This document shows positions 1-64,000 of a stretch of DNA of 64,000 nucleotides, one piece after another. The DNA comes from Gordonia sp. SID5947. Lineage in GTDB: Bacteria > Actinomycetota > Actinomycetes > Mycobacteriales > Mycobacteriaceae. The DNA lies in assembly GCF_009862785.1 (NCBI RefSeq), contig NZ_WWHU01000001.1, forward strand, positions 3,844,001 through 3,908,000, written 5' to 3'. The notes under the pieces are model-generated. The model was not told the DNA's origin. It did no database searches and saw only the letters and a program-made list of their open reading frames with translations. The position numbers were made by a program, and so were the translations under genes. How positions within the stretch are numbered: the first letter of the stretch is position 1; every line of letters begins with the position of its first letter.

Positions 1-1
1 C

Positions 2-1093
2 AAGCGGACTCTGCGGTTTCGCACCCGCCAACCGTTCTTTCCCGTCCCGGACATGCTCAACGACTTCACCGCTCGGGTGGTCCCGGTCGGTTATGACCCA
101 CTCAAGCCGGTTGGTACGGGGCCGTTTCGGTTCGGGAGTTTCACCGCGGGCCGGGAGAGTGTGTTCCCGCGTTTCGACAACTACCGGATCGAGGGCCGGC
201 CCTACGTCGACGAGGTCCGCATTCTGTCGTTCCCCGACTCGACCGCCCTCGTCAATTCCATGATGAGTGGTCAAATCGACGCCATCGAGGCCGTCAGTCT
301 GTCCGCGGTTCCCCAGCTTTCACAGAACCCCGAGGTTCTCGTGCTCCGAGGCGTGAACCCCGACCAGTGGATACCGGTCTTCATGCGTGTCGATCTCGAA
401 CCGTTCACCGACCCGCGGGTCCGGGAAGCGATGAAGCTGTTGGTCGATCGCGATCAGATGGTCAAGCAGGTGTTCGGTGGCCACGGCGAGATCGAGAACG
501 ACTATCAGCTCGTCTACCCGGGTCTGTACGGCGATCCCGGTATTCCACAGCGCAGTCTCGATGTGGACAAGGCCAAATCCTTGCTCAAAGCGGCGGGTCA
601 CGAAGGATTCCAGGTCGAGTTGGTCACCGCTCCTTTTGTCGCCGAAGCGATCGGCACGGCGGAAGTGTTTGCCGCGCAGGCCAAGGCGGCCGGCGTCGAC
701 GTTCGCGTAAGGCAACTCGACACCGGCCAGTTCTACTCCGGTGACGCTTCCAACCGGAATTTGTCGTCGGACTACTGGACCAGGCTGTCGTACTACGCTC
801 AGGCCGACACGACGTTGGCGCCGCCTCCGGGCGTTCCTTTCAACGAGACCCATTTCGCCGACAAGGACTGGGCGCAGGCGTGGTCTGTCGCGCTGAGCTC
901 GCCGGACGAAGCCAAGCGTCGCCAGGCCGTGCACGACTGCATGCGTCTCGAGTGGGAGCGGGGTGGTTACATCAACTGGGGGGCTCAGTACGTTTTCGAC
1001 GCCGTATCGACCGATCTCTCCGGTATCGGTGAGACCGCGCAGTCGGCGTCGCTGGGAATGCACAACTTCCGGGACACCTACTTCGTGGCGTGA
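2..1093 (+). CDS. ABC transporter substrate-binding protein, peptide/nickel type (5' end missing)
   Basis: C-terminal part of a family 5 extracellular solute-binding protein (SBP_bac_5; DppA/OppA/NikA type), the lipid-anchored or periplasmic-side receptor of an ABC importer for peptides or related cationic compounds. The frame is open from base 2, so the N-terminus and its lipoprotein signal lie outside the window. Family features seen are the GTGPFRF segment near the start, a DPRVREAMKLLVDRDQMV segment typical of the second lobe, and DKAKSLLKAAG. It ends at a TGA followed by a strong hairpin and is convergent with the deacetylase-like gene. The ligand cannot be predicted. Confidence 0.9.
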   Translation, partial: KRTLRFRTRQPFFPVPDMLNDFTARVVPVGYDPLKPVGTGPFRFGSFTAGRESVFPRFDNYRIEGRPYVDEVRILSFPDSTALVNSMMSGQIDAIEAVSLSAVPQLSQNPEVLVLRGVNPDQWIPVFMRVDLEPFTDPRVREAMKLLVDRDQMVKQVFGGHGEIENDYQLVYPGLYGDPGIPQRSLDVDKAKSLLKAAGHEGFQVELVTAPFVAEAIGTAEVFAAQAKAAGVDVRVRQLDTGQFYSGDASNRNLSSDYWTRLSYYAQADTTLAPPPGVPFNETHFADKDWAQAWSVALSSPDEAKRRQAVHDCMRLEWERGGYINWGAQYVFDAVSTDLSGIGETAQSASLGMHNFRDTYFVA

Positions 1094-1098
1094 CCCTT

Positions 1099-1133
1099 GT
1101 GGCCGTCGTGCACCGGCTATGCACGACGGCCAC
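1099..1133. terminator. Bidirectional hairpin terminator
   Basis: A perfect 14-bp stem (arms 1099-1112 and 1120-1133, 7-nt loop) lies between two convergent genes, 6 nt after the stop of the binding protein and 9 nt past the stop of the opposite gene. No long T-tract is present, as is common in actinobacteria. Confidence 0.7.
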
Positions 1134-1142
1134 GGTCGGCGG

Positions 1143-2252
1143 CTACTCGGCCCTTGCCCACTCGGGCAGGTTCTCGGCCATCGCGTCGACGATCGCGCGC
1201 TGACGGTCCTGTAGGGCCTGGCCCGGAGCCTCGGCGTACCCCTGCAGATACGGGTCGGTCACCACGGACCGAGTCCCTCGGAGCGCTTCGATCACGGCCA
1301 ACGCGCACATCGGCGCGTACCAACTCGAGTAGCCGCCTTCGTGTACCACAACCAGTTTGGCGCCGGTGTCGGTCGCGAGCGATTTCACCGATGTGGTCAA
1401 CGATCGGTAGCCGTCGGAGTGCAGCATCATGCGCCCGAGTGGGTCGGCGGCGGATGCGTCGTAGCCGGAGGCGACGAAGATCAACTCCGGGGCGAATCGA
1501 CGGATCAACGGATCGACCAGGTGAGCCATGGCGTATTCATAAGCACCGGTGCCGCTTCCGGGTGGCAGCGGGATGTTGACGTTGTACCCTTCGCCCGCCC
1601 CGCACCCGCGGTCCGATGCCTCGCCGCGGCCTTTGGGATAGGAGTGCTCCTGATGGAACGAGATGGTGAGGACATCGGGGTCTTCGTAGAAGATTGTCTC
1701 GGTCCCGTTGCCATGATGGACATCCCAGTCGATGACCGCGATCCGGCGCACGCCGCGCACGGCGCGGGCGTGTTCGACCGCGATCGCGATGTTGTTGAAA
1801 ATGCAGTAGCCCATTCCCGCGTCGGGCTCGGCATGGTGCCCCGGTGGACGCGACAGTGCATATGCAGTGGCGACTGTACCCGACAGCACGGCGTCGGTGC
1901 CGGCGATGGCCGCGCCCGCGGCGCGTCGCGCTATGTCGTATCCGCCGACGGTGAACGGGGTCGATCCGTCTCCGGCATCACCGCCGGTGGTCTGCGACAA
2001 TGCCTCCACACGATCCAGATAGGCCGTCGTGTGCACGCGCTCCAGCGCCTCCCGCGATGCGACAGGCGCGCGCATCTCGACCAGCTCATCGATGTACTCG
2101 CTCGCCATGATCAGATTGTGCACCCGGCGTTTCGGCTCTTCACTGTCCGAACTCTCACCGGGCTGCAACCAACCGCCGCTGGGCAGCGAGCCGGCCCCGC
2201 GTCCGGTGTCGTGCCAGAACATGATCTCGTGCCAGATATAGCCGGTGGTCAA
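1143..2252 (-). CDS. Class II histone-deacetylase / acetylpolyamine amidohydrolase family protein
   Basis: Zinc amidohydrolase of the HDAC/AcuC/AphA superfamily, which removes acyl groups from acetylated lysine or acetylpolyamines. The HH pair in RPPGHHAEPDAGMGYC (about residue 139), the zinc ligands in DWDVHHGNG (about 175) and GYDASAADPLG (about 263), and the late HEGGY tyrosine are all present, so it should be active. I chose the TTG at 2252 (369 aa, beginning LTTGYIWHE) because GAGGAG lies 5 nt upstream; a longer frame reaches 2324 without support. It follows the aldehyde dehydrogenase on the same strand. Together with the neighbouring peptide-type binding protein this would fit uptake and breakdown of an acylated amine, but that is inference. 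Confidence 0.88.
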   Translation of the reverse strand: MTTGYIWHEIMFWHDTGRGAGSLPSGGWLQPGESSDSEEPKRRVHNLIMASEYIDELVEMRAPVASREALERVHTTAYLDRVEALSQTTGGDAGDGSTPFTVGGYDIARRAAGAAIAGTDAVLSGTVATAYALSRPPGHHAEPDAGMGYCIFNNIAIAVEHARAVRGVRRIAVIDWDVHHGNGTETIFYEDPDVLTISFHQEHSYPKGRGEASDRGCGAGEGYNVNIPLPPGSGTGAYEYAMAHLVDPLIRRFAPELIFVASGYDASAADPLGRMMLHSDGYRSLTTSVKSLATDTGAKLVVVHEGGYSSWYAPMCALAVIEALRGTRSVVTDPYLQGYAEAPGQALQDRQRAIVDAMAENLPEWARAE

Positions 2253-2377
2253 GGTGTCTCCTCGTCGCTGGGTGTTGAGTACTAAAGAGTAGTCCTTATC
2301 TGGCTGTTGGGGCTCGGCCGACACGGAATGTCATTTGGAGCACGAGCTCTGTTCTGGCAGTGGCTCAAAGCTCGAGC

Positions 2378-3889
2378 TCATCGACTGTTGCGGTGACGTT
2401 CAACAGATCGTCGATTGTCATCACGCAGGGCTGCGGGCAACAGCCCCTGAGGCGCATTCTGGAAGACGACGGGACGCAAGAAGCGGAAGATCGCCTGCGA
2501 TCCGACCGACGTGGACCATGCCGCCGTGGATGCCGGGTAGGGCCCGCCGTGCTGCTGGGCATCGGTGACGACCACCGAGACGGGGGAGCTGTCGAACACC
2601 ATGCGTCCGACCCGCCGGCACAGCGCTGTCACGATTCGTGAGACATCGTCGCCGGGGTCGCTGTACACGGTCCCGGTGAGCTGGCCGGCCAGCCGCGAGA
2701 TGTCTTCCAGTACAGCATCAGTCGAATCGTATCGCCTGATCAGCACGATTGGACCGAAGTACTCCTCGATGGCGCTCGGCATTGCGTCCAACGGACCGTC
2801 CCCGACGACATAGACAGCGGGAGAGACGAAATAGCCCACATCCGACGGTGGTGTCGATTCTCCGACCGGAGTTCCGTCACCTGACGACGCCAACTGCTCC
2901 ATCGCGGCGGTCAGCCGGACCTTCACCGGCTCCGAGAGCAGCGGACACGGTTGCGCCTGCCGTAGGCGGTCGGCGACGGTCTGTACCAGAGCGTCGCCGG
3001 CCGTGCCGGCCGGCACGAACAACAGACCGGGCTTGGTGCAGTACTGGCCGGATGCGGCAGTGACGTTGCCGATGATCGTGTCGGCGATGTCTGTTGAGCG
3101 CGAGCGCAGCGCTGCCTCGGTGATCACAACGGGATTGAGGGAGCCCATCTCGGCGTAGACCGGGATCGGCACCGGGCGGGCTGCGGCGATGTCCGAGAGC
3201 GCGCGGCCGCCTCCCAGGGAGCCGGTGAAACCCACCGCGGTGATCTCCGGCGCTTGGGCGAGCGCCGCCCCCACCTCGAAATCAGCCGCGAGGCAGTAGG
3301 AGAAAACGCCGGCGGGGAGCCCGGCCTCAGCGACACATTCGGCGGCGATGACGGCAAGGAGCCGACCCGTTCCGGGATGGGCGGGGTGGCCTTTGATGAC
3401 CACCGGGCATCCGGCGGCCAAGGCCGATGCGGTGTCGCCGCCGAGAACTCCGAAGGCCAAAGGCATATTGCTGGCGCCAAAAACCGCGACGGGTCCGATG
3501 GGTACATTCATCCGGCGCATATCCGGGCGCGGGACCGGTGTGAGGTCCGGGTCCGCGGTGTCGATAACCGCATCGAGGTGACGTCCGGCGCGCACCATTT
3601 CCGCGAACATCGACAGCTGACGACTGGTGCGTTCCACCTCTACCGTCAGCCGCTGGAGTGGCAGACCGGTTTCACGGGAGCAGATCTCGATGATCTCGGA
3701 CGCACGCTGTCGCACCCGATCTGCGATCAGATCGAGGAACCGGGCACGCCGAAGTGTGTCGCCGAACTCTGTGCTCTCGAAAGCCTGCGCCGCGGCCCGC
3801 GCCGCCTCCCGCACATCGTCCACACCGCTCGTGGCGAATTCGCCGCACGCCGCGCCGGAGCGCGGATCGAAGGCCGTCACCGTTTTCAT
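2378..3889 (-). CDS. Aldehyde dehydrogenase, alpha-ketoglutaric semialdehyde dehydrogenase-like
   Basis: 503-aa NAD(P)-dependent aldehyde dehydrogenase, closest in style to the alpha-ketoglutaric semialdehyde (2,5-dioxovalerate) dehydrogenase subgroup. Visible are FGASNMPLAFG and KGHPAHPGTG (cofactor-binding region), FTGSLGGG, the catalytic Glu in AEMGSLNPV (about 255) and the catalytic Cys in SGQYCTKPG (about 290). It lies on the minus strand downstream of a TetR gene (102-nt gap) and upstream of the deacetylase-like gene (125-nt gap), so the three may be cotranscribed. The last ~12 residues do not resemble the usual family C-terminus. The substrate is not certain from sequence alone. Confidence 0.88.
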   Translation of the reverse strand: MKTVTAFDPRSGAACGEFATSGVDDVREAARAAAQAFESTEFGDTLRRARFLDLIADRVRQRASEIIEICSRETGLPLQRLTVEVERTSRQLSMFAEMVRAGRHLDAVIDTADPDLTPVPRPDMRRMNVPIGPVAVFGASNMPLAFGVLGGDTASALAAGCPVVIKGHPAHPGTGRLLAVIAAECVAEAGLPAGVFSYCLAADFEVGAALAQAPEITAVGFTGSLGGGRALSDIAAARPVPIPVYAEMGSLNPVVITEAALRSRSTDIADTIIGNVTAASGQYCTKPGLLFVPAGTAGDALVQTVADRLRQAQPCPLLSEPVKVRLTAAMEQLASSGDGTPVGESTPPSDVGYFVSPAVYVVGDGPLDAMPSAIEEYFGPIVLIRRYDSTDAVLEDISRLAGQLTGTVYSDPGDDVSRIVTALCRRVGRMVFDSSPVSVVVTDAQQHGGPYPASTAAWSTSVGSQAIFRFLRPVVFQNAPQGLLPAALRDDNRRSVERHRNSR

Positions 3890-3991
3890 GGTCTAAGCAT
3901 AGCGCCTTTAAAGTCGCCTGCAATGGCGGTCGACAAACTGAGCCGTCGCGCGAGAGCTGGTCCCGGACCGCAAGACGACACTCCGGTGAGC

Positions 3992-4639
3992 TCAGTCCGG
4001 GCGCGTTCCGGCCCGGCGGACGTAGGCGATGGTGGTATCGATGATTCGTTCCGAATGGGCGGTGTCGGCGACGGACTCGGTCGTGATCAGTTCCTGGACC
4101 CCGGCGACGACGATGGCCGTCAGCACGGTCGGTAGCATCGCGCTCTCGACATCGTCGTCCTGCATGGCCGAGAGAAGTCCCTGGGTCCGTCGTTGCCATA
4201 CACGACTGTCCTTGTTGATCAGGATGTCGAAGCCAGGCGGAACGTCGCTGCTCGATGCAAAAAGCCGGGACTCGGCGAGGTTGTCCCGGGTGTACTCGAG
4301 GTAGGCACGCGCACCGGCGACGAACAGTTCCACTGGATCGGTGATCCCCTGGGCGCGGGCGTCGTCGGTTGCCGCGTCCGCCACGGCCGTGGTGCGTCGG
4401 TCGAAGTCCTCGAACAATGCCACGAAGAGTTCGGCCTTACCGCCGAAGTGGTGGTAGATGCTGCCGACGCTCGATCCCGCGCGCTCGACGACATCGGCGA
4501 TGCTCGAGCGGGTGAAGCCGACCTCGACGAAGGAGTCGCGTGCGGCGTTCAAGAGAGCGAGTCGAGTCTGCGATGTCCGCTTCCATGTCCAGTCCCTGCG
4601 GGACCTGTCATCGGGCTTGGCGCCGGCATCGGGTCGCAT
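3992..4639 (-). CDS. TetR-family transcriptional regulator
   Basis: About 215 aa. The N-terminal TetR helix-turn-helix is clear: TRLALLNAARDSFVEVGF, then SSIADVVERAGSSVGSIYHHFGGK, with a divergent C-terminal ligand domain. The ATG at 4639 is used; an in-frame upstream ATG at 4723 would add 28 low-complexity residues. It is divergent from the MFS gene at 4792, and the intergenic region carries the 12-bp palindrome AATTCTAGAATT (4735-4746), the likely autoregulatory operator. The same core occurs upstream of two SDR genes, so this is the best candidate regulator of the 4.8-13 kb catabolic genes. The assignment is inference from position. Confidence 0.88.
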   Translation of the reverse strand: MRPDAGAKPDDRSRRDWTWKRTSQTRLALLNAARDSFVEVGFTRSSIADVVERAGSSVGSIYHHFGGKAELFVALFEDFDRRTTAVADAATDDARAQGITDPVELFVAGARAYLEYTRDNLAESRLFASSSDVPPGFDILINKDSRVWQRRTQGLLSAMQDDDVESAMLPTVLTAIVVAGVQELITTESVADTAHSERIIDTTIAYVRRAGTRPD

Positions 4640-4734
4640 GGCAGTCACATCCTGGTCGGTCTGGCACGACGTCTCGACGGCGTCGGCGGCGGAGTTGCAT
4701 TTGACATTCCATCTTAGGCACAATTGCGTCAGCT

Positions 4735-4746
4735 AATTCTAGAATT
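4735..4746. promoter_or_regulatory. Palindromic operator AATTCTAGAATT, copy 1
   Basis: Perfect 12-bp palindrome between the divergent TetR gene and the MFS gene, 45 bp before the MFS start. Its ATTCTAGAAT core recurs at 8876-8885 and 18659-18668, each time upstream of an accessory metabolic gene. AT-rich palindromes like this stand out in high-G+C DNA. Confidence 0.65.
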
Positions 4747-4791
4747 GCGTTCGATCCTCCCGTCGGGCCGCCAGATGAAGGGTTCTGTTCG

Positions 4792-6318
4792 ATGACAGAC
4801 GTCGCGTCTCCACTCAAGGAGCTGGACGAACTCGAGGATCTCGAGAACCGCGACGCCAGGTACGGCTGGACCATGGTGGCCGTGGTCAGCCTGGCCGCGA
4901 TCATGGCGGGGCTGAACATGAGCACCCTCACCACGGCGCTTCCCGTGGTGGTCCGCTATTTCGATGCCGGCCCGGCCGCTGCGAGCTGGACGGTTCTGAG
5001 CCCGGCGTTGATCAGCACCGCGTTGCTGCTCTTCTGCGGTCGGATCTCAGACCAGTACGGGCGGCGAGCGGTATTCATCGCGGCCATGGGGTTGTACGCC
5101 ATCACAGCGTTGGCATCCGGTTTCTCCCCGAGCATCGAGGTGCTCATCGTCCTCCGCATCCTGCAGTCCGCAGCGACCGCGATGTTGCTCGCGAACAGCG
5201 CTGCGATCATCGGTGCCGCGATGCCGCCTCGCCTTCTCGGGTCCGCGATGGGTCTCTATCTGGCCGCGTGGTCGGGGGCAGAGCTAGTCGGACCCACTGT
5301 CGGAGGTCTCATCGCGACAACGGTCGGATGGCGCTGGATCTTCTGGTTCAACGTGCCCATCGGGATCATCTGTGTCGTCGCCGCAGCTCTGCTGCTCCGG
5401 CGCGGAGAGAAGACGGTTCGTCGACCTCGTTCCTTGGACATCGTGGGCAACGTGCTGTTCATCGGCACGGTGAGCGGCTTGGTGGCCGGGCTCTCGGAGG
5501 CGAACGGACGTGGATGGGGCGATCCACTGGTGTTGGGGGCGTTCGCGATCTTCGTGGTCTGTTTCCCGTTGTTCGTCTGGTACGAGCGGAGGATCGACGA
5601 CCCACTGCTGGATCTGTCGGTCTTCCGCGACAAGGTCTTCTCACTCGCCAACATCTCGTCGGTTGCCAACGTCAGCTCGGTCGCCGCGGTGGTGGTGGCA
5701 CTGGCGCTCTACTTCCAGGCCATGTCCGGTATGTCGGCGTTCCACGCGGGCCTCGCAGCTCTCCCGCTTGCCGGCGGGACACTCGTCGGTTCGCTTCTGG
5801 TGGGCCTCGTCTTGAGGCGGTGGTGGGCTGATTCGGTCGCCGTATGGGCGGCGGTCGTCAGCACCGTCGGGCTGATCGCACTGACCTTTTCGATCGCAGA
5901 TCACCAGCCGCCCGCGGTCCTCATGGCGGCCTCATTCGTGGCCGGACTCGGCGGCGGCGCCTTCCTGCCCGCCAACATCACCGTCATCCTCACCGGTGTT
6001 CCGGCGTCGCGCATGGGCACGATCAATGCGATCCGGATGACCGCGCAGAACATCGCGTACCTGCTCGGATCGGCTGTCGGATTGGTGGTACTGACCGCCC
6101 CGCTGTCCCCTGCGCTCCGAACCGACCTGTTCGCAGGTATGCCGATCGGTCACGACGGTCCAGCCGGGGACGAGGTCGTGACGGCCTATGTCGTCGGGTT
6201 CTCAATGATGATTGCGGTCGCCCTGATCGGTGTGTTGCTCGCAGTGGCGACGAGCCGGGCCCGCCGTGCCGCTTGGTCGAGCACCGCTCTCGTCAGATAT
6301 CAGAAGGAAGGTCGATGA
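4792..6318 (+). CDS. MFS transporter, DHA2 (14-TM) family
   Basis: 508-aa multidrug-efflux-type major facilitator. Motif A (GRISDQYGRRAVF, about 83) and motif C-like GPTVGGLI (about 168) are present, with hydrophobic segments spread across the whole chain consistent with 14 helices. The soluble N-terminus is acidic (ELDELEDLENRD). Its stop overlaps the start of the next gene as ATGA, so the two are translationally coupled. It is divergent from the TetR gene and next to a palindromic operator, which fits a ligand-induced exporter or importer tied to the downstream acyl-CoA catabolic genes. Direction of transport is not known. Confidence 0.92.
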   Translation: MTDVASPLKELDELEDLENRDARYGWTMVAVVSLAAIMAGLNMSTLTTALPVVVRYFDAGPAAASWTVLSPALISTALLLFCGRISDQYGRRAVFIAAMGLYAITALASGFSPSIEVLIVLRILQSAATAMLLANSAAIIGAAMPPRLLGSAMGLYLAAWSGAELVGPTVGGLIATTVGWRWIFWFNVPIGIICVVAAALLLRRGEKTVRRPRSLDIVGNVLFIGTVSGLVAGLSEANGRGWGDPLVLGAFAIFVVCFPLFVWYERRIDDPLLDLSVFRDKVFSLANISSVANVSSVAAVVVALALYFQAMSGMSAFHAGLAALPLAGGTLVGSLLVGLVLRRWWADSVAVWAAVVSTVGLIALTFSIADHQPPAVLMAASFVAGLGGGAFLPANITVILTGVPASRMGTINAIRMTAQNIAYLLGSAVGLVVLTAPLSPALRTDLFAGMPIGHDGPAGDEVVTAYVVGFSMMIAVALIGVLLAVATSRARRAAWSSTALVRYQKEGR

Positions 6319-7133
6319 AGGGCAGACGAGTTGAGACATGGCCGCCACCTGGCGAGGCCCCGTGGGCGGTTGCTCCGAATTGCCTTTTGCTGTTGGCGCC
6401 GAACGCGACCTGGTGGTCTTATGAGGGCACCAACACCTGGATCGTCGGTTCCGAGTCGACCGGGTCGGACTGCCTTGTAGTCGACCCCGGCTCGGCGGAG
6501 GCCGCGCATCTCAGCGCCATCGTGCAGGCGGCCGACGATCATGGTTGGACCATCAAGTGGGTCTCGGTGACGCACGATCACGAAGACCACCTCGACGGGG
6601 CCGCTGAGCTCGCGGCGATGACCGGGGCCCGTCTGCTGACTTTCGAGGGCACAGGGGTCGCCGATCCGGTCTTGGACGGCGATCGCATCCCGCTGGGTGA
6701 TATCGAGGTCGAGGTCATCCACACGCCTGGTCATTCGGACGATTCGATCTCTTTCTCCATCGTCGGCACCGACTGCCTGCTGACCGGCGACACGTTGCTG
6801 AACGGTCGTCCGTCGGCCGTGTACGGCCGCCTCGATGACTACATGCGCACGCTGGACGTCCTGCACAGTCTGTCGGCCGGTAGGGATGCGATCTTCCTAC
6901 CGGGCCACGGCCCGGTGATCGACGAACCGACATCGGCGCTCGCGGATGCGCGGGCTCGGCGACAACACCGGATCGACCAGGTCAAAGAATTGAACCGTCG
7001 CGGGATCACGACCGTCGACGAGATCCTCGCCGCGCTATACCCGGGAATCGACGATGAGAAGCGCTTCGACGCGGAGGTCTACGTCCGCTCGATCATCCGG
7101 TACGTGGCGGCAGATGCCATCCGCGGCAACTGA
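6315..7133 (+). CDS. MBL-fold metallo-hydrolase
   Basis: 272-aa metallo-beta-lactamase-fold hydrolase of the LACTB2/glyoxalase II-like type. The metal-binding motif THDHEDHLDG (about 78), the later HTPGHSDDS histidine, the GDTLL aspartate and PGHGPV near the C-terminus are all present, so a di-metal site is intact. The ATG at 6315 overlaps the MFS stop. Family members hydrolyse thioesters, lactones or related esters; in this operon a thioester or lactone substrate is plausible. A second MBL protein at 43.5 kb shares the same overall plan. Confidence 0.88.
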   Translation: MKGRRVETWPPPGEAPWAVAPNCLLLLAPNATWWSYEGTNTWIVGSESTGSDCLVVDPGSAEAAHLSAIVQAADDHGWTIKWVSVTHDHEDHLDGAAELAAMTGARLLTFEGTGVADPVLDGDRIPLGDIEVEVIHTPGHSDDSISFSIVGTDCLLTGDTLLNGRPSAVYGRLDDYMRTLDVLHSLSAGRDAIFLPGHGPVIDEPTSALADARARRQHRIDQVKELNRRGITTVDEILAALYPGIDDEKRFDAEVYVRSIIRYVAADAIRGN

Positions 7134-7211
7134 TCCTGCTTGCTCGTCCGAGCGAGTTCACCCCCACGAGTTCACCCAGACACCAGTTACACCCCACACC
7201 AGGAGGTTCAC

Positions 7212-8426
7212 ATGACCGAAGCTGTCATTGCGTCATACGCCCGTTCCCCGATCGGACGCGCATTCAAGGGATCGTTGCGGGAGATGCGCCCGGATGACAT
7301 GGCCGCACAGATGGTCACCGCCGCCCTGGCGAAGGTGCCCGAACTTGCCGTCGGTGACGTGAACGATCTGATCGTCGGAAACGCGGGACCTGCCGGACCG
7401 TCCGGCTTCAACATGGGGCGGGTCATCTCGGTGCTCCTGGACCAGGACGGCCTGCCCGGCACGACCGTGAACAGGTATTGCGCGTCGTCGTTGCAGACGA
7501 CCCGCATGGCCATGCATGCGATCCGCGCCGGCGAAGGCGACGTATACATCTCGGCAGGGGTCGAATCGGTTTCATCGGCGGCGCTCGGCCCAACCGACAT
7601 TCCGGGCACCGAGAACCCCCTCTTCTCCGAGGCGATGGCGCGCAGTGCCGAGCGCGCGGCTTCCGGCGATAAGTGGGTCGATCCCCGAGTTTCCGGACGT
7701 CTGCCGGATGTCTACATCGGAATGGGTCTGACCGCAGAGAACGTCGCCGAACTCGATGGCATCTCCCGCGCCGATCAGGACGCGTGGGCCGAGCGGTCGC
7801 AGCGACGGACCAAGGAGGCCATCGAACGCGGGTTCTATGCCCGGGAGATCAGCCCCCTCACCCTCGCCGACGGTTCGGTCGTCGAGGCAGATGACAGCCC
7901 ACGTCCGTCGACGACGCTCGAGGGTCTGGCCGGCCTGAATCCGGCGTTTCGCGAGAACGGCACGGTCACAGCCGGTAACGCGTGTCCGCTCAACGATGGG
8001 GCGGCCGCGGTCGTCGTCATGTCGGACACCAAGGCGGCAGAACTGGGTATCACTCCCTTGGCGCGCATCGTCGCGACGTCGGTGACCGGCCTGTCCCCGG
8101 AGATCATGGGGCTCGGACCGGTTGGCGCTGTCGAGGCTGTGCTCGCTTCCGCAGGCCTCTCGGTCGCAGACATCGACCTGTTCGAGATCAACGAGGCGTT
8201 TGCCTCTCAGGTGCTCGGGTCGATCCGGCGTCTGAAGATCGACGAGGACCGCGTCAACGTGTCGGGCGGCGCCATTGCCCTCGGACATCCCTTCGGCATG
8301 ACCGGAGCGAGAATCACCGCGACGTTGCTGAACAACATGGCCGAGCGAGACGCCCGATTCGGCATCGAGACCATGTGTGTCGGTGGCGGGCAGGGCATGG
8401 CGATGCTCGTGGAACGGCTCTCCTGA
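7212..8426 (+). CDS. Thiolase (acetyl-CoA C-acyltransferase)
   Basis: 404-aa thiolase. It carries the nucleophilic Cys in NRYCASSLQT (about 90), EINEAFASQVL, GGAIALGHPFGMTGAR (catalytic His) and the second Cys in CVGGGQGMAM. The start at 7212 has a perfect AGGAGG Shine-Dalgarno. It would perform the last, CoA-dependent cleavage step of a beta-oxidation-like pathway together with the SDR and acyl-CoA dehydrogenase downstream. The thioesterase gene begins one base after its stop. Confidence 0.93.
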   Translation: MTEAVIASYARSPIGRAFKGSLREMRPDDMAAQMVTAALAKVPELAVGDVNDLIVGNAGPAGPSGFNMGRVISVLLDQDGLPGTTVNRYCASSLQTTRMAMHAIRAGEGDVYISAGVESVSSAALGPTDIPGTENPLFSEAMARSAERAASGDKWVDPRVSGRLPDVYIGMGLTAENVAELDGISRADQDAWAERSQRRTKEAIERGFYAREISPLTLADGSVVEADDSPRPSTTLEGLAGLNPAFRENGTVTAGNACPLNDGAAAVVVMSDTKAAELGITPLARIVATSVTGLSPEIMGLGPVGAVEAVLASAGLSVADIDLFEINEAFASQVLGSIRRLKIDEDRVNVSGGAIALGHPFGMTGARITATLLNNMAERDARFGIETMCVGGGQGMAMLVERLS

Positions 8427-8427
8427 C

Positions 8428-8856
8428 GTGGCGGTCACCTCGGTGTCGGAAGGTGCCGTTCGCGTGGCGCTGCGAGAACGCGACATCGGCGGGTCCGGAC
8501 ACCTCTATCACGCGGTGACCGTCGAACTGCTGGACATCGCGCGGGTTGCGTGGCTGCACCGCTTCGTATCAGCTGATCTGGTCGAGCAGTACGTTGTCGC
8601 AAATCTGGACATCACTTACCGGCGTGAGGTCACGCGTGCCGACCGAGAGTTGACGGTCTGTATCCGCGTCCAGCGAATCGGGACGTCGAGCCTCACGCTT
8701 CACGAAGAGATGACCAATCCTGATGGGTTGGTCGTGGCAACTTGTCGCACAACGATTGTCGCGTTCATGCCGTACGGCGGTGCCAGTCGTCCGCTGACTC
8801 GGGCGGAAATCGCGAGGGCCGAGTCGTTTCGTGCCGATGTGGCCCTTGACACATGA
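8428..8856 (+). CDS. Acyl-CoA thioesterase, hotdog fold (4-hydroxybenzoyl-CoA thioesterase-like)
   Basis: 142-aa single hotdog-domain protein starting at GTG, one base after the thiolase stop, so coupled to it. The segment HLYHAVTVELLDIARVAWL carries the Asp typically used by 4HBT-type thioesterases, followed by the beta strands ANLDITYRREVTRADRELTV. It may release a free acid or recycle CoA when the pathway stalls. Substrate unknown. A palindromic operator begins 19 bp after its stop. Confidence 0.82.
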   Translation: MAVTSVSEGAVRVALRERDIGGSGHLYHAVTVELLDIARVAWLHRFVSADLVEQYVVANLDITYRREVTRADRELTVCIRVQRIGTSSLTLHEEMTNPDGLVVATCRTTIVAFMPYGGASRPLTRAEIARAESFRADVALDT

Positions 8857-8875
8857 GGCGCCGTACCTAAAACTA

Positions 8876-8885
8876 ATTCTAGAAT
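8876..8885. promoter_or_regulatory. Palindromic operator ATTCTAGAAT, copy 2
   Basis: 10-bp perfect palindrome in a CTAATTCTAGAATCG context matching copy 1 over 12 of 13 bases. It lies about 50 bp before the SDR gene at 8934, in the only sizeable gap of this catabolic run, so the SDR/dehydrogenase/ligase part probably has its own promoter. Confidence 0.6.
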
Positions 8886-8933
8886 CGGATTCGGAGGTTC
8901 TGGATCAGGGGTGAAGAGGAGTGCACGACAAGA

Positions 8934-9683
8934 ATGAACGAGTTTGAGGGCAAGGTCGCTGTGGTGACCGGAGCCGGCCGGGGGATCGGTGCGGCAACGG
9001 CCCGGAAGCTGGCCGGAATGGGCGCAGCGGTGGCGGTGGTCGATCTTGCCGGATCTGCGGTGGCAGAGGACATCTCACGGAACGGTGGCAAAGCGACTTT
9101 TGTGGCCTGCGACGTCACGGACCCGTCGGCAGTCGAGTCCATGGTCGAAACGGTCGTGGGTGAGCTGGGTTCGGTGGACATCTTGGTGAACAACGCCGGG
9201 ATCATTCGCGACGACCTGCTCTTCAAGATGTCGGTGAACGACTGGGATGCGGTGATGAACACGCACCTTCGCGGGAATTTCCTGTGCAGCAAGGCGGTCC
9301 AGAGCCACATGGTGGAGCGCAAGTGGGGGCGGATCATCAACCTCAGCAGCACCTCCGCGAAAGGCAGTCGCGGCCAAGCCAATTACGCCGCTGCGAAGGC
9401 AGGCATCCAGGGCTTCACGAGGACGCTCGCGATCGAACTCGGCCGCTATGGCATCACTGCGAACGCCGTTGCACCGGGCTTCATCGAGACGGAGATGACC
9501 CGCTCGGTGGCAGAACGGACGGGGGTCGACTTCGACGACATGAAGGCGGCCGCCGAGAAGGAGATCGCCGTTCGTCGCGTGGGTCGACCGGAGGACATCG
9601 CAAACGTGGTCGCCTTCCTGGCCGGCGACGACGCGTCGTATGTCACCGGGCAGGTCATTTACGTGAGCGGCTCGCCCGACTGA
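8934..9683 (+). CDS. SDR-family 3-oxoacyl reductase / 3-hydroxyacyl-CoA dehydrogenase (FabG-like)
   Basis: 249-aa classical short-chain dehydrogenase. It has the TGAGRGIG nucleotide-binding motif (about 12), NNAG (about 87), and the catalytic Ser-Tyr-Lys in INLSSTSAKGSRGQANYAAAKAG, ending in the usual cofactor-proximal VTGQVIYVSGS. In this operon it most likely interconverts a 3-hydroxyacyl and 3-oxoacyl-CoA before thiolysis. GAGGAG precedes the ATG by about 12 nt. The palindromic operator upstream suggests TetR control. Confidence 0.88.
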   Translation: MNEFEGKVAVVTGAGRGIGAATARKLAGMGAAVAVVDLAGSAVAEDISRNGGKATFVACDVTDPSAVESMVETVVGELGSVDILVNNAGIIRDDLLFKMSVNDWDAVMNTHLRGNFLCSKAVQSHMVERKWGRIINLSSTSAKGSRGQANYAAAKAGIQGFTRTLAIELGRYGITANAVAPGFIETEMTRSVAERTGVDFDDMKAAAEKEIAVRRVGRPEDIANVVAFLAGDDASYVTGQVIYVSGSPD

Positions 9684-9732
9684 GCGTCGCGGCCGCCACA
9701 CACACAGACATCATTTCTCGAAAGGAATTGAC

Positions 9733-10905
9733 ATGGTTGACTTCTCGTTGAGCTACGAGGAGAAGCAGGTTCGTGACACGATCCGCAGCTTCATCGAAAA
9801 AGAGGTAATGCCGCTGGAGCAGGATGTCCTGCGCAACGAGCGCGCAGGCCGGCCCGGCCTCGAGGACGGAGCCATCCGGGAACTGCAGCTCAAGGCGAAG
9901 AAGGCCGGCTACTGGGGCATCAACACCCCGGAAGAGTACGGCGGCATCAATCTCGGCCCGGTGATGTCGGCCATCATCGCGATGGAGGTCGGTCGCACCT
10001 TCGTGCCCTTCGGCTTCGGCGGCGAGGCCGACAACATTCTGTATGCCTGCAACGAGAAGCAGAAGCAGGAGTACCTACTCCCGACGATCGAGGGTGAACG
10101 GCGCTCCTGCTTCGCGATCACCGAGCCCGGCGCGGGCTCGGATGCGCGCAACATCAGGACCCGTGCCATCCGTGACGGATCGGACTGGATCATCCGCGGC
10201 GAGAAGATCTTCATCACCAACGGCAACGAGGCCGACTTCGTGATGGTCTTCGCCGTCACCAATCCCGACGCGTCCGCCGGTGAAGGCGTGACCTGCTTCC
10301 TCGTGGACCGCGACATGGGCTGGAAGTCCGAACCCATCTCCACCATGGGTGAGTGGGGTCCGGCATCGCTGGTGTTCGAGGACGTGCGGGTCCCCGAGAC
10401 GAATATTCTCGGAGAGGTCGATCGAGGATTCGAGCTGGCCATGCAGTGGATCGGCGCCGGCCGCTACCTTATCCCGGCCGGGGCGGTCGGTGCCGCGGAG
10501 CGTCTGCTGTCGATGGCCATCGAGCAGTCCAAGAACCGTGTCTCCATGGGCCGTCCGATCGCCGACTACCAGGCGATCCAGTGGCAGATCGCGGACTCCT
10601 ACGTGCAGATCGAATCGGCAAAGTGGCTCACGCTGCTGTCGGCATGGCAGTTGGAGAACGGCATCGACAGCCGCCACAGTGCCTCGGTCGCGAAGCTGAC
10701 CGGCGCGATCATGGCCAACGAGGTCGTCGACCGGGTGCTGCAGATCCACGGCGGTATGGGTTACACCAAGGAACTGCCGATCGAGCGCTGGTACCGCGAG
10801 TTGCGTTTGCTGCGTATCTACGAAGGCACCGACGAGATCCAGCGTCGTACGATCGCCCGCAACCTTCTTCGTGGCTACGCGAAGCTCGGCGAAGTCGGTA
10901 GCTGA
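9733..10905 (+). CDS. Acyl-CoA dehydrogenase
   Basis: 390-aa FAD-dependent acyl-CoA dehydrogenase of the common tetrameric type. It shows CFAITEPGAGSDARN (FAD region, about 133), IHGGMGYTKELPIERWYRELRL and the terminal IYEGTDEIQRRTIARNLL with the catalytic-glutamate region. It introduces the alpha-beta double bond in an acyl-CoA. It is separated by 2 nt from the ligase gene that should supply its acyl-CoA substrate. Confidence 0.93.
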   Translation: MVDFSLSYEEKQVRDTIRSFIEKEVMPLEQDVLRNERAGRPGLEDGAIRELQLKAKKAGYWGINTPEEYGGINLGPVMSAIIAMEVGRTFVPFGFGGEADNILYACNEKQKQEYLLPTIEGERRSCFAITEPGAGSDARNIRTRAIRDGSDWIIRGEKIFITNGNEADFVMVFAVTNPDASAGEGVTCFLVDRDMGWKSEPISTMGEWGPASLVFEDVRVPETNILGEVDRGFELAMQWIGAGRYLIPAGAVGAAERLLSMAIEQSKNRVSMGRPIADYQAIQWQIADSYVQIESAKWLTLLSAWQLENGIDSRHSASVAKLTGAIMANEVVDRVLQIHGGMGYTKELPIERWYRELRLLRIYEGTDEIQRRTIARNLLRGYAKLGEVGS

Positions 10906-10907
10906 TC

Positions 10908-13064
10908 ATGACGACTGTTGCCGCGTCCCAGCGCAACCGTGTCGAGCCGGACCGAGTGCACTCGCTGTTCCACCCGCGCTCGATCGCGCTCATCGGCGCC
11001 ACCGACAAGTCCGAGTGGTCTGCCGTGACGTTCTCCAACCTGGTGAGCCGCGGGTTCGACGGAGACGTCCACCTGGTGAACCCACGAGGGAACGTGGTCC
11101 ACGGCCGTCAGTCGTTCGCGTCCATCGCGGATCTGCCGGACGGAGTTGACCTGGCATACATCATGGTGTCGGTCGCGAATGTGCTCCCGGTGCTGCGCGA
11201 CCTGGCGTTGCGCGACATCCGTAACGCCGTGATCCTGACCGCAGGCTTCGGCGAAGCCGGCGAGGAGGGACGCAAGCTCGAACGTGAGGTGCACGACTTC
11301 GCGACCGAGAGCGGAATGCTCATCCTGGGGCCGAACGGCAACGGGTACGTGAACGCGAGTGACAACATCACCCCGTTCGGTCTCGGCATCCCTGCGACGC
11401 TCGAAGCCGGGTCCGTGGGCGTCGTCCTCCAGAGCGGCGGCCTCGCCAGTGCGGTGCTCAAACACATGCACTCGCGAGCCGTGGGCATCAGCGTCCTGGT
11501 TTCCATGGGCAACGAACTGATGATGTCACTCAGTGATGTGGTCAGGTATCTCGTCGCCGATCCGGATACCAAGGTGATAGCGCTGTTCGTCGAGTCGATT
11601 CGCGATCCGGAGGAGTTCCTGCGCGCGCTGCAGCTTGCCTTCGAGGCCGGCAAGCCGGTCGTCGCGCTGAAGGTCGGCAGCAGTCAGGCGAGTGCACGTG
11701 TCGCCATGGCGCACACCGGTTCACTGGTAGGCGATGACGCAGTGGTCGACGCGGTCTTCCGGGCCAACGGCGTCATTCGTGTCCGCGCACTGGAGGACCT
11801 CGTCACGACGTCAGACCTTCTCGCGCGGTGCGGTGGGCTCGCCGGTAAGCGGATCGGAGTGGTGACGGCTTCGGGCGGCGCATGTGGGATCATCGCCGAC
11901 CGTGCCGAAGCCGAGGGGCTCGAGCTACCCGAGTTCACCGAAGAGACCCTTCGGCAGCTCGAACCGATGCTTCCCGATTTCGCGTCGGCGCAGAACCCCG
12001 TGGACGTGACCGGATACATCATGGTCCGTCCAGATCTGCTGGCGCATGCGGTGAAAGCGGTCCAGGCCGATCCAGCCATCGATCTGACGGTGCTGCTCTA
12101 CGACCTGCCGGGGCAGGCCCCTCCGCCGGAGTACGAGGATGCGTGGATCGGGCAGTACCGGATGATGGCAGAGGTCATCAAGTCTTCGCCGAAGCCCGTG
12201 CTCACCCTGACCGAGACACTCAACGACATCACCGAGTACGGCCGTGAGGTCGCGAGATCGACCGGTTTCCCACCGGTGTTCGGCGGGATCGAACACACCC
12301 TCACGGCGTTGGGCCACGCGGTGCGATGGTCAGAACGCCGGCGAGCTGCGACGAGCAGCCGGACGGACGAGCTCCCCGTCTACGGAGAGCTCGCGGCGCT
12401 CGCTCCCGACGAGTCGGTCTGGACCGAACACCGCGCCTCGGAGTTCCTTGCCGCGCAGGGAGTTCCGATGTCCCCCAGCGTTCTCGCGACTTTGGAGGAC
12501 GAGGCGGTGCAGGCTGCCGAGGGCTTCGGCTATCCGGTCGTGATCAAGATGGCGGCCGACGTCGAGCACAAGAGCGACATCGGCGGAGTCCGGCTGGGCG
12601 TGGCGGATGCCGAAGCGGTGCGCCAGACATTCCGCGAGATGGTCGATGCGGGGAATGCTGCGAAGGTGAACATGGACGGGGTCCTCGTCCAGCCCCAGGT
12701 GTCCGGCGGGGTGGAACTGCTCATCGGGACCGTCCGTGACCCGATGTGGGGCCCGGTGCTCGCGGTCGGCCTCGGTGGTGTGTGGGTGGAGGTCCTCCGG
12801 GACACATCCCTGATACGCCTGCCCGCCACGCCGGATCAGGTGGGGGACGCCCTGCGGTCGCTGCGGGGTTTCCGGCTCCTCGAAGGCCTTCGTGGAACCA
12901 CGAAGGCAGATCTGGACACGCTGGCTCGCGTGATCGCCGATATAGCTTCTGTTGCTTATCGATTGGGGGACAGGTTGGAGTCGCTCGAGATCAATCCTCT
13001 GGTCGTGAACGGAAGTGAGGTGCTCGCCCTGGATGCATTGATCCAGTGGCGATCCGACAACTGA
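10908..13064 (+). CDS. NDP-forming acyl-CoA synthetase (fused alpha/beta subunits)
   Basis: 718-aa ligase of the acetyl-CoA synthetase (ADP-forming) type, joining an organic acid to CoA. Domains in order are a CoA-binding Rossmann domain (about 15-140), succinyl-CoA-ligase flavodoxin-like domains (about 150-470) with the phospho-histidine motif MAHTGSLVGDD (His about 267), and a C-terminal ATP-grasp domain (about 500-715; GYPVVIKMAADVEHKSDIGG). This architecture is often found with substrates other than plain fatty acids. It ends the operon and is followed by a strong terminator. Confidence 0.92.
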   Translation: MTTVAASQRNRVEPDRVHSLFHPRSIALIGATDKSEWSAVTFSNLVSRGFDGDVHLVNPRGNVVHGRQSFASIADLPDGVDLAYIMVSVANVLPVLRDLALRDIRNAVILTAGFGEAGEEGRKLEREVHDFATESGMLILGPNGNGYVNASDNITPFGLGIPATLEAGSVGVVLQSGGLASAVLKHMHSRAVGISVLVSMGNELMMSLSDVVRYLVADPDTKVIALFVESIRDPEEFLRALQLAFEAGKPVVALKVGSSQASARVAMAHTGSLVGDDAVVDAVFRANGVIRVRALEDLVTTSDLLARCGGLAGKRIGVVTASGGACGIIADRAEAEGLELPEFTEETLRQLEPMLPDFASAQNPVDVTGYIMVRPDLLAHAVKAVQADPAIDLTVLLYDLPGQAPPPEYEDAWIGQYRMMAEVIKSSPKPVLTLTETLNDITEYGREVARSTGFPPVFGGIEHTLTALGHAVRWSERRRAATSSRTDELPVYGELAALAPDESVWTEHRASEFLAAQGVPMSPSVLATLEDEAVQAAEGFGYPVVIKMAADVEHKSDIGGVRLGVADAEAVRQTFREMVDAGNAAKVNMDGVLVQPQVSGGVELLIGTVRDPMWGPVLAVGLGGVWVEVLRDTSLIRLPATPDQVGDALRSLRGFRLLEGLRGTTKADLDTLARVIADIASVAYRLGDRLESLEINPLVVNGSEVLALDALIQWRSDN

Positions 13065-13145
13065 ATCTCGACTCGCCCGGATGACACCGTTTCCTCTCGC
13101 AGGAGTCCGGGCACACCGGCCGGTATCGGGGGACCCGGCTGAACG

Positions 13146-13193
13146 CAACACACCACCGTCGGTGCGACCGACGGTGGTGTGTTGTGCCGTTTT
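13146..13193 (+). terminator. Rho-independent terminator
   Basis: A perfect 18-bp inverted repeat (13146-13163 and 13167-13184) with a GCG loop, followed by TTTT at 13190-13193, 81 nt after the ligase stop. It separates the catabolic run from the porin genes. Confidence 0.85.
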
Positions 13194-13258
13194 CCGGGGA
13201 GGCCACGAAACATGTTGATCGACAACAAGTTTAAGGTCGAGACGTGACAAATCGCCTC

Positions 13259-13288
13259 TTGACTGTGCGGGGTGATCCACCTCATACT
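13259..13288 (+). promoter_or_regulatory. Putative sigma-A promoter of the porin genes
   Basis: TTGACT (13259-13264) and CATACT (13283-13288) are separated by 18 bp, giving a leader of roughly 170 nt before the porin start at 13465. A partial Crp-type half-palindrome, GTGA-N6-TCAT (13272-13285), overlaps the -10 element; it is too weak to call on its own. Apart from this promoter and the terminator I see nothing else in 13065-13464. Confidence 0.4.
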
Positions 13289-13464
13289 GGGCTGGCGTCG
13301 GCGCCATGATCCGCCCCGGTCCGGGTGCCGACATCCAGTGTTCGCTCCACGTCGCCGTCGTCGTCGCTCTCGCGGGGTGGCGTGCAACGTTTTCAGTGGG
13401 CCCACGTCCGGACGATGGATCGTTCCGGACATCGAGCGGGACCCACCCCGATGAAAGGGATCAG

Positions 13465-14097
13465 ATGAAGCAGTCCACCCTCCGTGCCGTGCGCAGGCGG
13501 CTCGGCGTGAGCGCGCTGGCAGTGGCAACCGTTGCCGGCCTTGCGATGTCGGCCGACGCATCCGCCTCTGCAGCGTCATTGCCGAACGGCTACAAGAAGA
13601 CCGTCGGTATCGATGGGCAGGTTGTGCAGGTCTGGCGCACCGGCGAATCCGCTAGTCCGGCAATGTCGATGGCGGCCAACGGTGCTGGTCGTTCGGCGGT
13701 GGTCAGTGGAACGTTCAGCACCCAGGTGAGCAAAGGTTCGGGCAATCTGTCGGTCGGCTACCTCGTCGGTTGCCAGGTGGACATCACCGGGTTCTCCGGT
13801 GGACTGTCCGGCAGCATCGCTCCGGCCGGCCCGACGGTCAGTGGGTCGCTGACCGTGCCGCTGAATCCCGGTCAGGTCAAGTATGTTCCGCTGTTCGACA
13901 AAGACTTCTACCTCGGCGCCAGCGTCCAGTGGGACCGACAGGAGATCGATGTCCAGCAGTGCGGTGGGTATGCGTCGGCACGCTCGGTTGCCGTGGTGTT
14001 CGCCGCCGAGGACCTCGACACCGCCAACGGTACTGCCAGCGGCAAGAGTGGCCTGGTCCAGTCCTACCTCTACGGCAAGCCTTTCAGTCTCAACTGA
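13465..14097 (+). CDS. MspA-family mycolate-membrane porin 1
   Basis: 210-aa secreted protein. A twin-charged start and a hydrophobic stretch (VSALAVATVAGLAMSADA) form a signal peptide, leaving a mature chain with beta-strand character. MspA-family landmarks are LPNGYKKTVGIDGQ near the mature N-terminus, VGYLVGCQVDI in the middle and the C-terminal GKPFSLN. MspA-type porins form oligomeric water channels through the outer mycolate layer of Mycobacteriales. The ATG at 13465 is preceded by GAAAGGGA. A second porin follows 66 bp downstream in the same direction, so the pair is probably cotranscribed. Confidence 0.9.
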   Translation: MKQSTLRAVRRRLGVSALAVATVAGLAMSADASASAASLPNGYKKTVGIDGQVVQVWRTGESASPAMSMAANGAGRSAVVSGTFSTQVSKGSGNLSVGYLVGCQVDITGFSGGLSGSIAPAGPTVSGSLTVPLNPGQVKYVPLFDKDFYLGASVQWDRQEIDVQQCGGYASARSVAVVFAAEDLDTANGTASGKSGLVQSYLYGKPFSLN

Positions 14098-14163
14098 CGT
14101 ACTCGGCGTTCCCCTGAACTTCACGGCCTGCCGGCCGGATCACACATCTTGCAAAGGACAACA

Positions 14164-14832
14164 ATGAACAAGAACATCAAGCGGGCGGCGGTGGCAATCG
14201 CGGTCGGCGTCACGGCGATGGGAACCCAGGTGATGGTGTCGCCGTCTGCCGAGGCGATGCGGCTGCCCGGTGGATTTGCCCAGAAGACTTTTGTGGACGG
14301 CTCTCATGTCAAGGTCCACCTGTACGACGAGTCCGCCACCATCCAACGTCCGGTCACCAATGTGCCCACGAGCCGCGAGGTCTGGGTCTCCGGAAAGATC
14401 AAGGTGTCGACCAGTGGGCCGGCCAAGGGAGCCTCGGTGAAGGGCGGCTACGTCGTCGGGTGTCAGGTCTTCTTCGGCGCGGGGGCCGAGGGCGGCGTCG
14501 GCGCGGGGCCTTACACGGATGAGACCGGGGCAACGCAGCAGCTGCAGCCCGATGGGTCGGCGGGCGGCGGGTTCCAGCTTGCGCCCGGTGAGGCGTTCTA
14601 CGCCCCGATCGTCGACACCACGTCCGGCACGAACACGGCGTATGACAAGTACCGCATCAACGATTTCACCTTCAGTGGCAGGACCGGCGGTGTCGCGTAC
14701 AGCCAGCAGACATTCAACGTCGACGGGTGTGCCGGATACGCGCAGGCCCGCGCCAGGATGACCGTTCAGGTCGATACCGACACGGTCAAGGGTCAGGTGA
14801 CCATCTGGGGTAAGCCGTTCTCTCTCGGTTGA
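14164..14832 (+). CDS. MspA-family mycolate-membrane porin 2
   Basis: 222-aa paralogue of the preceding porin with its own signal peptide (KRAAVAIAVGVTAMGTQVMV). Shared positions are LPGGFAQKTFVDGSHVKV, GGYVVGCQVFFGAG and the terminal GKPFSLG. The central Gly-rich stretch (about 100-140) is longer than in porin 1, which may alter the pore loop. The ATG at 14164 (AAAGGA 5 nt upstream) is preferred over a TTG five codons earlier. A hairpin follows the stop. Confidence 0.9.
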   Translation: MNKNIKRAAVAIAVGVTAMGTQVMVSPSAEAMRLPGGFAQKTFVDGSHVKVHLYDESATIQRPVTNVPTSREVWVSGKIKVSTSGPAKGASVKGGYVVGCQVFFGAGAEGGVGAGPYTDETGATQQLQPDGSAGGGFQLAPGEAFYAPIVDTTSGTNTAYDKYRINDFTFSGRTGGVAYSQQTFNVDGCAGYAQARARMTVQVDTDTVKGQVTIWGKPFSLG

Positions 14833-14851
14833 TCTGACTGCTCCACCGGAC

Positions 14852-14894
14852 AGAGGTCCGCGGTCGCTGTGCAAGCCGGCGGCCGTGGACCTCT
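14852..14894. terminator. Hairpin terminator between convergent genes
   Basis: 15-bp stem with two wobble or mismatch positions (14852-14866 with 14880-14894) in the 64-bp gap between the second porin and the convergent monooxygenase. Confidence 0.6.
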
Positions 14895-14896
14895 TG

Positions 14897-16045
14897 TCAG
14901 GCAGCCGCAGGCGCCACGCCCGTCGTCAGCGACCGGTGCCGCCACGCATCCACGGCGGCGGGGATCGCATGCGCCGTGGCCTTGAGAAATGAAGCGACTG
15001 ACGATATCCGATGTCGGAGGTTGTGTGGTGTAGTTCCTTCGACGAGTGCCGCGGTAGTGAACTGGGCCAGTTTCACAAACGGCTTCATCTCGCGCTCGTA
15101 CCGGTGCAGTCCACGGCCGAGGTCTGCGGATCGGGTCAGTTGTGTCGTGAGCAACTGGGCGCCCAGCAATCCGGCATGGGCACCTAGTCCGGACAAGGGA
15201 TCGACACAATGCGCGGCATCCCCGACGAGTACCACCCGACCGTTGTGCCAACGCGGCGCGCGCACCTGGGCGAAGCGCGTGAGGCGAATCGTCTCGGCGT
15301 CCGCCTCGACCGCAGCGTCGGCGAGATGTGCGAAGTCTGGTCCGTGTTGTCGCAGCAGGGCCACCGCACCATGACGTAGGACCTCCACGTCAGGCCGACT
15401 GCTTCCGGTGAACGTGGAGGCCACCACCAGTGAGCGGTCGGCGTTTGGGTACGGAAAAACTTGAGCGACATACTCGTTGCCCGTCAAGACCGCGGCATCG
15501 CCGTGGTCGCTGAGGCCCGGGACATCGATCCAGACGTTGGTTCTCCCGTTCTCGTACACCAGCCGATCGTCCGGGCCCAGGATCTGGCGTCGGACCGTTG
15601 ATCGCAGTCCGTCAGCGCCGACCAGCAGGTCGAAGTCCTCGTTGCCTCCGTCGCGGAACCGGGCTGTCACGTGGTCGGCATCCTGCTCGATCCCGACGAG
15701 CTCGCGACCGAGCTGTAGGGGCACACGTTCCGCGGTGTGTCGGAGAACAGCGCCGACGAGGTCGCTTCTCCGGGCCAATCTGAAACCAGGGGTGCGTAGT
15801 TCGAATCTCGGTTGGCGGGGACCTCGGACCGACACCTGCGGCGCCGGTACGCTCATGCTGTCGACCATCGCCCCGGCCCCCATCTCGGTGAGGAGCGACT
15901 GCGCAGTACGGTCGAGTTGGATCAGGTAGCCACCGCTGGGTATGGCCGGTGCTCCGTCGACGAGAACCACCTCGTGGCCCATGTCATTGAGCCAGTATGC
16001 AGATGCGCTGCCTGCGATTCCGCCGCCGACCACCAATATTTTCAT
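14897..16045 (-). CDS. FAD-dependent aromatic-hydroxylase-type monooxygenase
   Basis: 382-aa group A flavoprotein monooxygenase. The N-terminal FAD dinucleotide fold (VVGGGIAGSASAYWL), the DLLVGADGLRSTVR segment contacting both FAD and NADPH, and VVLVGDAAHCVDPLSGLGAHAG (FAD ribityl binding) are in the expected order. The ATG at 16045 opens directly on MKILVVGGG; a longer frame to 16150 would run through the operator. It is divergent from a TetR gene with a perfect dyad in between, so it is probably the repressor's target. Substrate unknown (TetX-like and phenolic hydroxylases share this fold). Confidence 0.88.
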   Translation of the reverse strand: MKILVVGGGIAGSASAYWLNDMGHEVVLVDGAPAIPSGGYLIQLDRTAQSLLTEMGAGAMVDSMSVPAPQVSVRGPRQPRFELRTPGFRLARRSDLVGAVLRHTAERVPLQLGRELVGIEQDADHVTARFRDGGNEDFDLLVGADGLRSTVRRQILGPDDRLVYENGRTNVWIDVPGLSDHGDAAVLTGNEYVAQVFPYPNADRSLVVASTFTGSSRPDVEVLRHGAVALLRQHGPDFAHLADAAVEADAETIRLTRFAQVRAPRWHNGRVVLVGDAAHCVDPLSGLGAHAGLLGAQLLTTQLTRSADLGRGLHRYEREMKPFVKLAQFTTAALVEGTTPHNLRHRISSVASFLKATAHAIPAAVDAWRHRSLTTGVAPAAA

Positions 16046-16069
16046 CCTGAACCTCTCGACTCGCTTTTG

Positions 16070-16090
16070 AACTATACTAACAGTATAGTT
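16070..16090. promoter_or_regulatory. Perfect dyad operator between monooxygenase and TetR
   Basis: 9-bp arms AACTATACT (16070-16078) and AGTATAGTT (16082-16090) with a 3-bp AAC spacer. It sits 25 bp upstream of the monooxygenase ATG and 78 bp upstream of the TetR start, where a TetR dimer would block both promoters. Confidence 0.75.
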
Positions 16091-16167
16091 ATAGATACGA
16101 TTGGCGCGCCAGAAGATGTGATGCACCCCTCCTGGAGGGGACGAAGCCAACGACGCCCGCAGGGCAT

Positions 16168-16710
16168 GTGAAGAGAGTGAGTCGGATGCGCCCCAGCAAG
16201 CGGGAGATGATCGTCGACCAGGCGCTGCGGGTGATCGGTGAGCAGGGGGTCGGAGCGCTCACCTACGAGATGATCGCCGAGCAGGCAGCTTTGACAAAAG
16301 CCGGCATTGTGTACCATTTTCCGACCAAAGACGAGCTGCTGGCTGCGGTCGTCGACAAGGTGACCCGTGAATGGGACGAGGAAGCCTCTGGATACTTGAC
16401 CGACTCGTTCGAGGAATCGTCGTCTGCCGAACGCGTGACGGCCTATCTGCAGACATTGCTCAGCGGGAAGAGGACATCGTCGGAGCTCGTGCTCGCAGCC
16501 GAGACCATGGCGGGCGAGTCGAGGCATCCGGCGTGGGAACATCTGCGGTCCAGGTGGGTCTCCGACGAGGCGACAACCGTATGGGAGCAGGTGGCGATCC
16601 TGGCCGCAGTCGGCCTGTGGTTCAGCGATGCCACCGAATACCTCACACTGTCGGAATCGACACGCGCCGAGGTCCGTGCCGCGGTTCGGCACCTTCCGCG
16701 CATGTCATGA
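16168..16710 (+). CDS. TetR-family regulator (local repressor of the monooxygenase)
   Basis: 180 aa, short for the family. The helix-turn-helix is GVGALTYEMIAEQAALTKAGIVYHFPTKDELL, followed by a C-terminal ligand domain of the kind seen in small TetR proteins. It is divergent from the FAD monooxygenase with a perfect palindrome in the intergenic region. It is convergent with a second, unrelated TetR gene (40-bp gap). Confidence 0.87.
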   Translation: MKRVSRMRPSKREMIVDQALRVIGEQGVGALTYEMIAEQAALTKAGIVYHFPTKDELLAAVVDKVTREWDEEASGYLTDSFEESSSAERVTAYLQTLLSGKRTSSELVLAAETMAGESRHPAWEHLRSRWVSDEATTVWEQVAILAAVGLWFSDATEYLTLSESTRAEVRAAVRHLPRMS

Positions 16711-16750
16711 TGGACCGGCTGCGGAGGTAGAACAGACCATCGAGACGGTC

Positions 16751-17353
16751 TCAGGGAGTCCGGCCGTAATCGATGAGCGCAGTCAGCGCGGCGGAGAGTT
16801 CGTCGACGGTCATCGGGGGTTCGTAGAACAGGGCGTGCACCGAGGCGCCGTCGATGTATGCAGTGATGGCGCGTGCGGAACGCTCGCCGACGAACGGCGT
16901 GAGCAGCTCGACCAATCCATCAGACCAGCGACGGGCGAGTGGACGAATTGCAGGATCCACCATGGCTGCCGACAACAATGCCATGTCGGCGCGGAGGAGT
17001 CTGGGAGTCGAGAGGTAGTCGTGCAACGCTTCGGCGAAGGCATCGGGCGAGGCGCCGTTGTCGGTCAAGCTCTGCGCGATTGCGGCGAGCGCTTCGTCGA
17101 TGTCGTCGGCCAGGTGACCGAGAGCCGCCTGACGGAGATCATCCAGAGTGGCGAAGTACTGTGTCGTCGACCCGACGGCGACTCCTGCACGTTTCGCCAC
17201 GAGCCGATGAGTCAGACCACCCGAACCTATCTCGGTGATCAGCGTGGCCGCGGCCTCGATGATGTCGCGCCGACGGGCTTCCGGGTCGCGACGTCGACGC
17301 GGACTCTCTCCCGTCACCGTCACCGGATGATTCCCGAGGCCCGACTCGTACAC
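16751..17353 (-). CDS. TetR-family transcriptional regulator
   Basis: About 200 aa. HTH region: RRDIIEAAATLITEIG then GLTHRLVAKRAGVAVGSTTQYFATLDDLR, with a TetR C-terminal domain. The GTG at 17353 has no Shine-Dalgarno; in-frame GTGs at 17323 and 17317 are alternatives, so the start is uncertain. It lies 33 bp downstream of the imine-reductase-like gene on the same strand and probably regulates it. Confidence 0.85.
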   Translation of the reverse strand: MYESGLGNHPVTVTGESPRRRRDPEARRRDIIEAAATLITEIGSGGLTHRLVAKRAGVAVGSTTQYFATLDDLRQAALGHLADDIDEALAAIAQSLTDNGASPDAFAEALHDYLSTPRLLRADMALLSAAMVDPAIRPLARRWSDGLVELLTPFVGERSARAITAYIDGASVHALFYEPPMTVDELSAALTALIDYGRTP

Positions 17354-17360
17354 TGCATGC

Positions 17361-17372
17361 GTACAAATGTAC
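17361..17372. promoter_or_regulatory. Possible operator GTAC-AAAT-GTAC
   Basis: Short AT-centred repeat in the 33-bp gap between the imine-reductase-like gene and the downstream TetR gene. It could be an autoregulatory site of that regulator; the arms are only 4 bp, so this is weak. Confidence 0.3.
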
Positions 17373-17386
17373 TTTCACCGGCTGGC

Positions 17387-18280
17387 TCAGGGCCGGTCGG
17401 TCTCAGAGATTTCAGCGGAGGCCATCGGGCCGCGAAGCCGCCCGTACACGGCCGCCAGATCTGCATCGGTTCCGAAATCTTCCATGGCGGAGCCGAGTTG
17501 GCGGGCGGCCGCACCGACAGCCAGCGCGTCGACGCCGGCTGCCGTCATGGCAGTGTGTACGCCCTGAATTCCGGCATGGTAGACGTCGAGCGCTGCGAGT
17601 CTGGCGGAATAGTCGCTGTCACCGACGCTCGCCGCCAGTGATTCGAGCATCTGCGCGATTGTCGGAAAGCCCAGTGCGAAGCCTGCAATCGTGTCTTTCG
17701 CAGGGATGCCGTGACTGGCTGCGTACGCCGCGGCCTCCATTGCGGCAACGAGCAACGGGGTGCTGAAGGCCAGTCCGATATGGTCCATCACGCACGCCCA
17801 GCCGGGCTCTGAACCCCAGTACTGGGTGTCGCCGGACATCCCGGCGAGCAACTCACCGTGTCGGTCCCACGCGGACTCCGACCCGGAGTACTGGATACTG
17901 CCTTCCGGGGTGCCGATCTGGTTCGGGTAGTTCAGGATCACGCCGTCGAGGTACTCCCCGCCGAGTTTCTCGACCACGCCGGCGAGCCGTACGGCCTCCT
18001 CCGGTGCGCCTGTCGAGAAGTTGACCACGGCTCGGCCGACCAGGGAATCCTGCGGGAGAAGGGCGGCCACGGTGTCATAACCGACCAGGACAGTGATGAC
18101 GATCGGACTCGACGCGATCGCGTCCAGTGCGGTGTCTGCCCTGACGGCGCCCTGCGCGACGAGATCGTCGGTCTTCGACCCGGTCCGGTTCCATACCGTC
18201 ACCGTTGACCCGGAAGCCAGCAGATGAGAGGCGATCGCCGCTCCCATCCTGCCCATACCCAGCACAGCGACGTCGGTCAT
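17387..18280 (-). CDS. NAD(P)-dependent imine-reductase-like / 3-hydroxyisobutyrate-dehydrogenase-family oxidoreductase
   Basis: 297 aa beginning with the Rossmann motif VAVLGMGRMGAAIA and the NADP-type VWNRTGSK turn. The segment YLDGVILNYPNQIGTPEGSIQYSG matches the imine reductase (IRED) subfamily better than beta-hydroxyacid dehydrogenases, and the Asp in CVMDHIGLAF sits where IREDs place a catalytic residue, with no obvious HIBADH lysine. It would reduce cyclic imines or similar C=N/C=O groups. The ATG at 18280 has GGAGAAG just upstream. Confidence 0.85.
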   Translation of the reverse strand: MTDVAVLGMGRMGAAIASHLLASGSTVTVWNRTGSKTDDLVAQGAVRADTALDAIASSPIVITVLVGYDTVAALLPQDSLVGRAVVNFSTGAPEEAVRLAGVVEKLGGEYLDGVILNYPNQIGTPEGSIQYSGSESAWDRHGELLAGMSGDTQYWGSEPGWACVMDHIGLAFSTPLLVAAMEAAAYAASHGIPAKDTIAGFALGFPTIAQMLESLAASVGDSDYSARLAALDVYHAGIQGVHTAMTAAGVDALAVGAAARQLGSAMEDFGTDADLAAVYGRLRGPMASAEISETDRP

Positions 18281-18552
18281 CAACTTCTCCGTTCTCGTGG
18301 TCGTCGACGGTCCCCGTGTTCGGTTCCAGAAGGGCTGAGACGACATGAATTGTGATTGGTGACAGGAGCTACCGAAAGTTCTCGGCGCTCGAGAGTTGCC
18401 GCGGGCCAGTGCTTTCCATACGATTGGCGGCCTTCCGATTGCAATGGAGACCGGCCGGGTCGTGCCACAACCGCGGTATGGCCGGTTACGACCAACTGGT
18501 CGAAAAAATGGACACCCATCCCGCCAGCACCGCAGAGGGCGACAATCTTCAC
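18280..18552 (-). pseudogene. Possible truncated Rossmann-fold gene remnant (90 aa)
   Basis: GTG start at 18552 with a GGAGG Shine-Dalgarno 4 nt upstream. The first ~30 residues (KIVALCGAGGMGVHFFDQLV) look like the beginning of an NAD(P)-binding fold, but the rest becomes Arg/Ser-rich and shows no domain before the frame ends at the start of the imine-reductase-like gene. It could be the 5' fragment of a decayed dehydrogenase or a chance frame; the good ribosome-binding site favours the former. Confidence 0.35.
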
Positions 18553-18658
18553 TGAACCTCCGGAGTTGAATCGGGATCAGGCGACGTGACGTCTTCGTCT
18601 ACCGAATCGGTTGTGAACCCATCGGCCCACGAGGAGCCCTTGCCGCGAGCAGAACGAT

Positions 18659-18668
18659 ATTCTAGAAT
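18659..18668. promoter_or_regulatory. Palindromic operator ATTCTAGAAT, copy 3
   Basis: 10-bp palindrome in a GATATTCTAGAATTGG context, 175 bp before the SDR gene at 18844 and about 14 kb from copy 1. The long leader between it and the SDR (18669-18843) holds no other recognisable gene. Confidence 0.55.
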
Positions 18669-18843
18669 TGGTTCAACGGCAACCCTCACTCGCGTGTGCA
18701 CAAGAAGCTCGGCCGCCAGTTTGATCGAATGTTCGTTTTGCTACCGGACTGGGTCGGAGACATGCCCAGTGAACGCGAGTGTCGTCGTGCAATCCATGCC
18801 GGAGGCGCGTCTGGATCGACTTCCCGACCTCGGATGAAAAGAG

Positions 18844-19617
18844 ATGAGACCCATGCTGCTCGAGAACAAAGTTGCTCTGGTGACCGGCGGTGCGCGCGGA
18901 CAGGGCGCCTCCCATGCTCGGCACCTCGCCGATGAGGGTGCACGAGTCATCGTCACCGACGTCCTCGACGACGAGGGCAAGGCGACTGCTGAGAAGATCG
19001 TCGATGGAGGTGGGCTCGCGGAGTACGTCCGTCTGGACGTCCGCGACACGGCTCAGTGGGCGAGCGTGACCGAGGACATCGCCGTGCGGTGGGGAGCCAT
19101 CGACGTACTGGTCAACAACGCGGGAATCTGCGAGTTGTCGACCGTCGAGGAGACGTCGGATGAGGAGTGGCACGACGTCCTCGACACCAACGCGGGCGGC
19201 GTCTTTCGCGGGTGTCGGGCCGTTGTCCCGATCATGAAGCGAAACGGCGGCGGCACCATCGTGAACACCGCTTCGGTCCAGGCGATCAGGGGTACGTTCG
19301 GCTACCTTGCGTACCAGACGAGCAAGGCGGCCGTACTGGGTATCACTCGGTCCGTCGCCCTGACCCATTCGTATGACAACATCCGTGTCAACGCAATCGC
19401 ACCGTCAGTGGTCGACACCGCGATGTTCGAAAAAGAGATGGAACACTTCAAGCAGAATGAGCTGTTCAGCTTCGACGACTGGCTCAGTGCCCAGCCGATC
19501 AGCCGAATCGCCAAACCGGAAGAGGTCTCCAAGATGGTGATTTTCCTGGCCAGCGATCTGTCGTCGTATTCCACGGGCGGGATCTTCACAGTGGACGGCG
19601 GGCTCCTGGCGGGCTGA
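18844..19617 (+). CDS. SDR-family oxidoreductase (3-alpha/20-beta-hydroxysteroid dehydrogenase-like)
   Basis: 257-aa classical SDR. It has TGGARGQGASHARHLA (cofactor site), NNAG (about 93), NTASVQAI and the catalytic YLAYQTSKAA, ending IFTVDGGLLAG. The TGGARGQG variant and C-terminal extension are typical of actinobacterial hydroxysteroid or alcohol dehydrogenases, but the substrate cannot be fixed. ATGs at 18844 and 18853 are both possible. The upstream ATTCTAGAAT site links it to the regulator at 4.0-4.6 kb. Confidence 0.87.
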   Translation: MRPMLLENKVALVTGGARGQGASHARHLADEGARVIVTDVLDDEGKATAEKIVDGGGLAEYVRLDVRDTAQWASVTEDIAVRWGAIDVLVNNAGICELSTVEETSDEEWHDVLDTNAGGVFRGCRAVVPIMKRNGGGTIVNTASVQAIRGTFGYLAYQTSKAAVLGITRSVALTHSYDNIRVNAIAPSVVDTAMFEKEMEHFKQNELFSFDDWLSAQPISRIAKPEEVSKMVIFLASDLSSYSTGGIFTVDGGLLAG

Positions 19618-19661
19618 CCGGGGTGACGTGACGTCCGAGGTCGACTGGGCACAGACTGCAA

Positions 19662-19696
19662 CTGCAGGCCGAGCGATGTTCTCGCTCGGCCTGCAG
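19662..19696 (+). terminator. Hairpin terminator after SDR gene
   Basis: Perfect 15-bp arms (19662-19676 and 19682-19696) with a 5-nt loop, 45 nt after the SDR stop. No T-tract follows. The remaining bases to 19884 hold only weaker GC-rich inverted repeats. Confidence 0.65.
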
Positions 19697-19884
19697 TCTG
19701 CGCTTCGCCCCCCAGGCGTCCACGGGTACGTGATCCGTAATACGAACCGACGGACGGCCGGCTGAGCACAGCCGTCCGGTCGACGGTTCGAACGACGCAG
19801 TCCCGATTGCAACCGCACCAGTATTCAAGAACCTGCCCGTAGTCGCCATACAGCCTCGGGTTCGACACAGTGGAGGAAGAATCT

Positions 19885-20214
19885 GTGAAGTTGGCTGGTC
19901 CAGTGAGCCGCCGCTCGCACTTCAATGTCATGACCGAGTGCAGCGTCCTTCCCGGCTGCGAAACTGAGGTGCTCGGACATCTCGCGGAGCTGGCCTTGGC
20001 CACCCGAATTGAGCCGGGCAGCATTGGATACGACTACTTCCAGAGTGTCGAGAATCCGCGCCATATCCTGATCGTCGAACGATACGTAACCGAGGCCGAC
20101 TTCAGCGTCCATTTGGCGTCCGCGCACTTCGCTGTCCTCGGCAAGGCGCTGATCAATCCGCTCCTGGCCGATCGCAAGGTGCTCACCTTCAAAGGTGACG
20201 GACCGACGCGCTGA
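19885..20214 (+). CDS. Antibiotic-biosynthesis-monooxygenase (ABM) domain protein
   Basis: 109-aa single ferredoxin-like ABM domain, as in YgiN-type quinol monooxygenases and small dimeric oxygenases. Typical segments are SHFNVMTECSVLPGCE, EPGSIGYDYFQSVENP and IVERYVTEADFSVHLASAHF. The GTG at 19885 is chosen because GGAGGA lies 7 nt upstream; a GTG at 19870 is the alternative. Such enzymes oxygenate reactive carbonyl or quinol compounds without cofactor; the substrate here is unknown. Confidence 0.8.
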   Translation: MKLAGPVSRRSHFNVMTECSVLPGCETEVLGHLAELALATRIEPGSIGYDYFQSVENPRHILIVERYVTEADFSVHLASAHFAVLGKALINPLLADRKVLTFKGDGPTR

Positions 20215-20534
20215 CTCCGGTCTCGCGAATCACCACGCCCGTCACCGACAACCATCGGATCGCCGATCAGTCTGCAGGGCAATGTGAGTGGCAGGTCCCA
20301 ATAGCGGGCCAGGCGGTTCCAGAGGCAGTTCCTGCATGGCGGGGTGTACCCAGCAGTGTAGCGGCCTGGTCCGGTAGCCCAGTGCTGATCGTCGGTGTCG
20401 GTGGTTTGAAGTCGCCGACAGCGGCGCGAGCCTCGAGTAGCGACTCTTGTCTCCCGTAGCGCGTCTTTCTCGAAGCCCCGTCCCATGCACGGACGGACGC
20501 TATCGGTCAGAAGATGGCGCCCGTAGGCAGGCCG

Positions 20535-20970
20535 GTGCCACGAAGATTGGGGAGTCTCGTTGAGAGTGAGGATGATTCGACCGCTGGCACTTCCTCCGAT
20601 ACGCGTGATGGACGTGTACAACGGGTAGAAGAAGCCGGACTGTTCCCATGGAAGTTTGAGCACCGCGGCCGTGTACCGGGCGATCACGCCACGGTGGCAG
20701 AACACCGCGACCACCTGCTTGGGATGACGGGCGACCATGGCGTCGATCGCGGTGACGATGCGTTCGTGAAAAGTGTCGAGGGGCTCGTAACAGTCGGGCC
20801 ACTCCGTGGCCCGAGATCGGCTCGGTCTGCAAGTATTCCGCGAGCCGTTCGGCCTGCTCGTGCCCACGAGGGTCGAGGTCGGGATCTGCATAGCCTTCTC
20901 CGGCGGCGAAGCGCACGGGAAGACCGTGTCTGGTCAGGATACGTTCGGTCAGTGCTGGACTCTCATTTCC
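20535..20970 (-). pseudogene. Decayed histidine-phosphatase (phosphoglycerate-mutase-like) gene
   Basis: Two fragments in different frames. The upstream one (about 20970-20810) has the family's N-terminus LTRHGLPVR (RHG catalytic motif) through PRGHEQAERLAEYLQTEPI. The downstream one (about 20830-20545) has DTFHERIVTAIDAMVARHPKQVVAVFCHRGVIARYT and ITRIGG, carrying the second catalytic His. About 70 residues expected between them are missing and the frame changes near 20800-20830, so this is an internal deletion with frameshift. The C-terminal frame also has no stop where the family normally ends. The rest of 20215-21071 holds nothing I recognise. Confidence 0.7.
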
Positions 20971-21043
20971 GCCGGCCGGCGATGTAGCTGGACGTGGTGA
21001 GCAGGGATTCGTATCGCGTTTCACAACCAACGCCACTGCATGA

Positions 21044-21055
21044 ACGAACATTCGT
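21044..21055. promoter_or_regulatory. Inverted repeat ACGAA-CA-TTCGT upstream of nitroreductase
   Basis: 5-bp arms with a 2-bp spacer, immediately followed by TAATAT (21058-21063), a good -10 hexamer whose start site would fall at or just before the ATG at 21072. The transcript is therefore probably leaderless and the repeat would act as an operator in the spacer region. Confidence 0.45.
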
Positions 21056-21071
21056 GATAATATCGCCGCCT

Positions 21072-21692
21072 ATGGTGTCCCTCCTCGATCTCGGCCCTGA
21101 CCAGCTGTTGACCACGACCCGCTCGGTGCGGAAGCGCTTGGACCTCGAGCGTCCGGTTCCGTTGGAATTGGTCGAGGAAGCGTTGACGGTCGCGCTGCAG
21201 GCCCCGTCGGGTAGCAACTTGCAGAGTTGGCACTGGATCGTTCTCACCGACGAGGATACGAAAAGGCGTGTGGCCGAGTTGTACTCACGCTCCTACGAAC
21301 TGTATTCGGCCAACCGGGAGCGGGTTGACGAAACGGCTCGTCGCGTAGGAGCGAGTTCGCAGTATCTCGCAGATACGATGGCCGAGGTCCCTGTCCTGGT
21401 GATCGGCGCGATCGACATCGGCGGTGAACTCCCTGCGGGCAATCAGAGCAGTATCTGGGGTTCGCTACTGCCCGGCGCCTGGAGTCTCGCGTTGGCCCTG
21501 CGCGCACGTGGTCTCGGATCAGCCTGGACCACACTGCATCTGGCCTACGAGCGAGAGATCTCACAGTTGCTCGGCATTCCTGACGGTGTGCACCAGGGCG
21601 TACTGATGCCTGTCGCGTACACGAAGGGGACCGACTTCAGGCCGGCGGGACGCAGGCCACTGGCGGACGTGTTGCATCATAACCGCTGGTGA
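21072..21692 (+). CDS. Nitroreductase-family flavoprotein
   Basis: 206-aa FMN-dependent NAD(P)H oxidoreductase of the nitroreductase fold. The N-terminal TTRSVRKRLDLERPVP and ALQAPSGSNLQSWHWIVL bind the FMN phosphate; the central WGSLLPGAWSLALALRARGLGSAWTT and LGIPDGVHQGVLMPVAYT are typical. The ATG at 21072 follows a TAATAT -10 element so closely that a leaderless mRNA is likely. It may act on nitro, quinone or enone compounds. Confidence 0.85.
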   Translation: MVSLLDLGPDQLLTTTRSVRKRLDLERPVPLELVEEALTVALQAPSGSNLQSWHWIVLTDEDTKRRVAELYSRSYELYSANRERVDETARRVGASSQYLADTMAEVPVLVIGAIDIGGELPAGNQSSIWGSLLPGAWSLALALRARGLGSAWTTLHLAYEREISQLLGIPDGVHQGVLMPVAYTKGTDFRPAGRRPLADVLHHNRW

Positions 21693-21801
21693 CCAACGAG
21701 GCGCCCGGCAACTCGCGGGGCGGGTGTAGTCGGGGCGAGTCGGATCCACCCGGCGGAGTTCGTATTCAAGGGTTTCTGGTCGAGAGGGCGAGGCTACAAC
21801 A

Positions 21802-22215
21802 ATGGCGACGATGGACACTCCGGAGATGCAGAACCTCCTGCATGAACCACACGTGGCGGTGCTGGCAATCGAGCGCGCCACGAAACCGCCGCTGATGGTA
21901 CCGATGTGGTACGGCGTCGAGCAGAGTGGCAACATCTTCTTCTGTACCGAGGAAGAGACACTCAAGACCCGACTGATCCGGCGGACCGGGCGGGTGTCGT
22001 TCCTGGTTCAGCGAACGACCATGCCATACAGCTACGTCGGCATCGAGGGGGCGGTCACGGAGCGCCCCGCTTCAGCAGACGATGTCCGGTCGGTCTCTGC
22101 GCGCTACCTCGACCCGGCGACCCTCGACGCGTACGTTTCGACTGTCAATATCGGGCGTACCATCCGGTTTGATCTCACGCCGACGAAGGTCAGGGCCGTC
22201 GACCTCTCGAGTTGA
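21802..22215 (+). CDS. PPOX-class flavin/F420-dependent oxidoreductase
   Basis: 137-aa split-barrel flavin-binding protein (pyridoxamine-phosphate-oxidase-like). Features are LLHEPHVAVLAIERATKPPLMVPMWY at the start, the FFCTEEETLKTRLIRRTGRVSFLVQ core and ARYLDPATLDAYV near the end. Many actinobacterial members use F420 or FMN and reduce or oxidise small organic molecules. It follows the nitroreductase by 109 bp in the same direction and is convergent with the aldolase gene. Confidence 0.8.
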   Translation: MATMDTPEMQNLLHEPHVAVLAIERATKPPLMVPMWYGVEQSGNIFFCTEEETLKTRLIRRTGRVSFLVQRTTMPYSYVGIEGAVTERPASADDVRSVSARYLDPATLDAYVSTVNIGRTIRFDLTPTKVRAVDLSS

Positions 22216-22280
22216 CTGCCGGTCGGTTCTGATGTGGACGGACCGGCCGGCCTCGGCTATGCCGAACTTCGAGAGTGTGG

Positions 22281-23036
22281 TCAGGTCAACAACTCCGGTT
22301 GATCCGCGACGATCCATTCCAGAAGCGGGTTGAACTGTAGCTCGCCGGTCGATTCCAGGCCCACCTGCTCGTAGGTCAGCTTGGCGGTGATCGGGTCGAT
22401 GAGTACCGGGTCGCCCGCCGCCATCGCCAAGAGCTGCGCCTGGCACGAGCGCTCCATCGTGATGAACCACCATGCTGCCGATTCCACGGTACGTCCGACG
22501 GTGAGCAATCCGTGGTTCGCCAGGACCACGGCTTTTCGCGCGCCGAGAGTTTCGGCGATACGACGACCCTCACCGGTCTCGTGCACGACACCCGTGCAGT
22601 CGTTGAACACCGCGTGGTCCTGGAAGAACGCGCAGGCGTCCTGTGTCAACGGCAGTAATTCGACGCGCAACGCGGACAGCGCTTTTCCATGGACGGAATG
22701 CGAATGACTCGCAGCGACGACATCGGGTCTGGCGGCGTGGATCTGGGAGTGGATGGCAAATGCCGCTCGATTGACGGGACGATCGCCCTGTACGACTTCA
22801 CCGTCATGGTCGACGAGGATGAGGTCGCTCACGGTGATGCGACTGAAGTGCATACCGAACGGATTGACCCAGAAGCAGTCGCGGCGCAGCGGATCGCGAG
22901 CAGTGATGTGGCCGGCGACTCCTTCGCTGAATCCGAAACGCCCGAAGATCCGGAAGGACGCGGCCAGAATCTGTTTGCGGTGCAGGCGTTCCCGCTCGAG
23001 GTCGTTCTGCGAACCGTCGACGAGAACGCTTCCCAT
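22281..23036 (-). CDS. Class II aldolase/adducin-family protein
   Basis: 251-aa protein of the fuculose-1-phosphate-aldolase/adducin fold. A typical N-terminal start (FGRFGFSEGVAGHITARDP), zinc-binding HSHSVHGKALS (about 105) and LANHGLLTVGRTVESAAWWF (third His) are present. Members include sugar-phosphate aldolases and decarboxylase-like enzymes; the dehydratase or decarboxylase type is common in catabolic clusters. It is divergent from the cupin/acetoacetate-decarboxylase pair and probably shares a regulatory region (23037-23175). Confidence 0.85.
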   Translation of the reverse strand: MGSVLVDGSQNDLERERLHRKQILAASFRIFGRFGFSEGVAGHITARDPLRRDCFWVNPFGMHFSRITVSDLILVDHDGEVVQGDRPVNRAAFAIHSQIHAARPDVVAASHSHSVHGKALSALRVELLPLTQDACAFFQDHAVFNDCTGVVHETGEGRRIAETLGARKAVVLANHGLLTVGRTVESAAWWFITMERSCQAQLLAMAAGDPVLIDPITAKLTYEQVGLESTGELQFNPLLEWIVADQPELLT

Positions 23037-23175
23037 GGCATCGCTCCTGTGCTTGGTGACGAGGACCTCGACCGATTCTGCGCGGTCGATGTTGCGTGAG
23101 TCACTGAACTACAAGTATGTTAACGAACGAACGCATTGTTATAGCGTTTTCACCCATCGAAAGGGCTGGAGCCAA

Positions 23176-23517
23176 GTGACAAGTCTCGTGATCGACCCCA
23201 CCGTCGTCGACATGCACCCGTACCCGGTAGAGCCCGAGCGGATCACTCCCGGCACCGAGGCGACTGCGAATGTGCTCTGGGATCGCGAGGGAGGCAACGA
23301 GCTCGGTGCTGTGTGGCAGATGACACCCGGCGTGCTCGAGGGTGTGAAGGCCGAGGAGACCTTCATCGTCATCAGCGGTCGGGCGACCATCGAGTTCGAG
23401 GACGGACGCGTCAGCGAGATCGGGCCCGGATCGGTCGGCGTCTTCTTCGAGAAGGATTCCACCCGCTGGACCGTCCACGAGACGCTGCGAAAGATCATCG
23501 TCCGGCCGGCGCGGTAA
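23176..23517 (+). CDS. Cupin-domain protein
   Basis: 113-aa single cupin. The two conserved motifs read as GVLEGVKAEETFIVISGRATIEFEDG and SVGVFFEKDSTRWTVHETLRKI, a variant close to the DUF861/ureidoglycolate-type cupins that lacks the usual first HxH pair. The GTG at 23176 follows AAAGGGCTGGAG. It is 35 bp upstream of the acetoacetate-decarboxylase-like gene and likely cotranscribed. It may be an isomerase or metal-dependent lyase, or only a binding protein. Confidence 0.78.
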   Translation: MTSLVIDPTVVDMHPYPVEPERITPGTEATANVLWDREGGNELGAVWQMTPGVLEGVKAEETFIVISGRATIEFEDGRVSEIGPGSVGVFFEKDSTRWTVHETLRKIIVRPAR

Positions 23518-23552
23518 CGACTGACCCGTCCGCGGGCTCGAGGAGAATTCAG

Positions 23553-24350
23553 ATGACGTACGACTTACGGGTTGACATGCCGGCCAGCTTCGGACCGTCG
23601 GCGATGCCTGCTGTGAGCCGGGGTGGCACCGGGTGGGTTGCGGGGGTGTCGTTCGAGACCGAACGTGAGGCGCTCGCAGACCTACTGCCGCCCTTCTACG
23701 AACTCACCGAGACCCCGACAGTGCAACTCAGTTACGCGCGGTTGGACGAGGTCGACTGGCTCGGTGGCCGCAGTTACAGCCTGCTCGCCGTCAATATCCC
23801 TGTCGTCTATCGAGGCGAGCAGCAGACGATTGCGGGTCCTTTCGCGTCGGTCGTCTGGGAGGACGACTGTCATTCGATCATCGCCGGTCGGGACTACCTT
23901 GGAATTCCCAAGCTCTATGCCGACATCCCAGAGGTGGCGGTGGGGGAGTCGGCGTTCCGGGTGAGCTGCTCGCTGTATGGAACCGAGTTGCTCGGCATCA
24001 CCTTCTCCGACATGGAACCCATGGCGCAGGAGGTCGTCGACTACGCAAGCGCGGAGTCCTCGACCTGGCATTGGCTGGGATGGAAGCATGTTCCCGGAAC
24101 ACCGCTGGAAGGGGCGGTTGCCGAACCGGATGCGAGCTACCCGACGATCGTCACGCAGGGCAACACCTACGACCAGGGGTGGCGAGGTTCAGCTGACATC
24201 GCCTTCAACGCGGACAGCGTCGGCATCCCGATCTCGGGACGGATCGCGAATCGCCTCGCGCAGCTTCCGATCCTCCGGGTCGACAGTGCGATGGCATTTC
24301 ATGTGATCGACCGGTACCTCGATCGCAGTGCAACCCGCCGCCTGGAGTAA
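23553..24350 (+). CDS. Acetoacetate-decarboxylase-family protein
   Basis: 265-aa ADC-fold protein. The segment IIAGRDYLGIPKLYADIPEV matches the active-site region of acetoacetate decarboxylase, where the Lys forms the Schiff base. The ATG at 23553 has AGGAGA 6 nt upstream. ADC-fold relatives also act as aldolase-dehydratases and decarboxylases on larger keto acids. With a class II aldolase and a cupin next door, it suggests breakdown of a beta-keto or polyoxygenated acid. A perfect hairpin terminator follows. Confidence 0.85.
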   Translation: MTYDLRVDMPASFGPSAMPAVSRGGTGWVAGVSFETEREALADLLPPFYELTETPTVQLSYARLDEVDWLGGRSYSLLAVNIPVVYRGEQQTIAGPFASVVWEDDCHSIIAGRDYLGIPKLYADIPEVAVGESAFRVSCSLYGTELLGITFSDMEPMAQEVVDYASAESSTWHWLGWKHVPGTPLEGAVAEPDASYPTIVTQGNTYDQGWRGSADIAFNADSVGIPISGRIANRLAQLPILRVDSAMAFHVIDRYLDRSATRRLE

Positions 24351-24406
24351 TCGCGTTGGCGACTCCGCGCTGAGGTTCACGTAGGGCTGACGAGATCCGC
24401 CCGGGT

Positions 24407-24441
24407 GAGGCGGCGACTCGAGAAGATCGAGTCGCCGCCTC
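24407..24441. terminator. Bidirectional hairpin terminator
   Basis: Perfect 15-bp stem (24407-24421 and 24427-24441) with a 5-nt loop, between the ADC-family gene and the convergent SurE-like gene. Confidence 0.8.
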
Positions 24442-24488
24442 GTTCGATTGTGTACGGCGTCAGCCCCGCGGACAGCGTGGCTGGCCGG

Positions 24489-25435
24489 CTATTTCAGCTC
24501 GGCAAGATAGTCCAGGTCGTCGGCGACGCCGCCTTGCTTCTGTGGGGCCTCGAGTTGGGTGATGGCGACGTACCCGGCCCGCATGGCTCCGAAGTCGGTT
24601 GCAGGGTCGTCGGCCGTACCTGCGCATGAGGGGACTGCCTCGAACTGACCGGGGGTGGTCTCCACATAGTCGACCTGGGCCGGGTCCACGTCGGCCGCGG
24701 TCAGTTTGGTTCCCTTGGCTTTACCCGCCGGGTACGTGACGTTCAACCCAACACCCGCCGGGAGCAGAGGACCTTCGCCATCGCGGTGACTGGCGATCGC
24801 AGCCACCAGCTCGCTGGTGTACGAGGCTGTTTCGGTGAAATCCAGGGGGGGTGCCGTTGTCTCGGGATCGCATTCGGCCGGGTCCTCGGTGCTGATCGCA
24901 ATCGCCGGAACACCCTGCTCGAGTGCTTCGATCGCCGCATTGACCGTGCCCGAATTGTTCGCGGCGCCACCGGTGTTGATGCCGTGATTGGCGCCGGACA
25001 CGACGAGGTCTGGTGCCTTGCCTTTGAACAGATGTGACAGTCCGAAGTGCACACTGTCGGACGGGGTGCCCCCCGCGGATTGGCCTCACTGGGGCCTACA
25101 GCCCAGACGTCGGCCCCGGCGTACTCGGGGTGTGTGGCGAGGTCGGGCCGGACCACGCCGACCGGCCCCCAGAATGTCTTCAGCCCCCCGACCCCGGACT
25201 GGTTGACGGCTGGGGCGGAGACGGTGACGGTATGTCCTTCTGCGCGCAGAGCGGCATAGACTGCGCGGATGCCGTCGGCATCCCATCCATCGTCGTTCGT
25301 GAGCAGGATGTTGAGGCCGGTCGTCGGCGCCGCGGAGTCGCGTGCGGGTGAGGAGTCGGCAGACTCCGTGGAGGTACTGCAACCCCCGACCAATAGTGCG
25401 GCAGCGAGAGTCGCGACCATCGAGGTTCGTTTCAT
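24489..25435 (-). pseudogene. SurE-like survival-protein lipoprotein, frameshifted
   Basis: N-terminal part from the ATG at 25435 has a lipoprotein signal (TLAAALLVGGCSTS lipobox) then the SurE metal-site motif LLTNDDGWDADGIRAVYAAL. C-terminal part is in another frame and continues VHFGLSHLFKGKAPDLVVSGANHGIN through the SurE core. The two join at the six-C tract 25069-25074 (G6 on the coding strand): one additional G would give NPRGGTPSDSVHFGL. SurE proteins are metal-dependent 5'/3'-nucleotidases; an exported, lipid-anchored form would act outside the membrane. It is either a real pseudogene or a one-base sequence error. Confidence 0.8.
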
Positions 25436-25648
25436 GTCATCCAATCTCTGTTGTGGCCACAGTGCGTGGCTCATTGGCAAGGTCTGTGGACCATTGAGAT
25501 CGCGCCCCATGTGGTCCGCCGGCCGCTTGGGGTCGTGCGGGGGTGGCTCCGAACCCGGCGACTGCCGCGGAATCGAGGCACCTGCACGTTCGCCCGCGTT
25601 GCAGGCGAGAGAACTGCCGGCAACGCGGGCGACATGCCTGCGGAGCGT

Positions 25649-27145
25649 TTACAAGACGCCATGCATGCGTTGCCGTACCCACCCGCCGAGGCACAACTGG
25701 ACGATGCCGGCCGTGATCGCGACGCCGCCGAGAACGGCCCAGTAGGCGGTCACATTGCTGTAGTACTGCCCGAAGACGCCTGCGAGGCTCGTGCCGAGAC
25801 CGATGGACAGGTAGTAGACCGCGATCATCTGGGTTCGGTAGGCCGCGGGAGCAAGCTTCGTCGACATGCTGATTCCAGTCGGCGCGAAGATGATCTCGCC
25901 GAACGCCATGATGAGCAGTAGTAGGAAAACATATAGGAGCGGCGTGGAATCGGAGTTGGTGAAGGGGATGAACATCAGGAACGAGCAGCCGATGAGCGGT
26001 AGTCCGATGCCCATCTTCGTGGGAGTGGACGGCTGCCGATCACCCATCTTGGTCCACAGCGTGGTGGCCAGGAGTGATACGACCAGGGTCACGCCCGACG
26101 ACAAACCGATGATCCAGGCGACGGGCATTTCCCAACTGCCGATCCACCGGTTCACGTTCTGGTCGGCGTAGACGGCGATTGCGCCGAAGACCTGCATCAG
26201 CAGGCTGTAGAACACGACGTTCGAGAACAGTTGGGGCAGTGACGAGTACACGCGGTCGCGCTCGACCGGCGTGATGCGATCAGAGCGCAGGATCGTGATC
26301 AGGTAGGCCACGAGTGTCACGCCGATCGCTCCTGTGAACCAGTAGGAGATGTTGTCCAGAGTCAGGATGCCGAGCGCGAAGGCAAACAAGACCACAGCGA
26401 CGACGGCAACAACGCTGATGGTGACGGCCGTGCGAGTGCGGCTCGAGCACGCGTTCGGGACGATGTTGACTGACGCGGGGAGACTTGACCGACCGAAGGC
26501 ATAGAGGATCAGTCCGATCGCCATACCAACCGCGGCGCAGCCGAATCCGGCGTGGAACCCCCAAGTGGTCTGCATGAATCCGGTGAGGATGGGGCCCAAC
26601 GCGACCCCTGAGGTGAGCCCCGCATAGAAGAGGTTGAAGCCGGCTTCCCTCATCGGGTCGCCTTCGCGATACAGCCCACCGAGGATGCCGGTCGCGTTGG
26701 CAATCAGGCCACCTGAACCGAGGGCGATGAGGATGAGTCCGAGCGCGAGGCCAGGTACGCCCGGGACGAGGGCCAGTGCGATATGGCCGCACATGATGGT
26801 GAACCCGGACGCGAACATGAGTCGCTCAGCGCCTACCACCCGGTCGGCCAGCCATGCGCCCGCCACCGTGGCGAAATAGACGCTCGCTCCATAGGAGCCG
26901 ACGACACCGATCGCCACCGCCTCGGACAGGCCAAGCCCCCCGTCTGTCACCGAGTAATAGATGTACAGCGCGAGGATCGACTGCATCCCGTAGTACGAGA
27001 ACCGCTCCCAAAACTCGAGAGAGACGAGGTACGCGAGTGCACGGGGGTGTCCGAGGAGCTTGCGCTCAGAGGGCGTGGTGGCACCCGTGGGGGCAGTCGC
27101 GCGATCGCGATTCGCTGTCGCTGTCGCCGAGCGGTTGGTGTCCAT
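25649..27145 (-). CDS. POT/PTR2-family proton-dependent peptide transporter
   Basis: 498-aa 12-14-TM transporter. The first helix has LEFWERFSYYGMQSILALYIYY, containing the ExxER proton-coupling motif of peptide transporters, and FSNVVFYSLLMQVFGAIAVYADQNVNRW fits the PTR2 signature region. It imports di- and tripeptides with protons. The ATG at 27145 is used; the frame extends upstream to 27370 without support. Two TetR-type inverted repeats lie upstream (27288-27303 and 27451-27462). Confidence 0.9.
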   Translation of the reverse strand: MDTNRSATATANRDRATAPTGATTPSERKLLGHPRALAYLVSLEFWERFSYYGMQSILALYIYYSVTDGGLGLSEAVAIGVVGSYGASVYFATVAGAWLADRVVGAERLMFASGFTIMCGHIALALVPGVPGLALGLILIALGSGGLIANATGILGGLYREGDPMREAGFNLFYAGLTSGVALGPILTGFMQTTWGFHAGFGCAAVGMAIGLILYAFGRSSLPASVNIVPNACSSRTRTAVTISVVAVVAVVLFAFALGILTLDNISYWFTGAIGVTLVAYLITILRSDRITPVERDRVYSSLPQLFSNVVFYSLLMQVFGAIAVYADQNVNRWIGSWEMPVAWIIGLSSGVTLVVSLLATTLWTKMGDRQPSTPTKMGIGLPLIGCSFLMFIPFTNSDSTPLLYVFLLLLIMAFGEIIFAPTGISMSTKLAPAAYRTQMIAVYYLSIGLGTSLAGVFGQYYSNVTAYWAVLGGVAITAGIVQLCLGGWVRQRMHGVL

Positions 27146-27287
27146 AGCGGAATTCCTGTCTGGAGTTCTGGATTCACATGCCAGAGAAGCCACGGCCGAT
27201 ACCAGCCGATGGGGTACTGCGCCGCACAATCGCCTCGCGCGAACGCCCGTTCTGTATGTCGCAGCCCCTGTCGGGCCAACGCATAAC

Positions 27288-27303
27288 ACGAACGCCTGTT
27301 CGT
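27288..27303. promoter_or_regulatory. Inverted repeat ACGAAC-N4-GTTCGT upstream of the POT gene
   Basis: 6-bp arms with a 4-bp spacer, about 145 bp upstream of the POT start. The half-site resembles the repeat before the nitroreductase gene (ACGAA-CA-TTCGT). Confidence 0.4.
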
Positions 27304-27450
27304 ACAATTTCCTCAATGCACGCCTGGGGTCTGTGGCGACAAATTGGGTCGATGCTGTGGCTTCGAACACAGTATAGGAACCTTGAGATCGAGATCAAGT
27401 GCCTCTTGGGCGAGCGGGACTCATGGCGTAGACGGCGTGGCCTGAAAGAC

Positions 27451-27462
27451 GAACGATCGTTC
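27451..27462. promoter_or_regulatory. Palindrome GAACGATCGTTC
   Basis: Perfect 12-bp palindrome in the 583-bp gap between the POT gene and the divergent PaaX gene. With the repeat at 27288-27303 it shares the GAAC/GTTC ends. Nothing gene-like was recognised in the rest of 27146-27728. Confidence 0.4.
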
Positions 27463-27728
27463 ATTAAGCTGGCGTGATGGGGGTCTTTCTGTCCTGGGAG
27501 ACTCGCGCGTAGCGACTGTGACGCCGAACAGTCCTGCCCGCGCCTATGCCCGAGCAGCCTTCCCGAGCCGGACTCCCTGCCATACCTGGACACGATCTCT
27601 TGGTCCGGGGCGGCTGCTCGTGGGGCGCGTAGGCCGCAGATCGTCGGCGATACGGCGTCAACCCTTCCGAGGTGGTCCGCGGCCTCGACCGGCGCCGGGC
27701 ACTCCGGCCCCCGGGATAGCATCACGCC

Positions 27729-28478
27729 ATGCCCCGCGCGACCGGACCACAGCGACTCTCGGCCCGGTCGGCCATTCTCAGCACTCTGCTGGGAGCCCAT
27801 CCTGGGCAGGCCACACCGGCGGGCATCCTGGCGATCGCCGCCGAACTCGGGCTCGGTGAGTCGGCGGTGCGGGTCGCGCTGACCCGGATGGTCGCGGGTG
27901 GCGATCTCGAGCGCGTCGACGGGCTGTATCGGCTGAGTGATCGGCTCGTGGAACGTCAGCGGAGACAGGACGCGTCCATCCATCCGGGGCTCCGGAAGTG
28001 GAACGGTTGCTGGCGGCTCGTGGTGGTGAGCGTGCCGGCCGATGACGCAGGTGCGCGGAATGCGACGAGGGCCGCTCTGGCCGGGGCGCGTTTCGGCGAA
28101 CTCCGCGAGGGCGTGTGGACGCGCCCGGCCAACCTCGACGTGATTCTCGACGACGACCCGGCCGTCGCGGGACGCGTGACCCTGTTCGATGCGGAACCCG
28201 ACGAACCTGCCGTCGAGCTCGCGGATCGTCTGTTCGGACCGACACGATGGGCCGAGCGGGCCGAGGAGCTGATCGCCTCGCTCGACGGCGCCGTCGAGCT
28301 GCGGGACCGGTTCGAGGTCGCCGCGCAGGTCGTGCGGCACATCATGCGCGATCCGCTGCTGCCGGAGCCCCTACTGCCCACGCCGTGGCCGGGTGCCCGG
28401 ATCCGCACAGGTTACGAGCGGTTTCGCGACGAATTCGGCGCGCACGTCGCGCGGGTCCTCGACCGCGCGCACGGCTGA
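27729..28478 (+). CDS. PaaX-family transcriptional regulator
   Basis: 249 aa. It has an N-terminal winged-helix domain (SARSAILSTLLGAHPGQ through ESAVRVALTRMVAGGDLERVDGLYRL) and the PaaX central and C-terminal domains (KWNGCWRLVVVSVP, HIMRDPLLPEPLLPTPWPG). PaaX represses phenylacetate catabolism by sensing phenylacetyl-CoA; relatives next to acyl-CoA dehydrogenase and hydratase genes probably sense another acyl-CoA. It lies 110 bp upstream of the AidB-like gene in the same direction. Confidence 0.9.
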   Translation: MPRATGPQRLSARSAILSTLLGAHPGQATPAGILAIAAELGLGESAVRVALTRMVAGGDLERVDGLYRLSDRLVERQRRQDASIHPGLRKWNGCWRLVVVSVPADDAGARNATRAALAGARFGELREGVWTRPANLDVILDDDPAVAGRVTLFDAEPDEPAVELADRLFGPTRWAERAEELIASLDGAVELRDRFEVAAQVVRHIMRDPLLPEPLLPTPWPGARIRTGYERFRDEFGAHVARVLDRAHG

Positions 28479-28588
28479 TCCAACCCGGCGCGGCCATTAC
28501 ACTCTCGATTCCCGCGCGCCGATTATGTAATAGTGGTGCGACATGGGTGGCCCGTTCTCGGGTCATCGGCATCTCGAGGAGGCGTCGC

Positions 28589-30232
28589 ATGCCGGCAACA
28601 CACGTAGTCACCAATCAAGCTCCCGCTCTCGTCGATCACGACCTCGCCGAGCAACCCGTGGTCCTGGAGGCGATGGCCCGCGCCCATGCCGGGTACGCCC
28701 TCGACGACCTGCACGAGATCGGTCGGCAGGCCGGTTCTGCGGAAGTGGCCGATCTCGCTGATCGCGCGGAGGCCCATCCGCCCCAGCTGCGCACCCACGA
28801 CCGATTCGGCAACCGCGTCGACGAGGTCGATTACGACCCGGCGTACCACGAACTGATGCGCCGCGCAGTCGGATTCGGTCTCCACGGTGCCCCGTGGGCC
28901 GACACCTCACCGAACCCGCATCTGGTCCGGGCGGCGAAGATGAGCGTGTGGGGTCCGACGGACGCCGGACACCTCTGTCCGATCTCGATGACCTATGCGG
29001 TCGTCCCGGCGTTGCGGGCTGACGCCGACCTCGCCGCGCGGTACGAGCCGCTGCTCACCGCGCCCGTCTACGATCCCGGTTTGCGTAACCCGTTGTCGAA
29101 GGCTGGTCTCATCGCCGGCATGTCGATGACCGAGAAGCAGGGCGGCTCCGATGTGCGGGCCAACACCACGACGGCGGTTCCCATCGGGGACGGCACCTAC
29201 CGCATCACCGGGCACAAGTGGTTCACCTCGGCGCCGATGTCCGATGTGTTCCTCGTCCTCGCGCAGGCACCCGGCGGCCTCTCGTGCTTCTTTGTCCCCC
29301 GTGTGCTTCCCGATGGTTCGCGCAATCCCTTTGCACTGCAACGGCTCAAGGACAAGCTCGGAAACCGGTCCAACGCCAGCGGCGAGGTGGAATACGAGAA
29401 CACCATCGGATGGCTCGTCGGCGATGAGGGCCGCGGCGTGCGCACCATCATCGAGATGGTCAACCTGACGAGGCTGGACTGCACCCTGGGAAGCGCCACG
29501 TCGATGCGCACAGGCGTGATGACCGCCGCCCATCACGCTGCACACCGCAGCGCGTTCGGCCTGACGCTGATCGATCAGCCGTTGATGCGGAACGTGATCG
29601 CCGACCTGGCCGTGGAGGCCGAGGCGTCGACGGTCGTGGCCTTGTGGCTGGCAGAGGTGACCGACCGTGCCGTCGCGGGTGACGACGAGGCGGACGCGCT
29701 GCGGCGGATAGCACTCGCCGTCAGCAAGTACTACGTGTGCAAACGCGGTCCCGCGCATGCGGCAGAATCCCTGGAGTGCCTGGGCGGCAACGGATACGTG
29801 GAGGAATCCCGGATGCCGAGGTTGTACCGTGAGGCGCCGTTGATGTCGGTGTGGGAGGGTTCCGGAAACGTTGCGGCGCTGGACGTGCTGCGCGCGATCG
29901 TGCGACAGCCGGAGACTCTCGACGTCTTCTTCGCGGAGGTGGAGTCGGGCCGCGGGCAGTCCGCCGCACTCGATGCCGCGATCGACCGACTGCGCCACCG
30001 GTTCGCCGACATCGACGACGCGGGCGCGGCGCAGTTCGCGGCACGTCAGATCGTCGGTGAGATGGCGTTGGTGTTGCAAGGCTCCCTCCTGCACCGCCAC
30101 GGCCATCCCGCTGTGGCCGAGGCCTTCTCGGCCACTCGGCTGGGGGCGGTCCGTGGTGATGTGTTCGGTGCACTGCCGGCCGGTCTCGACATCGCGACGA
30201 TACTGGACCGTGTCACCCCGAAGATCGGCTGA
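28589..30232 (+). CDS. AidB-like acyl-CoA dehydrogenase
   Basis: 547-aa acyl-CoA dehydrogenase of the AidB subfamily. It has the family's long N-terminal extension, the FAD/substrate segment GMSMTEKQGGSDVRANTT (about 185), GHKWFTSAPMSDVFLVLA, and the C-terminal ESLECLGGNGYVEESRMPRLYREAPL with WEGSGNVAALDVLRAI. E. coli AidB is linked to the alkylation response, but in actinobacteria these are often ordinary acyl-CoA dehydrogenases in catabolic operons, which fits the two hydratases here. The ATG at 28589 follows GAGGAGG. Confidence 0.9.
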   Translation: MPATHVVTNQAPALVDHDLAEQPVVLEAMARAHAGYALDDLHEIGRQAGSAEVADLADRAEAHPPQLRTHDRFGNRVDEVDYDPAYHELMRRAVGFGLHGAPWADTSPNPHLVRAAKMSVWGPTDAGHLCPISMTYAVVPALRADADLAARYEPLLTAPVYDPGLRNPLSKAGLIAGMSMTEKQGGSDVRANTTTAVPIGDGTYRITGHKWFTSAPMSDVFLVLAQAPGGLSCFFVPRVLPDGSRNPFALQRLKDKLGNRSNASGEVEYENTIGWLVGDEGRGVRTIIEMVNLTRLDCTLGSATSMRTGVMTAAHHAAHRSAFGLTLIDQPLMRNVIADLAVEAEASTVVALWLAEVTDRAVAGDDEADALRRIALAVSKYYVCKRGPAHAAESLECLGGNGYVEESRMPRLYREAPLMSVWEGSGNVAALDVLRAIVRQPETLDVFFAEVESGRGQSAALDAAIDRLRHRFADIDDAGAAQFAARQIVGEMALVLQGSLLHRHGHPAVAEAFSATRLGAVRGDVFGALPAGLDIATILDRVTPKIG

Positions 30233-30246
30233 GTGGAGCACAAGCC

Positions 30247-31260
30247 ATGACCGACGAACCGACCGACACCGCCGCCGCACCCTGGTACGCCGGCCAGACC
30301 GCCGGCGCCGACAGCAAGTTCCGCGGACGACACCGTGCGGCCTCCGAGCGGACGTACCGCACGCTGACCTATGAGGTGACCGGACGCATCGCGCGGATCA
30401 CCTTCGATCGTCCGGAGCGCGGCAACGCGATCACCGCCGACACCCCGGTCGACCTCGCCGCAGCGGTAGAGCGGGCCGACCTCGACCCCGAAGTCCACGT
30501 GATCTTGTTGTCCGGCAACGGAAAAGGATTCTGCGGTGGTTACGACCTGTCGATCTTCGCCGAGGGGGCCGGTGGCGACAACGGTGCCGACTCGCCGGAG
30601 GGCACGGTCATCGACCCGATCGTGCAGGCCCGCAACCACGACCCGGGATCGGTCTGGGATCCGATGATCGACTACGCGATGATGAGCCGGTTCAATCGGG
30701 GGTTCGCGAGCCTCATGCACGCCAACAAGCCGACCGTCGCCAAGTTGCACGGGTTCGCGATCGCCGGCGGCACCGACATCGCGTTGTTCGCCGACCAGAT
30801 CATCTGCGCCGACGACACCAAGATCGGCTATCCGCCCACTCGGGTGTGGGGTGTGCCGGCCGCGGGGATGTGGGCGCATCGCCTCGGCGACCAACGAGCG
30901 AAACGGCTGCTGCTCACCGGTGATTGCATCTCGGGCAGGCAGGCCGCCGACTGGGGACTGGCCGTCGAGTCCGCTCCCGCCGACGAATTGGACGCCCGCA
31001 CAGAAGACCTGGTCGCCAGGATCGCGCGGATGCCGATCAACCAGCTGATGATGGTGAAGCTCGCACTCAATTCCGCGCTGCAGAATCAGGGAGTCGCCAA
31101 CTCGGGCATGATCAGTACCGTGTTCGACGGAATCTCCCGGCATACCAGCGAGGGGTACGCCTTTGCGGCCCGCGCGGCCGACAGAGGATTCCGCGAGGCG
31201 GTGCGTGAGCGGGATGAGCCCTTCGGCGACTGGAAGCGATCGGGGATGGACGGCCGATGA
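30247..31260 (+). CDS. Enoyl-CoA hydratase/isomerase (crotonase), long form
   Basis: 337-aa crotonase. A ~40-residue N-terminal extension precedes the fold (TYEVTGRIARITFDRPERGNAI). The oxyanion-hole segments are GNGKGFCGGYDLS and KLHGFAIAGGTDIALFADQI. It hydrates or isomerises enoyl-CoA esters produced by the dehydrogenase upstream (14-bp gap). Its stop overlaps the next start as ATGA, coupling the two hydratases. Confidence 0.9.
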   Translation: MTDEPTDTAAAPWYAGQTAGADSKFRGRHRAASERTYRTLTYEVTGRIARITFDRPERGNAITADTPVDLAAAVERADLDPEVHVILLSGNGKGFCGGYDLSIFAEGAGGDNGADSPEGTVIDPIVQARNHDPGSVWDPMIDYAMMSRFNRGFASLMHANKPTVAKLHGFAIAGGTDIALFADQIICADDTKIGYPPTRVWGVPAAGMWAHRLGDQRAKRLLLTGDCISGRQAADWGLAVESAPADELDARTEDLVARIARMPINQLMMVKLALNSALQNQGVANSGMISTVFDGISRHTSEGYAFAARAADRGFREAVRERDEPFGDWKRSGMDGR

Positions 31261-32069
31261 CCACGTCGACGATCATCGAACGCACCGAGGGACATGTGCG
31301 GATCATCGGCGTCAACCGCCCCGATCGTCGTAATGCGGTGGACCGGGCGACAGCCGATGCGCTGGCGGACGCCTTCCGACGTTTCGACACCGACGATGCG
31401 GTGGCGGTGGCCGTCCTGTACGGCGAAGGTGGGACATTCTGTGCGGGAGCCGATCTCAAGGCGATCGCCGAAGGTGAACCGAACCGCGTGGCCGACGACG
31501 GCGACGGCCCGATGGGTCCGACCCGGATGCGTTTGAGCAAGCCGGTGATCGCGGCGGTGTCGGGTCATGCGGTGGCGGGCGGCCTGGAGCTCGCTCTGTG
31601 GGCCGACCTGCGGGTGGTGGACGACGATGCGGTGTTCGGGGTGTTCTGTCGTCGATGGGGTGTGCCGCTCATCGACGGCGGAACGGTGCGATTGCCGAGA
31701 CTCATCGGGGCGAGCCGGGCGATGGACCTCGTCCTGACGGGGCGGGCCGTCGGTGCCTCGGAGGCGCTCGACATCGGGCTGGCCAATCGTGTTGTCCCGG
31801 CGGGAACATCGCTCGACGCCGCGATCCGTCTGGCCGCCGAGCTCGCCGGACTGCCCCAGACGTGCCTGCGCCACGACCGATTGTCGATGCTGGAGCAGGA
31901 GGGCCTCGACGAGCGGGCCGCCATCGCCAACGAACTCACGCACGGCAGGGCGTCACTGGCCGTCGACACGCTGGCCGGCGCCCGACGATTTGCCGACGGT
32001 GCGGGCCGCCATGGTGTTGCGCAGGCCCGGCCGGCGCCCGCCGATGTGGCGGACACGGACCGGGCCTGA
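31257..32069 (+). CDS. Enoyl-CoA hydratase/isomerase (crotonase), short form
   Basis: 270-aa crotonase: RIIGVNRPDRRNAVDRAT, GEGGTFCAGADLKAI (first oxyanion loop) and AVSGHAVAGGLELALWADLRV (second). It is translationally coupled to the upstream hydratase and only distantly related to it, so the two probably act on different intermediates. It ends 22 bp before a convergent membrane-protein gene. Confidence 0.9.
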   Translation: MTTSTIIERTEGHVRIIGVNRPDRRNAVDRATADALADAFRRFDTDDAVAVAVLYGEGGTFCAGADLKAIAEGEPNRVADDGDGPMGPTRMRLSKPVIAAVSGHAVAGGLELALWADLRVVDDDAVFGVFCRRWGVPLIDGGTVRLPRLIGASRAMDLVLTGRAVGASEALDIGLANRVVPAGTSLDAAIRLAAELAGLPQTCLRHDRLSMLEQEGLDERAAIANELTHGRASLAVDTLAGARRFADGAGRHGVAQARPAPADVADTDRA

Positions 32070-32091
32070 TGATGAGGCGGCAGATGCAGGT

Positions 32092-32496
32092 TCAGACGGT
32101 TCTCCAGGTGGCGACCGCCCAGATGATCACGAGATCGATCGCGATCACCAAGACCGACCACCAGGGGTAATAGGGCAGCCACAGGAAGTTCAGGATGATC
32201 GAGAGCGCGGCGATCACGATGGCCCCGATCCGCGCCCACGTCGCGCCGGTGAACATCCCGATCGCGATGCCGATGGCGATGATCGAGACGACGATGTGGA
32301 TCCATCCCCAGGCGGTGACGTCCATCTTGTAGATGTACTCCTGGCCGACGACGAACAGATCGTCCTTGGCCACCGCCGAGATGCCCTGCAGGAGACCGAT
32401 GATACCGCCGGTGAGCAGCAGTATCGCGGCGGCGATCGTCGCGCCGCCCGCGAAGCCCTGCTGTAGTCGGTGGTCCTCGTACTGTGGTGTGGTCAT
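32092..32496 (-). CDS. DUF7144-type small membrane protein
   Basis: 134 aa with four predicted transmembrane helices (about 17-40, 60-80, 85-105, 110-130). The N-terminal QQGFAGGATIAAAILLLTGGIIGLLQGISAV matches a family widespread in Actinobacteria (DUF7144) with no established function. It is convergent with the hydratase operon and divergent from the deazaflavin-oxidoreductase gene. Confidence 0.75.
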   Translation of the reverse strand: MTTPQYEDHRLQQGFAGGATIAAAILLLTGGIIGLLQGISAVAKDDLFVVGQEYIYKMDVTAWGWIHIVVSIIAIGIAIGMFTGATWARIGAIVIAALSIILNFLWLPYYPWWSVLVIAIDLVIIWAVATWRTV

Positions 32497-32652
32497 GGCA
32501 ACCTTTCTCTCAGATGGGGTGCCGGAAGCCTTGTCGCGTCACCTCTACCGCATGGTCACGGACCCCGCCCGCTGCGCGCATCCTCCGTAGCGGATGATTG
32601 CGCGGCGGTAAGGTGCCCCGGTAGACGTCCGCGGGCGACGAGGAGGTCCAGA

Positions 32653-33096
32653 ATGAGCATTGCCGCCCGAATGCTGCAGACACGGTGGCTGGTGCGCGCA
32701 CCGATCATCCTTTTCCGAGCACGCCTCGGCTTTCTGTTCGGTGGTCGCCTGTTGTTGCTCGAGCACACCGGACGTACCACCGGGGAGACACGTTACGTGG
32801 TTCTCGAGACGGTCGAGCGATCCACGCCGACACAAGTCGTGATCGCGTCGGGATTCGGACGACGTGCCCAGTGGTTCAAGAATCTTCAGGCCGATCCCCG
32901 TTGCCGCGTCTCGATCGGTCGGTCGTCGGGGCGGCCTGCGGTGGCCGAGGTGCTCGACGACGGTGACGCCACCGCCGTCATGGACCGGTATCGCACGGCC
33001 CACGCACGCGCCTACGGCGAATTGGCCGGGATCATCGAAGAATCCACCGGTCTGTCGATCGATGACGTGCCGCTGGTCCGACTGACCTTGAGCTGA
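32653..33096 (+). CDS. Deazaflavin (F420)-dependent nitroreductase-family protein
   Basis: 147-aa split-barrel protein of the Ddn/FGD-related family. Signature segments are LLLLEHTGRTTGETRYVVLE and VVIASGFGRRAQWFKNLQADPRCRVSIG. Family members transfer hydride from F420H2 to quinones, aflatoxins or nitro compounds. AGGAGG ends 6 nt before the ATG at 32653. Convergent with the dehalogenase gene. Confidence 0.85.
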   Translation: MSIAARMLQTRWLVRAPIILFRARLGFLFGGRLLLLEHTGRTTGETRYVVLETVERSTPTQVVIASGFGRRAQWFKNLQADPRCRVSIGRSSGRPAVAEVLDDGDATAVMDRYRTAHARAYGELAGIIEESTGLSIDDVPLVRLTLS

Positions 33097-33123
33097 ACGG
33101 GAAATGGTGCTCGATGAGTCAGG

Positions 33124-33804
33124 TCAGCAGCCGAGTTGCCGTGCCAGGTCGAGGATGTCGGTGGCGTGGATGTCGTTGAGTTCCGAGCCCGAGTCGTCCT
33201 TCGGAGCACCGCCCCATTCCATCGGCCGTTCGATGAAAGCGGTTCGGAGGCCGAATGAGCGGGCCGCGTCGAGATCGTGCTGATGAGTGGCCACCATCAT
33301 CACCTGAGCCGGGTCGACCTCGAGTAGATCGGCCAGCCCGCAGTAGGTCTCGCGGGCCGGCTTGTAGTGTCGCCAGAGATCGGACCCGCCGACCACATCC
33401 CACTGAAAACCGTTGTGTCTGGCCATGTCCGTGAGCAACGCGACGGTACCGTTGCTCAGCGCGCACACGACGAATTCGCTCCGGAGGCGACGGATTCCGT
33501 CGGCGGCGTCCGGCCACCCCGGGATGGTGCGCCACGCGCGGACCAGCCGGATCGCCTGATCAGGGTCGAGTGTGCAACCGAACGACGACGCGACCTCGTG
33601 CACGGTCTGGGTCTGCAGGTCGTCGAGACGCCGCCACGGCAGCTCTCCCGACTCCACCCGCGCGAGGATCGGACCGTATCGTCGGCGCCATTCGCGTGCG
33701 AAGTCGCCCGCATCGACGCCCGCTACGACGTCACCGACCACACCGGAGATCCCGGTGAACCAGTCGGTGACCGTGCCGAAGGTGTCGAAGGCGAGGACCT
33801 TCAA
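33124..33804 (-). CDS. HAD-superfamily type II haloacid dehalogenase
   Basis: 226 aa. HAD motif I AFDTFGTVTDW at the N-terminus (catalytic Asp; the Phe/Tyr-Gly-Thr variation of 2-haloacid dehalogenases), motif II VVCALSNGTVALL, motif III HYKPARETYCGLADLL and motif IV MMVATHQHDLDAARSFG. It would hydrolyse a 2-haloalkanoic acid or a phosphorylated substrate. It is 20 bp downstream of the metallophosphoesterase on the same strand. Confidence 0.88.
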   Translation of the reverse strand: MKVLAFDTFGTVTDWFTGISGVVGDVVAGVDAGDFAREWRRRYGPILARVESGELPWRRLDDLQTQTVHEVASSFGCTLDPDQAIRLVRAWRTIPGWPDAADGIRRLRSEFVVCALSNGTVALLTDMARHNGFQWDVVGGSDLWRHYKPARETYCGLADLLEVDPAQVMMVATHQHDLDAARSFGLRTAFIERPMEWGGAPKDDSGSELNDIHATDILDLARQLGC

Positions 33805-33824
33805 CCCGCGGGGGACGTCGGTGC

Positions 33825-34826
33825 TCAGCCGATCTCCGACGCCAACTGCGGCAGCGAGTGGTCCTCGTCGAACTCGGCGTCGCCGTTGGAGACCGGCGTC
33901 AAGGTCAGCAGGCTCGCCTCGGGTCGGCAGCAGAACCGGGCAGGCGCATACGGCGAGGTGCCGAGCCCGGCGCTGACATGCAACTTCATCGCGGAGCCCC
34001 AGCTGGACACGCCCTTGACGCGCGAACGATCGAGTTCACAGTTGGTGACGAGCGCCCCGAAGAACGGAAGGCAGAGCTGGCCGCCGTGCGTGTGACCTGC
34101 CATCACCAGGTCGTAGCCGTCGTCGGCGAAGCGGTCCAGCACCCGGGGCTCCGGGGAGTGGGTGAGCCCCAACCGCAGGTGGGCGAGTGGATTCGGCCGC
34201 CCGGCGATGGTCTCGTAGCGGTCGCGTTCGATATGTGGGTCGTCGACGCCCGCGGCCACCACGCGCACTCCGCTGACCTCGAGTTCGCGGATGGTGTGGG
34301 TGGCATCCAGCCAGCCGCGCTCGATGAACGCCGCACGCAGATCCTGCCACGGCAGCGGATCGCCGAAGCTCCGGGTGTGGTCGCTCCGGAAGTACTGGAA
34401 GGGGTTCTTCAGGCGCGGACCGAAGTAGTCGTTGGAGCCGAACACGAACATGCCCGGGCGCGACAGCAGCCCACCCAGCGACTGGATGACCGCCGGAACC
34501 GCCTGCGGATGTGCGAGATTGTCGCCGGTGTTGATCACCAGGTCCGGTTCCAGAGCCTCGAGCTCGGACACCCATGCCTGCTTGAGTCGCTGGCCAGGGG
34601 TCATGTGCAGATCGCTGATGTGCAGCACACGCAGCGGTGCGGCCCCGGGCTCGAGCACCGAAAGGGTGCTGTGGCGGAGTGTGAACGCATTGCGTTCGAC
34701 CACCGTCGAATAGAAGAGACCCGCGGCGGCCAGGCCGGCCAGGCCACCGGCCGCGCGTACGGCCGCGGCGGAGGTCAGGCCCGCTGAGGTGATCCGGCCC
34801 GCGAGGGCGTTGTCGACGTGAACCAT
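33825..34826 (-). CDS. Metallophosphoesterase with N-terminal hydrophobic anchor (Rv3683-like)
   Basis: 333-aa calcineurin-like phosphoesterase. Metal-ligand motifs LHISDLHMTPG (about 70), NTGDNLAHP (about 100), FGSNDYFG and MAGHTHGGQL (about 244) are in the expected order. A hydrophobic segment at about 15-40 suggests membrane association. Its position beside the class A penicillin-binding protein mirrors Rv3683/ponA2 in M. tuberculosis (recalled synteny), hinting at an envelope role. Confidence 0.9.
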   Translation of the reverse strand: MVHVDNALAGRITSAGLTSAAAVRAAGGLAGLAAAGLFYSTVVERNAFTLRHSTLSVLEPGAAPLRVLHISDLHMTPGQRLKQAWVSELEALEPDLVINTGDNLAHPQAVPAVIQSLGGLLSRPGMFVFGSNDYFGPRLKNPFQYFRSDHTRSFGDPLPWQDLRAAFIERGWLDATHTIRELEVSGVRVVAAGVDDPHIERDRYETIAGRPNPLAHLRLGLTHSPEPRVLDRFADDGYDLVMAGHTHGGQLCLPFFGALVTNCELDRSRVKGVSSWGSAMKLHVSAGLGTSPYAPARFCCRPEASLLTLTPVSNGDAEFDEDHSLPQLASEIG

Positions 34827-34890
34827 TAACTCAGGATACGCAGTTGCACGCCCGCGGCGTCCACGGGTTTTCGCCGGGTTCCAGGGCCGC

Positions 34891-37341
34891 TCACCCCGGC
34901 AGCTGGATCACCACCGGCCCGACACCCGGGACCTGCACCGTCGTCTCCGTGGGACCCCGGTCGTCCTCGTCGCGACGGCCGTTGCTGACGTAGATCGTCA
35001 CCACGCTGCCCGGCATGGCCGAATCCGACGGCGCGGTGAAGACCACCGTGCCCTGGGGCCGGTTGCTGTCGACATCGAGCTGGTTCACCTTGAACCCGGC
35101 CTGCTGCAGTCGGGATGTCGCGGCGCTCGCCGGGAGGCCACTGACCGACGGGATCCGGCCGCGGTCGTTGCCCGCCATGAATCGCGGATCGGTCGGAGGC
35201 AGACGCACCGGTCCGAACTTGGTGGCCACCGGCTTTATCGCCTGGTACCAGGTCCGGGCGGGTTCCATGCCGCCGTAGAGGTTGCCGTCGTAGCACTGCC
35301 GCAGCGGGCTGCTGCAGATGCCGGTCGGGTTCGGGCCGTCGTTGTAGACGTAGGACGACCCGGCGATGTTGTTGGTGAAGCCGAGGAACGCCGAGGAGCG
35401 GTGGGCCTCGGTGGTACCGGTCTTGCCGGAGACCGGCAACGTCCAGCCCGCCGACCCGGCCGCACCGGCGGACGTGCCGCCGCCCTTGTCGTCCTGGCTG
35501 AGACCGTTCGCGAGGGTGTTCGCGAGGCCTTCCTCGACGGCCTGCTCACAGGACGGAGGGGTGAACGGGACAGCGGTCAACGCCGGCTTCCCGTCGGGGC
35601 CCAGCACCGGATTCCCGTACTGGTCGCGCTTGATACGGCTGATCGAGGCGATCGGGTTCGGCGGGCACCACGTGCCGCCGGACGCGAGGGTGGCCGCCAC
35701 ATTCGAGAGCTCGAGCCCGTTGATGGGCAGCGGCCCCAGCGTGAACGAACCGAAGTTGCCTTCCTTCACGTAGGTGGCCATGCTCTTGTCGCCGTAGCCC
35801 GACGAACCGGGCACCGTGTAGGACCGCAACCCCAGACGCACCGCCATGTCGACCGCGGGCTTCACCCCGACCTGCTGCAGGAGCTTCACGAACGCCGTGT
35901 TGGGGGACTGGGCGAGGGCCTGCGTCACCGACATCGAGGCGGGGTACTTGCCGTCGTTCTTGACGCAGTACGAATTGGCCGGGCAGCCGTTGGTGCCGCT
36001 GCTGTTACCCATGCCCTCGACGGCCACGAAGCCCGGCACCGGGATGTTGGAGCCGACGCCGAGACCCTTTTCCATGGCGGCCGCGGTGGTGAAGATCTTG
36101 AACACCGATCCGGCGCCGTCGCCGACCATCGAGAACGGCTGCGGTTGCACGGTCTCGCCCTTCTTCAGGTCGAGTCCGTAGTCGCGACTGGAAGCCATCG
36201 CCAAGATGTCGTGGGATTTCTTGCCGGGCCGGATCGCGCTCATCACGTCGGCGACGCCGTCGGAATCCGGGTTCGCCTGTGCTTTGACGGCCCGTAGCGT
36301 CGAGCGCTGCACATCCGGGTCGAGCGTCGTGCGGATCACATAGCCGCCGCGCTTCACCGAGTCACGGGACATCCCGTTCTCGGCGAGGAACTGCAATGCG
36401 TAGTCGCAGAAGAAACCGTCGTTGTTCGCCGCGATGCAGCCCTGGGTGGGGGTCTGCGGGTTGGGCACCACGCCCAGTGGCTTAGCCTTGGCGGCCACGA
36501 GCTCGGCCCGTCGCTCGGGGAAGTTGTCGATCATGGTGTCGAGGACGGTGTTCCGGCGCTTGGTGGCGGCCTCCGGGTTGGTGTACGGGTCGAGCGCGGA
36601 GCTCGACTGCACCATGCCGGCCAGCATCGCCGACTGCTCGACATTCAGATCCTTGGCGTGCTTGCCGAAGTAGGTCTGTGCGGCGGCCTCGATGCCATAC
36701 GCGTTGTTGCCGAAGGGCACCACATTGAGGTACCGGGTGACGATCTGCTTCTTGGCCTCCTGTTTGGCCGCCGCGTCGTCGAGGCCCTTGTCGCGCTTTG
36801 CCTGATCGGTCAGCGACTGTTCCATCGTCAGCGCCATCCGGACCTCGCGCAGCTTGCGTGCCGGAGTGGTCTCGATCGCCGCCTGGCGGTCGGCCTCGGT
36901 GCGTGCGAGCACCAGGAGTTGATAGTTCTTGATGTACTGCTGGTCGAGCGTCGATGCGCCCTGCTGGACCTCGCCCGACGACGAGTTCTTGAGGGCGGCG
37001 CGGATGGTGCCCTTCCAGTCGACGCCGTCGTGTTCGAGGAAGCGACGGTCCTCGATCGAGATGATCGCGCGGATCATGTCGGGCGAGATGTCGTTGTAGC
37101 CGACCTGATAGCGGTACTGGTCGTAGAGCACCGCGATCGGCGTCCCCGCCGCGTCGGTCATCGTGGTGACCTCCGGGAGGGTGCCGTTGAGCAGCTCCGA
37201 TGAGACATTTTCGACGGCGGAGGCGGCGCGGTTGGAGACCACGCCCATACCGCTGGCGACCGGGTACAGCAGGCCTGCCACCAAGACACCGGCCAACAGG
37301 CAGGCTCCGGCGAGCGGCCACAGCTTCTTCGAGATCGACAC
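34891..37341 (-). CDS. ponA2: Bifunctional class A penicillin-binding protein, PonA2-like
   Basis: 816-aa membrane-anchored peptidoglycan synthase. Order: TM helix (about 8-30); glycosyltransferase motifs ISIEDRRFLEHDGVDW, QGASTLDQQYIKN, RKLREVRMALTME and PFGNNAYGIEAAAQTYFGK; transpeptidase SxxK (AGSVFKIFTTAA), SPNTAFVKL and SGKTGTTEAHRS; and a C-terminal PASTA domain (PSVSGLPASAATSRLQQAGF). It polymerises and cross-links peptidoglycan. The GTG start precedes SISKKLW. Divergent from whiB4 over a 346-bp region, as in Rv3682/Rv3681c. Confidence 0.93.
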   Translation of the reverse strand: MSISKKLWPLAGACLLAGVLVAGLLYPVASGMGVVSNRAASAVENVSSELLNGTLPEVTTMTDAAGTPIAVLYDQYRYQVGYNDISPDMIRAIISIEDRRFLEHDGVDWKGTIRAALKNSSSGEVQQGASTLDQQYIKNYQLLVLARTEADRQAAIETTPARKLREVRMALTMEQSLTDQAKRDKGLDDAAAKQEAKKQIVTRYLNVVPFGNNAYGIEAAAQTYFGKHAKDLNVEQSAMLAGMVQSSSALDPYTNPEAATKRRNTVLDTMIDNFPERRAELVAAKAKPLGVVPNPQTPTQGCIAANNDGFFCDYALQFLAENGMSRDSVKRGGYVIRTTLDPDVQRSTLRAVKAQANPDSDGVADVMSAIRPGKKSHDILAMASSRDYGLDLKKGETVQPQPFSMVGDGAGSVFKIFTTAAAMEKGLGVGSNIPVPGFVAVEGMGNSSGTNGCPANSYCVKNDGKYPASMSVTQALAQSPNTAFVKLLQQVGVKPAVDMAVRLGLRSYTVPGSSGYGDKSMATYVKEGNFGSFTLGPLPINGLELSNVAATLASGGTWCPPNPIASISRIKRDQYGNPVLGPDGKPALTAVPFTPPSCEQAVEEGLANTLANGLSQDDKGGGTSAGAAGSAGWTLPVSGKTGTTEAHRSSAFLGFTNNIAGSSYVYNDGPNPTGICSSPLRQCYDGNLYGGMEPARTWYQAIKPVATKFGPVRLPPTDPRFMAGNDRGRIPSVSGLPASAATSRLQQAGFKVNQLDVDSNRPQGTVVFTAPSDSAMPGSVVTIYVSNGRRDEDDRGPTETTVQVPGVGPVVIQLPG

Positions 37342-37687
37342 ACGGACAGGATACGTGTGATGCGCAGAACAACGTCCGACCGTCGCGCACGGGGGGTCGC
37401 GCGCGGCGAGCGGCGCAGGTGACCTGCACAGATATCACTTGTTTGGACGATGGTGCCATTTTCTTTGCTCCAGGGGTTGCGCTCCCATGCACAGATCCTT
37501 AAATTGAGTGCAGAATGTGACTCACTTAACATTCCCGTGGGGATGTGAAGCGCAGCCGCGTTGCAGGAGCCCTGATCAGTGCAAATGCTCCTGCTGGAGG
37601 GCCACATTCACGGTCAGGGACGTCGGAGTCGCGGCAAGAAGCGCAGTGACGACCCGGCGGGACACAACGACAGACAGGGGTCGGCGG
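37342..37687. other. Divergent regulatory region between ponA2 and whiB4
   Basis: 346-bp gene-free stretch holding promoters for both divergent genes. The nonamer TGCACAGAT occurs twice, near 37425 and 37489. No clear dyad operator or riboswitch was recognised. Confidence 0.4.
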
Positions 37688-38002
37688 ATGGCGATTGCGG
37701 CAGTTTCCACCGGAGATGACGCTCGGTTGATGTGGGTGTCACAAGCTCGATGCCGGGGAGGAAACCCCGACGACCTGTTCGTCCGCGGAGCGGCCCAGCG
37801 CAAGGCCGCAACGATCTGCCGGCACTGCCCGGTGCAGCTCGAATGTGGTGCCGATGCCCTCGACAACCGGGTCGAGTTCGGAGTCTGGGGCGGCATGACC
37901 GAGCGGCAGCGGCGGGCACTGCTACGGCAGCATCCCGAGGTCACGTCCTGGGCGGCCTTTTTCGACGCCCAACGACGTCGGCAGCGCGCCGACGCGGTGT
38001 GA
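37688..38002 (+). CDS. whiB4: WhiB-family iron-sulfur regulator (WhiB4-like)
   Basis: 104-aa WhiB/Wbl protein. Four Cys ligands are visible: ARCRGGNPDDLF (first) and CRHCPVQLECGADAL (CxxC then C after five residues). They are followed by the GVWGGMTERQRR turn and a basic C-terminus (RRRQRAD). WhiB4 binds a [4Fe-4S] cluster, responds to O2/NO and binds DNA in its oxidised form. Identification as WhiB4 rests on synteny with ponA2 and the two ATPase genes. The ATG at 37688 has GGGGTCGG upstream. Confidence 0.9.
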   Translation: MAIAAVSTGDDARLMWVSQARCRGGNPDDLFVRGAAQRKAATICRHCPVQLECGADALDNRVEFGVWGGMTERQRRALLRQHPEVTSWAAFFDAQRRRQRADAV

Positions 38003-38033
38003 CCCACCGACGGACAACAGTCGCACGACAACT

Positions 38034-38061
38034 GATGGCCGGCCCTTCGGGGCCGGCCATC
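38034..38061 (+). terminator. UUCG-tetraloop terminator after whiB4
   Basis: Perfect 12-bp stem (38034-38045 and 38050-38061) capped by a TTCG tetraloop, 31 nt after the whiB4 stop. Very stable; no clean T-tract follows, only GTCGTGTT. Confidence 0.75.
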
Positions 38062-38118
38062 GTCGTGTTCGTGATCGTCGTGTTCGTGATCGTCGTGTTG
38101 GTGATCGTCGTGTTCGGG
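38059..38118. repeat. 15-bp tandem repeat, four copies
   Basis: Four consecutive 15-bp units, the first two identical (ATCGTCGTGTTCGTG), the third and fourth with one or two changes. The array starts on the last bases of the terminator hairpin and ends 28 bp before the stop of the convergent ATPase gene. Confidence 0.75.
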
Positions 38119-38146
38119 AGATCCGCTGTGCGCGCAGCCGTGTGTG

Positions 38147-39265
38147 TCAGCCGCGGCTGACGATCTGTTCGGCGACGGCACGCAGCGCGGTCGCGTCGGC
38201 AACCTCGAAGGGCAGCGACGGGACGCCGACGATCGGCACGGCCGGATGCGACGCGGTGAACCGCTGCAACAGATGGAGTTCCCGCTTGCCCGTCGCCGCG
38301 CGCTCGGAGTGGATCTCGAGGACCCCGCGGGTCAGTTCGTCCTCGACGGTCTCGAGGGCCGCCCGGGCAGACGACTCCGAGATCGACGTCAGATTCGGAT
38401 GGGTGCGGTTGAGGATCAATCCCGCGAGAGGCATCGACTCCTCCGACAGTCGGTCGACGAAGAATGCCGCCTCACGCAATGCGTCCGGTTCGGCCGCCGC
38501 GACCACCGCGAACTGGGTGCCCGGCTGCTTGAGCAGCTCGTAGGTCCTGAGCGCCCGATCCTGGAAGCCGCCGAACATCGAGTCGAGCGATTGCACGAAC
38601 GTCGCGACGTCGCGCAGCATGTCGCCGCCGATGATGGTGGAGACGCCGCGCATCGCCAGGCTCATCGCGCCGGTCACCATCCGGCCGACCCCGCGACCAC
38701 CGCCGACGAGCACCTTCATCAAGCGACCGGACAGGAACGACCCGAGCCGCTGCGGTGCGTCGAGGAAGTCGAGTGCGTTCCGCGACGGTGGGGTGTCCAC
38801 GATGATGAGGTCCCAGTGGTTCCGCTCGAGCAGTTTGCCGAGCTTCTCCATCGCCATGTACTCCTGCGTCCCGGAGAACGACGACGCCATCGTCTGATAG
38901 AAGGAGTTCTCCATGATCGCCGCCGCGCGATCGGGCGAGGAGTACTCCAGCACCATCTCGTCGAAGGTGCGTCGCATGTCGAGCATCATTGCGTCGAGCG
39001 AGCCGGTGGCCTGGCGGCCCGAACCGTTCGCGGCCCCGATGTCCACCGGCTGCGGGTCGTTGGTGAGCTCGGACATGCCCAGTGACTGGGCCAGTCGGCG
39101 AGCCGGGTCGATGGTGAGCACCGCGACCGTCCGGCCCTGTTCGGCGGCATACAGGGCCATGGCGGCTGCGGTGGTGGTCTTGCCGACCCCGCCGGCGCCG
39201 CAGCAGATGACCACACGGGTGGCGGGATCGGTGAGCACCGAGCCCATCTTCAGATCCAGCGGCAT
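38147..39265 (-). CDS. ArsA/GET3-type anion-transporting ATPase (Rv3680-like)
   Basis: 372-aa P-loop ATPase with the deviant Walker [22 protein letters not shown] and a [15 protein letters not shown] segment typical of the ArsA/Get3 fold. [16 protein letters not shown] is the Walker B/switch region. Its ATG directly abuts the stop of the upstream ATPase, as expected for a two-subunit complex. M. tuberculosis Rv3679/Rv3680 form such a pair that has been linked to tolerance of glycerol-derived metabolites (recalled). Confidence 0.9.
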
Positions 39266-40291
39266 CTAGGCACCTGCCTTCTGCAAGAGGTTGGCGAGCT
39301 CGTAGATCGCCCCGAGGTCGATGCCGTCGCCGAGGGTCGGCAATTCCAGGGTGGGCAGTTCGACGTCGTCGAGCTGCGCCTTGGCAATCTGCTGTGCCTG
39401 CAGCCTGGTCGCGTGCTCGATCGTCTCGGTGAGTAGACCGGCAAGGTCCTCGTCGGAGGCGTGCATGCCGGCCTCGGACAGGTGTTCGAGCACGCGCGGC
39501 GCGTCGATCCGGCCCTCGGCGATCTCGTCGATGTACCCGGCAGGCAGGTGGGTCTTGCTGACGCGGTTGATGATCAGCGTGCCGATGGTGAGGTTCTTCT
39601 CACGGAGTTCGTCCACCGCCTCGACCGTCTCCTGGATGGGCATCGCCTCGAGCAGCGTGACCAGATGGATCACCGTGTCCTCGGAGTGGAGCAGTTTCAC
39701 CACGCCGTCGCTCTGGTTGCGGATGGGGCCGGTCTTGGCGATGTCGGCCATCGCCTTGGTGACGTCGAGGAAGTTGCCGATCCGACCGGTCGGCGGGGCG
39801 TCGACGACGACCGCGTCATAGACGCGTTTGCCCTGCTTGTCCGTGTGGATGATCCGCTCTTTGATCTTGCCGGTGATGAGAACGTCCCGGAGACCCGGGG
39901 CGACGGTGGTGACGAAGTCGATCGCACCGATGCGCTTCATCGCACGGCCGGCGAACCCGAGGTTGTAGAACATGTCGAGGTACTCGAGCAGGGCGTGCTC
40001 GATGTCGAGGGCCAGCGCCGAGACCTCGCCGCCGCCCGAGGCGGTGGCGATGCGGGTGTCGTTCGGCGGCAGGGGAGGAATGTCGAAGAGTTGCGCGATG
40101 CCTTGTCGGCCTTCGCATTCGACGAGGAGGACCTTCTTGCCGTCGGCGGCCAGGGCGAGGGCGAGGGCGGCAGCGACGGTGGTCTTGCCGGTACCTCCCT
40201 TACCGGACACGAAGTGCAGGCGGGCGCGCTCGGCGGACTCTGGCCATTCGTTCGCGTGCCCGGCGTCGTCGGACGGTGTTTCGTTCACCAC
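39266..40291 (-). CDS. ArsA/GET3-type anion-transporting ATPase (Rv3679-like)
   Basis: 341 aa. HFVSGKGGTGKTTVAAALALAL (deviant Walker A, about 28-50), LLVECEGRQGIAQLFDIPPL and DAVVVDAPPTGRIGNFLDV (about 165). It is the first gene of the ATPase pair and immediately precedes its partner. It is divergent from the DUF4177/RidA genes over 43 bp. Confidence 0.9.
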   Translation of the reverse strand: MVNETPSDDAGHANEWPESAERARLHFVSGKGGTGKTTVAAALALALAADGKKVLLVECEGRQGIAQLFDIPPLPPNDTRIATASGGGEVSALALDIEHALLEYLDMFYNLGFAGRAMKRIGAIDFVTTVAPGLRDVLITGKIKERIIHTDKQGKRVYDAVVVDAPPTGRIGNFLDVTKAMADIAKTGPIRNQSDGVVKLLHSEDTVIHLVTLLEAMPIQETVEAVDELREKNLTIGTLIINRVSKTHLPAGYIDEIAEGRIDAPRVLEHLSEAGMHASDEDLAGLLTETIEHATRLQAQQIAKAQLDDVELPTLELPTLGDGIDLGAIYELANLLQKAGA

Positions 40292-40334
40292 CGCATCACC
40301 ATATCGACAACACTCAACCCGTTAGGGTGGGTCC

Positions 40335-40499
40335 ATGAGTGAAGTGACCGCGTGGGAGTACGTGACCGTGCCATTGCTGACGCACGCCACCAAGCAGATC
40401 CTGGATCAGTGGGGCGCCGACGGCTGGGAGTTGGTCAGTGTGCTGGCCGGTCCGACCGGTGAGCAGCACGTCGCCTACCTGAAGCGTCCGAAGGGTTGA
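40335..40499 (+). CDS. Small DUF4177-type protein (54 aa)
   Basis: 54-aa protein reading MSEVTAWEYVTVPLLTHATK and DQWGADGWELVSVLAGP, the compact alpha/beta pattern of DUF4177. Such a small gene (Rv3678A) occupies the same place in M. tuberculosis by recollection. It ends 5 bp before the RidA gene and is probably cotranscribed with it. Function unknown. Confidence 0.75.
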   Translation: MSEVTAWEYVTVPLLTHATKQILDQWGADGWELVSVLAGPTGEQHVAYLKRPKG

Positions 40500-40504
40500 C
40501 GCCG

Positions 40505-40978
40505 ATGGCAGGTACATGGACGCAGCGTCTTGCCGAGCTCGGCGTCGAACTGCCTCCGGTGGTGTCTCCGGTGGCGAGCTACGTACCGGCCGTCCGGACC
40601 GGGAACCTCGTCTACACCGCAGGTCAGCTACCGATCGTCGCAGGTGAGCTCGACGTCGCGGGCAAGGTTCACGAGGGTGCCGAGGGTGTCGTCAGTCCCG
40701 AGCAGGCCAACGCCGCCGCACGTCAGTGCGCTCTGAACGCGCTGGCCGCCGTCGACGGTCTCGTCGGCATCGACTCGGTGGTGCGCATCGTGAAGGTCGT
40801 GGGTTTTGTCGCCTCCGCGCACGGTTTCACCGGTCAGCCCGGCGTGATCAACGGCGCGTCCGACCTCCTCGGCGAGATCTTCGGCGAGATGGGTGTCCAT
40901 GCGCGTTCGGCTGTCGGTGTGGCCGAGTTGCCGATGGGCGCGCCCGTCGAGGTCGAGCTCATCGTCGAGGTCGCCTGA
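40505..40978 (+). CDS. RidA/YjgF-family deaminase (Rv3678c-like)
   Basis: 157-aa RidA-fold protein. The NLVYTAGQLPIVAGELDVAG segment and ARQCALNALAAVDGLVGIDSVVRIVKVVGFVAS are typical. RidA enzymes hydrolyse reactive enamine/imine intermediates to ketoacids; this longer subclass has less certain activity. The ATG at 40505 is 5 bp after the upstream stop. Confidence 0.88.
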   Translation: MAGTWTQRLAELGVELPPVVSPVASYVPAVRTGNLVYTAGQLPIVAGELDVAGKVHEGAEGVVSPEQANAAARQCALNALAAVDGLVGIDSVVRIVKVVGFVASAHGFTGQPGVINGASDLLGEIFGEMGVHARSAVGVAELPMGAPVEVELIVEVA

Positions 40979-41005
40979 TCCGGTGACCCGCCGGATCGAT
41001 TTCGC

Positions 41006-41785
41006 TTGTGTCGGCTCGGTCCGCTGGTGGACGTCGCCGTCCTGATCGCGGCGGCTGCCGCGGCCGGCTGGGTGGACGCCGTGGTCGGGGGCGGTGGCCT
41101 CGTCCTCATACCGGCGATGCTCATCGTGTTCCCGGGGCTGGCCCCGGCGACCGCGCTGGGCACCAACAAGCTGGCGGCGGTGTGCGGGACCGCGTCGGCG
41201 GCGGTGGCCTATGTCCGTCGGCTGCGTATCGACGTCGGTCGCCTCGTCCCCGTCTTCGTGAGTGCACTGGCGTTCTCGGCGCTCGGCGCGTACACGGCCA
41301 GTCGACTGCCGGAGGCCGTGTTCACGCCGATCGTGCTCGGCCTGCTGGTCGTGGTCGGGCTGTTCGTCGCCCTCAACCCCGGGTTCGGTTCGGGTCTCGG
41401 GGTCTCTCGGCCGCGGTGGTCGGTGATCCTCGGGCTGGTGCTCGCCGGTGTGGTGATCGCCTTCTACGACGGCGTGATGGGTCCGGGGACCGGGACCTTT
41501 CTGATCATCACCCTCACCGCGCTGGTGGGGACAGGTTTCCTGGAGAGCTCGGCAATGGCCAAGGTGATCAACACCGGCACCAATCTCGGCGCTCTGGCGG
41601 TCTTCGCGTGGCAGGGAAACGTCATGTGGCTGTTGGGAATCGGCCTCGCCGTCGCGAACATCGCGGGCGCACAGATCGGCGCACGCATGGCGATCGGCCG
41701 AGGGAGTGCGTTTGTCCGGTGGGTGCTGCTGGCAGTGGTGGTGGTGATGGTCGCCAAGCTCGGATATGACCTGGTCGCTGATTGA
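41006..41785 (+). CDS. TauE/SafE-family membrane permease
   Basis: 259-aa hydrophobic protein with 7-8 TM helices and two internally similar halves. GGGLVLIPAMLIVFPGLAPATALGTNKLAA is the family's first conserved motif and MGPGTGTFLIITLTALVG the second. Members export sulfite, sulfoacetate or organosulfur ions. Start uncertain: TTG 41006 or GTG 41027. It is inserted here relative to the Rv3678c-Rv3677c order of M. tuberculosis. Confidence 0.88.
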   Translation: MCRLGPLVDVAVLIAAAAAAGWVDAVVGGGGLVLIPAMLIVFPGLAPATALGTNKLAAVCGTASAAVAYVRRLRIDVGRLVPVFVSALAFSALGAYTASRLPEAVFTPIVLGLLVVVGLFVALNPGFGSGLGVSRPRWSVILGLVLAGVVIAFYDGVMGPGTGTFLIITLTALVGTGFLESSAMAKVINTGTNLGALAVFAWQGNVMWLLGIGLAVANIAGAQIGARMAIGRGSAFVRWVLLAVVVVMVAKLGYDLVAD

Positions 41786-41807
41786 CACCTTCGTACTCGA
41801 CTGCAGT

Positions 41808-41852
41808 GTGAGCGGGGCGTCGCGACGATTATTGTCGTGAGCGCCCGCTCAC
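41808..41852 (+). terminator. Hairpin terminator after TauE gene
   Basis: Outer stem GTGAGCGGG paired with CCCGCTCAC (one bulged base, then GCG/CGC) enclosing a smaller CGAC/GTCG stem, 23 nt after the permease stop. Confidence 0.5.
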
Positions 41853-41892
41853 GCCGAGGCTGTGTACGGTGACAGCTACCCGTGGCGACGGT

Positions 41893-41967
41893 TGCGGCGA
41901 TGACTGCTTGTGGCAGTGACTGTTTGCGGGGCACGACTGTTGCGGGGGCGACTGTCTGCGGGCGACA
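41893..41967. repeat. Degenerate 16-bp tandem repeat
   Basis: Four and a half units with rough consensus TGCGGGGNNGACTGTT (41893, 41909, 41925, 41941, partial at 41957), ending just before the Shine-Dalgarno of the NfeD-like gene. Units 3 and 4 are the most similar. Confidence 0.6.
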
Positions 41968-41978
41968 AGGGGGTGCAC

Positions 41979-42181
41979 GTGATCGGGACGACAGGGGTGG
42001 TCACCCTCGCCATCGGGGCGGGGAGTCGCTCGGCGAGGTGGAACTCGCGTCGGCCGGTGGCACCGAACGCTTTCTCGCCGTAGCTGCGATGCCTCTCGAC
42101 GTGGACGAGACGATCTTGGTGATCGGCGTCCGGCCGGGTCGCGTGCTCGACGTCGAGCGCTGGCTGCCGATGCCGACCTGA
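41979..42181 (+). pseudogene. Small NfeD-like OB-fold protein, frameshifted
   Basis: GTG at 41979 behind AAGGGGG (5 nt spacing). The first frame gives IGTTGVVTLAIGAG; the second frame continues GESLGEVELASAGGTERFLAV and ILVIGVRPGRVLDVERW to a stop at 42181. This is the beta-rich pattern of an NfeD C-terminal OB domain of about 68 aa. The frames join if one G is added at 42020-42023 (GCGGGGAG). NfeD-like proteins usually sit next to SPFH/flotillin genes, as here. Either decay or a sequencing indel. Confidence 0.6.
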
Positions 42182-42321
42182 CCGGGTCCGCGGCGGCTTT
42201 CCACCTCCTGTCGTCCAGGCGAACGACACGTCGGAACCGCGCCGTAGCATGAGCCGTCCAAGCTGTGAACACCGTGCGCGCACAGACGCATCGGGTGTCA
42301 CGACGACTGAGGAGGGCCACC

Positions 42322-43434
<1,113 letters not shown>

Positions 43435-43442
43435 CCCCCGAC

Positions 43443-43466
43443 GTCACCGAGATCGTGCTCGGTGAC
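43443..43466 (+). terminator. Short hairpin after the SPFH gene
   Basis: Perfect 9-bp stem (GTCACCGAG / CTCGGTGAC) with a 6-nt loop, 8 nt after the SPFH stop and 32 nt before the next start. Confidence 0.45.
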
Positions 43467-43498
43467 CTGGACCACTGCCGTCGGCGACGCTGTGGGTA

Positions 43499-44344
43499 GT
43501 GTCGGATGACATGACCGACAACGGAAGTGACGACACGGGGCCGGCGCCGGCCCACCCCGCCTACGGCGTGGTTCGGGAGGTCACCCCGTTCGCGTCGGTG
43601 CTGCTGTGCAACAACCCGGGAAACATGGAGCTCGACGGCACCAACACGTGGATTCTGCGGGCACCCGGACATGCCGAGTGTGTTGTTGTCGACCCGGGCC
43701 CGCCGAACAAGAAGGGCCACGTCAAACGCATTGCCGAGCAGCCGGGTATCGCATTGGTGTTGATCTCGCACCGACATTTCGACCACACCGGGGCCATCAA
43801 GCGTCTGCGGAAACGTGTCGACGCACCGGTGCGGGCGCGGTCGTCGAAGTTCTCCCACGGGGCCCCTGCGCTGGCCGACCGGGAGGTCATCGAGGTGGCG
43901 GGGGTGCGGATCACCGTGCTCGACACACCGGGTCACACCGGCGATTCGGTGAGTTTCCTCGTCGAGTGCGACGGCCAGCGCGCCCTTCTCACCGGCGACA
44001 CCATCCTCGGCAGTGGTACCACCGTCATCGATCCGTCCGACGGCACGCTGCGGGACTATCTGAACTCTCTCAACCGGATCATCGTCGAGGGAGAGGACGC
44101 CGTCTTGCTTCCCGCGCACGGCCCCGACCATCCCCAGGTTGGTCCGGTGGCGCGCTACTACAAGGCGCACCGCGAAGAACGGATCGATCAGATCGTGGCC
44201 GCGCTCGATGAGCTCGGTGTATCGGCCAAGGACGCCAAGCCGATGAAGGTGGTCCGCAAGGTCTACGCCGACGTCGACAAGAAGCTGTGGCCGGCCGCAC
44301 GGATGTCGGTCAAGGCGCAGTTGGAGTATCTGCGGGGGCGGTGA
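43499..44344 (+). CDS. MBL-fold hydrolase (Rv3677c-like)
   Basis: 281-aa metallo-beta-lactamase-fold enzyme: ISHRHFDHTGAIKRL (metal motif HxHxDH in variant HRHFDH), LDTPGHTGDSVSFLVE, ALLTGDTILGSGTT and LLPAHGPDHPQ, with a C-terminal winged-helix-like extension. Similar to LACTB2-type hydrolases. A GTG at 43499 or an ATG at 43511 may be the start. It is next to the crp gene, as in Rv3677c/Rv3676. Confidence 0.9.
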   Translation: MSDDMTDNGSDDTGPAPAHPAYGVVREVTPFASVLLCNNPGNMELDGTNTWILRAPGHAECVVVDPGPPNKKGHVKRIAEQPGIALVLISHRHFDHTGAIKRLRKRVDAPVRARSSKFSHGAPALADREVIEVAGVRITVLDTPGHTGDSVSFLVECDGQRALLTGDTILGSGTTVIDPSDGTLRDYLNSLNRIIVEGEDAVLLPAHGPDHPQVGPVARYYKAHREERIDQIVAALDELGVSAKDAKPMKVVRKVYADVDKKLWPAARMSVKAQLEYLRGR

Positions 44345-44459
44345 CCCTTCGTGGCTCGCTTCGCTCGCACCTCAGGGGACGGGAGTGACTGCTCCCTGAG
44401 GAGTGAGCGGCGGCACCTACTGCTCCCTGAGGAGGGAGCGAAGCGAGCGTCACGAAGGG
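44345..44459. repeat. REP-like palindromic intergenic element, copy A
   Basis: The stretch between the MBL and crp stops begins CCCTTCGTG...TCGCTTCGCTC and ends with its near-complement GAGCGAAGCGAG...CACGAAGGG, forming a long imperfect hairpin. A 16-bp direct repeat (ACTGCTCCCTGAGGAG at 44388 and 44419) lies inside. About 60 bp of it resembles 52722-52784. Confidence 0.7.
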
Positions 44460-44469
44460 CGCCGAGAGA

Positions 44470-45144
44470 TCACCGCGCGCGACGCGCCAGACGCTCGGAG
44501 TCGGCGATGAGCACGCTCTTGCCCTCGAGGCGGAGCCAGCCGCGCTGTGCGAAGTCTGCGAGCGCCTTGTTGACCGTCTCGCGGGACGCGCCGACGAGCT
44601 GCGCGATCTCTTCCTGCGTGAGGTCGTGGGTGACGCGCAGTGCGCCGCCCTCCTGGGTGCCGAAGCGCTGCGCGAGCTGCAGGAGCTGTTTGGCCACACG
44701 TCCCGGGACATCGGTGAAGATGAGGTCCGCGAGGTTGTTGTTGGTCCGGCGGAGGCGGCGTGCGAGCACGCGCAGAAGCTGCTCGGCGATCTCGGGGCGG
44801 TCCTTGATCCACGCGCGCAGGGCGTCGCGGTCCATCGAGACCGCGCGGACCTCCGTGACCGTGGTGGCGGACGACGTCCGCGGCCCCGGGTCGAAGATCG
44901 ACAGCTCGCCGAACATGTCCGACGGCCCCATGATCGTCAGCAGGTTCTCGCGACCATCAGGAGAGCGACGCCCGACCTTCACCTTGCCCGACAGGATGAT
45001 GTAGAGCCGATCGCCCGGCTCACCCTCGTGGAAGATCACGTGGCCGCGAGGGAAATCGACCGGTTGAAGCTGCTTGGTCAGCGCTGCGACGGCCGAGGGC
45101 TCGACACCCTGGAATATGCCAGCCCGCGCCAGTACGTCCTCCAC
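44470..45144 (-). CDS. crp: Crp/Fnr-family regulator (GlxR / Rv3676-like)
   Basis: 224-aa cAMP-receptor-type global regulator. The cyclic-nucleotide domain has [17 protein letters not shown], the phosphate-binding cassette [19 protein letters not shown], then a dimerisation helix and a C-terminal winged helix ([27 protein letters not shown]). In actinobacteria GlxR/Crp controls hundreds of genes including acetate and carbon metabolism through TGTGA-N6-TCACA sites; one such site precedes acsA in this window. Confidence 0.93.
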
Positions 45145-45334
45145 CTAGGAACCTTTCTCGTCCAAACCACACTCGCGTGGCAATTGGTCACCGACGTTCA
45201 CAAGCACGTGAATACCGCCCCGCCGACGCGTTGCCCCGTGCAACGCTACTCTCGCCCCAAGCATAAGTGTTGAATGGGTCACGGACCTGACCATTGCGGC
45301 GAGTCGGCTTCGTCGGTTATGGCGGTTACGCGGG

Positions 45335-45688
45335 TCAGCTGGCGCGCTTGGGCGACGACGAGATCATCGAACCCGAGGTCGGCAGCGTCGGTTCACCGAT
45401 TCCACGGCGACTGCGGAATTCGTCGAGCGCAGCGGGAAAACCGTCCGTGGCCAGCGGATCCGCATGCGCGGCGTGCGCCGATCCGAGGAGTTCGTCCACG
45501 TGGTCGCGGGACACGGCGAGGCGGTCGATCCGACTCTGCACCTTCTCCATCGCCAGCGCGAAAAGCATGAGGACAGCTGGGAACAGCAGCGCCGCGAGTC
45601 CTTGCATGGGGACCAGTAAACACAATCCGGTCAGTCCCCCGCCAACCAGAGTGGCGGCCTTCACTGACTTGTTACCAATGCGTAGCAC
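45335..45688 (-). CDS. Small two-TM membrane protein (Rv3675-like)
   Basis: 117 aa with two hydrophobic segments (about 12-28 and 30-46) and a soluble C-terminal tail (MEKVQSRIDRLAVSRDHVDEL). It lies between crp and nth, where M. tuberculosis has Rv3675. Function unknown. The 45145-45334 gap to crp contains the crp promoter and a palindrome at 45197-45212 that I do not consider a Crp site. Confidence 0.65.
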   Translation of the reverse strand: MLRIGNKSVKAATLVGGGLTGLCLLVPMQGLAALLFPAVLMLFALAMEKVQSRIDRLAVSRDHVDELLGSAHAAHADPLATDGFPAALDEFRSRRGIGEPTLPTSGSMISSSPKRAS

Positions 45689-45764
45689 CGTCGTGGGGCG
45701 CCGATTCCGGCGATGCGCACGGTCTCTGTGGGTCCCACCGCGACGATCTGGCTAACCTGAATCG

Positions 45765-46562
45765 GTGAGTGCACGCAAGACCCCCGACTCGGCGGCGCCG
45801 GCAACGCGGGCCCGTCCACGAAAGAGCGCCGGAGCGGAAACGCGCCTGGGGCTGGTGCGGCGCGCCCGGCGGATGAACCGAACCCTCAAGGTCGCCTTCC
45901 CGCATGTCTACTGCGAGCTCGACTTCACCACGCCACTCGAACTGTCGGTCGCCACGATCCTGTCGGCCCAGTGCACCGACGTCCGCGTCAACATGGTCAC
46001 CCCTGCGCTTTTCGCGAAATATCCGACCGCCGTGTCGTACGCGGAGGCCGACCGCACCGAGCTCGAGGAGATGATCCGCTCCACGGGCTTCTACCGGAAC
46101 AAGGCGAACTCGATCATCGGACTCGGGCAGGCGCTCGTCGAGCGGTTCGACGGCGAGGTCCCGAACACGCTGAAGGACCTCGTCACGCTCCCCGGGTTCG
46201 GTCGCAAGACCGCGAACGTGGTCCTCGGGAATGCTTTCGGGGTGCCCGGCATCACCGTGGACACCCACTTCGCCCGGCTGGTCGGCCGGTGGGGATGGAC
46301 CACCGAGACCGATCCGGTCAAGATCGAGCGGGCGGTCGGTGAGCTCATCGAACGCAAGGAATGGACCGACCTCTCGCATCGCGTGATCTTCCACGGCCGG
46401 CGGGTGTGTCACGCGCGCAAACCGGCGTGCGGGATCTGCGTCCTGGCCGCCGACTGTCCGGCCGCCGGCACCGGTCCGATGGACAAGGCCGAGGCCGCCC
46501 GGCTGGTCAAGGGACCCGAGACAGATCACCTGCTGCAGTTGGCGGGGATCACAGCGCAGTGA
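45765..46562 (+). CDS. nth: Endonuclease III (DNA glycosylase/AP lyase)
   Basis: 265 aa. Helix-hairpin-helix with the catalytic Lys and Asp: [27 protein letters not shown]. The [4Fe-4S] loop is [17 protein letters not shown] (C-x6-C-x2-C-x5-C). It removes oxidised pyrimidines and nicks abasic sites in base-excision repair. The N-terminal ~35 residues are a basic extension. GTG start; its stop overlaps the next start (GTGA). Confidence 0.94.
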
Positions 46563-47302
46563 ACGACACACCGTCCACAGTGAGCCCGAGTCCTGCCGAG
46601 CCCGGCTCACCGGAACCGTCCCGTCCCCCACGCCGCCGCTTCCCGGCCTCCGCCCGATGGACGCTGGTCTTCATCGTCGTGATGATCGCATTGGTGGTGG
46701 CGATCTGGCCGCGCGGCGACGACGAGACGGCGAGCGTGTCCGACCCGGCGACCGCGACCGGCCCCAGGGCGACCGACGCGCAGGTCGACGAGGGCCAGTT
46801 GGCCCAGGCCCGACGGGACGCCGCGCTCGCGCCCTGTCCCCAGACCGGTCTTGCGATGGGCCAGGCGTCGGTGCTCGCAGGCGTGACCGCGCCATGTCTC
46901 GCGGACGGCAAGCCGTACGACGTCGGGGCGGGCACCGCCGGAAAACCGATGGTCGTCAACATGTGGGCGGTGTGGTGCCTGCCGTGTCGTCGGGAGCTAC
47001 CGCAGATGGCCGACTATGCACAGCGCGCGGGAGATCAGGTGACGGTGCTGGCGGTGCACGCCCAGGAAGGTGCGCGGAACCCGTATCTGGCGTTGCGTTT
47101 CCTCACCGAGAACAATGTCCACCTGCCGGTGGTCATGGACACCGACGCCCGGATCGCCGGAGCGCTGAAGGCGCCGCGGGTCTTCCCGTCGACGATCCTG
47201 GTGCGCGCCGACGGCACGGTCGCCAAGATCCTGCCGCAGGTCTTCGACGATCCCGATCAGATCGCCGTCGCGGTCCGTGAGTACCTGGGGGTGACGACAT
47301 GA
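46559..47302 (+). CDS. TlpA/ResA-like membrane-anchored thioredoxin (Rv3673c-like)
   Basis: 247-aa protein. A Pro-rich cytoplasmic start, one TM helix ([17 protein letters not shown], about 40-57) and an extracytoplasmic thioredoxin domain with [16 protein letters not shown] (CxxC redox site) and [14 protein letters not shown] (cis-Pro region). It probably reduces or isomerises disulfides outside the membrane. Coupled by overlapping codons to nth upstream and the Nudix gene downstream. Confidence 0.9.
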
Positions 47303-48159
47303 CGTCCGACCATGCGCGTGACGGGGAGCAGATCTCACCGGTCGGACCGCTGGTGCCGACCGGACAGATCCCACCATGGCTGCGAACGGTGACCGGCAAC
47401 GTCGGTGCCGTCACCGACGCGGTGCTCAATCGCGGCGGAGATCGCACTCGCTGGGCGTCGATGCTCGGCCGGGATCGCCGTGCCGCGGCAGTCCTGGTGC
47501 TGGTCTCCGGCAGCTGGGATGCCGCCGCCGACCATCCGGGCGGGCTTCCTGCCGACGCCGAGATCCTGCTCACCGAACGCGCACCGACCCTCCGGCAGCA
47601 CAGCGGACAGGTCGCCTTCCCGGGCGGTGCCATGGATCCGGGTGACGACTACCCGGTGGGCACCGCATTGCGCGAGGCGAACGAGGAGACCGGTCTGGTC
47701 GCCGAGGGCGTCCACGTGGTCGCCAACCTCCCGTCGTTCCCCGTCCCGGTGTCGGCGTTCGACGTCATCCCCGTTCTGGCCCACTGGCAGCGTCCAGGCG
47801 ACGTCCAGGTGATGGACACCGCAGAGACGTCGAGGGTCGCGAGGGTCAACCTGCGTGCGCTTCTCGCGCCGGAGAGTCGTTTTCAGGTGCAACGGAACGT
47901 GCTCGGGGCGCGTGCCTACCGCGGACCGGCGTTCATGGTCGACGGGCTGCTGGTGTGGGGGTTCACCGGCGGGTTGATCGCGGCCATCAGCGAGGTGTCG
48001 GGGTGGGATGTGCCATGGGACAAGGAGGATGTCCGTCCTCTGGACGAGGCGATTGAGGCCGCGGGAAGTCCCCAGACGACGGGGTTCTCGGCGGTGTTGC
48101 CGGAGGCGATGCATCAGGCGATCGGCGACCCCGATCGCGGTGAGAGTGGGCATCGGTGA
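47299..48159 (+). CDS. Nudix hydrolase, CoA-pyrophosphatase (NudL)-like
   Basis: 286-aa Nudix protein. The UPF0035/CoA signature LLTERAPTLRQHSGQVAFPGG precedes the Nudix box LREANEETGL, in which the first Glu is replaced by Asp as in many CoA pyrophosphatases. It hydrolyses CoA derivatives or related pyrophosphates. Both ends overlap neighbours (ATGA upstream, GTGA downstream), so it belongs to the nth-marP operon. Confidence 0.9.
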   Translation: MTSDHARDGEQISPVGPLVPTGQIPPWLRTVTGNVGAVTDAVLNRGGDRTRWASMLGRDRRAAAVLVLVSGSWDAAADHPGGLPADAEILLTERAPTLRQHSGQVAFPGGAMDPGDDYPVGTALREANEETGLVAEGVHVVANLPSFPVPVSAFDVIPVLAHWQRPGDVQVMDTAETSRVARVNLRALLAPESRFQVQRNVLGARAYRGPAFMVDGLLVWGFTGGLIAAISEVSGWDVPWDKEDVRPLDEAIEAAGSPQTTGFSAVLPEAMHQAIGDPDRGESGHR

Positions 48160-49355
48160 GCGGATCCGGATGGGTTGATCTCATCGTCGTGGTGATCGCC
48201 CTGTTGGCTGCGGCCAGTGGGTACCGCCAGGGCGCGGTCGCCTCGGCGCTGGCGTTCCTGGGAGTGATCCTGGGTGCGGTCGCAGGCATCCTGCTTGCGC
48301 CGCACATCATCTCGAGGTTCGACGACAGCACTATGCGACTCTTGGTCGGCGTGGTCCTGCTGGTCGCGTTGATCATCGTCGGCGAGGTGTCGGGAATGGT
48401 CCTCGGCCGGGCGGCGCGCAGCGGCATCCGGTCGCGCGGCGTACGCCGCGTCGACAGCGTCATCGGCTCGGTTCTCCAGGTGATCGCCGTCCTGGTCGCA
48501 GCATGGCTGCTCGCGATCCCGTTGAGCAGTTCCACCGAGACCCAGCTCTCGACGGCCGTCCGCGGTTCCAAGGTGCTCGGTGGCGTCGACGTGTTCGCGC
48601 CGCAGTGGCTGCGTGATCTGCCGAGGGACTTCAGTGCGCTGCTGGACAATTCCGGTTTGCCGCAGGTGATCGGACCGTTCGGACGGACTCCCGTCGTCAA
48701 CGTCGGTCCACCCGATCCCTCTGTGGTGCAGCTGCCCGTCGTGAACCAGACGCGTCCCAGCGTGATGAAGATCGAAGGGACCGCACCGAGTTGTCGACAG
48801 GCCCTCGAGGGCAGTGGATTCGTGGTGTCGCCGGAACGTGTGATGACCAACGCCCACGTGGTCGCGGGCACGCGCCGTCTCAGTGTCTCCGCCCCGAGCG
48901 GACAGCAATTGCCCGCCCGGGTGGTGCTCTTCGACAGCAGCAACGACATCGCGGTACTCGACGTCCCGGGATTGACCGCGCCTGCACTGAAATTCACCGA
49001 CAAGGAGGCCTCGCCCGGCGACGATGCGATCGTGCTGGGCTATCCCGAGGCGGGACCGTTCGCGGTGAACCCCGTGCGGGTGCGCGAGGTCATCAACCTG
49101 TCCGGTCCCGACATCTACCGAACCGGAAGGATCCTGCGTGAGGTCTACACCGTCCGCGGTCAGATCCGTCAGGGAAATTCGGGCGGCCCGATGATCAACT
49201 CGGAGGGCGAGGTGCTCGGCGTCGTCTTCGGCGCTGCCGAGGACACCGCGGACCAGACCGGGTTCGTGTTGACCGCCAAGCAGGTTCAGTCGAATTTCAC
49301 CGACTCGGAGAACCGGTCGTCGCGGGTGAGCACCGAGTCCTGCGTCCACGCGTGA
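48156..49355 (+). CDS. marP: Membrane-anchored serine protease MarP (Rv3671c-like)
   Basis: 399 aa. The N-terminal CvpA-like domain has four TM helices (about 5-120). It is followed by a chymotrypsin-like protease with catalytic His (MTNAHVVAGT), Asp (SSNDIAVLDVPG) and Ser (RQGNSGGPMINSEG). In M. tuberculosis MarP is needed for acid resistance and processes the peptidoglycan hydrolase RipA; a conserved disulfide near the active site is plausible here (CRQALEGSGF and the C-terminal TESCVHA). Last gene of the nth operon. Confidence 0.93.
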   Translation: MSGSGWVDLIVVVIALLAAASGYRQGAVASALAFLGVILGAVAGILLAPHIISRFDDSTMRLLVGVVLLVALIIVGEVSGMVLGRAARSGIRSRGVRRVDSVIGSVLQVIAVLVAAWLLAIPLSSSTETQLSTAVRGSKVLGGVDVFAPQWLRDLPRDFSALLDNSGLPQVIGPFGRTPVVNVGPPDPSVVQLPVVNQTRPSVMKIEGTAPSCRQALEGSGFVVSPERVMTNAHVVAGTRRLSVSAPSGQQLPARVVLFDSSNDIAVLDVPGLTAPALKFTDKEASPGDDAIVLGYPEAGPFAVNPVRVREVINLSGPDIYRTGRILREVYTVRGQIRQGNSGGPMINSEGEVLGVVFGAAEDTADQTGFVLTAKQVQSNFTDSENRSSRVSTESCVHA

Positions 49356-49388
49356 CGGACCGCCCGCTCACCGCGCGCCGGTGGACGG

Positions 49389-50333
49389 TCACCCGAGGTC
49401 GCGCGTGAGCAACTCCACCAGCCGCTCGTTGACCTGATCTGGTCGTTCCTGGTGCGCGAAGTGGCCGCTGTCGTCGATGTGCCGGTAGTCCATGTGCGCG
49501 GCCCATCGGCCGCTGGCGGTCATCAGGTGATCGAGGATGTACGGATCCTCCCGGCCGCGCAGCGCGAGAACTGGAATGTGCAGCCGCTGATTCATCAGGT
49601 CCATGAAACGCACGCCGTCGGGACGGAACTGCGACCGGAACGCCCAACGCTGGTACTCCAGGCTGCAGTGCGCGACGTAGGGGATCTGGACCGCCGACCG
49701 GTTCCGTTCGACGGCCTCCGCGAACTCGTCGGTCTGCTGCCAGGTGTCGGCGGCGCGCTCGCGGAAGTACTGCTCGATGTAGGCACCGTCGCGTCGTGTC
49801 AGTCGTCGTTCGCCGGTTCGCGGCAACTGATTTCGCAGGAAGCCGGTGAGAAAGGCCGATCGTTGGCGGCGGTCGCGCAGCACACCCCGACGCAGCGCAC
49901 GCGGGTGTGGTGACGCGATGACGGCGATCCGGTTCACCACCCGCGGATGCAGGGTGGCCGTCGCCCAGCAGACGAGGCCGCCGTCGGCGTGCCCGACGAG
50001 CGTGGCCTCCGAGTGCCCCAGGGCGCGGACCAGTCCATTGGTGTCGCCGGCGAGCGACCAGCCGTCATAACCGCGAGGCGGCTTGTCGGAGTCGCCGTAG
50101 CCGCGGAGATCGACGGCAACGGCGCGGTAGCCGGCTTCGGTCAGCGCGGCGATCTGGTGTCGCCAGCTCCACCAGAACTCCCCGAATCCGTGCAGCAGCA
50201 GGACCAGGGGGCGGTCGGCCAGCCAACGTCCGTCCGACTCGACAGCGTGAAAGCGGACCCCGTTCGCCCGGACGTCGAAGTGATGCCAGTTTCCGGGAAC
50301 CCGGACGCTCGACGGGTCAGGCGGGACCGCCAA
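49389..50333 (-). CDS. ephE: Alpha/beta hydrolase, EphE-like epoxide-hydrolase family
   Basis: 314 aa: LLLHGFGEFWWSWRHQIAAL (oxyanion HGF motif), VDLRGYGDSDKP and LVGHADGGLVCW at the nucleophile elbow. The canonical epoxide-hydrolase elbow GHDWGG carries Asp at position 3; here position 3 is Ala and Asp is at position 4. GREDPYILDHL and DSGHFAHQERPDQVNE supply acid and His positions. By synteny it is the counterpart of Rv3670 (EphE). Activity as a true epoxide hydrolase is doubtful. Confidence 0.85.
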   Translation of the reverse strand: MAVPPDPSSVRVPGNWHHFDVRANGVRFHAVESDGRWLADRPLVLLLHGFGEFWWSWRHQIAALTEAGYRAVAVDLRGYGDSDKPPRGYDGWSLAGDTNGLVRALGHSEATLVGHADGGLVCWATATLHPRVVNRIAVIASPHPRALRRGVLRDRRQRSAFLTGFLRNQLPRTGERRLTRRDGAYIEQYFRERAADTWQQTDEFAEAVERNRSAVQIPYVAHCSLEYQRWAFRSQFRPDGVRFMDLMNQRLHIPVLALRGREDPYILDHLMTASGRWAAHMDYRHIDDSGHFAHQERPDQVNERLVELLTRDLG

Positions 50334-50337
50334 CTCC

Positions 50338-50877
50338 TCATCCCCGCCCGGGGTCGTGCGCGCGCGGGATCTCGGGATGGTCGCCGGTTCGTGTCGGCGA
50401 CGCAGCGGGGCTGTCGGCGGAATGCTTCCCGGGCAGCACGGTCGGCACCTCCCGGACCGATTCGATCGTCTTCTTCGGTCCTCTGATCTTGCGGAAGAGT
50501 ATGTAGCCGACGAACGCCATGACGATGGTGATCAGCACCAGGATCAGGAAGACGATCAGGAAGGCCAGCCAACGGGGCATCCAGTTGTCCAGCAGTTCGG
50601 CGAGAAAGAAGAAGAAGAAGAAACTCGAATAGAGGGCCATCACCCCGGCGACCACCAGCAGACCCGTGCCGGCGCCCGCCTTCTTCGCCTCCCCGACGAG
50701 TTCGGCCTTCGCCAGCGCCACCTCGGACCGGAACAGCGTGGACACGTTCGCGGTGGCGTCCTTCACCAGATTCCCGATGCTGGGCTCGCCGTGGCGACCC
50801 AACGTGGGGTCCGACAGCGGGATGGACGGGACCGATCCGGTGCCTTCTGCGGGTTGGCCGTGCTCGTTGCGGCTCAC
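50338..50877 (-). CDS. Phage-holin-superfamily membrane protein (Rv3669-like)
   Basis: 179 aa. The N-terminal GNLVKDATANVSTLFRSEVALAKAELVGEAKKAG is the family's amphipathic segment, followed by two TM helices (about 75-100 and 105-135) and a charged tail. These actinobacterial holin-superfamily proteins are not phage genes; function unknown. It is adjacent to the EphE-like gene (4-bp gap), as Rv3669 is to Rv3670. Confidence 0.85.
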   Translation of the reverse strand: MSRNEHGQPAEGTGSVPSIPLSDPTLGRHGEPSIGNLVKDATANVSTLFRSEVALAKAELVGEAKKAGAGTGLLVVAGVMALYSSFFFFFFLAELLDNWMPRWLAFLIVFLILVLITIVMAFVGYILFRKIRGPKKTIESVREVPTVLPGKHSADSPAASPTRTGDHPEIPRAHDPGRG

Positions 50878-50994
50878 TGCATCCTCCGTATCTCGGTGCT
50901 CTGCGCTTATGTTGCCATGCGAGGGCCGGTCGGGGCGCGGGCCACCCGGGTCGCATCCACAACCTGTCTCACCGTCGGCCTCGCGACCGGCCGA

Positions 50995-51993
50995 TCACGC
51001 CCGGTGATGCCGCATCTTTGCGACGGCCGCGACTGCCGGGTCGTCGTCGTCGACCAATCGAGCGAGAATGTCCGCGGCCGCGTCGCCCGGCATCTCCACC
51101 AGCGCTTGGGCGAGGCGGCTCCGCGCGGCAGGCGGTACCGCGGGGTCGTCGAGCAACCTGCCCAGGTCGGTCGCGAGCTGATCGGCGGTGCCGGAATCGG
51201 CTGCCAGGTCGCGGAGCAGGTCGGCGGCCTCGACATCGTTGGGGCCCGCGACCACCATCTCGATGAGCGAAGGCACCACCGCCTGGTCGCCGCGAGATCC
51301 GAGCGCCAGTGCGGCGCGGCTGCGGACTACGGCGTCGGTGTCGGTGAGCGCGCCGCGAAGCATGCCGGTCACCGCGGGACCGGTCATCTCGGCGACCGCC
51401 GACACCGCTCGCCGTCGTACGTCCGCATCGTCGGACCGCAGGCCCACGGCCAGGACGGCGGCGCCCGACTCGTCCCCGCTCGCGGCCAATGCCCAGGTCA
51501 ACGCGCCGGAGACGTTCGGGTCCGATTCGGCCAGCACGGCGTCGGCGACGGCTTCGGACGAGAGTCGGTGGCCCATCGCCGCCAGAGCGGCGCCATAGCG
51601 AACGCCCGCGGAATCCGAATCGAGGTCGTGCATCAGCCGCACCGCGCGCAGAACGTCTCCCCAGTCGGCCGGGGTGGATGCCGCGATGCGCCTCAGCAGT
51701 GCGAGCAACTCCTCCTCACGGGCAAGGCGTCGACGCGACTGCTCGACGAGGTCGCCGATCAACGCGCCCGGATCCGAAGAATCGGGTGCGTCCAGCAGGC
51801 GTCGCACCTCCGCCAGCGACAACCCGAGCGACCGTAGACCCTCCACGCGGAACAGCCGTGCGATGTCGTCCGTCGTGTACTCGCGATAGCCACCTGCGGT
51901 GCGGCCTGCGGGCGACACCAGCCCGAGCCGGTCGTAGTGCCGCAGCATCCGGGTGCTCACACCGGAGCGCTGCGACACCTCACCGATCAGCAT
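50995..51993 (-). CDS. MerR-family regulator fused to HEAT-type repeats
   Basis: 332 aa. Standard MerR winged helix at the N-terminus (LIGEVSQRSGVSTRMLRHYDRLGL, GYREYTTDDIARLFRVEGLRSLGLSLAEV) and dimerisation helix (about 70-115). The C-terminal ~200 residues are short Ala-rich helical units (e.g. GDESGAAVLAVGLRSDDADVRRRAVSAVAEM, then TDTDAVVRSRAALALGSRGD) of HEAT/PBS-lyase type instead of a small ligand pocket. It overlaps the upstream HEAT-repeat gene by 14 bp. Confidence 0.85.
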   Translation of the reverse strand: MLIGEVSQRSGVSTRMLRHYDRLGLVSPAGRTAGGYREYTTDDIARLFRVEGLRSLGLSLAEVRRLLDAPDSSDPGALIGDLVEQSRRRLAREEELLALLRRIAASTPADWGDVLRAVRLMHDLDSDSAGVRYGAALAAMGHRLSSEAVADAVLAESDPNVSGALTWALAASGDESGAAVLAVGLRSDDADVRRRAVSAVAEMTGPAVTGMLRGALTDTDAVVRSRAALALGSRGDQAVVPSLIEMVVAGPNDVEAADLLRDLAADSGTADQLATDLGRLLDDPAVPPAARSRLAQALVEMPGDAAADILARLVDDDDPAVAAVAKMRHHRA

Positions 51994-52672
51994 CGGTGCC
52001 CGCCGACGGCGCGTCCTTCAGCGAGAGCACGCGTCTCGCGTGATCCACGGCGGCCGCGAAATCACTGTCCGGGTCGTCCATGAGACGAGCAGTAGCGATG
52101 GCGTGGTCGCGGGCGGCATCGTCGTCGACCGCCCGTGCCGCGACGACCAGCGGGACCGCGGATTCGCCGAGGGCAACGAGTGCACGGCTCAGGCTGCGCC
52201 GCGTCTCCTCGTCGCCGCGGCCGAACTCGGCGGCCAATCCCGCAGCGAGAGAACCTCTTTCACCGTCGGGAACGAGGACCACCGCCGCACGCCAGGCGCT
52301 GCGTGCCACGTCGTCGTCGGAATCGTGGAGAAGCTCCGACGGGACGTTCGACCACACCGTGCGGTCGCCGATCTTCGACAGGGTGTGCAACGCCTGACCG
52401 CGGGCCTGTGGCGTCGGCGAGGTGAGCTCGGCGAGCAACCGCGGAATCGTGACGGTGACGCTGCAGCGGGTGAGCGCCCACGTGAGCATGTCGCGCACGA
52501 AGAAGTCCGGCTCGACGCCGCAGCGCTCGACGAGGGCGCCCACGAGCGTGTCGTCGGGGTACGTCCCGGCAGCCAGGGCCGCCTGCAGTCGTGTCGACGG
52601 CTGCGGCCCCGACAGTGCCTCGACGAGCCGGTTCTGTCGCGTGTCACGAATCGCGTTGTTCATCGCGATCAC
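51980..52672 (-). CDS. HEAT-repeat protein, partner of the MerR regulator
   Basis: 230-aa all-helical protein built of HEAT/PBS-lyase-like repeats (TDNAI-like start INNAIRDTRQNRLVEAL, then RGQALHTLSKIGDRTVWSNV and DVARSAWRAAVVLVPDG). No DNA-binding domain. First gene of the pair, with GAGGAGG before the ATG. Its resemblance to the C-terminal half of the MerR protein suggests origin by duplication or a direct interaction. A MerR-type spaced dyad lies 20 bp upstream. Confidence 0.8.
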   Translation of the reverse strand: MIAMNNAIRDTRQNRLVEALSGPQPSTRLQAALAAGTYPDDTLVGALVERCGVEPDFFVRDMLTWALTRCSVTVTIPRLLAELTSPTPQARGQALHTLSKIGDRTVWSNVPSELLHDSDDDVARSAWRAAVVLVPDGERGSLAAGLAAEFGRGDEETRRSLSRALVALGESAVPLVVAARAVDDDAARDHAIATARLMDDPDSDFAAAVDHARRVLSLKDAPSAGTDADR

Positions 52673-52691
52673 CTCCTCGACACCAGTGAAG

Positions 52692-52712
52692 ACCTTGGCA
52701 CCGTGTCAAGGT
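52692..52712 (-). promoter_or_regulatory. MerR-type operator dyad
   Basis: ACCTTG (52692-52697) and CAAGGT (52707-52712) with a 9-bp spacer. Read toward the HEAT/MerR genes it overlaps a TTGACC/TTGACA -35 element, the arrangement MerR-family activators use to untwist a long-spaced promoter. Confidence 0.6.
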
Positions 52713-52721
52713 CAACACCGC

Positions 52722-52784
52722 CCCTTCGTGACGCTCGCTGCGCTCGCGCTCCCCGGGGACGGGGGATGCTCGCTCCCCGGGGAG
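52722..52784. repeat. REP-like intergenic element, copy B
   Basis: CCCTTCGTGACGCTCGCTGC through GGGGACGGGG and CTCCCCGGGGAG. It aligns with 44345-44403 over about 60 bp. It lies between the HEAT gene promoter and the acsA stop. Confidence 0.65.
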
Positions 52785-52810
52785 CAGGTGGGTCGCTCGC
52801 GACGTCGAGA

Positions 52811-54763
<1,953 letters not shown>

Positions 54764-54829
54764 CGGTGAGGCGACCTTTCACTGTCGAGGACACATACGG
54801 CGTGACGTGCATGCATGCCGCTTACTCAT

Positions 54830-54845
54830 TGTGAGGGTAGTCACG
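54830..54845. promoter_or_regulatory. Crp/GlxR-type binding site upstream of acsA
   Basis: TGTGA (54830-54834), six bases, TCACG (54841-54845): one mismatch from the TGTGA-N6-TCACA consensus. It is centred about 74 bp upstream of the acsA start codon and may also affect the divergent gene at 54988. Confidence 0.65.
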
Positions 54846-54987
54846 TTGGAACGCGGTTGCAGGGGCCGTCGGCCGGCACTCGCAGTTCCGCGACGAATGG
54901 TCCCATGGACACGACGAGTGGTGCAGGGGGCCGATCGTCGTCACCGGCCGAACCACGCGGGACCGCCGGTCACTATCGTGTGGAGAC

Positions 54988-55743
54988 GTGACCTCCGATC
55001 CGCTCGCGCCGCTGCTCGATCTGCCCGGCGTGCGCGACGCCGCCGACCGGGCGCGGGACGCCCTGAGTGCCGTGCACCGTCATCCGGCGAATCTGCGCGG
55101 TTGGGACAAGACCGCGACCGAGGCGTCCTGGCGTGCCGGACGTTCCTCGGCGGCCATCGACGGCGGGAGTGTGGAACTGCGGCGTGATGGTGACTTCGAC
55201 GATCCGGTGCTGGCCGGTGCGATGAGGGTGGCCCAGTCCCTCGACGGCGACGCACTCGATCAGCTCACCGGCGTCTTCCGGCGAGCGCCCGCGCAGGCGT
55301 TCGCCCGACTGCACATGCTCGCGGCCGCCGACCTCGTCACCGACCCCGACGATCTGGGCCGCCCGAGTGCGCAAGCCGGGGTGGCCGGCCGCCTCGATCT
55401 GCTCGGTCAGTTGGTCACCGGTGCCACGACGGTCCCGGCGCCGGTACTCGCGGCAGTGGTCCACGGCGAGTTGTTGGGTGTCGGTGCATTCCCGACCGCG
55501 AACGGTGTGGTCGCGCGGGCGGCCTCCCGGTTGGTCTGCACCGCGTCGGGCCTGGACCCACACAACCTCGGTGTGCCGGAGGTGACGTGGCTGCGCCGTC
55601 TCGACGACTACCGCTCGTTGTCGGCGCGGTTCGCCGACGGAGACCCGAGCGGTGTGGGCGAATGGATCGTCTTGTGCTGCGAGGCGCTGGAAGCCGGCGC
55701 CGGAGAGGCCCGCTCGATCGCCGATGCGGCGCGCGCAGGCTGA
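54988..55743 (+). CDS. Conserved hypothetical protein (Rv3662c-like)
   Basis: 251-aa soluble, mainly helical protein. The start DLPGVRDAADRARDALSAVHRHPANLRGW followed by EASWRAGRSSAAIDGG recalls the N-terminal motif of Fic-type proteins, but no HPFx(D/E)GN active site is present. Divergent from acsA and followed by a hairpin. By position it corresponds to Rv3662c, whose function is unknown to me. Confidence 0.75.
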   Translation: MTSDPLAPLLDLPGVRDAADRARDALSAVHRHPANLRGWDKTATEASWRAGRSSAAIDGGSVELRRDGDFDDPVLAGAMRVAQSLDGDALDQLTGVFRRAPAQAFARLHMLAAADLVTDPDDLGRPSAQAGVAGRLDLLGQLVTGATTVPAPVLAAVVHGELLGVGAFPTANGVVARAASRLVCTASGLDPHNLGVPEVTWLRRLDDYRSLSARFADGDPSGVGEWIVLCCEALEAGAGEARSIADAARAG

Positions 55744-55814
55744 GCCGGGTCCGCTCGCGATCCGCGAAACCATGAGTCGCCAAAGGTTTCTCGAGAGACT
55801 GCCCGGACAATACA

Positions 55815-55865
55815 ATGCGGGCGGCCGCTCGGCCGGTGGAGAACCGGCCGGGTTGCCGCCCGCAT
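55815..55865 (+). terminator. Hairpin terminator
   Basis: Outer 11-bp stem (55815-55825 with 55855-55865) enclosing an inner CGGCCGG/CCGGCCG stem, 72 nt after the stop of the conserved hypothetical gene. Confidence 0.7.
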
Positions 55866-55999
55866 AGCACGGACCCAAGTTACCAAGCGTGCTCGGTGGG
55901 TTGTGTGGATCGCCTCGGCGAGTGACCGCGGTACTGGTCGGTACGCCCCGATGTGAACCATTTACGAATGACGGTGCCGTGCAATCGGATCGAGCGTCT

Positions 56000-56058
56000 T
56001 CGGATCGATTCGTTCCGTCTCGCAGACCAAATGGTCCGTTCCGATCGGATCGATTCGT
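56000..56058. repeat. Direct repeat TCGGATCGATTCGT, two copies
   Basis: The 14-mer occurs at 56000-56013 and 56045-56058, with a shorter copy (TCGGATCGA) at 55985. All lie in the ~480-bp gene-free stretch between the terminator at 55865 and the stop of the phosphatase gene (56346), where I see no gene. Confidence 0.55.
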
Positions 56059-56345
56059 CCGGCTCGACGGGGAACTCCTCATGTTCCCGCATACGGCCCG
56101 TTGATGGCCATCGGCTTGCCCTTGCCAGCCTACGATGTCGCAGGCGCACAACGCTTTTGCCTTATTGCGGCGTGCTCCGCGTGGGTGCTTGCCGCCCGTG
56201 CTGGGAAGCGCTCGGCGTGGGGGTCCGCTCCTTCTCTTCCGGATCGGACTTTGCCTTCCGAGATTCCGTAACCCCTTTTGTACACCGTGACCGCAGTCAC
56301 ATCAAGGGTCTTTCGCACCAACGTTCAGTGGTGTTCATGGGAGTC

Positions 56346-57209
56346 TCAGGCGGGCCGTCGGTGGTGCCGTCGATGCAGCAGCGAGTGCATCCCGAGGCCG
56401 CTCACGGCGGCCACGCCGGCGCCGAGCGCCACTGCGGCGGCCATCCGGGAGGACGGCGCGGGGATGCGTCGCCGAAGCGGCACCGGACGATTGAACCCCA
56501 GGACCGGCCAGTCTCGATCGGCCGCCTGCTTGCGCAGTTGCCGGTCCGGATTCACCGCGACGGGATGGCCGACCGCGTTGAGCATCGGGAGGTCGGTGAT
56601 GGAGTCGGAGTACGCGTGACACTCGGCGAGGTCGTAGCCGCGGTCCTCGGCGAGCGCGACCATCGCAGCAGCCTTGTTCTCTCCGTAGCAATAGAATTCG
56701 AGATCGCCGGTGTAATGACCGTCGACGACTTTCATCTCACTGGCCGCCACGTGGTCGACCCCGAGGAGATCGCCGATCGGTTCGACCATCTCCCGCCCGG
56801 ATGCCGAGATCAGGACGACGTCGTGTCCGCGCGCCTGATGACTTGCGATCAGTTCGGCGGCCTCCGCGAAGACCAACGGGTTCACGATGTCGTGGAGGGT
56901 CTCGTTGACGATGGACCGCACCTGTTCCACATCCCACCCGCGGCACATGTCGGTCACGTGGCGTCGCAGGTTTTCCACTTGGTCGTGGTCGGCCGCGGTC
57001 ACGAGAAACAGGAACTGGGCGTAACTCGACTTGAGTACCGATCGCCGATTGATCAACCCCTCATCGAAGAACGGTCGCGAGAACGCCAACGCGCTCGACT
57101 TCGCGATGACCGTCTTGTCGAGATCGAAGAATGCCGCCACGCGGGATCGGTCGGTCAGACGTGGTACCGAAGGTGTCGACCCGGTCGCCTTCGGTGAGGT
57201 GTCCGTCAC
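56346..57209 (-). CDS. HAD-IB (SerB-like) phosphatase with C-terminal TM segment (Rv3661-like)
   Basis: 287-aa HAD hydrolase: AAFFDLDKTVIAKSS (motif I), VVLISASGREMVEP (motif II), ENKAAAMVALAEDRG (Lys motif) and CHAYSDSITDLPMLNAVG (motif IV), with a hydrophobic C-terminal helix (MAAAVALGAGVAAVSGLG) and basic end. GTG at 57209 preferred; the frame extends to 57362 but would cover the 6C RNA promoter. Divergent from the 6C RNA, as recalled for Rv3661. Confidence 0.88.
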   Translation of the reverse strand: MTDTSPKATGSTPSVPRLTDRSRVAAFFDLDKTVIAKSSALAFSRPFFDEGLINRRSVLKSSYAQFLFLVTAADHDQVENLRRHVTDMCRGWDVEQVRSIVNETLHDIVNPLVFAEAAELIASHQARGHDVVLISASGREMVEPIGDLLGVDHVAASEMKVVDGHYTGDLEFYCYGENKAAAMVALAEDRGYDLAECHAYSDSITDLPMLNAVGHPVAVNPDRQLRKQAADRDWPVLGFNRPVPLRRRIPAPSSRMAAAVALGAGVAAVSGLGMHSLLHRRHHRRPA

Positions 57210-57325
57210 GTCGCCAGCATATGGTCTGACACACTGTCGGCGATAGCCCCGATTGCAACGTGATTGCATCGTGAATGCCCAGGCAGCGATATAAAAATGT
57301 GACCTCGGATCGGTTGTCATCGTGG

Positions 57326-57355
57326 TTGCACACTTCGAAATCTCGTGTGTATAGT
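57326..57355 (+). promoter_or_regulatory. Promoter of the 6C RNA
   Basis: TTGCAC (57326-57331) and TATAGT (57350-57355) separated by 18 bp, predicting transcription from about 57362. Confidence 0.6.
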
Positions 57356-57361
57356 CGGCCA

Positions 57362-57450
57362 TAACCGGTTAATACCGGTGCCTTTCAGCCCGACCCCCCG
57401 GGGCTGAAACGCGATGACCCCGGCCTCCTCCCCCCTGGCCGGGGTCGTCC
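57362..57450 (+). ncRNA. Actinobacterial 6C RNA
   Basis: Two perfect stem-loops, each with six consecutive Cs in the loop. The first has a 9-bp stem (TTTCAGCCC 57383-57391 / GGGCTGAAA 57401-57409, Cs at 57394-57399). The second has a 10-bp stem (GACCCCGGCC 57416-57425 / GGCCGGGGTC 57437-57446, Cs at 57430-57435). This is the defining structure of the 6C sRNA family, and in M. tuberculosis that RNA (B11) lies between Rv3661 and Rv3660c, the same neighbours as here. The C-rich loops base-pair with G-rich ribosome-binding regions of target mRNAs. The 3' end is approximate. Confidence 0.92.
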
Positions 57451-57582
57451 TCTGTCTGGGGTCGGTTTCCTCCTGGCTCGTCAGCCTTTCTCCCGCGTAT
57501 GCGGCGGTTTTCCGAAAACTGGGACGCTTGACCAAGCAGTTGCTAGGTTCTGGTCGGATGTCAGCCGAACGGGGGAGTGGGT

Positions 57583-58535
57583 ATGTCGACAGGTCGGAAC
57601 ATGCGGGTGGGGTTGCTGGCTTCGGTCCTCGCATCCGTGATGGCGCTGGTGATGGGCGTAGGTGGGGAGGCTCAGGCGGCGCCGCGCGCGCCCCTGCCGG
57701 AGACATACAACTTCTTCTCCGGTATCCCGGCCGAACTCGCCCATCCGGGAGGTTCCCTCCCGGGTTCCAACGACTTCTCCTGCAAACCCACTGCGCGCCA
57801 TCCGCGTCCGGTGGTGCTCGTCCACGGCACCGGAGGGTCGCAGCAGACCAATTGGGGCACCTACGTGGCGATGCTGGCCAATCGTGGGTACTGCGTGTTC
57901 GCACTCACGTACGGTGCGCTGCCAGGAACGCCCTGGCCGGTGTCGGCGATCGGGGGATGGGTCGCATCGAGGGGAGCGCCGCGGAGCTGTCCCGATTCAT
58001 CGACAAGGTGCTGGCCGCTACCGATGCCGAGACCGTCGACATCGTCGGGCATTCTCAGGGCACCTACATGCCCACCTATTACCTGAAGGATCTGGGCGGT
58101 GCGCGCAAGGTAACCAAATACATCTCGTTGGCGCCGTTGTGGCGCGGATCGTTCGGCGGCACCACCGCGATCACGCAACAGCTGTTGCGGGGCGCGGACG
58201 TTCCCATCTGCGCCGCATGCGCGCAGATGGGCGCCGGCTCACCCTTGAACAAGGCGATCTGGCGGGGCGGGAGCCCGTACGTCAAGGGCATCGACTACAC
58301 GAACATCTCCACCCGCTACGACGAACTGGTCGTGCCGTACACCAGCGGTCAGGTCCCGGGGCGCGCCGGCGAGAACGTCCGCAACATCGTCGTCCAGGAC
58401 ACCTGCTCAGCCGATCACAGCGACCACCTCGCCATTGCCGGCTCGCGACGAGCGGCCTTCATGGTGCTCAACGCACTCGACCCGCAGCATCCCGTCCGCG
58501 TGCCATGTGAGTTCGTGCCACCGTTCACCGGGTAG
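57583..58535 (+). pseudogene. Secreted lipase/esterase-type alpha/beta hydrolase, frameshifted
   Basis: ATG at 57583 (GGGGGA 6 nt upstream) opens a signal peptide (VGLLASVLASVMALVMGV, AQAAP) and lipase start RPVVLVHGTGGSQQTNWGTYV, then YCVFALTYG. The nucleophile part, MGRIEGSAAELSRFIDK and VDIVGHSQGTYMPTYYL through SDHLAIAGS (His), is in another frame. The frames join if one G is added to the G5 tract 57952-57956. Otherwise all catalytic parts of a secreted actinobacterial lipase are present. Confidence 0.85.
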
Positions 58536-58631
58536 CAAACCGCTCATCCACACTTTCGGCTCATTCCACAGATCGGGCCGTTGCGCCACCGACGTCGTCG
58601 TCGCGGGCGGATGACACACCAGGATCGGTAC

Positions 58632-59693
58632 ATGACCGATCAGCTCCTCGTCCTGGTGGGCCCCGACCTCGCCGACGACGTCGCCCGATGTGCGGCCGCA
58701 GCGGGATACCGGATGCTGCGCGCCGACCCCGACCACTGCCGTCGGGAGTGGCCGCGTGCGGATGCCGTGGTCGCCGATGTCAGCGCCACGCGTGTACTCG
58801 CCGAACTGGGCCCACCGCGTCGTGCAGGCGTGGTTGTGGTCACCGATCATGAACCGGCGGAGGACATCTGGCGGTGCGCGATGCGTCTCGGGGCGGATCG
58901 GGCGTTGACGTTGCCGTCCGAGGAATCCATCCTCGTCGGGTTGCTCACCGATCTACGGGCGCCGCAGGCCAATCCGGCGGGTGCGGTCGCCGTCGTCGGT
59001 GGGCACGGAGGAGCGGGTGCGACGACGCTGGCGGCGGCAGTGGCCCTGGTCGCGGCCGAGGACTCCGCGCGCGTATTGCTCTTCGACGTCGACGAATTCG
59101 GTGCGGGGATCGATCTGACGCTCGGTATCGAGGATCGCGCGGGGCTTCGCTGGCAGGACCTGACGCTGGAAGGCGGCGCCGTGCGAGCGCGGTCGCTGCA
59201 CAGTGCGTTGCCGCAGGTGAACGACCGGCTGTCGGTGCTCGCGCCCCGCCGTGAGAGTCGGCTGCCGATCAGCGTGGACGCCGTCATCGCGACGATGGAT
59301 GCCGGTCGGGTGAACGGCGACACCGTGGTCGTGGACCTGCCCCGCACGGCAGGCGTGGTCAGCGATGCCGTTCTCGATTCCGTCGATCTCGTCGTGCTCG
59401 TCACCTCGGCAGGTGTGCATGGGGTGGCGGCGTCGCGGACCGTCGCAGCGTGGCTGGACGAGCGTGGGATCGCGGCGATGTCGGCGGTCCGGGGCCCGGC
59501 CCCGAGCGGGCTGCGCGCCGCGGAGGTGGCGACCGCCGTCGGACTCCCGTTGCTCACCGCATACCGATCCGATCCGGGGCTGCCGGGCCGGATGGAGTCC
59601 GGGAGATTGCGGGTTCCATCGCGTAGCCCGCTCGGCCGTGCGGCCCGTGCGGTGTACCGCAAGGTTGCTGTCGGCGAACGGCTCGTGGCGTGA
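58632..59693 (+). CDS. ssd: Ssd/CpaE-like septum-site / pilus-locus ATPase homologue
   Basis: About 353 aa (ATGs at 58611 and 58632 both possible). An N-terminal receiver-like domain (LLVLVGPDLADDVARCAAAAGYR, VVVTDHEPAEDIWRCAMRLGADRALTLPSEE) precedes a MinD-type fold whose P-loop reads GGHGGAGATTLAAA, without the usual Lys. VVVDLPRTAGVVSDAVLD is the switch region. M. tuberculosis Ssd (Rv3660c) affects septation; CpaE relatives place Tad pili. First gene of the Tad operon. Confidence 0.88.
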   Translation: MTDQLLVLVGPDLADDVARCAAAAGYRMLRADPDHCRREWPRADAVVADVSATRVLAELGPPRRAGVVVVTDHEPAEDIWRCAMRLGADRALTLPSEESILVGLLTDLRAPQANPAGAVAVVGGHGGAGATTLAAAVALVAAEDSARVLLFDVDEFGAGIDLTLGIEDRAGLRWQDLTLEGGAVRARSLHSALPQVNDRLSVLAPRRESRLPISVDAVIATMDAGRVNGDTVVVDLPRTAGVVSDAVLDSVDLVVLVTSAGVHGVAASRTVAAWLDERGIAAMSAVRGPAPSGLRAAEVATAVGLPLLTAYRSDPGLPGRMESGRLRVPSRSPLGRAARAVYRKVAVGERLVA

Positions 59694-60865
59694 ACGGTCC
59701 GCACGACGCACTTCTCGACCGTGTGCGTGACCGTCTTGCCGCCCAGTCCGCCGAGCCGACGGCCGAAGTCATCGCCGACGCGATCCGCTCGGAGTCACGC
59801 GGCATGCTCGGCGACACGGATCTGCTTGCTGCCCTGAGGTTCCTGCAGACCGAGTTGATCGGCGCGGGCAAGCTGGAGCATCTGCTCGCCGAACCCGACG
59901 TCGCGGACATCCTGGTCGTCGGCGCCGGACGGGTCTGGGTCGATCGCGGAAACGGTTTGCAGCGCACCGATATCCGGTTCGACGACGAAGCGGCGGTCCG
60001 CCGACTCGCCAGCCGGCTGGCACTCAGCGCGGGTAAGCGACTCGACGACGCGCAACCCTGGGTCGACGGCCAGCTCGCGGATCTCGGTCGTCGTGGCCAT
60101 GCTGTCCGACTGCATGCGGTGATCCCGCCGGTGGCGACCGACGGAACATGCATCTCGCTGCGCATACTGCACACCGCGACCAGGAACTTCGATGAACTCG
60201 TAGAGCTCGGCGCCATCCCGGCCGAGGCCGTGGAACCGTTGCGCGCCATGCTGCGCGCCCGACTCGCGTTCCTCATCGTCGGCGGTACCGGATCCGGCAA
60301 GACCACACTTCTCGGATCGCTGATCGGAGAGATGGACGAGTCCGACCGGATTCTGTGCGTCGAGGACGCACTCGAGCTCGATCCGCCACACCCGCACATC
60401 GTGCGTCTCGTCGCCCGCACACCGAATGTGGAAGGGGCCGGGGAGGTCCCGGTGCGAACACTGGTACGGCAGGCTCTCCGGATGCGACCGGACCGGATAG
60501 TGGTGGGCGAGGTCCGCGGCGCGGAGGTGATCGACCTGCTGACGGCGCTGAACACCGGGCACGAGGGATGTTCGGGCACCCTGCATGCCAATTCGACGTC
60601 GGAGGTCCCGGCGAGAATGGAAGCGCTGGCGGCGCTCGGCGGCATGTCCCGCGACGCGCTGCACAGTCAGCTCGCTGCCGCGGTGCACGTCGTGTTGGGC
60701 GTCGCCCGAACACCTGGTGGCTCGCGCGGTCTCACCGAGATCGCGCTGGTGTCGCGCGACCGTGACGGGTTCGTACGTACCCGGCCGGTGTGGATGCGCG
60801 CCCACGGTTTCACCGACGAGATGTGCGACTTCGATGCGTTGGTGCGGGCCCGGTCACACACATGA
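59690..60865 (+). CDS. tadA: TadA/CpaF-type secretion ATPase
   Basis: 391-aa type II/IV secretion ATPase powering pilus assembly. FLIVGGTGSGKTTLLGSL (Walker A, about 197), CVEDALELDPPHPHIV (Asp box region), RMRPDRIVVGEVRGAEVIDLLTALNTGHEG (Walker B) and STLHANS-like GTLHANSTSE (His box). GTG start overlapping the ssd stop. Confidence 0.93.
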   Translation: MNGPHDALLDRVRDRLAAQSAEPTAEVIADAIRSESRGMLGDTDLLAALRFLQTELIGAGKLEHLLAEPDVADILVVGAGRVWVDRGNGLQRTDIRFDDEAAVRRLASRLALSAGKRLDDAQPWVDGQLADLGRRGHAVRLHAVIPPVATDGTCISLRILHTATRNFDELVELGAIPAEAVEPLRAMLRARLAFLIVGGTGSGKTTLLGSLIGEMDESDRILCVEDALELDPPHPHIVRLVARTPNVEGAGEVPVRTLVRQALRMRPDRIVVGEVRGAEVIDLLTALNTGHEGCSGTLHANSTSEVPARMEALAALGGMSRDALHSQLAAAVHVVLGVARTPGGSRGLTEIALVSRDRDGFVRTRPVWMRAHGFTDEMCDFDALVRARSHT

Positions 60866-61659
60866 TCGCGATCATCATGGCGTCGGCCGTCGCGGTGCTC
60901 TGGTGGCCGTCGACCCACCCCCAGTATCGGATCGCCGCACTCACACCGGGGTCGTCGACGCGGGCGCACACAGTTCCGTGGCGCGTGTGCGTCGCATGTG
61001 GCGCCCCGGTGGCGGCCATCGTGACTGTCGGATTCCACGCGGCGGTCGCCGTCACGTTGCTGTCGGCGACGGCGATGTGGCGATGGCGCCGCACACAACG
61101 GGTCCGGGAGCGGGAACGGGAGACCTCAGATCTGCTGCTGGCGTTGTCGGTGATGACGGCGGAGCTGTCTGTGGGAGCCCCGCCCGCGCTGGCGTGTGCG
61201 GCCGCAGCGCGCGAACTCGGCGCTGCTCACCCGAGTTCGCCGGTCGCCGAGGGCCTCACGATGATGGCGGGCCGTGCCGAACTCGGCGGAGAGGTGATGC
61301 CGGACGTCGAGGCCGACGATCAGCTCTCGTGGCGTCGGGTGGGGATCGCATGGCAGACCGCCGACCGGCATGGCCTCCCGATGATCGAGATGGTGGAGTC
61401 GGTCCGGTCCGACCTGCTGGCACGCAGGCAGTTCGCCACCCGGACGCGCGCAGGCCTCGCCGGCCCGCGTGCCACTGCCGCGGTGCTCGCCGGGTTGCCG
61501 ATCGTCGGGATCCTGCTGGGTGAACTGATGGGCGCCCATCCCACCGGGGTGCTTCTCGGAGGCGGGATCGGCGGTGTGCTGCTGATCGTCGGGACCACGT
61601 TGTCGGTGGCCGGGTTGGTGTGGTCGGAGCGGATCACCGACCGGGTGATCAATCGATGA
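60862..61659 (+). CDS. tadB: TadB-like type II secretion F-domain protein
   Basis: 265-aa inner-membrane platform protein. Two TM segments near the N-terminus (about 1-20 and 45-65), a cytoplasmic GspF-like helical domain (SDLLLALSVMTAELSVGAPPALAC, QTADRHGLPMIEMVESVRSDL) and two C-terminal TM helices (VLAGLPIVGILLGELMG, LLIVGTTLSVAGLVW). ATG overlaps the tadA stop; its own stop begins an unusual ATGA series. Confidence 0.88.
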   Translation: MIAIIMASAVAVLWWPSTHPQYRIAALTPGSSTRAHTVPWRVCVACGAPVAAIVTVGFHAAVAVTLLSATAMWRWRRTQRVRERERETSDLLLALSVMTAELSVGAPPALACAAAARELGAAHPSSPVAEGLTMMAGRAELGGEVMPDVEADDQLSWRRVGIAWQTADRHGLPMIEMVESVRSDLLARRQFATRTRAGLAGPRATAAVLAGLPIVGILLGELMGAHPTGVLLGGGIGGVLLIVGTTLSVAGLVWSERITDRVINR

Positions 61660-61695
61660 GCGTCAACCGATGAGCATCAACCGATGAGCGTCGGC
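61654..61695 (+). repeat. 14-bp tandem repeat with three ATGA start-stop overlaps
   Basis: Three consecutive 14-bp units beginning CGATGAGC (61654, 61668, 61682). ATG 61656 overlaps the tadB stop and opens a 5-codon ORF (MSVNR) whose TGA overlaps ATG 61670. That opens MSINR, whose TGA overlaps ATG 61684, the tadC start. The region thus forms a chain of coupled mini-ORFs. Confidence 0.8.
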
Positions 61696-62310
61696 GCGAT
61701 GTGTGCGATCGCGGTGGCGGGTATGGCGCTCTGGGTATGGCCGTCACCAGGGTGGGTACTGCACCGGGTGGTCGATCCGGCGTCAGGGCCGGGCGAGGGT
61801 GAGTCCACAGCGAAGCGTCCCGCACCCGACGACCCGTTCGCCGTCGCGGCGTCCTTCGATCTCTTCTCCGTATGTCTGCGGGCCGGGATGCCGATCGCCG
61901 CGGCGGCGGCCGTGGTCTCTCGTTCCGCACCACCGGGGCTCGCCATACCGTTGGCGTCGGCGGCCGAACTCCTGGGACTGGGCGCAGATCCAGAGCACGC
62001 CTGGCGACGATTCGATGGTTCCGGTGCAGGTGGCCGGAAACCCAAGGACAAGAACAGCGATGGCGACCGCTTCGAGGCTCTGGCGACGCTGGCGCGCCGT
62101 TCGGCACGGTCCGGATCGTCGCTGTCGGGTGGCCTGGCCGAACTGGCCGACAGCACGCGTCGGGAGGCGCACGACGATGCGTTGGCCGCGGCCGAACGCG
62201 CCGGCGTCGCGATCAGCGGTCCGCTGGGCCTGTGCTTCCTGCCGGCCTTCGTCTGTCTCGGAATCGTGCCGGTGGTCGTCGGCCTCGCCGGATCGGTCCT
62301 GGGTGGCTGA
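61684..62310 (+). CDS. tadC: TadC-like type II secretion F-domain protein
   Basis: 208-aa partner of TadB: an N-terminal TM helix, the helical segment DPFAVAASFDLFSVCLRAGMPIAAAA, a central charged loop (RKPKDKNSDGD) and a C-terminal TM pair (PLGLCFLPAFVCLGIVPVVVGLAGSVLGG). Start fixed by the last of three ATGA overlaps, since the two earlier ATGs end after five codons. Confidence 0.85.
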   Translation: MSVGAMCAIAVAGMALWVWPSPGWVLHRVVDPASGPGEGESTAKRPAPDDPFAVAASFDLFSVCLRAGMPIAAAAAVVSRSAPPGLAIPLASAAELLGLGADPEHAWRRFDGSGAGGRKPKDKNSDGDRFEALATLARRSARSGSSLSGGLAELADSTRREAHDDALAAAERAGVAISGPLGLCFLPAFVCLGIVPVVVGLAGSVLGG

Positions 62311-62406
62311 CGCCAAGGCTTCTGCCGAATCGCGGATCCGAATCGGACGTCGCTGCGTCCAACTATGTGACACGCAAGGTGCGTGGCTCAGGAGGCTCAG
62401 AAGATC

Positions 62407-62625
62407 ATGTCCGACAGAATCTTTCGCAACCCCATCGCCCGACTGCAGGCCGAGGTGTGGCGGGTCGTAACCGACGACGAGGGGATGAGCACGGCCGAGT
62501 ACGCGATCGGGACCATCGCGGCCGCAGCATTCGGGGCGATCCTCTACACGGTCGTCACGGGCGACAACATCGTCAGCGCTCTCACCGGCATCATCGGCAA
62601 GGCCCTGAACACCTCGGTGGGTTGA
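62407..62625 (+). CDS. Flp-type pilin subunit (DUF4244-like, Rv3656c-like)
   Basis: 72-aa small protein. DDEGMSTAEYAIGTIAAAAFGAILYTVV is the type IVb prepilin pattern (Gly at the presumed cleavage site, Glu five residues later, hydrophobic helix). It should be the structural subunit of the pilus. The start is placed at ATG 62407; an in-frame GTG at 62383 would add 8 residues. No prepilin peptidase gene is visible in the window. Confidence 0.85.
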   Translation: MSDRIFRNPIARLQAEVWRVVTDDEGMSTAEYAIGTIAAAAFGAILYTVVTGDNIVSALTGIIGKALNTSVG

Positions 62626-62626
62626 G

Positions 62627-63040
62627 GTGGTGACGACGCCGGCCGTCACGATCAGGTGGATCGGGAATCGGTTACGGGATCGGTGGCTGCGCGACGAGGG
62701 TGGCATGGTCACCGTCGAGGGTGCGTATGCCATCGCGGCGATCGTGGCCACCGTGATCCTCGGGGTCGGGGCCGTGGTCGGCGCGACGGTGCAGATCCGG
62801 TGCACCGACGCGGCACGCGAGGCCGCCCGGCTCGCGGCGGCGGGCGACTCGACTGCGCGGGAGGTCGCCACCCGGGTAGTCGGGCGCGACGCGCACGTCG
62901 CGATCACGGGTACGTCCACCCGGGTGGAGGCCGTCGTGCGGTCCTCACTACCGCTCCTGCCGATGGTCTCGGTGTCGGCCAGGGCGGTCGCGGCGAAGGA
63001 GCCCACCGACAACACGTCGGTCGAGGAGTCCTCGCCGTGA
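62627..63040 (+). CDS. TadE-like pseudopilin (Rv3655c-like)
   Basis: 137 aa. DEGGMVTVEGAYAIAAIVATVILGVGAVVG resembles the prepilin-like N-terminus of TadE proteins; CTDAAREAARLAAAGD is the conserved heptad following it. Tandem GTG codons at 62627 and 62630 can start it. Overlaps the next gene (GTGA). Confidence 0.83.
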   Translation: MVTTPAVTIRWIGNRLRDRWLRDEGGMVTVEGAYAIAAIVATVILGVGAVVGATVQIRCTDAAREAARLAAAGDSTAREVATRVVGRDAHVAITGTSTRVEAVVRSSLPLLPMVSVSARAVAAKEPTDNTSVEESSP

Positions 63041-63399
63041 TCGCAGTGTTGCGTGACGATCGCGGCTTCGCGACCGTCGCCGCAGCGTTCGCGATCGCGG
63101 CGATCGCGGCGACGGCGGTCACGCTGCTCTACGTCGGCGCGGCGGTGGTCGCGCGACATCGCGCGCAGTCGGCCGCCGATCTCGCGGCGCTTGCGGCGGC
63201 GCAGCAGCACGTGGCCGCGGAGCCGGACCCCTGTGCCGCCGCGCGTCTGATCGCCGAGGCCCAGGACGTGGGCGCCGAGATCGACCGGTGCGAGACCGAA
63301 GGTGCAGACGTGCTGGTCACCGTCGCTGTTCCGGTCGAACTCGGACCGTTCGGCGTCCACCGGGCAAGTGCGCTCGCAAGGGCCGGACCGGTGGAATGA
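63037..63399 (+). CDS. TadE/TadG-like protein of the pilus operon (Rv3654c-like)
   Basis: 120 aa. DDRGFATVAAAFAIAAIAATAVTLLYVGAAVVARHRAQSAADLAALAAA is the TadE/G N-terminal helix and conserved ARHRAQSAADLAALAAA segment; the rest is a short beta-rich domain with two Cys (CAAARL, DRCETEG). GTG start overlapping the upstream stop. Last gene of the Tad operon. Confidence 0.82.
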   Translation: MIAVLRDDRGFATVAAAFAIAAIAATAVTLLYVGAAVVARHRAQSAADLAALAAAQQHVAAEPDPCAAARLIAEAQDVGAEIDRCETEGADVLVTVAVPVELGPFGVHRASALARAGPVE

Positions 63400-63544
63400 G
63401 GACGCCGGCCTCGTCCCGCAGACCGGAGCATGAGTCATTTGTCCACACTGTTTCGGATTTCTGCCGTCGCGATGCGGACCGCGGTCCAGACTTCGAGATC
63501 GTCCGACATGTGTCGGTTCGTTTCTGTTGTCAAGGAGAGCTACA

Positions 63545-64000
63545 TTGCACGTCCTCAGTCGCCCACAGCTGCGCCCATACCTGCTGGCCGGAGTGTCGCT
63601 GGTCAGCGCGACCGCGATCGCCGCCACCCCGTTCGCCATGTCCGGTGCGCCGTCGCTGACGGATGACCTCGGGGCACCGGCCCAGAGCGTCATCTCGCCC
63701 AACGTCCAGTTGAGTTCGTTCGCGGCCTATCAAGAGGCCGTCGAGCATGCGATCACCAACTTGGAGAGCATCGCGACAACCGCGGAGGCCAGGGGTGCGC
63801 TCCCGATCCTGCGTCAGATCCTCGAGAACCAGTCCGCCGGCGGGCAGGCCCTGATCAGCGGTCTGCAGTCGGCAGGCTCGGCGTTCGCCACGTCGTTGAA
63901 CGACGATGTTCCCGGTCTGCTGGAGGCGGCCTCGACCGCGCTGCAGGGCGGCGACGTCGCGACTGCGCTCAACAATGCCCTGACCGCGGTGATCGTCCCC
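63545..64000 (+). CDS. Secreted GjpA-like outer-membrane/PE-PPE-like protein (3' end missing)
   Basis: 152 residues visible, running off the window. TTG at 63545 with AAGGAGAG 6 nt upstream, then a signal-like LRPYLLAGVSLVSATAIAATPFA and a helical region (SFAAYQEAVEHAITNLESI, LPILRQILENQSAGGQALI). The pattern recalls the GjpA family of Gordonia mycolate-envelope proteins; this match is from memory and moderate. Confidence 0.6.
   Translation, partial: MHVLSRPQLRPYLLAGVSLVSATAIAATPFAMSGAPSLTDDLGAPAQSVISPNVQLSSFAAYQEAVEHAITNLESIATTAEARGALPILRQILENQSAGGQALISGLQSAGSAFATSLNDDVPGLLEAASTALQGGDVATALNNALTAVIVP

Follow-up and report, generated by a model that had tools for sequence, protein, structure and literature searches.

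A tandemly duplicated stop-start junction between tadB and tadC in Gordonia sp. SID5947 as a probable ribosome relay

The tad operon and its multiplied junction

The window considered here, the whole 64-kb stretch of the Gordonia sp. SID5947 genome that was analysed, carries on its forward strand a tad operon in the order ssd-like ATPase gene, tadA, tadB, tadC and a small DUF4244 gene. The tadA gene (59690..60865) encodes a T2SSE ATPase (Pfam T2SSE, 1e-52); its GTG start shares a GTGA at 59690-59693 with the stop of the ssd-like ORF before it. It is followed on the same strand by what we take to be tadB (60862..61659), a name that rests on gene position because the product has no Pfam match at E 0.001; its ATG at 60862 overlaps the tadA stop (ATGA), its TGA lies at 61657-61659, and the ORF itself opens at 60790, the longer frame having served as the query in searches. 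The tadC gene (61684..62310) encodes a T2SSF protein (Pfam T2SSF, 4.5e-14). The ssd/tadA and tadA/tadB links are 4-nt overlaps as well, and it is only the tadB/tadC link that has been multiplied.

At this link a 14-bp unit can be read three times from the letters at 61649-61692, the same interval that TRF reports with period 14, 3.1 copies, 90% matches and a score of 74. Positions 61640-61700 read ...ACCGGGTGATCAATCG ATGAGCGTCAACCG ATGAGCATCAACCG ATGAGCGTCGGC..., in which unit 1 (TCAATCGATGAGCG, 61649..61662) and unit 2 (TCAACCGATGAGCA, 61663..61676) each have one mismatch to the unit TCAACCGATGAGCG and unit 3 (TCAACCGATGAGCG, 61677..61690) has none, all on the forward strand. Three ATGA overlaps at 61656, 61670 and 61684 link the tadB stop, two forward-strand 5-codon ORFs read from the letters, MSVNR (mini-ORF 1, 61656..61673) and MSINR (mini-ORF 2, 61670..61687), and finally tadC, whose ATG overlaps the stop of mini-ORF 2. 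The initial annotation had described a 14-bp unit present three times with each ATG overlapping the preceding stop, and the letters, TRF and the ORF coordinates all bear this out, except that the array begins 5 bp earlier than had been given, at 61649. The tadC ATG is 24 nt beyond the tadB stop and, after the added 28 bp, tadC is in the frame of tadB, the first upstream stop in the tadC frame being tadB's own TGA.

After dinucleotide shuffling of the window, 200 trials yielded no array of three 14-bp units matching at 25 or more of 28 positions. With the period left free between 8 and 20 and the same 3 mismatches tolerated, 45 of 100 shuffles contained some array, most of which should be due to lenient short periods. 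The rest of the window holds a single further match to the unit with at most 2 mismatches, at 25985. An assembly artefact is unlikely, since the array is just 44 bp long, substitutions distinguish its units and the 5.1-Mb genome is assembled in two contigs. The top-scoring tandem repeat of the window according to TRF lies elsewhere, at 38059-38116, where a 15-bp unit (ATCGTCGTGTTCGTG) of frame-keeping length is present in 3.9 copies.

The junction in related genomes

Relatives of tadB are present in 58 of the 59 genomes of the genus, the source genome included (G026 has no match), and all 58 junctions were read; L009, which is the same place as L010, was left out, as was L008, where no tadB came up. 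A direct NTGA overlap joins tadB to tadC at 53 of the 58 junctions, four have relays and one has no overlap. The 14-bp relay was found in none of the 57 other genomes with a junction read, which comprise 53 direct overlaps (52 by script, plus L044, where the BLAST anchor lies before its start and which was checked separately), three single relay ORFs of 11 to 16 codons, and one junction (L056) at which a TAG is followed by an ATG 3 nt further on. The three single relays (L035, L036 and L040, of 11, 16 and 11 codons) have similar ORFs and probably stem from one event. The nearest species (L011 and L012, TadB identity 78-79%) have ATCAACCGATGA once, that is, one unit. At one further locus near a contig end (L067, G028), the tadB match is split into two pieces that overlap and lie in different frames, through either a frameshift or an assembly error.

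The same arrangement extends beyond the genus. Among 40 junctions from 13 other genera of the family, chosen from the better-scoring of the listed matches (386 of 401 family genomes have a match), 37 are direct NTGA overlaps, two are TGATG and one (L289) runs via a 51-codon ORF that overlaps each neighbour by 4 nt. Seven of the eight named loci were readable, six of them direct and the seventh, from Actinophytocola (L003), with two chained 10-codon ORFs. Stop-start contact is thus nearly universal among the tadB-tadC junctions read, and where extra DNA is present it is usually bridged by ORFs, a statement for which L035, L036 and L040 call for caution. When the intervening bases are shuffled, 3.6% of trials still chain at the locus studied here and 6.3% in L003; at L035, L036 and L040 the length of the insert makes a chain nearly automatic (it persists in 88-94% of shuffles), and tadC there is preceded by SD-like sites of -7.6 to -14.5. 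The three single relays had been considered as strong independent support, were dropped from that role after the shuffles and count as weak support.

Origin of the array and the arithmetic of its period

The two mini-ORFs combine the start of TadC (MSV, MSI) with the end of TadB (NR), which is the pattern expected from a duplication spanning the junction, so that it was the junction itself that was duplicated. Together with the single unit in the nearest relatives, this make-up supports the tandem duplication that had been proposed. An ancestral tadB/tadC ATGA overlap underwent two 14-bp tandem duplications to give a stop-start relay, and the single substitutions by which the units differ suggest that the array is not brand new. 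A mobile origin of the kind seen in MIRUs was considered and set aside, because the units are only 14 bp long and are built of the local junction. The 401-bp junction occurs at one place in the genome, a search that a lone 14-bp copy would escape, and the genome's two remaining ATGA triples with 14-bp spacing consist of units unlike that of the tad array.

Not every unit length permits such a relay. If ATGA recurs every p bases, a frame opened at one ATG closes at the very next TGA only when p is 2 mod 3. With p equal to 0 mod 3 the downstream protein is lengthened; with p equal to 1 mod 3 the handover is broken if there are two units, and with three the frame of the first ATG stays open as far as the third TGA. 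The earlier statement that a 14-bp duplication keeps the ATGA overlap while shifting the frame therefore holds for this unit, the reason given for it, that 14 is not a multiple of 3, being too loose, as the exact requirement is a period of 2 mod 3.

A survey of equally spaced ATGA arrays

The 59 genomes of the genus were searched for three ATGA at equal spacing, which gave 22 matches at period 14, 15 at period 13, 14 at period 11, 74 at period 17 and 32 at period 16; with identical flanks counted once, these became 22, 13, 10, 43 and 24 arrays, respectively. Periods 13 and 16 served as controls, having TGA in all three frames like 14 and 17 without chaining stepwise; for this reason none of the four periods can lie within a gene coded on the same strand. 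A reversed pattern offered no suitable null, since ATGA read backwards is a non-equivalent word. Arrays were called tandem when adjacent units were at least 70% alike, and attached when the first ATGA held the stop of a called gene or the last ATGA held the start of one. Genes were called with a codon model that had been trained on most of the tad loci and recovered every one of their 66 tadB ends and tadC frames; it replaced a model trained on the window only, which was too insensitive and missed tadC. Of 1833 ATGA sites drawn at random from this pool of loci, 127 scored UP and 492 DN.

Tandem arrays of periods 11, 14 and 17 were attached in 35 of 56 cases, as against 4 of 21 for periods 13 and 16 (p=8e-4). 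Deduplication, applied to both classes by keeping a single member of each orthologous cluster and a single entry for each combination of locus and period (attached preferred), left 34 of 50 attached in the 2 mod 3 class and 3 of 18 in the 1 mod 3 class (p=2.4e-4), and without the tandem filter the deduplicated figures were 45 of 68 and 5 of 30 (p=6.8e-6). Unattached tandem arrays were about equal in number, 16 and 15. Earlier classifications, by ORF length alone and by the window-only codon model, had pointed the same way. Arrays of 2 mod 3 period thus adjoin gene borders more often than do those of 1 mod 3 period. The contrast rests mainly on 16 versus 17 bp: for 14 versus 13 bp alone it was significant among all arrays (17/22 and 4/13 attached, p=0.012) and not among tandem ones (13/16 and 3/5, p=0.55). 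Nor did the classes differ significantly in arrays with genes directly on both sides, whether tandem (7/50 and 0/18, p=0.18) or all (8/68 and 1/30, p=0.27). Tracing chains through further NTGA hops, by which 40 of 56 and 9 of 21 tandem arrays reach a gene on at least one side, was set aside as the main test because it was too permissive and raised matches in both classes, bringing them nearer to each other; a three-ATGA array of 1 mod 3 period is itself bridged by a single longer step, provided that no stop lies in between.

Examples of such arrays, with gene names assigned in part from Pfam domains, lie between fmt and rsmB (L070, MRPQR twice), carB and pyrF (L149, MTVASA twice), YcsF and EamA genes (L152, MTTQHR twice), nuoB and nuoC (L162, MRELLG and MREQLR) and a NUDIX-protease pair (L210, three 6-codon ORFs); an MFS gene (L156) is preceded by six 6-codon ORFs, with the upstream gene uncalled at the first ATGA. 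For fmt-rsmB, 30 loci were read out of 59 genomes with a match, and 29 have a direct NTGA overlap, the array of two identical 5-codon ORFs being present in G008 only, a distribution which suggests the same history as at tadB-tadC, with a single overlap giving rise to an array in one species. Unit number can vary between close species: one 17-bp array has three ATGA in L206 (G001) and six in L209 (G028), both in register, with flanks 94-95% identical. The 17-bp arrays in L156 (G021) and L218 (G053), with seven and eight ATGA in register, are candidates for a reinitiation dose series. The genome of origin contains a second tandem 14-bp ATGA array (MKVLR, MRVLR) at G000:C1:3968556-3968587 (L089, also within L348), which directly precedes an 81-codon coding-scored frame, the TGA of a called gene beginning 4 nt upstream. 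Four other 14-bp ATGA arrays (L069, L075, L079 and L084) start at the stop of a called gene and have no gene called or chained at the last ATG, and so some arrays may merely extend 3' ends.

Conserved chains of short ORFs were also seen in a different setting, between ylxR and infB at 13 loci (L320-L323, L326-L328, L331, L332, L335-L337 and L339) of one other genus (g3), which has small genomes and is probably Corynebacterium. The order is a 5-codon ORF, MKHQR, a third short ORF, in most loci a hairpin-like stretch noted by eye, and infB (IF2), which has its own SD. MKHQR is identical at all 13 loci and its 18 nt are invariant. The ylxR frame touches the chain in 11 of the 13, nine times as TGATG, once as ATGA at the first ATG and once at the second ATG, and ends earlier in L322 and L326; in L328 and L336 the ylxR stop was read from the frame. 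Pfam was used to check one IF2 and two YlxR products, Rfam gave no match at gathering score for three infB-leader loci, and nothing on a ylxR-infB chain was among the literature matches listed. As IF2 serves initiation, it is conceivable that the chain is a feedback leader.

Translation across the junction

The start signals at the three ATGs are unequal. An SD-like GGGTGAT lies within tadB at 61643..61649 on the forward strand, 6 nt before the ATG at 61656, its exact extent having been placed from the letters, and the computed SD duplex energy is -6.8 kcal/mol before that ATG. By the same computation no SD-like site precedes either mini-ORF 2 at 61670 (-3.0) or tadC at 61684 (-1.9). Across the genus the energy before the overlap start has a median of -6.8, and 43 of 59 rows, in which the locus studied here stands twice, are at or below -6; 19% of 1000 random places in the window, which were not codon-matched, reach that value, and conservation of tadB codons could account for part of the SD-like signal. 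Folding of the junction mRNA relative to that of one relative gave z -1.5.

Whether coupled genes are translated through local restart or in other ways is unsettled according to one review (PMC12548453). Huber 2023 (PMC10666635) reports no reinitiation at a 22-nt gap and near zero at 23 nt in H. volcanii; in E. coli, 14 added nt lower it by 40-80% and 38 added nt leave almost none, and 15 nt from the end of the gene upstream are enough for reinitiation. That length is exactly five codons. Given this distance dependence, the 24-nt gap and the lack of an SD-like site at tadC, the relay is the likeliest route to TadC; the tadC ATG has been moved 24 nt past the stop, away from the SD-like site that most relatives keep, so that chained reinitiation is also the likeliest way for coupling to persist. 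A ribosome ending tadB would restart at the overlapping ATG at 61656 and make MSVNR, would restart again at 61670 to make MSINR, and would then restart on tadC at 61684, the three 4-nt overlaps keeping a coupling that would otherwise be lost over the gap. That a duplication-made stop-start relay carries ribosomes from tadB to tadC in this manner, keeping the genes coupled, is probable in our view, and the comparison with relatives suggests that it keeps tadC synthesis linked to that of tadB; that ribosomes take every step of the relay is our inference. Successive termination and restart had been put forward in the initial annotation, and the support for it is indirect, coming from overlaps at nearly all junctions read, the missing tadC SD, the period rule and the published distance dependence.

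One alternative, which we consider unlikely, is that slippage here was neutral and that tadC initiates independently, at 61684 or at the ATG at 61699, the mini-ORFs being idle. The array is confined to one of the 58 species read, there is indeed a further in-frame ATG 15 nt downstream of 61684, and ATGA arrays are not rare, with 74 matches at period 17 alone and many off called genes. Against this, an SD-like site is absent before either ATG (-1.9 and -3.0), TadC read from 61684 has a 20-residue lead to its WP motif, as in L012 and L013 (17 in L011), and the period rule would be unexpected if slippage were indifferent to it. A ribosome might instead slide from the tadB stop to the tadC ATG 24 nt on and bypass the mini-ORFs, and scanning by 70S ribosomes has been reported by others according to the review (PMC12548453); two ATGs lie on that path, and the steep fall of reinitiation in the Huber data, to about zero at 22-23 nt in H. 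volcanii and by 40-80% at +14 nt in E. coli (PMC10666635), makes this route quite improbable.

It is more improbable still that the 5-codon ORFs form a regulatory pair of minigenes acting through peptidyl-tRNA drop-off, pausing or protection of the mRNA. In axe-txe, a minigene within the operon is able to increase, in cis, how much the following gene is translated (PMC8708949), but the peptides here are merely the TadC start joined to the TadB end and occur in one species, without conservation. Readthrough of the TGA to give a TadB-TadC fusion would be permitted by the common frame of the two genes after the 28-bp addition and by the tadB TGA being the first upstream stop; that agreement of frames follows from the arithmetic of the period, and a fusion is barely credible. 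Chained reinitiation through the mini-ORFs is thus the reading retained here, and as a side effect it would yield less TadC per TadB, in proportion to the product of the reinitiation yields. Tuning of the TadB:TadC ratio, which had been raised at the outset, is possible in this one direction, toward less TadC, while a tolerated duplication that preserves coupling fits the data equally well and is the simpler account. The likeliest cause of the array's persistence is that a period of 2 mod 3 spares both proteins and their coupling, rather than selection as a rheostat.

Implications

The main interest lies in recurring, rule-bound arrays and less in the tadB-tadC junction alone. A broader proposal would be that tandem stop-start relays are a general evolvable joint of operons, in which slippage at coupled NTGA overlaps is kept only at 2 mod 3 and unit number sets downstream translation stepwise with the proteins untouched; this is a speculative extension that we think doubtful. 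Orthologous junctions with one, two and three or more steps would amount to a natural dose series, from which output per unit would give the yield of a single reinitiation, and the period rule would be a signature, readable from sequence, of junctions at which coupling is under selection. There is also a consequence for annotation, as ORFs of 5 and 6 codons are shorter than gene finders usually accept.

Relation to known systems

The closest parallel is 4-nt overlap coupling (ATGA or GTGA), which has the same stop-start overlap of co-directional genes and represents the ancestral state here. Such NTGA overlaps are present throughout the tadB-tadC array, which differs in being a relay of three overlaps with two 5-codon ORFs. 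Short upstream ORFs are said to deliver ribosomes in mycobacteria, work attributed to Shell in 2015, and this property is possibly shared with the tad mini-ORFs; the mycobacterial ORFs are typically leaders at transcript starts, whereas the tad mini-ORFs are operon-internal and tandemly repeated. MIRUs, reportedly the subject of work by Supply in 1997, have unit lengths of 53, 77 and 101 bp, which are also 2 mod 3. The tad array has the short ORF and 4-nt overlap of a MIRU, and its 14-bp unit falls short of the MIRU length of about 50-100 bp.

The review PMC12548453 describes MIRUs as short ORFs, present repeatedly, that are coupled to the gene downstream at a spacing of -4 nt, a principle that the tad array shares. 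They appear mobile, occupy many places and are several times longer, while the tad unit is 14 bp and derives from the local junction. The axe-txe minigene mg2 (PMC8708949) is a very short ORF just before a gene that acts in cis with a dependence on distance, and can be likened to the tad mini-ORFs, which have few codons (five) and an SD-like site, of -6.8 kcal/mol for the first and only -3.0 for the second; mg2 differs in having two codons, a single copy and a 15-nt gap without stop-start overlap. Home-grown tandem stop-start relays are absent from the titles and abstract starts of the open PMC papers listed, a scope outside which most subscription papers fall. The working principle of the tad array is a known, MIRU-like one, and its home-grown 14-bp unit sets it apart.
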